Shown here: positions 1 to 32,935 of the stretch, in pieces | Layout of the letters: each line of letters opens with the position of its first letter | How positions within the stretch are numbered: the first letter of the stretch is position 1 | Source: Deltaproteobacteria bacterium | Lineage (GTDB): Bacteria; Desulfobacterota; Binatia; UBA12015 | NCBI GenBank assembly: GCA_016874795.1 | Contig: VGTG01000055.1 | Coordinates: 1-32,935, forward strand | Direction: 5' to 3' | Length of the DNA stretch: 32,935 nucleotides | Notes under the pieces: model-generated | What the model was told of the DNA's origin: nothing | Seen by the model: the letters and a program-made list of their open reading frames with translations, nothing else | Database searches by the model: none | Translations under genes and position numbers: made by a program

Positions 1-1698
1 CGATCCGACGATCGCGAGGCGCGCGCGCGCCCGCGTCACCGCGGTGTAGAGGAGCTCGCGCGTCATCAAGCGCGAAGGCGTGCTCGGCAGGACCAGGAGG
101 ACGTCCTCGAACTCGGAGCCCTGGCTCTTGTGCACGGTGAGCGCGAACGCGGTCTCGACGTGCGTCAAGCGCCCCGGAGCGAAGCGTCGCGTCTCGCCGC
201 CGTTGCCCTCGAAGTGGACCTCGAGGGCGCCGTCCTCGCCGCGGAGCGTGACGCCCACTTCGCCGTTCCAGAGACGGAGGCCGTAGTCGTTCCGCGTCAC
301 CATCACGGGACGTCCCGCGTACCAGCCGCTGCCGGACTCGAGCCGGCCGCGCCGGCGGAGACGCGTCTCGATCGCCTCGTTCAGCGTGACGACGCCGGCC
401 GCCCCGTCGCGGCGCACGCAGAGCACGCGGAAGCGCTGGAACGCCTTCAGGATCTCTTCGGGGGACCCTCCGGCGCGCACGGCTTCGAGGTAGGCCGCGA
501 GACCCTCGTCGACGCGAGCGAGCATCGCGTCGCTCGGCTCGTCGCGCGGCCCCGGCTCGATCCACGCGAGGTCCTCGGGCGAGGCCGCGACCGGCTCGCT
601 CGAGTCGATCGGCTCGGCCGGCCTTCGAGCGGGCTGGCCGCTGCGCACCGACTCGGCCAGCGCGCCGATGCCCGATTCCTCCCGAAAGCGCCACGAGCGG
701 TCGAGGCGGATCGTCGCCCCGGGAAGCCCGGCGCAGATCTCGCCGAACACCGAGCCGACCTCGACGGGCGGGAGCTGATCCTCGTCGCCGATCAGCACGA
801 GTCGCGCGTGCGCCGGCAGCGCGTCGACGACGCGAGCCATCAGGGCGAGGTCGACCATCGACGTCTCGTCGACGATGAGCACGTCGACCGCGAGCGGATT
901 CGCCGCGTGGTGCCGGAAGCGCGAAAGCCCCGGCGCGCCGCCGAGAAGACGGTGCAGGGTCGCCGGCTCCTCGCGGAGGACGGCCTCGATCGCTCCTTCC
1001 GGATCGATGCGCCCTCGATAGTCGCGGATCTGCTCCTTCAAGCGGTTCGCGGCCTTGCCGGTGGGCGCCGCGAGCCGCACGCGAAGCGGCGGACCCTTCT
1101 TCGGCTGCGCGGCGAGGAGGCGGAGGACGCATGCGACGACCGTCGTCTTGCCCGTGCCGGCGCCGCCCGAGATCACCGCGAGCGGAAGCTCGAGCGCGGC
1201 CTCGGCTGCACGCCGCTGCGCCGGCGCGAGAGGGACCTCGTTCTCGATCGCCTTCCACGTGCGCGCGAGCACCTTGCGATCGAGCGCGACGGCCGGCCCT
1301 GCGGTGCGCGAGCGGAGGCTCTCCGCGAGCCGCCTCTCGTACTCGAAGTAGCGATGCAGGTAGAGCCGACCCGCGGCGGTCAGGATCAGCGGACGGAACG
1401 CACCCGGCTCGCCGACGGCGTCGCTCCGGCGGAGCGCTTCGAGCCACGGCTCGAGCGCGGGCGCACGCCCCGCGGCGAGCCCCTCGTCCTCCTCGTCGAG
1501 AGCCCACGCGCGACCGGCGACCTCGCGCAGGTCGAGGCACGTGTGCCCGGCTTGCGTCGCGTGGCTCGCGAGCGCCGCACCGAGCCACACGGCCGGATCC
1601 TGCGAGCCGCCGAGCGACAGCACGAAGTCGGCGAACTGGCGATCGAGGTCGCGCAGCGACGCGAGCGCGGCTTCGGCGGCAGGCTCCAGTGCAGCCAT
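1..1698 (-). CDS. recD: Exodeoxyribonuclease V alpha subunit RecD (3' end cut by window edge)
   Basis: RecD is the 5'-3' helicase motor of the RecBCD double-strand-break repair nuclease. The frame is open from an ATG at 1698 to base 1, giving 566 residues, close to the usual ~600. It shows an N-terminal RecD domain, Walker A GGAGTGKTT (Lys184, codon 1147-1149), then APTGKAA, the DETSMVD Walker B region and GDEDQLPPVEVGS. Near the window edge come the HKSQGSEF and LLYTAVTRARARLAIVG motifs of superfamily 1B helicases, so only a short tail is missing. It is on the same strand as recB and recC but separated from recB by about 1.8 kb holding unrelated genes, which is unusual because recB and recD are normally adjacent. 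VOC starts divergently 101 bp away. Identification is firm. Confidence 0.95.
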   Translation of the reverse strand, partial: MAALEPAAEAALASLRDLDRQFADFVLSLGGSQDPAVWLGAALASHATQAGHTCLDLREVAGRAWALDEEDEGLAAGRAPALEPWLEALRRSDAVGEPGAFRPLILTAAGRLYLHRYFEYERRLAESLRSRTAGPAVALDRKVLARTWKAIENEVPLAPAQRRAAEAALELPLAVISGGAGTGKTTVVACVLRLLAAQPKKGPPLRVRLAAPTGKAANRLKEQIRDYRGRIDPEGAIEAVLREEPATLHRLLGGAPGLSRFRHHAANPLAVDVLIVDETSMVDLALMARVVDALPAHARLVLIGDEDQLPPVEVGSVFGEICAGLPGATIRLDRSWRFREESGIGALAESVRSGQPARRPAEPIDSSEPVAASPEDLAWIEPGPRDEPSDAMLARVDEGLAAYLEAVRAGGSPEEILKAFQRFRVLCVRRDGAAGVVTLNEAIETRLRRRGRLESGSGWYAGRPVMVTRNDYGLRLWNGEVGVTLRGEDGALEVHFEGNGGETRRFAPGRLTHVETAFALTVHKSQGSEFEDVLLVLPSTPSRLMTRELLYTAVTRARARLAIVGS

Positions 1699-1799
1699 CG
1701 CCGGTGCACTGCCTGATCGTTCCCGTGAGAGCAAGCCGGAGCAAGCTCTGCCGAGCGGTGTTGCTTGGCGCAACGAGCCGGTCGGAGTAGCCTCGAAGC

Positions 1800-2228
1800 G
1801 TGGCGATCGATCGCGGTCTCACGCACGTCGCGTTCCTCGTCGGCGACCTCGACGCGAGCGAGAGGTTCTACGAGGAGTACGCGCGCATGCACGTCGTCCA
1901 CTCGCGGACGGATCCGGACACGGGCGCCCGCGTCGCGTGGGTGAGCGACGGAACGCGCCCCTTCGTGCTCGTGCTGATCGAGGTCCGTGGCCGCGCGCGC
2001 GCGCAAGCCCAGGCCACGGCGTCGTTCGCGCATCTCGGCGTCGCTTGCGCTTCGCGCGAGGAGGTCGACGCGCTCTGCGCGAAGGCGCGCGCCGCGGGCG
2101 TGCTCCGCCAGGCGCCGAGCGACTACGGAGCGCCGGTCGGCTACCTCGGGATCCTCTCCGATCCGGACGGAAACAGCCTCGAGGTCTCGTTCGGGCAGGA
2201 GGTCGGGCTCGCGGTCGACCCTCCGTGA
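1800..2228 (+). CDS. VOC-family (glyoxalase/dioxygenase fold) protein
   Basis: This is a 142-residue protein starting at GTG. It has two beta-alpha-beta-beta-beta modules of the vicinal oxygen chelate fold. Module one opens with LTHVAFLVGDLDASERFYEE, where the His and the helix after DLDAS are typical. Module two begins FAHLGVACAS and ends LSDPDGNSLEVSFG, the hallmark closing strand with a Glu metal ligand. Candidate metal ligands are therefore the His of LTH, the His of FAH and the Glu of SLEV. The substrate cannot be read from sequence; glyoxalase I, fosfomycin-resistance-type and extradiol dioxygenase proteins share this fold. It is the only plus-strand gene in the first 14 kb and converges on the SDR gene across an inverted-repeat element. 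No strong ribosome binding site lies at good spacing, so the start is moderately sure. Confidence 0.85.
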   Translation: MAIDRGLTHVAFLVGDLDASERFYEEYARMHVVHSRTDPDTGARVAWVSDGTRPFVLVLIEVRGRARAQAQATASFAHLGVACASREEVDALCAKARAAGVLRQAPSDYGAPVGYLGILSDPDGNSLEVSFGQEVGLAVDPP

Positions 2229-2255
2229 GCGCCGCCCGCGGCCGCCGGAGCCACC

Positions 2256-2437
2256 AGCCTGCATTTCTCACCAGATCACGTCGCGAGGCGGTCGAGAGTG
2301 CGGAAGATTCGCGAGCCTCGGACCGGAGGGCGACGCAGGCGTACTTGAACAGTACGTCGAGGAGCCCGGAGGGAGAAGCTCGCGAAGATTCGGTGCTATC
2401 GGCCGCCGCAGTAGGGATCTGGTGAGAAATGCAGGCT
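2256..2437. repeat. 182-bp inverted-repeat element, MITE-like
   Basis: Perfect 22-bp terminal inverted repeats lie at 2256-2277 and 2416-2437 (core CATTTCTCACCAGAT and its complement). The interior is an imperfect palindrome: a TTCGCGAGC-type block is repeated in inverted form on both sides, and the centre is a hairpin at 2340-2356 with 6-bp arms CGTACT/AGTACG and a 5-nt loop. There is no ORF of note and no clear target-site duplication. It fills the space between the convergent VOC and SDR genes, and its last two bases are part of the SDR stop codon. The architecture suits a non-autonomous mobile repeat or a dispersed palindromic element. I have a general memory of similar repeats in uncultured proteobacterial genomes but cannot verify it here. 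Confidence 0.75.
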
Positions 2438-3206
2438 AGCGCGACACGAGCCCGCCGTCCGCGATCAGCACCTGCCCGGTCACGAAGCTCGAAGCGTCGG
2501 ACGCGAGGAAGAGGACGGGTCCGACCATCTCGTCCGGGTGCGCGGCGCGCCGCAGGAAGCTCGCGCCCGCCATCGCCTTCTGTATCTCCGGGGTGTTGTT
2601 CCGGACCATGTCCGTGTCGACGGTTCCCGGAGCGAGCGCGTTCACGCGAATGCCGCGCGGCGCGAAGTCGGCGGCGAGCGAGCGCGTGAAGTGGAGGAGG
2701 GCGGCCTTTCCCGCGCCATAGATCGCCTGGAACGGGCTCGCGAGGAACGCCGCCGCCGACACGACGTTGACGACCGAAGCGGACGGGCTCTTCTCGAGGT
2801 GCGGCAGCGCCTCCTGCACGAGGAAGATCGGCCCGCGCAGGTTCACGTCGAAGGACTTCTCCCACGCTTCGGTCGTGAACGCGCCGATGTCCTGGCGGAG
2901 CGCGTTCGCCGCGTTGTTGACGACGATGTCGAGGCGCCCGAAGCGATCGACCGTGCGTGCCACGAGAGCACGGAGCGCCTCGATCTCGCCCATGTGCGTC
3001 GCGACGCCGAGCGCTTCCCCGCCCATCGCGGTCAGGTGCTTCTCGGTCTCGGCGCACGCCTCCGGCTTCCGGCTCGCGACGACGACCTTGGCGCCGGCGG
3101 CGACGAACCCTTCCGCGACGGCCCGTCCGATCCCGCGCGTTCCTCCCGTGACGAGCGCGACGCGACCCGAAAGGTCGAAGAGAGTGCGCAGCCGATCCCG
3201 ATCCAT
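2436..3206 (-). CDS. SDR-family NAD(P)-dependent oxidoreductase
   Basis: This 256-residue classical short-chain dehydrogenase/reductase has the nucleotide-binding motif TGGTRGIG at residues 20-27 and NNAA at 97-100. Its catalytic residues are Ser150, Tyr163 and Lys167 (YGAGK), and the usual PG motif (APGTVDTDM) and C-terminal VTGQVLIADGG are present. Length and motifs indicate an intact enzyme, probably acting on a hydroxy/keto substrate (FabG-like or glucose-dehydrogenase-like); the substrate cannot be called. The ATG at 3206 is chosen because AGGAGG at 3211-3216 precedes it; the longer open frame upstream has no family similarity. The stop codon lies on the edge of the inverted-repeat element at 2256-2437. 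It sits between recB and recD on the same strand. Confidence 0.93.
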   Translation of the reverse strand: MDRDRLRTLFDLSGRVALVTGGTRGIGRAVAEGFVAAGAKVVVASRKPEACAETEKHLTAMGGEALGVATHMGEIEALRALVARTVDRFGRLDIVVNNAANALRQDIGAFTTEAWEKSFDVNLRGPIFLVQEALPHLEKSPSASVVNVVSAAAFLASPFQAIYGAGKAALLHFTRSLAADFAPRGIRVNALAPGTVDTDMVRNNTPEIQKAMAGASFLRRAAHPDEMVGPVLFLASDASSFVTGQVLIADGGLVSR

Positions 3207-3276
3207 GGCTCCTCCTCGCGCCGGTCTCGCGGCGCGCTCCGTATTTAGGGCGCCGCCGGCGAGAAGCCAAACGGGG

Positions 3277-3471
3277 TCAGCGGGACTCGATCGCGAAGCC
3301 TCCGCCGGACGCTTCGCGTGGGTCGTCGATGCGGAGCGGGAGCCGCACGCGGAACGTCGAGCCTTCGCCTTCGCGGCGCCGCGAGTGCCCTTGGACTTTC
3401 GATCCAGCGCAACACGGGGCGGTATCGTTACCGTAGCTCCCGAGATGCAACGCCTCGAAGCGGTTTCGCAC
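3277..3471 (-). pseudogene. Probable remnant of a histidine-kinase C-terminus
   Basis: A 64-codon frame on the minus strand contains GHSRRREGEGSTFRVRLPL (residues 28-46). This resembles the end of histidine-kinase ATPase domains, where a G-x-G-S-T-F-x-x-x-L-P motif closes the fold. Nothing upstream in any frame carries the N, G1 or G2 boxes, so no functional kinase is present. It lies in the 300-bp space between the recB stop and the SDR start. An inverted repeat with 8-bp arms (CGCGAAGC / GCTTCGCG) sits near 3291-3317 inside this frame. The call rests on one short motif and could be chance. Confidence 0.4.
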
Positions 3472-3508
3472 GGGTCGCGAGCTTCGGCCGAGCAGGCGCG
3501 AGCCAAGC

Positions 3509-6500
3509 TCATGAGGATCGTTCCCCGCCGATTCGCTCGTCGAGCTCGTCGATCAATGCGCGCGTGGGCCGGTCGTGGAAGACCCCCGTCGCACCGGCCG
3601 TCTCCGGCTTCATCCCGCGCAGGAAGAGGCAGAAGGCCCCGCCGAAGTGCCGCTCGTAATCGTAGTCCGGAAGGCGCAGGCGGAGATGTCGATGCAGCGC
3701 GAGCGCGTACATCACGTATTGCAGCGTGTAGAGCTCGCGATGGACGGCGTCGCGCAGACGCGGCGTCGCGTAGGCCTCGACCGTCGCGCCGAGCCAGTTC
3801 GACTTCCAGTCGGCGAGGTAGTAGCGGCCGCCCGCCTCGAAGACGAGGTCGATGTAACCCTTCACGTAGCCGTCGACGAGGGGCCGAGGGAGCTCCTCGC
3901 CGGGGCCGCGGTCGGGAACGATCGGAAATCGGTTGCGCGCGAGGATCTCGTTCAGGCTCTCGAGCGTCAGGTGGCCGGCGGGATAGTGGAACTCGACCTC
4001 GGTGAGGCGACGTCCGCGGCCGACGCCGCCGAGGCGGAGGCTCTCTCCTTCGAGGAGCGGCGTGGCGAGCACGTCCACGACGAGCCGCTCGACGACCGGC
4101 GTCCAGGTTGCCGGGAGCCCGTGCAGCGCGAGCGTCTCCTCTGCGAGAGCGCGCACCGAAGCCGCCTCCGCGCTCGCGAAGTCGAGCTGCTCGAAGAGAC
4201 GATGCAGGCAGACGCCCGCGCGGGCGCCCCGCGGGAACCCGAAGATGTCGTGGGACGGCGCCGCCGGTGGTGCGGCGACGAGATCTTCACCCGCGTCGTG
4301 ATCGACACGGTCGATCGCACGACCGCCGCGCAGCGCCGAGAAGCTGGTGATGCTCCACGCCGTCTCGATCCGCCGCTCCGCGATCCGCGCGGCGAGGGGG
4401 GCGCGGTCCTTCTCCTCGGGAAGCACGATCCGCCGCACGGGCTCGGTGCGCGGCCCGAGCACGTCGACGCGAAGGGCTCCTTCGGAGTCGCGCGCGACCG
4501 CCTCGAGGTCGCGCAGGAGCTCGCCGTCCGCCCTCGCGTGGAACGGGACGGAGAGCGGCACTTCGCCGCTCGTCCCGACGGCGCTCGCGCGGTGGAAGAG
4601 CCACGCCGGCGCCGAGCTCTCGGCGCCGTTCACCGCGCCCCACGCGAACGTGCAGTGGTGACGCGCACGGGTCAACGCGACGTAGAGCAGGCGGAGGCCC
4701 TCTGCGAGATCCTCGCGCTCGGCCAGGCGCCGGAGCTCGTCCTGCCGCGGGCTCCCGAAGTCGAGCGACGGGCGACCGCCCGCTCCCTCGTCGTGCGCCT
4801 TGACGAACGGGCGATTGCGATCGCGCGCGCTCGCGGTCCACGCGAAGGGCACGAAGACGATCGGGTACTGGAGACCCTTCGCGCCGTGCACGGTGTTGAT
4901 CTGGACGAGCTGCTCGTCGCTCTCGAGCCGGGGCAAGTGCTCTTCCGGGGGCGTACCGCCGGAAGCCGCGGCACGGCGACGCGTCGCGATCCACTGGATC
5001 AGCTTCTCGGTGCCGCGGTGATCGCGTGCGGCCTCGCCCGAGAGAAGCTCGCCGATCTGCAGGAGGTTCGTGAGACGCCGCTCGCCGTCGGGCTCCGCGA
5101 GCAGACGCGACGGGATGTCCTGCTCGAGGAGGAGACGGCGAAACATCGATCCGATCCCGTGCTCGAGCCAGATCTCGCGGTACTGGCGGAAGACGTCGAT
5201 CTTCGCGTCCCACTCCGTCTCGCTTTCCGCGAGGCGGACGAGCGCCTGCGCGTCGACGCCGAGAAGCGAAGTCGCGAGAGCGCCGCGCACGAGCCTCTCG
5301 CGGCCCGGCTCGGCGATCGCGGCGAGGATGCGCTCGAGCTCCTCCGCCTCCGCCGCCTGGAAGACGGACACTTGCGAGAGCTGCACCGCGGGAATCCCGC
5401 GGCGCGCGAGAGCGCGGCGGATGAGCTGTCCCTGGTCGTGCATCCGGACCAGCACAGCGACATCGCCGCCGTGTACGCGACGTCCGTCGAGCTCCGCGCC
5501 GCTCGCGAGGAGACGCGCGATCTCGTCGGCGGTCGCGTCGGTGATCCGCGCGTCGGCCTCGCTCTTCCCGATCCGCTCGACGCCCTCGGGGCGCGGCAGG
5601 AACCAGACGCGGAGCGGCGTCAGGCCCGTCGACCCGAGGAAGCCGTCGGCGGGTTCGCTGCGCGCCGGGATCGCCGGGTGGAACGGGATCCCGTCGAGCA
5701 CGAAAGGCTTCTCGTGCGCGCCGAAGATCGCGTTCGTCCCGCGCACGACGCCGGGATCGCTCCGCCAGTTGCGGTCGAGCGTGTGCGTCTCGTCGGCATC
5801 GTCGCGCGCCGCGAGATAGGCGAAGACGTCCGCGCCGCGGAAGCCGTAGATCGCCTGCTTGGGATCGCCGACGAGGAACACGGGCGCTTCGTGCGCGCCG
5901 TAGACGTGCTGGAAGATCGAGTACTGGAGCGGATCCGTGTCCTGGAACTCGTCGATCAGCGCGGCGCCGTAGCGCTCGCGGATCGCGCGCGCGAGCGCCG
6001 GGCCGCTCGACGGCGCAGCGAGGGCGCTCTCGAGATCGATCAGGAGATCGTCGAACCAGCGGACGCGCCGCTCCGCCTTCCGGCGGCGGATCTCCTCGTT
6101 GCAGAACTCCAGGAGCCTCGCGAGGAGCGCCGTGCGGCGCGCCGCGAACGCGTCGGCGAGCGGCTTCCGCAGGTCCCAGAGGCGCTCGAACGCGTCGAAG
6201 AACGGATGCTCGGGCGTCTTCTTGTTCGCGCGCGTTCCTCTGCGAAGCTCGCTCGTGCGCACCTTCGCGAGCCCCTTCGGCAGCTCGATGCGCGGTGTCG
6301 GCCCGGAGAGCACCGCTTCGAGCGCCGCGCACCGCGACACGGCCCAGGCGGGCCGGTACGACTGGCCCGAGAGCGCCGTCGTGTCGGAGAGGATCGCCGC
6401 GACCGCCTCGCGGGATCCGGGCCACAGCGCGCGGACGGCGGCGAACGCCTCCGCGTACTCGTGTGCGAGATCGGCGACGTCCTGCGGCGGATCGGGCTCG

Positions 6501-7102
6501 AGCACCCGCGCGAACGGTTTCCCGACGAGGCCCTGGATCTCGCCGCGGAGCCAGCCGGGAGAGACCTTCGTGTCGAGCAGATAGCTCGTCCAGAGAGGAT
6601 CGCCCTCGTAGGTCTCGCGTCGCCAGAAGTCCTCGACGCACTCCGCGAGGAGCTCGGACTGATCGGCGAGGAGCTCGGAGCGGAGGGGAGCGCCGCACTC
6701 GAACGCCGACTCCCCGAGGACGCGCTGGCAGAACCCGTGGATCGTGAACACGGCCGCCTCGTCGAACGTCCGGAGCGCGTTCTCGATGCGGCGGCTCGCC
6801 TGCGCGCGATCGGGATGGCGATCGAGGAGCGCCCGGCAGAGGTCGTCCTGGGTCTCGCCCTCCTCGAACGCTTCGCGCGCGCGCAGGAGGAGCGCCCGGA
6901 TGCGGCTTCGCAGCTCGTCCGTCGCGGCGAGCGTGTAGGTGACGACGAGGATCCGATCCGGCGCGAGCCCGGTCTCGAGAAGGAGACGCAGGTAGAGCCC
7001 GGTGATCGTCCACGTCTTGCCCGTTCCCGCGCTCGCCTCGACCGCGCGAACGCCGCGGAGCGGGACCGAGAAGACGAGGCTCTCCGACGTCGGCTCGCTC
7101 AC
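3509..7102 (-). CDS. recB: Exodeoxyribonuclease V beta subunit RecB
   Basis: RecB is the 3'-5' helicase and nuclease subunit of RecBCD. The 1197-residue protein (E. coli about 1180) has Walker A EASAGTGKTWT with Lys29, motif II LIDEFQDTDP, GDPKQAIYGFRGAD, motif V NTVHGAKGLQYPIVF and motif VI LLYVALTRARHH. The C-terminal nuclease domain keeps GYIDLVF (Asp1085) and LADWKSN (Asp1098, Lys1100), with the same 13- and 2-residue spacing as the E. coli catalytic residues Asp1067, Asp1080 and Lys1082. The upstream CLHRLFEQLDF supplies the nuclease His. The nuclease should be active. It starts at GTG 7102, whose GTGA overlaps the recC stop, with GGGAG just upstream. That overlap implies translational coupling with recC. 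Confidence 0.97.
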   Translation of the reverse strand: MSEPTSESLVFSVPLRGVRAVEASAGTGKTWTITGLYLRLLLETGLAPDRILVVTYTLAATDELRSRIRALLLRAREAFEEGETQDDLCRALLDRHPDRAQASRRIENALRTFDEAAVFTIHGFCQRVLGESAFECGAPLRSELLADQSELLAECVEDFWRRETYEGDPLWTSYLLDTKVSPGWLRGEIQGLVGKPFARVLEPDPPQDVADLAHEYAEAFAAVRALWPGSREAVAAILSDTTALSGQSYRPAWAVSRCAALEAVLSGPTPRIELPKGLAKVRTSELRRGTRANKKTPEHPFFDAFERLWDLRKPLADAFAARRTALLARLLEFCNEEIRRRKAERRVRWFDDLLIDLESALAAPSSGPALARAIRERYGAALIDEFQDTDPLQYSIFQHVYGAHEAPVFLVGDPKQAIYGFRGADVFAYLAARDDADETHTLDRNWRSDPGVVRGTNAIFGAHEKPFVLDGIPFHPAIPARSEPADGFLGSTGLTPLRVWFLPRPEGVERIGKSEADARITDATADEIARLLASGAELDGRRVHGGDVAVLVRMHDQGQLIRRALARRGIPAVQLSQVSVFQAAEAEELERILAAIAEPGRERLVRGALATSLLGVDAQALVRLAESETEWDAKIDVFRQYREIWLEHGIGSMFRRLLLEQDIPSRLLAEPDGERRLTNLLQIGELLSGEAARDHRGTEKLIQWIATRRRAAASGGTPPEEHLPRLESDEQLVQINTVHGAKGLQYPIVFVPFAWTASARDRNRPFVKAHDEGAGGRPSLDFGSPRQDELRRLAEREDLAEGLRLLYVALTRARHHCTFAWGAVNGAESSAPAWLFHRASAVGTSGEVPLSVPFHARADGELLRDLEAVARDSEGALRVDVLGPRTEPVRRIVLPEEKDRAPLAARIAERRIETAWSITSFSALRGGRAIDRVDHDAGEDLVAAPPAAPSHDIFGFPRGARAGVCLHRLFEQLDFASAEAASVRALAEETLALHGLPATWTPVVERLVVDVLATPLLEGESLRLGGVGRGRRLTEVEFHYPAGHLTLESLNEILARNRFPIVPDRGPGEELPRPLVDGYVKGYIDLVFEAGGRYYLADWKSNWLGATVEAYATPRLRDAVHRELYTLQYVMYALALHRHLRLRLPDYDYERHFGGAFCLFLRGMKPETAGATGVFHDRPTRALIDELDERIGGERSS

Positions 7103-10100
7103 GCCGTCTCCCGCGTCGCGTGCTCCTGCATCGGTCCGAAGATCCGCTGCGCGAGCGTCGCGAACTCGTCACCGATCAGCTCGCGGCTGCGAAACGCGAC
7201 CCGTGGATACGAGTCCCACGGGGCGAGCTCGCGGCCGGCGACCTTGCCGAGCCCGTCCTGGAAGCAGTCCCACGCGAGATCAGGCAGGAAGGGGAGGGGC
7301 CGATGGAGGCCGTCCCAGTAGAGCGCGAGCAGATCCTCGAGGACGCGGCGCGGCTCCGCGACCGGCCGGAGCACGAGCGTCGCGTCGACGGAGATGCGAC
7401 GGCTCTCGAGCGCGACGCCCGCGGGCGCCGCGATGCAGAGAGCGAGGTGGCGGATCCACAGCGAGAGCCGCTCGCGCGGCGGGTCGTCGAATCCGTAGTC
7501 GAGGAGCCCGTCGCTCGACACGCCGACCAGCGACCCGGAGAGCTGCATCTCGCCGAGGCGCGTATCGATCGTCAGCGGCGACGGCGTCGCGGCCGTCGCG
7601 GGGCGAGCCGCGGCCACGCGTCGAGCGAGCCGCTCCGCGTCGAGGCTCTCTTTCTCGAGGAGCCGCTCGCCGACGAGGCCGTGCGGCAGAGCTCCCTGCG
7701 CGCGCAAGAGCGCCGTCACGTGCTCCGACGCGGCGCCCGATAGATGGAGCTGCACGAGGCGCCGGCGCACCTGGTAGAGGTCGAGGCCGTCGAGGGCGAA
7801 GGGCTCCGTCCCTTCGATCAACGCCTCCTGCTCCTCGAGGACGACACCGAGACGCTCCTTCAGGAAGTAGCGGCTCGGATGACGGAAGAAGCGCAGCAGG
7901 CGATCGAGCGTGACGGCGCGCCACTCGTCGGCGGCTTCAGGAAGCGTGCCATGGACGAACGCGGGAGCGCGAGCGTCCGGCTCGCGAGCGGCGGAGCGCG
8001 CCGCACCGGCGGCCGCGCAGAGCTCGCTCGCGTAGCTGAAGAGCGCCTCTTCCCCGGTGAAGTAGCGCGCGCTGAACGGCTGCAGCGGATGCGTCGTCTC
8101 GACGCTCGCGGGCGTGTCGCTGCCGGTGCGCCGGAAGCCCTGGAACACCGTCTCCTCGAGCTCGCTCAGGACGACGGACGGCGAAAGTGGCGAGTTGTCG
8201 CGCACGCTCCGCCCGACGTAGCTCACGTAGAAGCAGCGTCGCGCCGAGAGCAGCGCCTCGAGGAAGAGATAGCGGTCGTCGTCGCGCCGCGAGCGATCGC
8301 CGCGTCGTGGATGACGTGCGATCAGATCGAACCCGGGCGGACGCCGGCTCCGCGGATAGGCGCCGTCGTTCATGCCGAGGAGGCAAACGACGTCGGCGGG
8401 GATGTTGCGCATCGGCACCATCGTGCAGAACGTGACGCCGCCGCTCAGGAGCGCCCAGGCGCTTCCGGGCTCGCGAAGAGAGCGGTCGAGCTCGGCCTGG
8501 ACGAGCGCGAGATCGACCGGCCGCTCGCAGCCGGCGCGAGCGCTTTCGTCCGCGATGCGCGCGATCGCCGTGCGAATCGTCTCGAGGTCGTCCTCGGCCG
8601 CGCGCGGGTCGAAGAAGCGAGCGAGCACGTCGCCGAGAGCGACGCGCCACTCCGCGGGCGAGCGCGGCTTCGCGAGCGTCTCGACGCACGCGAACACCTC
8701 CTCGGCGAAGCGCGCGAGCGCCGCGACGAGCTGCGCGTCACCTCCCTCGACGTCCTCACTCGGGAGGATCCCGGCGAAGAGCTGCTCTCCGTTGCTCGCC
8801 ATCGCGTAGCCGAGGCGCAGGCGGTCGAGCCCGAAGCGCCAGGTGTTCTCCGGGATCTCCGGGAGGCCGAGCGCGGCGCGGCTCGCGGCGTCGATGCCCC
8901 AGCGGATGCCGGCGCGACGCACGAAGTCGGTCACGCGCGGGAGATCGTCCGCGTCGAGATCGAACCGCTTCCGGATCGCCTCCGTCTCGAGGAGCGCGAG
9001 AAGACGGGCCGCGTCGTAGCGCGTGCGCGGCAGGTCGAGGAGCGCGAGGAACGCCGCGACGGCCGGCCGCTCGGCGCGCGGCTGGCGATCGGCGACCGCG
9101 TACGGAATCCGCCGCACGCCGCTCGCGGTGCCGAACACCGCGTGGATCAGCGGCGCGTACGTCTCGATGTCGGGCGTCATCACGCGTACGGCCGACGGCT
9201 CGAGATCCGGATGCTCGCGGAAGAGGTCGAGGAGCTGGTCGTGGAGCACCTCGACCTCGCGCATCCGTCCGTGGCACGCGTGGATCTGCACGGAGCGGTC
9301 GTCGTCGGCGATCGCGATCGCGGGCTCGCCGTCCGTGCCGCGCGCGCGGAGATCGAGGATGTCGCTCTGGATCGCGTGCAGGAGCGTGTCCGTCCCCGGG
9401 CTCTCGAAGAGGTCCTCCTGCTCGGGCTGGTACTCGCCGAGCATGTCGACGAAGTCGCGTCCCTGCAGGCCCATCGAAGCGAGAAGCGGGTTGCCCGACT
9501 CGAGGTGGAGGTCCTCCGGCTCGCGGTCGCCGCTGCGACGCGCGATCTCCGCGTCCGGCAGGATCAAGCTCCAGTACTCGCGACACGGATTGAGGAGGTA
9601 GAACTCGACCGCGATCGACTCCGCGAGCTGCGCGAACGTCGCGAGGTAGAGAGGAGCGAGCGCCGGCAAGCCGAAGACGTGCACGCGTGCCGGCAGCCGT
9701 CCGCGTGCGCGACCCGGACGAACGGCGGCGAGCTCGCGCGCGAGGCGTGCGCGATGTCTCGCTTCGCTCGAGCCGACGAGACGGCGCCAGAGCTCCGCCT
9801 GCCAGCGCTCGTCGTCCGACGAAGCGTCGGTCGCCCGGCCGTCCTCCCAGCGCAGCACGACGTCGGGCCGGTAGACGAGGTACTGGTCGAACACGTCGGC
9901 GACGTGCTGCGCGAGCTCGAAGCGGCGGAGGTCGTCCGCCTCCGCGAGATAGGTCGCAAGCGGTGCGAGCGGGCCGCGCAACGGCTGGTCGAGAAGCCCG
10001 AACACGCGCCACGCGAGGAGGGCGGCCTCGAAGTCGGGCTCCGCGGGCACGCCGCCGAGAAGCTCGCGCCAGGCGGACCAGACGAACGCGGCGGGGAGAC

Positions 10101-10314
10101 GGAACTCGACGTTCATGCAGACGCCGAGCCGGTCCGCGAGCCGGAGCGACAGCCAGCGGCCCATGCCCGCGTTCGGCACGACGATCTGCTCGCTCTCGAG
10201 CGGACCGCCGGCAGGCTCGCGACAGCGTTCCCCGAGCGCCTTCGCGAGGCGCTCGAGGCGATTGCTCTGGTGGATTCGAAGGCCGGGCTGGACGTCCGCG
10301 CGCGAGGAGCTCAC
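7099..10314 (-). CDS. recC: Exodeoxyribonuclease V gamma subunit RecC
   Basis: RecC is the scaffold and Chi-recognition subunit that channels strands inside RecBCD. The 1071-residue protein begins near SNRLERLAKAL and has the family's VVPNAGMGRWLSLRLADRLG and NVEFRLPAAFVW. Further on it has HACHGRMREVEVLHDQLLDL, VMTPDIETYAPLIHAVFG and GGVTFCTMVPMRNIPADVVC. These are the RecC counterparts of helicase motifs, degenerate as expected. The open frame continues far upstream, but similarity stops here and a GTG at 10314 overlaps the TGA of the M48 gene (GTGA), so I take that start. The stop overlaps the recB start in the same way. The complex probably forms from one M48-recC-recB transcript, with RecD supplied separately. 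Confidence 0.95.
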   Translation of the reverse strand: MSSSRADVQPGLRIHQSNRLERLAKALGERCREPAGGPLESEQIVVPNAGMGRWLSLRLADRLGVCMNVEFRLPAAFVWSAWRELLGGVPAEPDFEAALLAWRVFGLLDQPLRGPLAPLATYLAEADDLRRFELAQHVADVFDQYLVYRPDVVLRWEDGRATDASSDDERWQAELWRRLVGSSEARHRARLARELAAVRPGRARGRLPARVHVFGLPALAPLYLATFAQLAESIAVEFYLLNPCREYWSLILPDAEIARRSGDREPEDLHLESGNPLLASMGLQGRDFVDMLGEYQPEQEDLFESPGTDTLLHAIQSDILDLRARGTDGEPAIAIADDDRSVQIHACHGRMREVEVLHDQLLDLFREHPDLEPSAVRVMTPDIETYAPLIHAVFGTASGVRRIPYAVADRQPRAERPAVAAFLALLDLPRTRYDAARLLALLETEAIRKRFDLDADDLPRVTDFVRRAGIRWGIDAASRAALGLPEIPENTWRFGLDRLRLGYAMASNGEQLFAGILPSEDVEGGDAQLVAALARFAEEVFACVETLAKPRSPAEWRVALGDVLARFFDPRAAEDDLETIRTAIARIADESARAGCERPVDLALVQAELDRSLREPGSAWALLSGGVTFCTMVPMRNIPADVVCLLGMNDGAYPRSRRPPGFDLIARHPRRGDRSRRDDDRYLFLEALLSARRCFYVSYVGRSVRDNSPLSPSVVLSELEETVFQGFRRTGSDTPASVETTHPLQPFSARYFTGEEALFSYASELCAAAGAARSAAREPDARAPAFVHGTLPEAADEWRAVTLDRLLRFFRHPSRYFLKERLGVVLEEQEALIEGTEPFALDGLDLYQVRRRLVQLHLSGAASEHVTALLRAQGALPHGLVGERLLEKESLDAERLARRVAAARPATAATPSPLTIDTRLGEMQLSGSLVGVSSDGLLDYGFDDPPRERLSLWIRHLALCIAAPAGVALESRRISVDATLVLRPVAEPRRVLEDLLALYWDGLHRPLPFLPDLAWDCFQDGLGKVAGRELAPWDSYPRVAFRSRELIGDEFATLAQRIFGPMQEHATRETA

Positions 10315-11144
10315 CCGCAGTTCGGCTTCTTTCCCTGCGCGCGAGCGGCCTCGAAGAGCTGCATCGCGTGCGGCAGACGCGCGCTCAGGTCGTTCTTGCG
10401 TGTCGTCGATCCCGGGTGGGTCGAGAGGAACTCCGGCGGCGCGTCGCCGCCGCTCTTCGCGGCGGCCGCGTCCATGTTCCTCCAGAACTCGACGGCCTGG
10501 CGCGGATCGAAGCTGGCCTGCGCCATCAGGTCGAGGCCCATCAGGTCGGCCTCGGACTCGTGCGAGCGGCCGTAGGGAAGGATCAACCCGTAGCGCGCGC
10601 CGAGCCCGAAGGCGCCGAAGAGGGCTCGCGCGCTCTGGCTCGTCGCGGGGTCGCCGACGACGCCGCTCGCCGCGACGCCCTGCAGGGCGAGGTTCGTCGC
10701 GGCGTCGGCCGAAGCGCGCTCGTTCGAGTGACGCGCGAGAACGTGCGAGACCTCGTGTCCGAGGACGGCGGCGAGCTGGTCCTGGTTCTTCGCGACGTCG
10801 AGGAGGCCGCTGTTCACGCCGATCTTGCCGCCCGGGACGGCGAACGCGTTCGGCGAGTCGTCCTCGAAGACGTTGACCTCCCAGCTCTGCGGGACGTTTC
10901 CCTCGCGAGCCTCCCGCACGATCGCGCCCGCGACGCACGCGACGTACTTCTGGTGCATGGCACTCGTCGATCGCGGGACCTCCTGCTTGTACTGCAGATA
11001 GAGCTGCGCGCCCTGCTGGTCGACCCGCGAGTCGGGAAGGAGGAGGAGCTGCCGACGCCCCATCGGCGAGACGCCGCAGGAGGCGATCGAGAGAGCGATG
11101 AGGAGGTCGAGCGCGAACTCGAGCACCTGAAGGAAGCGTTCCAC
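10311..11144 (-). CDS. M48-family zinc metalloprotease, probable lipoprotein
   Basis: This 277-residue peptidase resembles the Oma1/LoiP group, which degrades or checks envelope proteins in the periplasm. The N-terminus has a short hydrophobic stretch ending LSIASC with a candidate lipidated Cys23, followed by the family's PMGRRQLLLLP. The zinc motif HEVSH is at 130-134, and HESEAD (195-200) supplies the third ligand; FEDDSPNAFAVPGGKIGVNSGLL precedes it as usual. The GTG start is uncertain: AAGGA touches it directly, and a second in-frame GTG lies at 11126. The stop overlaps the recC GTG (GTGA), so a cell-envelope protease is co-translated with a DNA-repair enzyme. E. coli also keeps a metalloprotease gene (ptrA) in its rec cluster, but of the unrelated M16 family. 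Confidence 0.92.
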   Translation of the reverse strand: MERFLQVLEFALDLLIALSIASCGVSPMGRRQLLLLPDSRVDQQGAQLYLQYKQEVPRSTSAMHQKYVACVAGAIVREAREGNVPQSWEVNVFEDDSPNAFAVPGGKIGVNSGLLDVAKNQDQLAAVLGHEVSHVLARHSNERASADAATNLALQGVAASGVVGDPATSQSARALFGAFGLGARYGLILPYGRSHESEADLMGLDLMAQASFDPRQAVEFWRNMDAAAAKSGGDAPPEFLSTHPGSTTRKNDLSARLPHAMQLFEAARAQGKKPNCG

Positions 11145-11318
11145 TCCTTTCCGATGTACCGTCCGACGGCGGAGGGCGGCAAGCGCGGGCGGCGCGGCAG
11201 CGCTCCGTCGAGCACGCAGGCGAGCTCGACGCCCTTCCGGCGCGCGGCGTCCGCGAACACGCAGGCGACGCCGTGCGAGAGCTCGATCGGCGAGAATGGA
11301 ACGGGACGGATGTGCGGT

Positions 11319-12362
11319 TCAGGCGTCCTCGATGGAGGCCCCGAACCCCGGCTGCCCGGCGCGTGCGGGCGACAGCCGTACCGGGCGCGGACGACGTACC
11401 TCGCCGGCTTCCCCGGCCTCGATCGGGGCGACGTCGTTCGGAGCGTCCGGGCAGAGAAGGGCCGCGAGATCGCGAAGCTGGCGCCGTCCGACGCCGATCT
11501 CGAACATTCCGCCGAGGTAGACCGCGATGCCGGACGCCATGCAGCTCGCGATGCCGTCGAGGGCCTCGAGTACCCCGCCCATGCGCGCGGGCTTCACGTT
11601 CGCGGCCGCCGGGCGGATCGGAAGCTCCTCGAGAGCGCGCGCCTGCGTGAAGCTTGCGTCGAGGCTCAGGCGATCGGCGACCCCGGCGCACGAAGATGGC
11701 GTCGGGCCGGGGTCCTCCTGCAGGGCCTCCGGGACGAGGCGCCGCGCACGCTCGTGATCCGCGCTCGCTCCGCCGCGCTTCCAGTCGAGGACGGCGACGC
11801 GGCTCGTCGCGTCGAGCGCTGCGAACGTCGCGTCGGTCCAGCGCGGGTCGACGTCGACCTTCGCTCCGAGGCCCGGGGTCTCGCCGACCTCGTCGAGCAG
11901 GCGCGCGACAGGGTCCTCGGTCGCTTCGAACGAGACGACGTAGCGCACGGGCTGCGGCTTCGCGTCGAGGAGTGCGGCGAGAGACAGGTTTGCTTGACGG
12001 AGCGCGAGGTCGATCGCGGCGGCTTCGATCGCGGCGCGGTCGTACGGCGCGGCGAGCACGCCGGGAAGCTCGCGCGCGAGGTCGCCGAGCCGGCGCGTGC
12101 CGCGGAGCCGGCGCGTCAGCGCTCGCGCGCGCCGCGCGAAGGCGGAGTGTTCCTCCGTCGTCCAGCCGACGTGCTCGCCGGTCCCGCACGCAGTGCCTCC
12201 GTGCAGCGTCACCGACGAGGAGGGACGCGGACCTCCCGGGTACGACGGAATCGCGACGGCACTCGTCTCGACCGAGATCTCCTCGACCTCGACCCGCAGG
12301 CCGCGCAGGGCGCGAGCGAGTGCGGCTGCGGCTGCGGTCTGCGCCTCAGGCGTCGGCGGCAC
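11319..12362 (-). CDS. Enolase-superfamily protein (mandelate racemase/muconate cycloisomerase type)
   Basis: This 347-residue protein has an N-terminal capping domain with AAIEAAAIDLALRQANLSLA, the helix typical of this superfamily. The barrel carries LGAKVDVDP, VAVLDWKRGG, EALQEDPG, LSLDASF and ANVKPARMGG. The Asp, Glu and Asp of the middle three are likely magnesium ligands. The Lys in GAKVDV and in NVKPARMGG are likely acid/base residues. Such enzymes abstract a proton next to a carboxylate (dipeptide epimerase, o-succinylbenzoate synthase, racemases); I cannot pick a substrate. The GTG start at 12362 lies inside the end of the EgtD-EgtB gene (17-bp overlap), so the two are probably co-expressed. 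No strong Shine-Dalgarno is visible. The 174 bp after its stop, before the M48 gene, hold no gene I can support. Confidence 0.75.
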   Translation of the reverse strand: MPPTPEAQTAAAAALARALRGLRVEVEEISVETSAVAIPSYPGGPRPSSSVTLHGGTACGTGEHVGWTTEEHSAFARRARALTRRLRGTRRLGDLARELPGVLAAPYDRAAIEAAAIDLALRQANLSLAALLDAKPQPVRYVVSFEATEDPVARLLDEVGETPGLGAKVDVDPRWTDATFAALDATSRVAVLDWKRGGASADHERARRLVPEALQEDPGPTPSSCAGVADRLSLDASFTQARALEELPIRPAAANVKPARMGGVLEALDGIASCMASGIAVYLGGMFEIGVGRRQLRDLAALLCPDAPNDVAPIEAGEAGEVRRPRPVRLSPARAGQPGFGASIEDA

Positions 12363-14736
12363 AGCGAAGGCCGGCGAAGATCTGGCGTCGCTGCGGCAGG
12401 TCCCAGTTCCGGAACGTGTTCCGGATCGCGATCGGGCGCGTCGCCCAGGAGCCGCCGCGTAGCACCTTGTAGCCCTTCCCGAAGTGCGCCTCGGAGTACT
12501 CCCGATACGGGAATGCGCGGAAGCCGGGGTAGGGCGCGAAGTCGCTCGACGTCCACTCCCACACGCAGCCGAGCATCTGCTCGCAGCCGAAGTAGCTTCG
12601 CCCCTCGGGATGCGCGCCGATCTGCGAGGGCGCGAAGCTCCGCTGATCGAGGTTCGCCAGCGCTTCGGTCGGCGGCCCGTCGCCCCAGGGATGGAGGCGC
12701 GTCACGCCGCGCTCGAGATCGCAGGCGGCGGCCTTCTCCCACTCGAGCTCGGTGGGAAGGCGCTTGCCCGCCCACCGCGCGTAGGCGTCCGCCTCGTACC
12801 AGGAGACGTGGACGACCGCGCGACGCGGATCGAGCGGCTCGCGACGCCCGAAAGCGACTTCGTCCCACCCGCCGTCGCGGGTGCGCCGCCACTGCGCGGG
12901 ATGCGCGACGCGCGCTTCGCGGAGCCAGTCCCAGCCGGCGTCGCACCAGAGCTCGCGCCGCCGATAGCCGCCGTCGTCGACGAACGTCGCGTACTCCGCG
13001 TTGCTCACCGGGGCGAAGTCGATCCGGAACGCCGGCAGGTCGACGTCGTGTCGCGGCCTCTCGTTGTCGTACGCGACGCGCCGCTCGTCGGTGCCGATCG
13101 GAAACGAGCCGGCGGGAACCGTCGCCATGCCTGCCGGCGGGCGCCGCTCCGCGACGCGCGGCGGGCGGCGGAGGTGCGGCTCGTAGCGGAGCCCGTCGAT
13201 GAGCTGGAGCGTCTGCAGGATCGTCTCGCCGTGCTGCGCCTCGTGCTCCGCGAGCATCGCGTAGAGGTAGCCCTCGTGAACGAGCGGATCGTCGCCGTCC
13301 AGCGCGACGCGACCGAGGCTCGCTCGCGTGTGGCGGCGGACGCGCGCCATCTCGTCGAGGCACGTCGCGCGGTCGGGAAGGGCGAGGCGGACGCGGACGG
13401 AGCGCGGATGCGCCATCGCGTCGTACAGATGATCCCGCCGCGGCCGGTCGGGATCGACATGCGCCGGAGGTGCGACGCGGCACACCCACTGCTCCTCGAA
13501 GTTCGCGATGTGCGCGAGGTCCCACACGATCGGGCTCTGCAGCGGATCGTGCTGCCGCGTGAGCTGGTCGTCTTCGAGCGAGTACACGAGAGCGCACGTC
13601 CGCGCGCGCGCATCGTCGAGGTCCCGCAGAAGCACGCGGCGCAGCTCCCCCTCTCCATCGGTCGTGTCGTCGCGCCGCGCGAGGACCAGGGCGAACCCTT
13701 CGTCCGTCCCGACGAACGACTCGATGGGAACGAGCCCGTGCCGCGCGAGCCGCTCGGCGACCTCGTCGACCTGGAACTTCCGGCTGATCTCCGTCTGCAC
13801 CATCTCGCCCGCCGCGATACGGAAGTCCTGCGCGAAGCCGAAAAGGCGGATCGTGGTCTCGCGCCGGAAGCGCGCGAAGATCTCGATCCGCTCCCGGTCG
13901 ATGCTGTAGTAGGCGACGTGCTCGATCTGCTCGAGGTCGAGACCGGTCCCGAGCTCGCGGTTCATGCGCGCGAAGAGGTTTCGCGTGAAGTCGGCGCTCA
14001 CTCCGGCCCCGTCGTTGTACGCGGCCTCGAGCGTCGCGATGTCCTTGACGAGGTCGAAGCCGAGAAGGAAGTGGTCGCCGGCCGGGAGGCCCGCCGCGAT
14101 CCGCGCGAGGAACGCCTCGAGCTCGGGCTCGTCGAGGTTGCCGATCGTGCTGCCGAGGAAAGCGAGGGTGAGCGGCGAGAACGCCCGTAGGTGCGTCATC
14201 GCCTGCTCGTACGAGCCGACGATCCCGCGTACGTCGAGCGCCGCATACTCGCGCGCGAGCGTCGCGCACGACTGCGTTACCACCTCGGGGCAGATGTCGA
14301 CGGCGACGTATGCCGGTCGGTCCCCGCCGGAGCACGCGGCCGCCCAGGCGTCGAGGAGGTGGCGGGTCTTCGTCGACGTGCCGGATCCGAGCTCGAGCAG
14401 GTTCGTCGGGCCGGTGAGCGCGCGGACGTCGGCGGCGTGCTTCCGGAGCAGAGCCGCTTCCGCGTCCGTCAAGTAGTACTCGGGCTGGAGCGTGATCCGG
14501 TCGAACAGCTCCGAGCCCCGCTCGTCGTAGAGGTAGCGGCAGGAGAGTCGTCGCGGCGTCGAGGAGAGCCCGAGCGCGATCGACTGAGCGAAGGCCCAGC
14601 GCGCCTGCTCCGGATCGGCAAGCCGGAACGAGTCGACCGTCGCGACGTCGAGGACCACTCCGTCGTTCGGTCGAGCCGCTTCGGAAACGTCGCGGGACGC
14701 GCTCTTCGCACGCGCGGTCCCCGCTCGGGCGCTCAT
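12346..14736 (-). CDS. EgtD-EgtB fusion: histidine trimethylase + ergothioneine sulfoxide synthase
   Basis: One 796-residue polypeptide carries two ergothioneine enzymes. Residues ~25-355 are an EgtD-type SAM methyltransferase: CRYLYDERGSELFDRI, PEYYLTDAEAALL, SAM loop LLELGSGTSTKTR and AYNDGAGVSADFTRNLFARMN, converting histidine to hercynine. Residues ~365-520 are a DinB-like domain with QHDPLQSPIVWDLAHIANFE (His409) and HEAQH (His498, His502), the predicted non-haem iron triad. Residues ~535-796 are an FGE-sulfatase domain (VSWYEADAYARWAGKRLPTE, GCVWEWTSSDF, VLRGGSW), completing the EgtB oxygenase that joins sulfur to hercynine. The order matches fungal Egt1. Bacterial EgtB and EgtD are usually separate. 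No egtA, egtC or egtE is in the window, so the sulfur donor (cysteine or gamma-glutamylcysteine) is unknown. It is divergent from ligA and overlaps the downstream enolase-like gene. Confidence 0.93.
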   Translation of the reverse strand: MSARAGTARAKSASRDVSEAARPNDGVVLDVATVDSFRLADPEQARWAFAQSIALGLSSTPRRLSCRYLYDERGSELFDRITLQPEYYLTDAEAALLRKHAADVRALTGPTNLLELGSGTSTKTRHLLDAWAAACSGGDRPAYVAVDICPEVVTQSCATLAREYAALDVRGIVGSYEQAMTHLRAFSPLTLAFLGSTIGNLDEPELEAFLARIAAGLPAGDHFLLGFDLVKDIATLEAAYNDGAGVSADFTRNLFARMNRELGTGLDLEQIEHVAYYSIDRERIEIFARFRRETTIRLFGFAQDFRIAAGEMVQTEISRKFQVDEVAERLARHGLVPIESFVGTDEGFALVLARRDDTTDGEGELRRVLLRDLDDARARTCALVYSLEDDQLTRQHDPLQSPIVWDLAHIANFEEQWVCRVAPPAHVDPDRPRRDHLYDAMAHPRSVRVRLALPDRATCLDEMARVRRHTRASLGRVALDGDDPLVHEGYLYAMLAEHEAQHGETILQTLQLIDGLRYEPHLRRPPRVAERRPPAGMATVPAGSFPIGTDERRVAYDNERPRHDVDLPAFRIDFAPVSNAEYATFVDDGGYRRRELWCDAGWDWLREARVAHPAQWRRTRDGGWDEVAFGRREPLDPRRAVVHVSWYEADAYARWAGKRLPTELEWEKAAACDLERGVTRLHPWGDGPPTEALANLDQRSFAPSQIGAHPEGRSYFGCEQMLGCVWEWTSSDFAPYPGFRAFPYREYSEAHFGKGYKVLRGGSWATRPIAIRNTFRNWDLPQRRQIFAGLRCAADA

Positions 14737-14738
14737 GA

Positions 14739-16880
<2,142 letters not shown>

Positions 16881-16924
16881 GCCGGCAGAGCCGGCAGAGC
16901 CGCCAGAGCCACAGAGCCGACAGA
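16881..16924 (+). repeat. Short 9-bp tandem repeat between ligA and the aminotransferase
   Basis: Five copies of a GCCGGCAGA-like unit begin immediately after the ligA stop codon. The first two are identical, the third and fifth carry single changes, and the fourth is one base short. The array is untranslated leader, directly before AGGAG at 16931-16935, the likely ribosome binding site of the next gene. Copy number could vary by slippage. Confidence 0.7.
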
Positions 16925-16943
16925 GAGAAGAGGAGACCGTCGC

Positions 16944-18122
16944 GTGAGTCGATCGTTCGTACCGCCGGAGCGGATGCTCCTCGGTCCGGGACCCTCCGAC
17001 ATCCATCCGCGCGTGCTCGCGGCGATGGCCCGTCCGACGCTCGGACACCTCGACCCGGCGTTCGTCGCGATGATGGACGACCTGAAGGAGCTTCTCCGCG
17101 GTGCGTTCCGCACGAGGAACGCGATGACGCTGCCGCTCTCTGGACCCGGCTCCGCGGGAATGGAGGCGTGCGTCGTGAACCTCGTCGAGCTGGGCGACGA
17201 GGTGATCGTCTGCGAGAACGGCGTGTTCGGCGGACGCCTCCGCGAGAACGTCGAGCGCGCGGGCGGCGTCGCCATCCCGGTGCGAGACGAGTGGGGACGC
17301 GCCGTCGATCCCGGGAAGGTCGAGGAGGCGCTCGCGGCTCACCCGAAGGCGAAGGCGGTCGCGTTCGTGCACGCCGAGACGTCGACGGGGGCTCTGTCCG
17401 ACGCTCGCACGTTGTGCGAGATCGCGCGCCGGCGCGGGTGCTTGACGATCGTCGACACGGTCACCTCGCTCGCGGGCGTGCCGGTCGAGGTCGACGCGTG
17501 GGGCATCGATGCGACCTACTCGGGCTCGCAGAAGTGCCTGTCCTGCACGCCGGGCCTCTCTCCGGCGAGCTTCTCCGATCGCGCGCTCGAGGTCGTGCGG
17601 GCACGCAAGCGCAAAGTCCAGAGCTGGCTCCTCGATCTGAGCCTTCTCGCCGCGTACTGGGACGAAGGCCACAAGCGGACGTACCACCACACGGCGCCGA
17701 TCCATCCGCTCTATGGGCTGCACGAGGCGCTCGTCCTGCTCGAGGAGGAAGGGCTCGAGGCGTCGTGGGCGCGGCACCGCCGCCATCACCTGGCGCTTCG
17801 CGCCGGCATCGAGGCGATGGGGCTCTCGCTCGCGGTCCCGGAGAACGAGCGGCTGCCGGAGCTGAACGTCGTCCGGATCCCCGAAGGCGTCGACGACGCG
17901 GCCGTGCGGAAGATCCTGCTCGAGGAGCACGCGATCGAGATCGGCGCGGGCCTCGGCGCGCTCGCGGGGAAGGTCTGGCGCGTCGGGCTGATGGGCCACT
18001 CGAGCCGCGCGCACAAGGTGTACCGCTTCCTTGGCGCGCTCGAGGCGTCGCTCGCCTGCGTCGGAGCCCGCATCGAGCGCGGCGTCGCCGTGGAAGAGGC
18101 CCGCCGCGCGCTGTCGGAGTAG
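16944..18122 (+). CDS. Class V aminotransferase (alanine-glyoxylate/serine-pyruvate type)
   Basis: This is a 392-residue PLP enzyme. The N-terminal LLGPGPSDIHPRVLAAMARPTLGHLDP is the signature of the AGXT/serine-glyoxylate branch. LPLSGPGSAGMEACVVNL binds the cofactor phosphate, HAETSTGALSD and VDTVTSLAGVPVEVDAWGID flank the PLP ring, and SGSQKCLSCTPGLSP carries the Schiff-base Lys197. It probably interconverts glyoxylate and glycine using alanine or serine as amino donor; the exact pair cannot be fixed by sequence. AGGAG lies 8 bp before the GTG start. It is likely co-transcribed with ligA, 63 bp upstream, and converges with the AGPS-like gene. An EgtE-type lyase was considered because egtD-egtB is near, but the motifs are those of transaminases. 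Confidence 0.92.
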   Translation: MSRSFVPPERMLLGPGPSDIHPRVLAAMARPTLGHLDPAFVAMMDDLKELLRGAFRTRNAMTLPLSGPGSAGMEACVVNLVELGDEVIVCENGVFGGRLRENVERAGGVAIPVRDEWGRAVDPGKVEEALAAHPKAKAVAFVHAETSTGALSDARTLCEIARRRGCLTIVDTVTSLAGVPVEVDAWGIDATYSGSQKCLSCTPGLSPASFSDRALEVVRARKRKVQSWLLDLSLLAAYWDEGHKRTYHHTAPIHPLYGLHEALVLLEEEGLEASWARHRRHHLALRAGIEAMGLSLAVPENERLPELNVVRIPEGVDDAAVRKILLEEHAIEIGAGLGALAGKVWRVGLMGHSSRAHKVYRFLGALEASLACVGARIERGVAVEEARRALSE

Positions 18123-18132
18123 GGCGGGCCTG

Positions 18133-18204
18133 GACTCGAATCACTTGCTCGAGGAAACGGCTCAGGTGGGTCTTCCGCTCGGTGACCGCAGCGGTCTTCT
18201 TCAT
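18133..18204 (-). pseudogene. Truncated Phd/YefM-type antitoxin remnant
   Basis: On the minus strand, an ATG at 18204 begins MKKTAAVTERKTHLSRFLEQ, which looks like the DNA-binding start of Phd/YefM antitoxins (pattern xxVTExKxHLSxxLxxV). After about 24 codons the similarity ends. The frame then runs antisense through the aminotransferase as a shadow, so the rest of the antitoxin and any toxin are missing. It lies in the 120-bp convergent gap. A 13-bp palindrome within it (GACCGCAGCGGTC) could also serve as a weak hairpin. The match is short, so confidence is moderate. Confidence 0.45.
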
Positions 18205-18242
18205 GTGACCATTCCGGTCGGGTGCGGCGGAAGCGGCAGGGC

Positions 18243-19877
18243 TCAGGACCGCGGCGAGGCCAAGAGCGGATCGAACAGGACGCCGGGGTTCAGGATCCCG
18301 CGCGGATCGAGCGCAGCCTTCGCGGCGCGGAGCGCGCGCGCGAAGCCGTCGGGACGCTGGCGGTCGTACCACGGTCGGTGATCGCGGCCGACCGCGTGGT
18401 GGTGCGTGATCGTGCCGCCGAAGCGGAGCAGCGCCTCCGAAGCGGCCTCCTTGATCTCGCCCCACTGGGCGAGCTGCGAGCCGGCGCGTCCCGGGCCGAG
18501 GACCGTGTAGTAGGGCGCAGGTCCGTCGGGGTAGACGTGCGTGAACCGGCACGTGACCGAGCCGGCGCCGCACACGCGCTTCAGTGCATCCTGCACCGCG
18601 GCGGTGATGCCCGCGTGCAGCTCCGGGAAGCGGTCCCACGTCGTCGCGGTCTCGAACGTCTCGCTCACCATGCCGATCGCGGTGAGCGCGTCGCGCACGT
18701 ACGGGCCGTCGAGGAAGGCCTTCCGCCACGCGCCAACGGCGCCTTCACGTGCGCCCGCCGTGTCGGCGCGCGTCTCGCCCGCGCCTTCGGGGGCGTCTCC
18801 GCCGTGGTCGCGGCAGATCTCGAGCGCGCGCCGCATGCGCGATGCAGGATCGTGGTCCGCGGACTCGAAGCCGAGGACGAGCACCGACTCCGCACCGGAG
18901 CCCGCGCCCGAGTTCGCCGCTTCTCCCGCGTCGAGGAGACGGCAGTTGCTCGGATGGAGACCGCTCTGGGAGAGAGCGCGCACGCACTCTGCCGCTGCGA
19001 GGAAGTCCGCGAAGCGCACGGACGCGGAGGCGCGACGATCCGGCCGGTCCTGCAGGCGCATCCACGCTTCCGTGACGATGCCGAGCGTCCCCTCGGAGCC
19101 GATGAAGAGACGATCGGGGCTCGGTCCCGCTCCCGATCCCGGAAGCCGGCGCGACTCGATCGTCCCCGTCGGCGTCACGACGCGGAGCGACTCCACGAAC
19201 TCGTCGATGTGTGTGTAGAGCGTCGCGAAGTGCCCGCCCGAGCGCGTCGCGATCCAGCCGCCGAGCGTGCTGAGCTCGAACGACTGCGGGAAGTGGCGCA
19301 GCGTGAGCCCGTGCGTCCGGAGCTGGTCCTCGAGAGACGGCCCGAGCACGCCGGCCTGGATCCGCGCGGCCCGCGAGGTTCGGTCGATCTCGAGAACGCG
19401 GTCGAGCCGGCCGAGGTCGATCGAGACGACGGGGCGAGAATCGCTCTCGGGCGCCTCGATGCCGCCGACGACGCTCGAGCCGCCGCCGTACGGGATCGCG
19501 ATGAGGTTCGCGCCGTCGCACCACTCGAGCACCGAGACCACCTCCGCCTCGTCGCGCGGGAAAGCGACGACGTCGGGCGGATGCGAGAAGTCGCGGTCGA
19601 GCGCGCGCACGACGTCGCGGAACGACTTCCCGTAGGTGTGGCCGGCACGGGTCTCCGCTTCGGTCGAGCAGCTCGCGGCGAGAGAGGCGGGCGGCTGGAC
19701 GCGTGGCGCGCGGAGCGCGATCTCGTCGATGGAGGGCGGCGTGCGCGGCGCGCCGAGACCTTTGCCGAAGCGCGCCGCGAGCGCTTCCGCGAGCTTCTTC
19801 ACCTGGTCCGGGGTCGGACCCTGTCCCTCCCAGCCCCAGCCCCAGAATTTTCGCCTCGCCGCCGATCCGGTGCTCAT
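18243..19877 (-). CDS. FAD-binding oxidase, alkyldihydroxyacetonephosphate-synthase-like
   Basis: This 544-residue flavoprotein of the VAO/FAD_binding_4 class resembles alkylglycerone-phosphate synthase, which swaps the acyl chain of acyl-DHAP for a fatty alcohol and so creates the ether bond of ether lipids. Features are an N-terminal FWGWGWEGQ motif, the FAD pyrophosphate loop PYGGGSSVVGG (129-139), LSTLGGWIATRSGGHFATLY, FIGSEGTLGIVTEAWMRLQ and the histidine motif THHHAVGRDHRPWY (His492-494) typical of AGPS. GAGAAG lies 5 bp before the ATG. The related lactate/glycolate oxidases lack the HHH motif in this context, so AGPS-like is favoured, but substrate proof is absent. It is divergent from the PTS-IIA gene. 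Confidence 0.85.
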   Translation of the reverse strand: MSTGSAARRKFWGWGWEGQGPTPDQVKKLAEALAARFGKGLGAPRTPPSIDEIALRAPRVQPPASLAASCSTEAETRAGHTYGKSFRDVVRALDRDFSHPPDVVAFPRDEAEVVSVLEWCDGANLIAIPYGGGSSVVGGIEAPESDSRPVVSIDLGRLDRVLEIDRTSRAARIQAGVLGPSLEDQLRTHGLTLRHFPQSFELSTLGGWIATRSGGHFATLYTHIDEFVESLRVVTPTGTIESRRLPGSGAGPSPDRLFIGSEGTLGIVTEAWMRLQDRPDRRASASVRFADFLAAAECVRALSQSGLHPSNCRLLDAGEAANSGAGSGAESVLVLGFESADHDPASRMRRALEICRDHGGDAPEGAGETRADTAGAREGAVGAWRKAFLDGPYVRDALTAIGMVSETFETATTWDRFPELHAGITAAVQDALKRVCGAGSVTCRFTHVYPDGPAPYYTVLGPGRAGSQLAQWGEIKEAASEALLRFGGTITHHHAVGRDHRPWYDRQRPDGFARALRAAKAALDPRGILNPGVLFDPLLASPRS

Positions 19878-19965
19878 GCGGGCTTCTCGCGCTTCACATG
19901 GCGAGGCGCAAGAACCCCCGGTGCCCTCGACGGGTGGACCCTTCTCTCGCTAGAGAAACCAGGCG

Positions 19966-20796
19966 ATGGAGCTGACGAAGCACGTACCGAAGCGAGCGAT
20001 CCGGCCCACCCTCGTCGCGACCGGCAAGGTCGACGTCCTGCGCGAGCTCGTCGACGCTCTGCTCACCGGCGAGGAGGAGGAGCTGCGCGTCCCCGTCCTG
20101 GAGCAAGTCGTGAGCCGCGAGTCGCTCGAATCGACGGCGCTCGGCCACGGCATCGCGCTGCCGCACGCGCGCGTGCGCGGCCTGGACGACCTCGTCTGCG
20201 CGATCGGCGTCAGCAAGAAGGGCATCGACTTCCGCGCCGTCGACCAGGCGAAGGTGCACATCGTCGTCTTGATGCTCTATCCGCCGAGCAAGCAGAGCGT
20301 CTACCTGAACTTCGTCGCCGGCGTCGTCCGGGCGCTGCACAGGCCGGAGCGCGCGAAGGCGGTCCGCGATGCGGGCGACGCGGCGGGGATCCTGTCGGTC
20401 TTCGAGGAGGCGGCGCACGAGACGCATCACGCCGAGCGCGCGGCGGTCGGCGAGAAGGCGGGGGTCGAAAAGCTCGAGGCGGACGGGATCGCGGGGACGG
20501 AGCTCTTCCTTCTGGCTCGGCTCGAGCTCTACCGCGACATGATGGACGGCTCCGCGCGCGGCAAGGCGGAGATCGAGCGGCGCGTCGCCGACATCCGCTC
20601 GCTCGTGAGCAAGCGCGTTCTCGCGCACTACGATCGGCTGTGCCGCCGCGGCGGCGCCGCTCTCGTGACCGTCGAGGGCGGCATCTGCCAGGGCTGCCTC
20701 GTCAAGCTGCCGTCGCAGCTCGCGCAGAAGATCCGCAAGGAGACGGACACCGTCGCCACCTGCGGCCACTGCAACCGCTTCTTGTATCCGTTGTAA
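19966..20796 (+). CDS. PTS EIIA type-2 domain fused to a C4 zinc ribbon
   Basis: This is a 276-residue fusion. Residues ~10-150 form a PtsN/fructose-type EIIA domain; ESTALGHGIALPHARV carries the phospho-accepting His67. Residues ~150-220 are charged helix (probably coiled coil). The C-terminus is a zinc ribbon: GGICQGCLVKLPSQ and TCGHCNRFLYP with Cys241, 244, 266 and 269, like the C4-type ribbon (zf-RING_7) of CdsZ-like proteins. No EIIB/EIIC or other sugar-PTS gene is near, so a regulatory PTS role is more likely than transport. The zinc ribbon may bind nucleic acid or protein. A small inverted repeat (TTCTCT/AGAGAA, 19942-19957) sits just upstream of the start. The stop codon abuts an 82-bp palindrome. 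Confidence 0.88.
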   Translation: MELTKHVPKRAIRPTLVATGKVDVLRELVDALLTGEEEELRVPVLEQVVSRESLESTALGHGIALPHARVRGLDDLVCAIGVSKKGIDFRAVDQAKVHIVVLMLYPPSKQSVYLNFVAGVVRALHRPERAKAVRDAGDAAGILSVFEEAAHETHHAERAAVGEKAGVEKLEADGIAGTELFLLARLELYRDMMDGSARGKAEIERRVADIRSLVSKRVLAHYDRLCRRGGAALVTVEGGICQGCLVKLPSQLAQKIRKETDTVATCGHCNRFLYPL

Positions 20797-20878
20797 GGGG
20801 TCCGGTTCGTTAGGGCGCATCTGCACCCAGGCTCGTCCGGCAGCCTGGGTGCAGATGCGCCCTAACGAACCGGACCCC
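20797..20878. repeat. 82-bp perfect palindrome (37-bp arms, 8-nt loop)
   Basis: The arms 20797-20833 and 20842-20878 are perfectly complementary, and the loop is CGTCCGGC. It begins at the base after the TAA of the PTS-IIA gene and ends one base before the stop codon of the convergent CFA methyltransferase gene. Neither side carries a T-tract, so it is not a standard intrinsic terminator, although the very stable hairpin could stop or protect transcripts from both sides. Each arm holds its own sub-palindrome (GGGCGCATCTGCACCC type). Perfect arms of this length suggest a recently acquired or conversion-maintained repeat. Confidence 0.9.
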
Positions 20879-20879
20879 C

Positions 20880-21803
20880 TCAGCTGGCGCGGCGGAGGGG
20901 GGTGCCCTCGAAGGGGTGGTAGATCTCCTCGCGGGTCGTGGGGACGACCGCGGCCTTCGGATCCGCGCTCGCGACCAGCACCTGGTGCAGGTTGATCGAG
21001 TTCTGCTCGAAGTTGACCGACGACGAGTGCAGGTAGAGGAGCCACGTCCGGTACTTCCGCTCGCCGACGAGCGCGATCGCGTCGCGCTCGCGCGCCTTCA
21101 AGCGGAGCGCCCAGTGCATGCACGTGCGCGCGTAGTGCGCGCGCAGGCTCTCCACGTCGAGGATCTCGAAGCGCTGCTCTTCCATCGCCTCGGTGATGTG
21201 GCTCACGTGCGTCAGCTCGCCGTTCGGGAAGACGTTCTCGATCAGGAAGTCCCACTGCGGCGTCCGCTTCCAGTGACGATGGCGCGTGATCCCGTGGTTC
21301 AAGAAGAGGCCGCCCGGCTTCAGGAGACCGTGCACCTCGGAGAAGAAGGCCGGGTAGTTCGCGGTGCCGACGTGCTCGATGATGCCGATCGCCGAGACCT
21401 TGTCGAACGGGCCCTCGCCGACGAGGTCGCGGTAGTCGCGATGCTCGACGCGGCAGACGTCCTGCAGCCGCTCGCGCGCGATCCACTCGTTCGCGTACGC
21501 AACCTGCTGCGAGGACAGTGTCACGCCCCGCGCGCACACGCCGTAGTGCTTCGCCGCCCAGATCGCGAGGCTGCCCCACCCGCAGCCGATGTCGAGGAAC
21601 GTCTCTCCCGGGTGGAGACGAAGCTTCCGGCAAACGAGATCGAGCTTGTCCGCCTGCGCTTCCTCGAGCGATCCCTCGGGATCGCGATAGTACGCGCACG
21701 TGTAGACCATCAGCGGGTCGAGGAAGAGCTGGTAGAACTCGTTGGAGAGGTCGTAGTGGTGCTCGATCGCGCTTCGGTCGAGCGTCCGACGGTCCTGCAT
21801 CAT
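20880..21803 (-). CDS. Cyclopropane-fatty-acid-synthase-type methyltransferase lacking the N-terminal domain
   Basis: This 307-residue SAM methyltransferase adds a carbon to unsaturated acyl chains of membrane phospholipids. It begins directly at the catalytic domain (SAIEHHYDLSNEFYQLFLDP) and has SAM motif FLDIGCGWGSLAIWAAKHYG, GIIEHVG, LLKPGGLFLNHGI and FPNGELTHVSHI. Cys36 (YTCAYY), Glu143, His170, Ile172 and Tyr224 align by eye with the E. coli Cfa bicarbonate-site residues Cys139, Glu239, His266, Ile268 and Tyr317, as I recall them. E. coli Cfa has about 110 more N-terminal residues; here that part is a separate gene (22961-23311). The start is ATG 21803, preceded by GGAGGTGA. It is last in a three-gene operon, 20 bp after the GGR-like gene. 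The product could be a cyclopropane or a methylene/methyl branch. Confidence 0.92.
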   Translation of the reverse strand: MMQDRRTLDRSAIEHHYDLSNEFYQLFLDPLMVYTCAYYRDPEGSLEEAQADKLDLVCRKLRLHPGETFLDIGCGWGSLAIWAAKHYGVCARGVTLSSQQVAYANEWIARERLQDVCRVEHRDYRDLVGEGPFDKVSAIGIIEHVGTANYPAFFSEVHGLLKPGGLFLNHGITRHRHWKRTPQWDFLIENVFPNGELTHVSHITEAMEEQRFEILDVESLRAHYARTCMHWALRLKARERDAIALVGERKYRTWLLYLHSSSVNFEQNSINLHQVLVASADPKAAVVPTTREEIYHPFEGTPLRRAS

Positions 21804-21823
21804 GGCTTCACCTCCCGCCGCCC

Positions 21824-22957
21824 TCAGCCCATGCCGAAGGCGCCTTCGAAGATCATCCGCCGGCGCAGGACGGGCGTCCGGCAGATGGTACGTGCGACGT
21901 TCTCGGTGACCCATCGCGGCGCGAGATCGACGAGCCGGCCGAGCAGGCCAGGCTCGCCCGTTCCGTAGAGATCCATGAGCGTCTCGGCGTAGCGCGCGGC
22001 GGCGCGCGCGTCTCTCGCGAGGACGGCTTCGGCGGCGGCGCGCGCGCTCTGCACCGCGGGACCGATGCCTTCGCCGCTCACGCCGCGCGCGAGACCGGCG
22101 GCGTCGCCGACGAGGAAGAAGCCGTCGCCGGAAACGCGCCGCGGACGCGTCACGTGGATCGCGTAGGCGTGCCCGCGGAACGGCTCGAGCGCGAGATCCG
22201 CGGGGAGACGTCCGTCCGCGCGCAGCCGCTCGACCATCGCGTCGCAGCGCCGGTGCAGGTCGTTCCCGCCGCCGTCGCCCATGCAGCCGATGCCGAGGTT
22301 CAGGAAATCACCCTTCGTGAAGAACCAGCCGTAGCCGCGGAAGTCGGGCTCGGCGAAGAGCTCGGGCGTGCCGTGTCGCGCGGTGAGCTCGCGGAGGCGC
22401 TCCGTGCCGAGCCGCGTCTCGCTCTCTCGCGCGACCACGACCGCTTCCTCCTGTGACACCTCGCCGAAGGCGCGCGCGACCGGGCAGTGGTGTCCGCCCG
22501 CGCCGATCACGACGGCCGCTTCGAGCGTCGCCTCGCCGGCCTGGACGACGGTCTTCGTCCCCTGCCGCACGATCGCCTGCACGCGCGTTCCCTCGCGGAT
22601 CACGGCACCCGCGGCCTCGGCGCGGCGCAGCAGATGGTCGTCGAACTCCTTCCGGATGATTCCGTAGCTGACGGTGCGCGGCCAGCGCGTCTCGTGCACC
22701 TCGCCGTCGACCTCGAGCGTCGCCTCCTGGAACGGCTGGATCGTGCACGGGTAGTCCGCGGGATCGATCTCCAGAGCGCGCCAGACGGTCGGCGTCACCC
22801 ACCCGGCGCAGAGCTTGACGCGCGGAAAGCGCGCGGCGTCGAGCACCAGCACGCGCGCTCCGTCGCGAGCGAGGCTCCACGCGGCGGTCGAGCCGCCCGG
22901 GCCGCCGCCGACGACGATCGCGTCCCAGGAGCTCGGGCTGTCGCTCGTTCCGGACAC
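21824..22957 (-). CDS. Geranylgeranyl-reductase-family FAD-dependent oxidoreductase
   Basis: This 377-residue flavoprotein has the N-terminal dinucleotide fold VVGGGPGGSTAAWSLA (GGGPGG at 17-22), a conserved LCAGWVTP, and the second FAD motif FFLVGDAAGLARGVSGEGIGPAVQSA. That last motif is typical of the GGR/PHBH-like branch. GGR enzymes reduce isolated carbon-carbon double bonds in isoprenoid chains and lipids. Position gives a clue: it lies between the N-domain and the methyltransferase domain of a split CFA synthase, with gaps of 3 and 20 bp. A role in reducing or otherwise modifying the methylated acyl chain is plausible but inferred. The GTG start follows TGAGGG of the upstream gene. A halogenase or hydroxylase role is less likely, but the fold is shared. 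Confidence 0.87.
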   Translation of the reverse strand: MSGTSDSPSSWDAIVVGGGPGGSTAAWSLARDGARVLVLDAARFPRVKLCAGWVTPTVWRALEIDPADYPCTIQPFQEATLEVDGEVHETRWPRTVSYGIIRKEFDDHLLRRAEAAGAVIREGTRVQAIVRQGTKTVVQAGEATLEAAVVIGAGGHHCPVARAFGEVSQEEAVVVARESETRLGTERLRELTARHGTPELFAEPDFRGYGWFFTKGDFLNLGIGCMGDGGGNDLHRRCDAMVERLRADGRLPADLALEPFRGHAYAIHVTRPRRVSGDGFFLVGDAAGLARGVSGEGIGPAVQSARAAAEAVLARDARAAARYAETLMDLYGTGEPGLLGRLVDLAPRWVTENVARTICRTPVLRRRMIFEGAFGMG

Positions 22958-22960
22958 CCC

Positions 22961-23311
22961 TCAGACCTGCCGCAGCTCCCGCCAGATCGCGAGCTTGTCG
23001 CGCCAGCGGAGCGTCACGTCCTCGAGCTGGTTCGCGATGCGCAGGCACGCGAACAGATCGCCTTCGACGTCGACGCGGTTGTCGGCGAAGGCCTCGGCCA
23101 TCGCCTTCGTGTTCTGCGTCGCGAAGGCCTGGCGGAACGTGTCGCGATCGCGGATGACGATCGTGAACGAGCCGTCGGGTGCACCGACCGCTCCCTCGCT
23201 GCCGTCCCAGAGGCGGTAGCGGATCCCCGGACGAACCGGTCCGAAGATGCGCTCGAGCACCGCCGCAGCCGCGTCCACGCTGCCGTCCACTCGGTTCCCT
23301 GGAGACTCCAT
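22961..23311 (-). CDS. Stand-alone CFA-synthase N-terminal-domain protein
   Basis: This 116-residue protein has [28 protein letters not shown] and [19 protein letters not shown]. That pattern (R-L-W-D-G, an I/V-strand, then A-x-x-x-D/G-x-x-D-V-E-G-D-L) is the lipid-binding N-terminal domain of many CFA synthases, which the methyltransferase gene of this operon lacks. It probably complements the methyltransferase in trans. The ATG at 23311 has GGAG about 11 bp upstream; the open frame extends a further 38 codons upstream but without family similarity. It is first in the operon and divergent from ettA across 158 bp. The SCP2 fold was considered, but the V-E-G-D-L motif favours CFA. Confidence 0.75.
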
Positions 23312-23458
23312 CAGGCGTCTTTCTCCATCGAGCGGCGACCGCAGGCCGCCGCTCTCTACGACCGCCGTTTGGGGCGCGACGCCGGTCTGGTACACAAACA
23401 TTCTACCGCACCTCGAAGGGCCCATTCAAACGTTCGGCCGGCGAGCGGCAACGGCGGC

Positions 23459-23463
23459 AGGAG
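23459..23463 (+). promoter_or_regulatory. Ribosome binding site that sets the ettA TTG start
   Basis: AGGAG lies 6 bp before a TTG at 23470, and the protein from there aligns with EttA from its first residues ([20 protein letters not shown]). The frame is open a further 97 codons upstream, without similarity. This decides a rare TTG start. Confidence 0.75.
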
Positions 23464-23469
23464 AAGCGA

Positions 23470-25146
<1,677 letters not shown>

Positions 25147-25167
25147 CCGGAGCGGCGAGGGGAGGGG

Positions 25168-26709
25168 ATGGACGAGAAGGCCCTCAACGCGTGCCGGACG
25201 GCCTTCGCGGACGCGGGGCCCGCGGTGACGCTCGGCGCGCCGCTGCACGGAGGTTCCTGCGCACCGGAGCCGCTGGTGCGGATCCCGCTCGCGATGATGA
25301 ACCGGCACGGTCTCATCGCGGGCGCGACGGGCACGGGGAAGACGAAGACGCTGCAGCTCCTCGCGGAGCAGCTCTCCGCCGCGGGAGTGCCGGTGTTCCT
25401 GGCCGACCTGAAGGGCGACCTTTCCGGTCTCGGCGCGGCCGGCGAGGCGGACGAGCGCGTCGCGAAGCGCGCCGGCGAGACAGGCTGGGCCTGGCGCCCC
25501 TCGCCGTTCCCGATCGAGCTCCTGAGCTTGACGGGCGCCCGCGGCGCGCAGCTCCGCGCGACGGTGTCGTCTTTCGGGCCGCTCCTCCTCGCGAAGGTCC
25601 TGCGGCTGAACGAGACGCAGGCGAGCGTCCTGGCACTCGTGTTCAAGCTCTGCGACGACCGCGACCTCGAGCTCCTCGACTTCGCGGACCTGCGCGCCGT
25701 GCTGCAGTTCCTGACGGGACCCGGCGCGGACGAGCTCGCGAGCTACGGCGGCATCTCGAAGCAGAGCGTCGGCGTCCTCTTCCGCAAGATGGTCGAGCTC
25801 GAGCAGCAGGGTGCTTCCGCGTTCTTCGGCGAGCCCGAGTTCGATCTCGGCGACCTGATGCAGGTCGAGCGAGACGGCCGCGGTCTCGTCAGCGTGCTCG
25901 AGCTCTCCGACGTGCAGGACAAGCCGGCGCTCTTCTCGACCTTCCTGATGTGGATGCTGGCGCGGCTCTACAACGAGCTCCCCGAGGTCGGCGACCTCGA
26001 GAAGCCGAAGCTCGTCTTCTTCTTCGACGAGGCGCACCTCCTCTTCGACGATGCGAGCAAGGCGTTTCTCGAGCAGGTCGAGCAGGTGGCGCGGCTGATC
26101 CGCTCGAAGGGCGTCGGTGTCTTCTTCGTCACGCAGACGCCGAAGGACGTGCCGGAGGGCGTCCTCGCGCAGCTCGGCCACCGCGTGCAGCACGCGCTCC
26201 GCGCGTTCACGCCGAACGACCAGAAGGCACTCCGCGCGACCGTGCGGACGTTCCCGAACAGCGACCTCTACGATCTCGAGGAGACCCTGACGACGCTCGG
26301 GATCGGCGAGGCGCTCGTGACCGTGCTGTCCGCGCGCGGCGTGCCGTCGCCGCCGTTCGCGACGCGTCTCGTGCCGCCGTCGTCGCGGATGGCGCCGTTG
26401 ACGGAGGCCGAGGTGCAGCAGCGCCTCGCCTCGTCGCCGCAGGTGAAGCGCTATCGCGAGGCGATCGATCGCGAGAGCGCCGAGGAGAAGCTCGCTGCCG
26501 AGCTCGCACCCGCGGGCGACGGAGAAGCCGTCCGACGAGGATCCGCCTCGAGCCGAGGGGGGAGCGCACGCGCGGCCGACCCCGGAACGCTCGAGCGCGT
26601 CCTTCGCTCACCGGTCACGCGCAGCGTCGCCGTCGCCGTCGCGGGCACGATCACGCGCGGGATCCTGGGCGCGATCCTCGGTCCGACGCGGCGGCGGTCG
26701 CGCCGATGA
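25168..26709 (+). CDS. HerA-like ATPase, DUF853 (YjgR) family
   Basis: This 513-residue P-loop ATPase of the FtsK/HerA class has Walker A GATGTGKTK (52-60) and FLADLKGDLSGL. Walker B is KLVFFFDEAHLLFDDA, and the VTQTPKDVPEGVLAQLGHRV and AFTPNDQKALRATV stretches are diagnostic for the DUF853 group. The C-terminal tail is a small Gly/Ala-rich helix (GTITRGILGAILG) as in YjgR. Its biological role is not established; DNA translocation or a hexameric motor role is inferred from HerA. No NurA-type nuclease gene is beside it. A strong purine-rich ribosome binding site (GAGGGGAGGGG) precedes the ATG. Its TGA overlaps the ATG of the RND gene (ATGA), so the two are translationally coupled. Confidence 0.93.
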   Translation: MDEKALNACRTAFADAGPAVTLGAPLHGGSCAPEPLVRIPLAMMNRHGLIAGATGTGKTKTLQLLAEQLSAAGVPVFLADLKGDLSGLGAAGEADERVAKRAGETGWAWRPSPFPIELLSLTGARGAQLRATVSSFGPLLLAKVLRLNETQASVLALVFKLCDDRDLELLDFADLRAVLQFLTGPGADELASYGGISKQSVGVLFRKMVELEQQGASAFFGEPEFDLGDLMQVERDGRGLVSVLELSDVQDKPALFSTFLMWMLARLYNELPEVGDLEKPKLVFFFDEAHLLFDDASKAFLEQVEQVARLIRSKGVGVFFVTQTPKDVPEGVLAQLGHRVQHALRAFTPNDQKALRATVRTFPNSDLYDLEETLTTLGIGEALVTVLSARGVPSPPFATRLVPPSSRMAPLTEAEVQQRLASSPQVKRYREAIDRESAEEKLAAELAPAGDGEAVRRGSASSRGGSARAADPGTLERVLRSPVTRSVAVAVAGTITRGILGAILGPTRRRSRR

Positions 26710-29048
26710 ACGCCGCTCTCGCGCGCTTCTTCACCTTCGTTCTCACCCGGCGCTGGTGGGTCCTCGCCGCGTACGCGATCCTGCTCGTCCCGAGCGCGTT
26801 CCTCGCCGCTCGCGTCGGCCAGGACAACTCGATCGACCGCCTGATCGTCGATACGGATCCCGATTACGTCGCGACGCGCGAGTTCGAGAAGGTCTTCGGC
26901 GCGGGCGAGTTCGCGCTCCTTCTGTTCGAGGCGGACGATCCGCTCGCCTCGGGCGTGATCGAGCGCGTCGACCGCGTCGAGCGGCGTCTCGCCGAGATCC
27001 CGAACCTGACGGCCAACTCCGCTCTGTCCGTGTACCGGCGCGCGCGCGCCGGCTTCGAGCCGACGGCGGAGGGCGCGGCCGCGTTCCGCGAGTTCGCGAC
27101 CGGCACGGACCTCTTCCGCAAGCAGGGCCTCGTCGGCGACCGCTACTTCGCCGTCGGGATCGTGATCGAGGTCGAAGGCAGCGACGACCGGATCGCGAAG
27201 CTCGCCGAGATCGACGCGGCCCTGGCGGGAGTCGAGGCGGACCTCGGCCCCGTGCAGGAGATCCACCGCCTCGGCCAGCCATTCGTGAACGCGTATCTCG
27301 ACGAGACGCAGCGCGACGCGTGGCACTACTTCGTCGTCTTCCTCGCGTTCGTGATCGTCCTGAACGTGACGCTCTACCGCTCGGGGACGGCGCTCGCGGC
27401 GTTCCTCGTGACGCTCGGTGTGTGCCTCGCGATGTCGATGGGCTACATCGGGCTCACCGGCGGCATGCTGACGATCGTCTCGCCGATGGTGCCGATGACG
27501 ATCCTCGTCACGGCGACGGCGACGCTCGTCTACATCCACTCGCGCTTCGTCGACCGTCCGCCCGGCGTTCCCCTCGAGGAGCACCACGTGCACGCGCTCG
27601 TCAACAAGTTCGTGCCGTGCACGGCTTCGATCTTCGCGACGGCGGTCGGTTTCGCGGCTTTGATGGTCTCCGACATCCGGCCGATCTGGGACATGGGCGT
27701 CTGGGTCGCGGTCGGGCTCGTGCTCTGCTGGATCATCTGCTTCACGCTCTTCCCGGCACTGCAGTCGGTGCTGCGGACGCCGACGCAGGGCGAGCGCGAG
27801 ATCGCCGGCCGCTCGTTCGAGCGCTTCGCCGCGTGGCTGCCTCTCTTCACGTACCGCTGGCGATGGGAGCTCGTGATCTCGTTTCTCGTGCTCTCCGTGC
27901 TCGGCGCGGGCGCTCTCTTCGGCGTGCCGGGTCTCGTCCAGCCGATGCGGATCCTGACGGACCCGGTCGAGTACATGAGCCCGAAGTCAGAGCTCTATCG
28001 CGACATCCGCCGGCTCCAGCCGATGATCCCGGGTCTCTCGGTGACGCAGGTGTGGGTGAAGGGCGACCTCGGCAGCATGTCGGAGCCCGAGGTGCTGAGC
28101 GGGCTGCACGCATACCAGCAGGCGATGGAGAACGATCCCGGCGTCGGCTCGGCGGTCGGAGCGACGACGATCCTGCGGATCATCCGCTACCTCTCGGGCG
28201 CGGGCGACGCGTGGCCGACGGACCCGGAAGCAGTCGAGGAAGCCGCGGCGGAGCTCGAGGGTTTCGTCGGCATGGAGCCGATGCTGCAGCGCTTCGTGCA
28301 GCCGCACGAGCTCGCGCAGTCGCAGCTCACGGTGATCACGCGGACTGCGGAGCACGAGGACTTCGTGCACCTCGAGGAAGCCGTGCAGCGCCACTGGAGG
28401 GAGACGGTCGCGAAGTACCCAGCGCTCGCCGGCTTGACGATCCAGATGGTCGGCTTGACGCCGCTTCACGCGAAGATGGCGCAGAACCTCGTGCCGACGC
28501 TCGTCGAGAGCTTCGCGCTCACGGTCGTCATCATCTTCTCCGCCTTCTTCCTCGTGTTCCGGAGCGGTACGGCGCGGCTGATGGCGATGATCCCGTCGCT
28601 CTTCGCAATTCTCGTGATGTTCCTCGTCATGCGGCTCTGCGGCATCACGCTCAACATCGCGACGATCCTGATCGCCACGACGGTCCTCGGGACGTCGGAG
28701 AACGACCAGATTCACTTTTTCTATCACTTCCAGGAGGGACGCCGTGAGGGCACGGTCGAGGGGGCGCTCCGGCACACGCTCCTCGTGGCGGGGCGCGCGA
28801 TCCTCTTCGCCACCCTGATCAACGCGGGCGGCTTCCTGGCGTTCGGGATGGCCGAGCTGCCGCCGATCTGGCAGTTCGGCTTCCTCGCGGCGGTCGCGTT
28901 CGTGCTCTCGCTCGTCGCGGATTTCACCGCGTTGCCCGCGGCGCTGTGGATCCTGCTCCGCGAGCGTCCCGACCCGGAGGCCGCGAGTCAGTCGCTGGCG
29001 TCGGCGGCGACGTCGCAGGAGAGCGGACCGGCTGCGAGCAGGAGCTGA
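26706..29048 (+). CDS. RND/MMPL-family transporter
   Basis: This is a 780-residue inner-membrane protein with the RND duplication. TM1 (RRWWVLAAYAILLVPSAFLA) is followed by a ~190-residue periplasmic loop. A TM2-6 cluster around residues 210-400 includes FVVFLAFVIVLNVTLYRSG. TM7 (LVISFLVLSVLGAGALF) leads to a second large loop and a TM8-12 cluster from about 615 (VVIIFSAFFLVFR onward). TSENDQIHFFYHFQEGRREG follows the TM10 region as in MMPL proteins. Such proteins export lipids, hopanoids or hydrophobic compounds; the cargo is not readable. No membrane-fusion or outer-membrane partner is adjacent. The ATG overlaps the HerA-like stop codon. The 3' end overlaps the convergent lipoprotein gene by 61 bp. 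Confidence 0.9.
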   Translation: MNAALARFFTFVLTRRWWVLAAYAILLVPSAFLAARVGQDNSIDRLIVDTDPDYVATREFEKVFGAGEFALLLFEADDPLASGVIERVDRVERRLAEIPNLTANSALSVYRRARAGFEPTAEGAAAFREFATGTDLFRKQGLVGDRYFAVGIVIEVEGSDDRIAKLAEIDAALAGVEADLGPVQEIHRLGQPFVNAYLDETQRDAWHYFVVFLAFVIVLNVTLYRSGTALAAFLVTLGVCLAMSMGYIGLTGGMLTIVSPMVPMTILVTATATLVYIHSRFVDRPPGVPLEEHHVHALVNKFVPCTASIFATAVGFAALMVSDIRPIWDMGVWVAVGLVLCWIICFTLFPALQSVLRTPTQGEREIAGRSFERFAAWLPLFTYRWRWELVISFLVLSVLGAGALFGVPGLVQPMRILTDPVEYMSPKSELYRDIRRLQPMIPGLSVTQVWVKGDLGSMSEPEVLSGLHAYQQAMENDPGVGSAVGATTILRIIRYLSGAGDAWPTDPEAVEEAAAELEGFVGMEPMLQRFVQPHELAQSQLTVITRTAEHEDFVHLEEAVQRHWRETVAKYPALAGLTIQMVGLTPLHAKMAQNLVPTLVESFALTVVIIFSAFFLVFRSGTARLMAMIPSLFAILVMFLVMRLCGITLNIATILIATTVLGTSENDQIHFFYHFQEGRREGTVEGALRHTLLVAGRAILFATLINAGGFLAFGMAELPPIWQFGFLAAVAFVLSLVADFTALPAALWILLRERPDPEAASQSLASAATSQESGPAASRS

Positions 29049-29656
29049 TCGAGGAGACGCTGGTCGTCCGCGATCAGCTCCTCCTTCTTCTGGACGCAGA
29101 GCCGCAGGTGCGGGCACGCCGGATCGGGATCGCCGAGCGTGATGTAGCCCTCGGCGAGGCGGAGATGGTTCTCGAGGACGTCGGGCCGTTCGTCCGTGAG
29201 CGTCTCGAGGAGCTCGATCCCGTCCTCGGAGTTGCCGTGCTTGAGGAGCGTGGCGGGAGCGGTGACGTAGAGCGTTCCCAGCATCCGCGTCGCAGCGCCT
29301 TCCTCGAAGCCCGGGTCGAGGTCGCGGCTCTTTCGCGCGTCCTCCTCGACGTCGGAGATGATACCGGCCGCGCGGAGGCCCTTCGACTGGATGTACCGCC
29401 CCGTGACGGCCGCGCGCGCGAACGCGGCCGCGGCGGTGTCGTTCGGCGCGTCCTGCACCGCCTCGTAGGCGTACTGGCGGTCCTCCGGGGTGTCGCGGCC
29501 TTCCTCGATCAGCCTCTCGAGCGCCGCGCGGACGACGATCGCGTCACCCTTGTCGCCGGCGGCGGCGAGCTCGGGCGGCACGGCGCCGCGTTGCGCGCTG
29601 CACGCGGACGCGGCGAGGAGCGCCGCGACGAGCCGGACCTTCGATCCCCGTCGCAC
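28988..29656 (-). CDS. TPR-type lipoprotein, resembles the TRAP-transporter T component (TatT)
   Basis: This 222-residue protein has a short signal sequence (RLVAALLAASAC) and a lipobox Cys19, so it is a likely periplasm-facing lipoprotein. The rest is helical. The C-terminal half (HGNSEDGIELLETLTDERPD, then LENHLRLAEGYITLGD and a Leu-rich end) resembles TatT, the trimeric lipoprotein that partners periplasmic binding proteins of TRAP systems. It starts at GTG 7 bp after the binding-protein stop, so they form an operon. There is no Shine-Dalgarno of note. Its last 61 bp overlap the RND gene tail to tail. A generic TPR protein is the alternative. Confidence 0.65.
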   Translation of the reverse strand: MRRGSKVRLVAALLAASACSAQRGAVPPELAAAGDKGDAIVVRAALERLIEEGRDTPEDRQYAYEAVQDAPNDTAAAAFARAAVTGRYIQSKGLRAAGIISDVEEDARKSRDLDPGFEEGAATRMLGTLYVTAPATLLKHGNSEDGIELLETLTDERPDVLENHLRLAEGYITLGDPDPACPHLRLCVQKKEELIADDQRLLDQLLLAAGPLSCDVAADASD

Positions 29657-29663
29657 CGAGAGG

Positions 29664-30500
29664 CTACCTGGAGTAATCGGCGATCAGCTCGGCGAAGTCG
29701 GCGTCGCTCGCCGCGGAGAGCTCGACGATCCCGACCTCGCCGCAAGCGCTCTTCTCGCTGCCGTCGCAGAGCTTGGGCAGGTTCTTCTGGAAGTTCGCGC
29801 GCTCTTGCGCGGTCGCGCGCGGAAAGGCGACGACGACCATCGCCGGGAGCTCGCGGCTCTTCCATACGGCGTGGACTTCGGCGCCGCCCTGGATGTGCTC
29901 GAGGTCTTCCATCTGCGCGTCGTCGATGAGCGCGCAGGTCGCCTCGCCCTTCAGCACCTTCGTGATGGTCTGGAGAGGACGGCGCGTCGGGGTGAGCGTG
30001 AAGTCGGCGAGCTTGAACGAGCCCTTCGCAACGACGCCTTCGATGAAGCGCTCGTCTCCCTCGACGTGGTCGCTCGCGAGGGGCTTCCCGCGGCAGTCGG
30101 CGAGGCTCTTCGCGGTCTTGCTGACGATGAAGTACTGGCCCCCGCCGACGAGCTCGACCGAGACGTCGCCGACGACGTCGAGCTTGTGCTCTGCCTTCAG
30201 CGCGAGAAAGGCGCCGAGGGAGAGGATCGCGTAGTGCGGCTTCTTCGAGCGGATGAACTCGAAAGCGCCGTCCCGGCTCGTGAAGTAGCGGCCCTGCGCC
30301 GCGGGCCAGCCGTTCTCGGTCGCCGCGAGCGCGACGAACTTGTCGAGGTAGGGCTGCGCGAGTGCCGGGTTTCCGGCGCCGTGCTCCTTCAGCACGAGGA
30401 TCGACACGGGCTCTTCTGCGGCGCCGCTCGTCGCGGCCGTCGCGAGCGCGACGAAAACCGCGGCGACGTGGCGCGCGAAGCGATTCTTGCGGCGATGCAC
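29664..30500 (-). CDS. Periplasmic substrate-binding protein, PhnD/phosphonate-binding-like
   Basis: The 278-residue protein has a signal peptide (RRKNRF, then AAVFVALATAATSGA, cleavage near residue 28). The body is a type 2 periplasmic-binding fold of the PhnD group: a VSILVLKEHG first strand, an FEFIRSKKPHYAILSLGAFL stretch, the linker KSLADCRGKPLASDH and GEATCALIDDAQMEDL. In PhnD relatives these flank the ligand cleft. The ligand may be an oxyanion, but similar proteins also act as sensors. No permease or ATPase is in the window. GGGAGGACACAGCA precedes the GTG start at 30500; longer in-frame ORF sequence upstream has no similarity. It is co-directional with the TatT-like lipoprotein 7 bp downstream. 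Confidence 0.82.
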   Translation of the reverse strand: MHRRKNRFARHVAAVFVALATAATSGAAEEPVSILVLKEHGAGNPALAQPYLDKFVALAATENGWPAAQGRYFTSRDGAFEFIRSKKPHYAILSLGAFLALKAEHKLDVVGDVSVELVGGGQYFIVSKTAKSLADCRGKPLASDHVEGDERFIEGVVAKGSFKLADFTLTPTRRPLQTITKVLKGEATCALIDDAQMEDLEHIQGGAEVHAVWKSRELPAMVVVAFPRATAQERANFQKNLPKLCDGSEKSACGEVGIVELSAASDADFAELIADYSR

Positions 30501-30559
30501 TGCTGTGTCCTCCCCTCCGGCCGGCCCGAGCTCCTCCGAAGCAAAGGACCGCGCGCAAC

Positions 30560-30589
30560 CTAGTAGGTGACCGCTTCCACTGTGTCCAA
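30560..30589 (-). promoter_or_regulatory. Weak sigma-70-like promoter for the binding-protein gene
   Basis: Read on the minus strand, TTGGAC (30589-30584) and TACTAG (30565-30560) are 18 bp apart and lie about 60 bp before the GTG start. Matches to consensus are only partial. This is the least GC-rich part of the leader. It is offered as a candidate only. Confidence 0.25.
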
Positions 30590-30594
30590 CGCGG

Positions 30595-30831
30595 GTGCGA
30601 GGCCGTGTTCTTGCGCCCTCGCTGGACCTGAGCCTCCGCGCGGGCGCCGAGCGCGAGGCGAAGGTCGTTCTGAAGGCGAGCGGCGTCCACCTCGGCCTCG
30701 ATCCGCTCCCGGCGACGCAGCCCATCCGTGTGCAGCTCGAGAGCAGCGAAGGCGAGTGCTGGGAAGCGACGTGCCTGGCGCCGGCGAAGGTGAACGACGA
30801 GCGGAGGTTCAAGGACCGGGCGGGGGAGTAG
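30595..30831 (+). pseudogene. 3' remnant of a larger secreted-type hypothetical protein
   Basis: A 78-codon frame reads AKVVLKASGVHLGLDPLPAT, then PIRVQLESSEGECWEAT and LAPAKVNDERRFKDRAG before the stop. From memory, this resembles the C-terminus of large hypothetical proteins in uncultured Deltaproteobacteria-like genomes (a V-Q-L-x-N/S-S-x-G-x-C-W-E/G-A-T pattern followed by FKDK). There is no signal peptide, no ribosome binding site and no upstream part, so it appears to be a 5'-truncated relic. Its last 23 bp overlap the end of the sulfotransferase gene on the other strand. The family name is not known to me. Confidence 0.45.
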
Positions 30832-31678
30832 CGCCCGCTTCCTGCGGGATCTCCCACGCGTAACCGTCGAGGAAGGGGTAGTCGCGTACGTTCCGCTCGA
30901 CCTCCGCGAGGAGCGCCGGCGTCCATTCACGCTTGCGGCGCGTGTACGTCGGACGAGGGAAGACGATGCTGCAGCAGTCGTCGAGGTAGGCGGGCTCCGC
31001 GTCGAGCTCGAGGAAGGCGAGGAGGCCTGCGAGCACGCCGCTTGGATCGCGGATCATGTCCTCGTGCCGGACGGTGACGACCTCCTCCGGCGCGCACGGG
31101 ACTCCGAGGCGACCGGTCGTCGCGCAGTGGCGGAAGTAGAAGTCGACCGCGTCCGGAAGCGACAGGCGGTTGTCGATCGAGATCGCGGCGATGTTGTCCC
31201 ACGGGTTCCGGACGACGTGGATCGCGCGCAGCGGCACGCGGACGAGGTCGCGTACGCGGTCGAGGAAGTCCGGGTGCGCGGTGATGCAGCGGGTGACCGC
31301 GCCGCCGCGCTTCTCGCCGATCACGCGCAGCGCAGCGAAGCGGCCTTGCCACTGACGCGGCACCTGGTACTCGTAGTTGCTCGTGTTGCCGCGCAGGTTG
31401 AACCACGAGGACCGCGCGAGGATGTGCCCGTAGAGCTCGTCGCGCGAGCACCCCGCGAGGATCAGATCGTGCGCGTTCAGCTCGTGGGAGATCACCGCGT
31501 CGCGATGCGCGTTCAGCATCGCTCCGACGAGGCTGTGGCCGCTCCGCGGATAGCCGACGAAGAGGCAGAAGCGCTCGACGCGCGCGAAGTCGTCGCGGTG
31601 GCGGCGCCGCGCCCAAGCGCTCGCGCCGGCCGCGTAGAGGCCGTAGACCGCGTCCTCGAGGCGCGTGAGGGCCGTCAC
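30809..31678 (-). CDS. Sulfotransferase-family protein
   Basis: This is a 289-residue PAPS-dependent sulfotransferase-like protein. FCLFVGYPRSGHSLVGAML (residues ~38-56) is the 5'-phosphosulfate loop (GYPRSGHS at 42-49), and IHVVRNPWDNIAAISIDN is the 3'-phosphate-binding segment with Arg. The C-terminal HEDMIRDPSGVLAGLLAFLE and PTYTRRKREWTPALLAEVE are typical of the later helices. It would transfer sulfate to a hydroxyl or amine of a glycan, lipid or protein; the acceptor is unknown. The GTG start at 31678 overlaps the stop of the M6 protease gene (GTGA), so the longer upstream frame is rejected and translational coupling is inferred. Confidence 0.88.
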   Translation of the reverse strand: MTALTRLEDAVYGLYAAGASAWARRRHRDDFARVERFCLFVGYPRSGHSLVGAMLNAHRDAVISHELNAHDLILAGCSRDELYGHILARSSWFNLRGNTSNYEYQVPRQWQGRFAALRVIGEKRGGAVTRCITAHPDFLDRVRDLVRVPLRAIHVVRNPWDNIAAISIDNRLSLPDAVDFYFRHCATTGRLGVPCAPEEVVTVRHEDMIRDPSGVLAGLLAFLELDAEPAYLDDCCSIVFPRPTYTRRKREWTPALLAEVERNVRDYPFLDGYAWEIPQEAGATPPPGP

Positions 31679-32935
31679 GGCGTCGCAGAAGGCCCGGGAT
31701 GCGGCGGCTTCGCCGCGGAGGCCGCCTTCTCGGCGGGCTCGTCCTCGAAGACGACGTCGAACGTGATGATCTCGTCCGCCGGCGAGACGTTCCGGATCGC
31801 GAAGCGCCCGCGGGTCCCGTCGTACGCGCCCGTGCCTGGCTTCGTCGTCGGTCCGGGCCCGTCGGCGCGTCCGGCCCACGGATCGCCCTCGTCGCCGCGG
31901 TTCCCGCCGCGCGTGTGTCCGAGATCGAGATGCGACGGGTACGAATCCGCGGTCAGGAGATCGACACGCTTGTGCTGTGCCTGGTCCTGCGAGCCGCGGA
32001 AGCTCGTCAAGCTCTCGTCGACGTGCCAGATGAGCAGTCCCTCGCCGGGGATGCGCCGATCCGCGCCGATGCGGCGCCGGTTCTCGATCAGGAAGTACTC
32101 CTTCGGATGCTCCGGTCCCTTCGCGAAGATCTTGACGACCTGGCCCGACTTCTCGACGGCGGGCAGCGCGATGCCGGGCTGCGTCCGCTCGACGACGATC
32201 GGATCGACCCAGCCGAGCTGCAGCTTCGACCACGCGCACGGATGCGGCGGCGAGTCGCCCATGCCGACCCACGTGCCCTGTCCCATCAGACCCCAGATCC
32301 CGATGCCCTCGTGCGGCTTGTTCGGCGCGTACAGCTCGGGAAGGCCGAGGACGTGTCCGAACTCGTGCGTCATGACGCCGAAGGGCGAGAGGCCCTGCAT
32401 CGGGTCCTCGGCGACGACGACGCCGAGCGGGCCGCGCCACTCCGGCATCGGCGTCGCGAGGGCGCCGCTGACGGCGTTCGACCACGGCAGGCCGAAGCGC
32501 TCGCGCTTGATGTCGGACTCCGCTCCCGGCCCGGCGAAAAAGATGAAGACGACGTCGGGATCCGCCTGCTGGAGGAGGCTCCGCTCGCCGTCCGGCTCGG
32601 GTCGGGACGCCTGGACGAGGGCGTCCCGGATCATCGAGGCGGGCCGGCTGACGTACGCGGCTTTTCGTCGGGGCAGCCGATATACTTTCTCGCTGACGAT
32701 GGGCTGGATGGCGAAGCGCCGCAGCGAGACCTCGTCCCAGTAGGAAACGAGACGATCGATGAGGCCGCTCTTGCTCGCGTTGGTGAAGTCGTCCTTCGGA
32801 CGCGAAGAAGCCTGGTCGGGAAATTCGACGCGCAGGAAGAGCACGCGCGCGCGGGCGCCGAGGCCCGAAGCGGGCGGCTCGTTGCGTCCCGATTCGCCGG
32901 CTGCGAATCCTTTTGCCGGAGCAAGCGCCAGAGCG
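31675..32935 (-). CDS. Secreted M6-family (immune-inhibitor-A-like) metalloprotease, 5' end outside window
   Basis: The frame is open to the window edge, so the N-terminus is missing. The first visible residues (ALALAPAKGFA) look like the end of a signal peptide. The body has RVLFLRVEFPD, VVFIFFAGPGAESD, and the zinc motif THEFGHVLGLPELY (HExxHxxG). Downstream are GIWGLMGQGTWVGMGDSPP, HPCAWSKLQLGWVDP, YFLIENRRR and EGLLIWHVDE, all hallmarks of the M6 domain. The C-terminus closes with a beta segment (RFAIRNVSPADEIITFDVVF) and a short low-complexity tail. An internal GTG at 32844 is not the start because homologous-looking sequence continues upstream. It would act outside the cell on proteins. 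Its stop overlaps the sulfotransferase start. Confidence 0.92.
   Translation of the reverse strand, partial: ALALAPAKGFAAGESGRNEPPASGLGARARVLFLRVEFPDQASSRPKDDFTNASKSGLIDRLVSYWDEVSLRRFAIQPIVSEKVYRLPRRKAAYVSRPASMIRDALVQASRPEPDGERSLLQQADPDVVFIFFAGPGAESDIKRERFGLPWSNAVSGALATPMPEWRGPLGVVVAEDPMQGLSPFGVMTHEFGHVLGLPELYAPNKPHEGIGIWGLMGQGTWVGMGDSPPHPCAWSKLQLGWVDPIVVERTQPGIALPAVEKSGQVVKIFAKGPEHPKEYFLIENRRRIGADRRIPGEGLLIWHVDESLTSFRGSQDQAQHKRVDLLTADSYPSHLDLGHTRGGNRGDEGDPWAGRADGPGPTTKPGTGAYDGTRGRFAIRNVSPADEIITFDVVFEDEPAEKAASAAKPPHPGPSATP

Follow-up and report, generated by a model that had tools for sequence, protein, structure and literature searches.

10-Methyl fatty acids are used as lipid markers for certain sulfate reducers and actinobacteria. 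Outside the actinobacteria, the closest system described is tmpBA, an operon of a CFA-like methylase and a putative reductase resembling geranylgeranyl reductases (GGRs), proposed for 10-methyl-palmitate and found in Desulfobacter, Desulfobacula, Marinobacter and Thiohalospira (Blitzblau 2021, PMC7791843, partial text). In that text, TmpB from four of five operons yielded 10-methylene-palmitate in E. coli, TmpA, noted as GGR-like, was inactive in both E. coli and yeast, and the non-actinobacterial reductase stands without demonstrated activity; TmpB and BfaB, as assayed, act on acyl chains. In the actinobacterial bfaAB/tmsAB system, several species have a 4-bp overlap between the BfaA and BfaB genes (Machida 2017, PMC5660069, partial text). 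For the E. coli CFA synthase (CFAS), the bicarbonate ligands are Glu239, His266 and Tyr317, splitting the domains into separate proteins causes a significant drop in activity, and the N-domain has been suggested to serve membrane-lipid substrates (PMC11387697, partial text, the last point from section 10). Isoprenoids are given as the native substrates of GGRs (PMC9385802, partial text).

The window analyzed here, meaning the whole stretch of 32,935 nucleotides, contains the following features:

22961..23311, minus strand: ND, a free-standing CFA-type N-terminal (lipid-binding) domain of 116 aa, gene 1
21824..22957, minus strand: GGR, a GGR-family FAD reductase of 377 aa with a GTG start, gene 2, between the methyltransferase halves
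20880..21803, minus strand: MT, a CFA-type SAM methyltransferase of 307 aa without N-domain, gene 3
20797..20878, no strand: palindrome of 82 bp with 37-bp perfect arms, between the operon end and a convergent gene
18243-19877: FAD-linked oxidase (PF01565+PF02913)

The first three genes are co-directional, with gaps of 3 bp (ND-GGR) and 20 bp (GGR-MT), and both the coordinates and the family models agree with the first-pass annotation, which had read them as a split CFA gene with a GGR-like gene in the middle. As in tmpBA, a CFA-type methyltransferase gene lies directly beside a same-strand GGR-like gene, and the same two-step chemistry is what we infer for both. However, tmpBA consists of two genes, with an undivided TmpB upstream of TmpA; as ND and MT are separate here, with GGR between them, the trio is regarded as a variant and not as a strict tmpBA member. 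The window GGR falls in one clade with the GGRs of Desulfobacteraceae and gammaproteobacterial MAGs, and its MT belongs to another CFA lineage than the MTs of the MAGs sampled from these groups, this kinship with tmpBA being compared through MAG sequences. With bfaAB/tmsAB, the locus shares the combination of a methylase with a flavin reductase, and its MT stands near the BfaB homologues, with the same Thr in both; nevertheless, the BfaA homologues examined are VAO-type FAD_binding_4 proteins unrelated to GGR, and the BfaB homologues are unsplit. A phmmer search with a Nocardia BfaA homologue, recognised by its FAD_binding_4 domain and a neighbouring CFA gene, retrieved no window protein at E 1e-3. 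Like E. coli Cfa and Pseudomonas CfaB, the window encodes the catalytic domain, the bicarbonate ligands and the N-domain fold, but on two genes and with Thr replacing Ser next to the bicarbonate-site Cys; the split operon is a natural counterpart of the laboratory construct in which splitting impaired E. coli CFAS (PMC11387697, partial text). Finally, the window GGR shares with SaGGR (3atq) and TaGGR (3oz2) the fold and the Y-x-W-x-F substrate-site residues, whereas it has only about 20% identity to these archaeal enzymes and belongs to a bacterial clade of its own.

We propose that the probable products of the operon are membrane acyl chains with a mid-chain methyl branch (10-methyl type), formed by methylation to a branched alkene followed by GGR reduction. 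ND and MT would form a two-chain CFA-type methyltransferase acting on a cis-unsaturated phospholipid acyl chain, with the methyl group coming from SAM. Proton loss instead of cyclopropane closure would leave a branched alkene, either a methylene or a methyl beside a shifted double bond. This branched C=C would resemble the methyl-bearing double bonds that GGRs reduce in isoprenoid lipids, and the flavoprotein, served by a presumed electron donor, would reduce it to a methyl branch. The position of the reductase gene between the methyltransferase halves suggests co-translated subunits of one complex. A doubtful extension is that, within a complex of all three proteins, the free ND hands one and the same chain to MT and afterwards to the reductase; the ND model is similar to SCP2 lipid carriers and to CFA N-domains alike. 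The same order of methylation and GGR-type reduction had been put forward in the first-pass annotation; its two steps are favoured by the gene adjacency, by the affinity of the flavoprotein with GGRs, and by the Thr and the BfaB grouping of MT, while its claim that GGR-type reduction is a new route found no support in that form, since the tmpBA hypothesis had already been published (PMC7791843, partial text). The split architecture, the partner pattern and the distribution are new here; among the matches listed (open-licence full texts, without supplements), no paper dealt with a split CFA accompanied by a GGR gene.

The order ND-GGR-MT was found at 18 distinct loci (15 complete and 3 cut by contig ends), spread over two families within the class of the window and single MAGs of Rokubacteria and Tectomicrobia. 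This recurrence shows that the trio is not due to chance, and, since the halves are found in this order, separated by a whole gene, at 18 loci, a frameshift or assembly error as the cause of the split was ruled out; the conserved adjacency on which the earlier reading had staked itself, counting its absence as refuting, is thus a feature of these genomes. In 9 of the 15 complete loci, there is an in-frame GGR start with a 4-bp overlap of the ND stop, and the three proteins have correlated pairwise distances (r 0.80-0.85, 15 loci), to which shared ancestry contributes. Elsewhere, the same GGR clade stands after an unsplit CFA gene. GGR-CFA pairs occur in MAGs named Pseudomonadota, Desulfobacteraceae, Acidobacteria, Nitrospirae, Planctomycetaceae, KSB1, Anaerolineae, Rokubacteria and Tectomicrobia, a spread that would widen the possible sources of 10-methyl lipids.

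In the GGR tree, the CFA-linked proteins form one clade (SH-aLRT 100, 54 rows), made up of 34 proteins from unsplit MT-GGR pairs, 16 from split loci and 4 without a found MT. For these four (L051, L059, L077 and L083), tblastn with six MTs detected none in the stretch examined; for L059, the contig ends 178 bases away. In the MT tree, a single clade of the 50 linked MTs was rejected (AU p 2.9e-5, with groups defined by gene adjacency and an earlier tree known before the test), and the MT lineages differ in their best NCBIfam CFA model. The CFA-linked GGRs are therefore one clade, and their MTs several CFA lineages. The split MTs group with actinobacterial BfaB (SH-aLRT 89 with 22 rows, 99 with 25 rows). 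GGRs of this kind without an MT within 1.5 kb were present in 9 of 26 further genomes of the phylum and in 5 of 28 genomes of the class, and a search for the GGR on plasmids gave no match at 1e-20.

MT matched PF02353 with 309.8 bits (cut-off 27) over profile positions 4-273 of 273. Its Glu143, His170 and Tyr224 align with the E. coli ligands Glu239, His266 and Tyr317, so that the bicarbonate-site match first noticed by eye is upheld by the alignment; the equivalents of Cys139 and Ile268, which we take to be further members of the site in E. coli Cfa, are kept as well. The best curated model was that of CfaB, a cyclopropane synthase, with 332.4 bits, far under the cut-off of 650 (NF040703), and NF008686 gave 254 bits, under its cut-off of 400. 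Absence of the N-domain lowers these scores, yet the catalytic part of L071 alone scores 448 for NF008686. The CfaB match would suit an ordinary cyclopropane synthase in two pieces, with the neighbouring GGR reducing some other substrate (a menaquinone tail, a polyprenyl lipid or a carotenoid), as would the scores of the MenJ and BchP-ChlP models on GGR, all under cut-off, and the GGRs of the wider kind that are not beside an MT. Against this stand the pairing of a single GGR clade with several CFA lineages, the Thr in place of the Ser of solved cyclopropane synthases, and the fact that every further gene family is shared by at most 8 of 16 trio neighbourhoods (neighbours not annotated singly), and we consider this explanation unlikely.

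ND scored 25.8 bits with DUF7884 (PF25371), slightly below the cut-off of 27, and matched the CfaB model in its N-terminal part with E 7e-6; phmmer against PDB sequences returned a single row, a cyclin with E 0.49. In VIA-align, the AlphaFold2 model (pLDDT 86.8) came closest to CFA synthase N-domains of known structure (7qos, Z 8.7; 5z9o, Z 8.4), with SCP2 proteins ranking after them, and its best Foldseek E was only 5.4e-3. Moreover, an HMM built from 14 free-standing ND sequences also picks up the N-domain within many unsplit CFA genes.

The GGR protein scored 171.7 bits with TIGR02032 ('geranylgeranyl reductase family'), above the cut-off of 158.8, which its relatives L064, L071, L079 and L051 missed (140-157 bits). 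Its model (pLDDT 92.1) has TaGGR 3oz2 and SaGGR 3atq as top fold matches, the six best all being GGRs, and Tyr209, Trp211 and Phe213 align with the Y-x-W-x-F of SaGGR. The fold is common to flavin hydroxylases and halogenases, plain phmmer against the PDB placed a halogenase (5buk) in the first row, and SaGGR ranked below three halogenases and a FixC in a profile search. These results would fit a flavoprotein that oxidises the methylated chain (by desaturation or hydroxylation, or on the way to furan fatty acids), like the enzymes acting after UfaM, a CFA relative that forms 11-methyl-12-trans 18:1 (PMC10876521, partial text). We give such an oxidative role a slight chance, as the family model and the six top fold matches point to GGRs, TaGGR came first in the profile search, and the Y-x-W-x-F residues are retained. 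A halogenase or hydroxylase identity was set aside on the family model and the fold ranking, in keeping with the first-pass annotation, which had called the protein GGR-like and named grouping with halogenases or unrelated hydroxylases as refuting. Very improbable is an isoprenoid or other unsaturated chain, methylated and then saturated, as the substrate instead of a phospholipid acyl chain: GGRs natively act on isoprenoids (PMC9385802, partial text) and sequence cannot reveal the substrate, but the kept ND is the domain suggested for membrane-lipid substrates (PMC11387697, partial text), and MT groups with BfaB, which like TmpB acts on acyl chains (PMC7791843, partial text).

We then turned to the position of E. 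coli Cfa Ser138, beside the bicarbonate-site Cys, where the window MT has Thr35. In an alignment of 140 rows, Thr was found in 64 of 64 reductase-linked MTs (58 GGR, 6 BfaA-type), whereas the 76 unlinked MTs had 67 Ser and 9 Thr; this column separates the two groups best (64/64 vs 9/76, the runner-up giving 53/63 vs 16/76). The discovery set had Thr in 50 of 50 linked MTs. At the new loci, all 9 linked rows (8 distinct places) had Thr, and the unlinked ones 57 Ser, 8 Thr and 2 unreadable; the MTs adjoining BfaA homologues on six plasmid records (five new) all had Thr. A count of independent origins gave 6 pairs (sign test p 0.125, relatedness being only partly corrected for), and with so few independent pairs the link between Thr and a reductase is without statistical proof. 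Among the 8 genomes with an unlinked Thr at the new loci, G020, G206, G240 and G277 carry a related GGR elsewhere, and the remaining 4 were not among the matches of the related-GGR search.

As to the rows counted, the new-loci set covered 73 of 77 places, read as 74 loci (one twice); one of the 73, the second CFA of the window genome, had been counted in the discovery set, to which the window, G016:C11 and G020:C11 also belong, and the partial G304:C60 was left out of the new-loci set. L003 and L004 (both Ser) and L066 (Thr, Met for Cys) were excluded from the discovery set, the 140 rows and the AU test; L053 is the L038 contig, identical letter for letter; and two broken unlinked Thr copies (L223, L274) were excluded from the counts. 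The 140 rows also exclude the duplicates L266 and L267, the broken or partial L223 (twice) and L241, the distant second hits L246_4133 and L165_4837, and pieces of <230 aa from L268, L274 and L276 (two each).

Among solved relatives, Ser is present in 7qos, 5z9o, 6bqc, 1kpi, 1kp9, 1l1e, 1tpy and 2fk7, the last being the hydroxymycolate synthase MmaA4, which extends Ser beyond cyclopropane synthases, and Thr in MmaA1 (8raq) and UmaA (7l9u). MmaA1 is reported to convert a double bond to an allylic methyl branch, and the methyl-branched product of UmaA is disputed (PMC5660069, partial text). Tentatively, one Ser-to-Thr change might make CFA-type enzymes form a methyl-branched alkene instead of closing the ring, having arisen several times, with such enzymes then pairing with GGR- or VAO-type reductases; the Thr in MmaA1 and UmaA raised the probability of this reading, by which one residue may set a cyclopropane or a methyl-alkene product. 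No paper on the Ser/Thr position was found among the matches listed (open-licence full texts, without supplements), and the words residue, serine, threonine, catalytic and motif are absent from the main text of PMC7791843.

Regarding the neighbourhood, a fourth conserved gene, e.g., a ferredoxin, was sought among 16 neighbourhoods, in which only the trio and reading-frame shadows are common to nearly all; as every further family is confined to 8 or fewer of the 16, none stands out as an electron donor. An ATPase-like frame (named by eye) on the opposite strand, at 23167-25143 of the window, is common to 8 of the 16. The FAD-linked oxidase was rejected as a BfaA, since the search with the BfaA homologue misses it and a convergent gene intervenes. 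The 82-bp palindrome is a possible bidirectional terminator, but belongs to a dispersed repeat family of which the genome has at least 40 full-length copies.

We focused our attention on three genes arranged head to tail in the window, encoding a free-standing CFA-type N-domain protein (ND), a geranylgeranyl-reductase-family flavoprotein (GGR) and a CFA-type methyltransferase that lacks the N-domain (MT):

23311-22961, minus strand: ND, 116 aa, first gene
22957-21824, minus strand: GGR-family flavoprotein, 377 aa, second gene
21803-20880, minus strand: MT, CFA-type methyltransferase without N-domain, 307 aa, third gene

The intergenic gaps are 3 bp (ND/GGR) and 20 bp (GGR/MT), in agreement with the co-directional trio described in the first-pass annotation. 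The MT scored 309.8 bits with PF02353, while ND fell slightly under the DUF7884 cut-off (25.8; cut-off 27). The closest folds to the predicted ND model (mean pLDDT 86.8) are CFA synthase N-domains, 7qos (Z 8.7, 80 residues, 2.8 A) and then 5z9o (Z 8.4, 87 residues, 2.5 A). Sterol carrier protein 2 structures come next, with Z of about 7; the best Foldseek E-value was modest (5.4e-3). Judging from the model, the likeness of ND (22961-23311) to sterol carrier protein 2 is a possible clue to lipid holding by CFA N-domains. The flavoprotein had been called GGR-like, which is borne out by its TIGR02032 score (171.7, cut-off 158.8) and by the fold ranking of its predicted model (pLDDT 92.1), with TaGGR 3oz2 and SaGGR entries on top and halogenases below.

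The earlier suggestion to search for this adjacency across genomes proved fruitful, as the ND-GGR-MT order (split type) recurs, at 18 distinct loci: the window (from an assembly of 6.27 Mb in 360 contigs) and 10 others from its own family, 5 from another family in the class, a Rokubacteria MAG (L054) and a Tectomicrobia MAG (L055). The contig of one same-family relative, L053, is identical to L038. All three genes are present in 15/18 loci, including L035, whose MT runs off the contig; contig ends account for the missing ND of L043 and L047 and the missing MT of L046. The ND stop is overlapped by 4 bp by an in-frame GGR start in 9 of these 15 loci, and no further gene besides the trio was common to more than 8 of 16 split neighbourhoods. 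Within the class sample, a GGR match at 1e-40 was found in 28/148 genomes (16 split, 7 with an unsplit CFA gene and then GGR, 5 without MT in the stretch seen). Within the phylum sample, 29/395 genomes had a match at 1e-50; the 26 beyond those already counted showed MT then GGR in 17 and no MT within 1.5 kb in 9, with the split order in none. Moreover, among 80 named loci the GGR model exceeded 200 bits in 33, with an MT adjoining in 30 of these and in none of the 47 scoring lower.

Comparison of the gene trees showed one GGR clade paired with several METHYLTRANSFERASES. The CFA-linked GGRs form a single clade (SH-aLRT 100, 93-row tree) made up of 34 from unsplit loci, 16 from split loci and 4 for which no MT was found. 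It divides into three subclades, and the split type is one of these (SH-aLRT 98). Linked MTs, those with an adjoining reductase gene, are not a single clade in the MT tree and fall into four groups: the split type; a large group of unsplit MTs; one close to E. coli Cfa, from Desulfobacteraceae, KSB1 and Anaerolineae; and one from Rhodospirillales, placed among alphaproteobacterial CFAs. A single clade was rejected both for 50 linked MTs (62 rows, AU p 2.9e-5) and for the 33 unsplit ones (AU p 1.3e-8). In agreement with the tree, the split MTs that were scanned (window, L054, L055) had CfaB as their best NCBIfam model, the L071 MT had E. coli Cfa, and those of L064, L074 and L079 had CPFASynBruc. 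A constant GGR with changing CFA partners would best be explained by a shared reaction. In the Desulfobacteraceae locus L071 (5169-5951), the catalytic part of the MT adjoining GGR scores 448 against the curated E. coli cyclopropane synthase cut-off of 400, so its product may be misnamed by automatic annotation.

We consider it probable that the operon carries out methylation to a branched alkene and then reduction to a methyl branch: ND and MT would methylate a cis-unsaturated phospholipid chain, and the GGR flavoprotein would reduce the resulting alkene with its flavin. The first-pass annotation had offered this chemistry as a candidate new route; passages of PMC7791843 already set it out as a hypothesis for tmpBA, operons of a CFA-like methylase and a GGR-like protein. 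As described there, 4 of 5 tmpBA operons tried gave 10-methylene-palmitate in E. coli (from Desulfobacter postgatei, Desulfobacula toluolica, Marinobacter hydrocarbonoclasticus and Thiohalospira halophila), and TmpA, which resembles anaerobic archaeal GGRs, showed no activity, perhaps for lack of a carrier or because of oxygen. The window operon differs from tmpBA by the split, the gene order and the MT lineage, and is a variant rather than a plain member.

The by-eye match to the E. coli bicarbonate site held on alignment: Glu143, His170 and Tyr224 of the window MT align with Glu239, His266 and Tyr317 of E. coli Cfa, named as ligands in a passage of PMC11387697, and are conserved in 17/17, 16/17 and 17/17 split MTs, respectively. 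The split MTs group with actinobacterial homologues of the methylase BfaB and one Acidovorax CFA with Ser (SH-aLRT 89 with 22 rows, 99 with 25), so that the nearest kind whose product is known makes 10-methylene chains. The activity of E. coli CFAS fell significantly once the two domains were produced as individual proteins (PMC11387697), and the natural split with a reductase gene in between suggests, at sequence level, a complex that would hold the MT halves together. Fusion of BfaB with its VAO-type reductase BfaA raised conversion according to the abstract of PMC7791843, which accords with a benefit of closeness. As for the reduction, the SaGGR substrate-site motif Y-x-W-x-F (Tyr215, Trp217, Phe219 in a passage of the review PMC9385802; the chain index in our alignment is one ahead) is matched by Tyr209, Trp211 and Phe213 of the window GGR. 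The same source relates that methyl groups, missing from plain unsaturated acyl chains, are thought to position isoprenoids in GGR; a methylated acyl chain could supply such a methyl.

A column search among linked MTs aligned window Thr35 with E. coli Cfa Ser138, neighbour of Cys139. In the discovery set, Thr was found in 50/50 linked MTs and Ser in 10/12 unlinked rows (no GGR gene adjoining); one unlinked Thr row, Nocardia farcinica, turned out to adjoin a VAO-type flavoprotein (PF01565), the bfaAB arrangement. New data from PF02353 places of 198 phylum genomes gave Thr in 9/9 GGR-linked rows (8 distinct places), and 57 Ser, 8 Thr and 2 unreadable among unlinked rows. A related GGR lies elsewhere in the genome in four unlinked Thr cases (G020, G206, G240, G277), and no match at 1e-50 was found in G168, G225, G263 and G327 (395-genome sample, by handle numbers). 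On six plasmid records (Nocardia, as in the discovery set, Prescottella, Tsukamurella, Nonomuraea and two Variovorax), every MT that adjoins a BfaA homologue likewise has Thr. Over the 140-row alignment this column separates linked from unlinked best (Thr 64/64 vs 9/76; next best column 53/63 vs 16/76). The rows are related, the state changing 10 times on the MT tree, and among only 6 independent pairs the residue follows linkage in about 4 and the opposite direction in none (sign test p 0.125, significance being unreachable with that number).

Ten solved relatives with a printed alignment were compared. Ser is carried by eight (7qos, 5z9o, 6bqc, CmaA2 1kpi, CmaA1 1kp9, 1l1e, 1tpy and MmaA4 2fk7), and since MmaA4 is a hydroxymycolate synthase, Ser does not mean cyclopropane. 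Thr is carried by two mycobacterial methyltransferases, MmaA1 8raq and UmaA 7l9u. A passage of PMC5660069 has MmaA1 turning a double bond into an allylic methyl branch, which fits its Thr; UmaA, said there to form 10-methyl-stearate in vitro although its expression in E. coli yielded no additional fatty acid, is for that reason a weak witness. Together, the residues in these structures and the MmaA1 product made methylation followed by reduction marginally more probable, and an ordinary two-piece cyclopropane synthase with GGR acting on something else, already improbable, marginally less so; a reading of the Ser/Thr position as a product switch, less likely than not, also gained likelihood.

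Two further methyltransferases were observed. The Thr-type L265 (2037-2885) groups with Variovorax BfaB homologues (SH-aLRT 100) and has no adjoining GGR or BfaA homologue, the nearest long frames on one side being on the opposite strand. The second CFA-type methyltransferase of the window genome (L267, G000:C7:4400-9500; 792-aa open frame) carries Ser and groups with the CFA of an Acinetobacter FAD oxidoreductase-DUF1365-CFA-DUF1295 cluster.

Near the trio, 18243-19877 encodes an FAD-linked oxidase (PF01565 and PF02913), rejected as a BfaA counterpart after a search with a BfaA homologue did not recover it. At 19966-20796, a 276-aa protein fuses PTS EIIA type 2 (PF00359) with a C4 zinc ribbon (PF02591), and 12346-14736 encodes a single 796-aa protein with histidine-specific methyltransferase PF10017, DinB_2 and FGE-sulfatase domains, resembling a fusion of EgtD with EgtB, the two halves of ergothioneine synthesis. 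Directly 3' of the operon, the palindrome at 20797-20878 (82 bp, 37-bp perfect arms) is a member of a dispersed palindromic repeat family that occurs at full length in no fewer than 40 places of the window genome, at 79-100% identity (40 of 79 first-look candidates scored).
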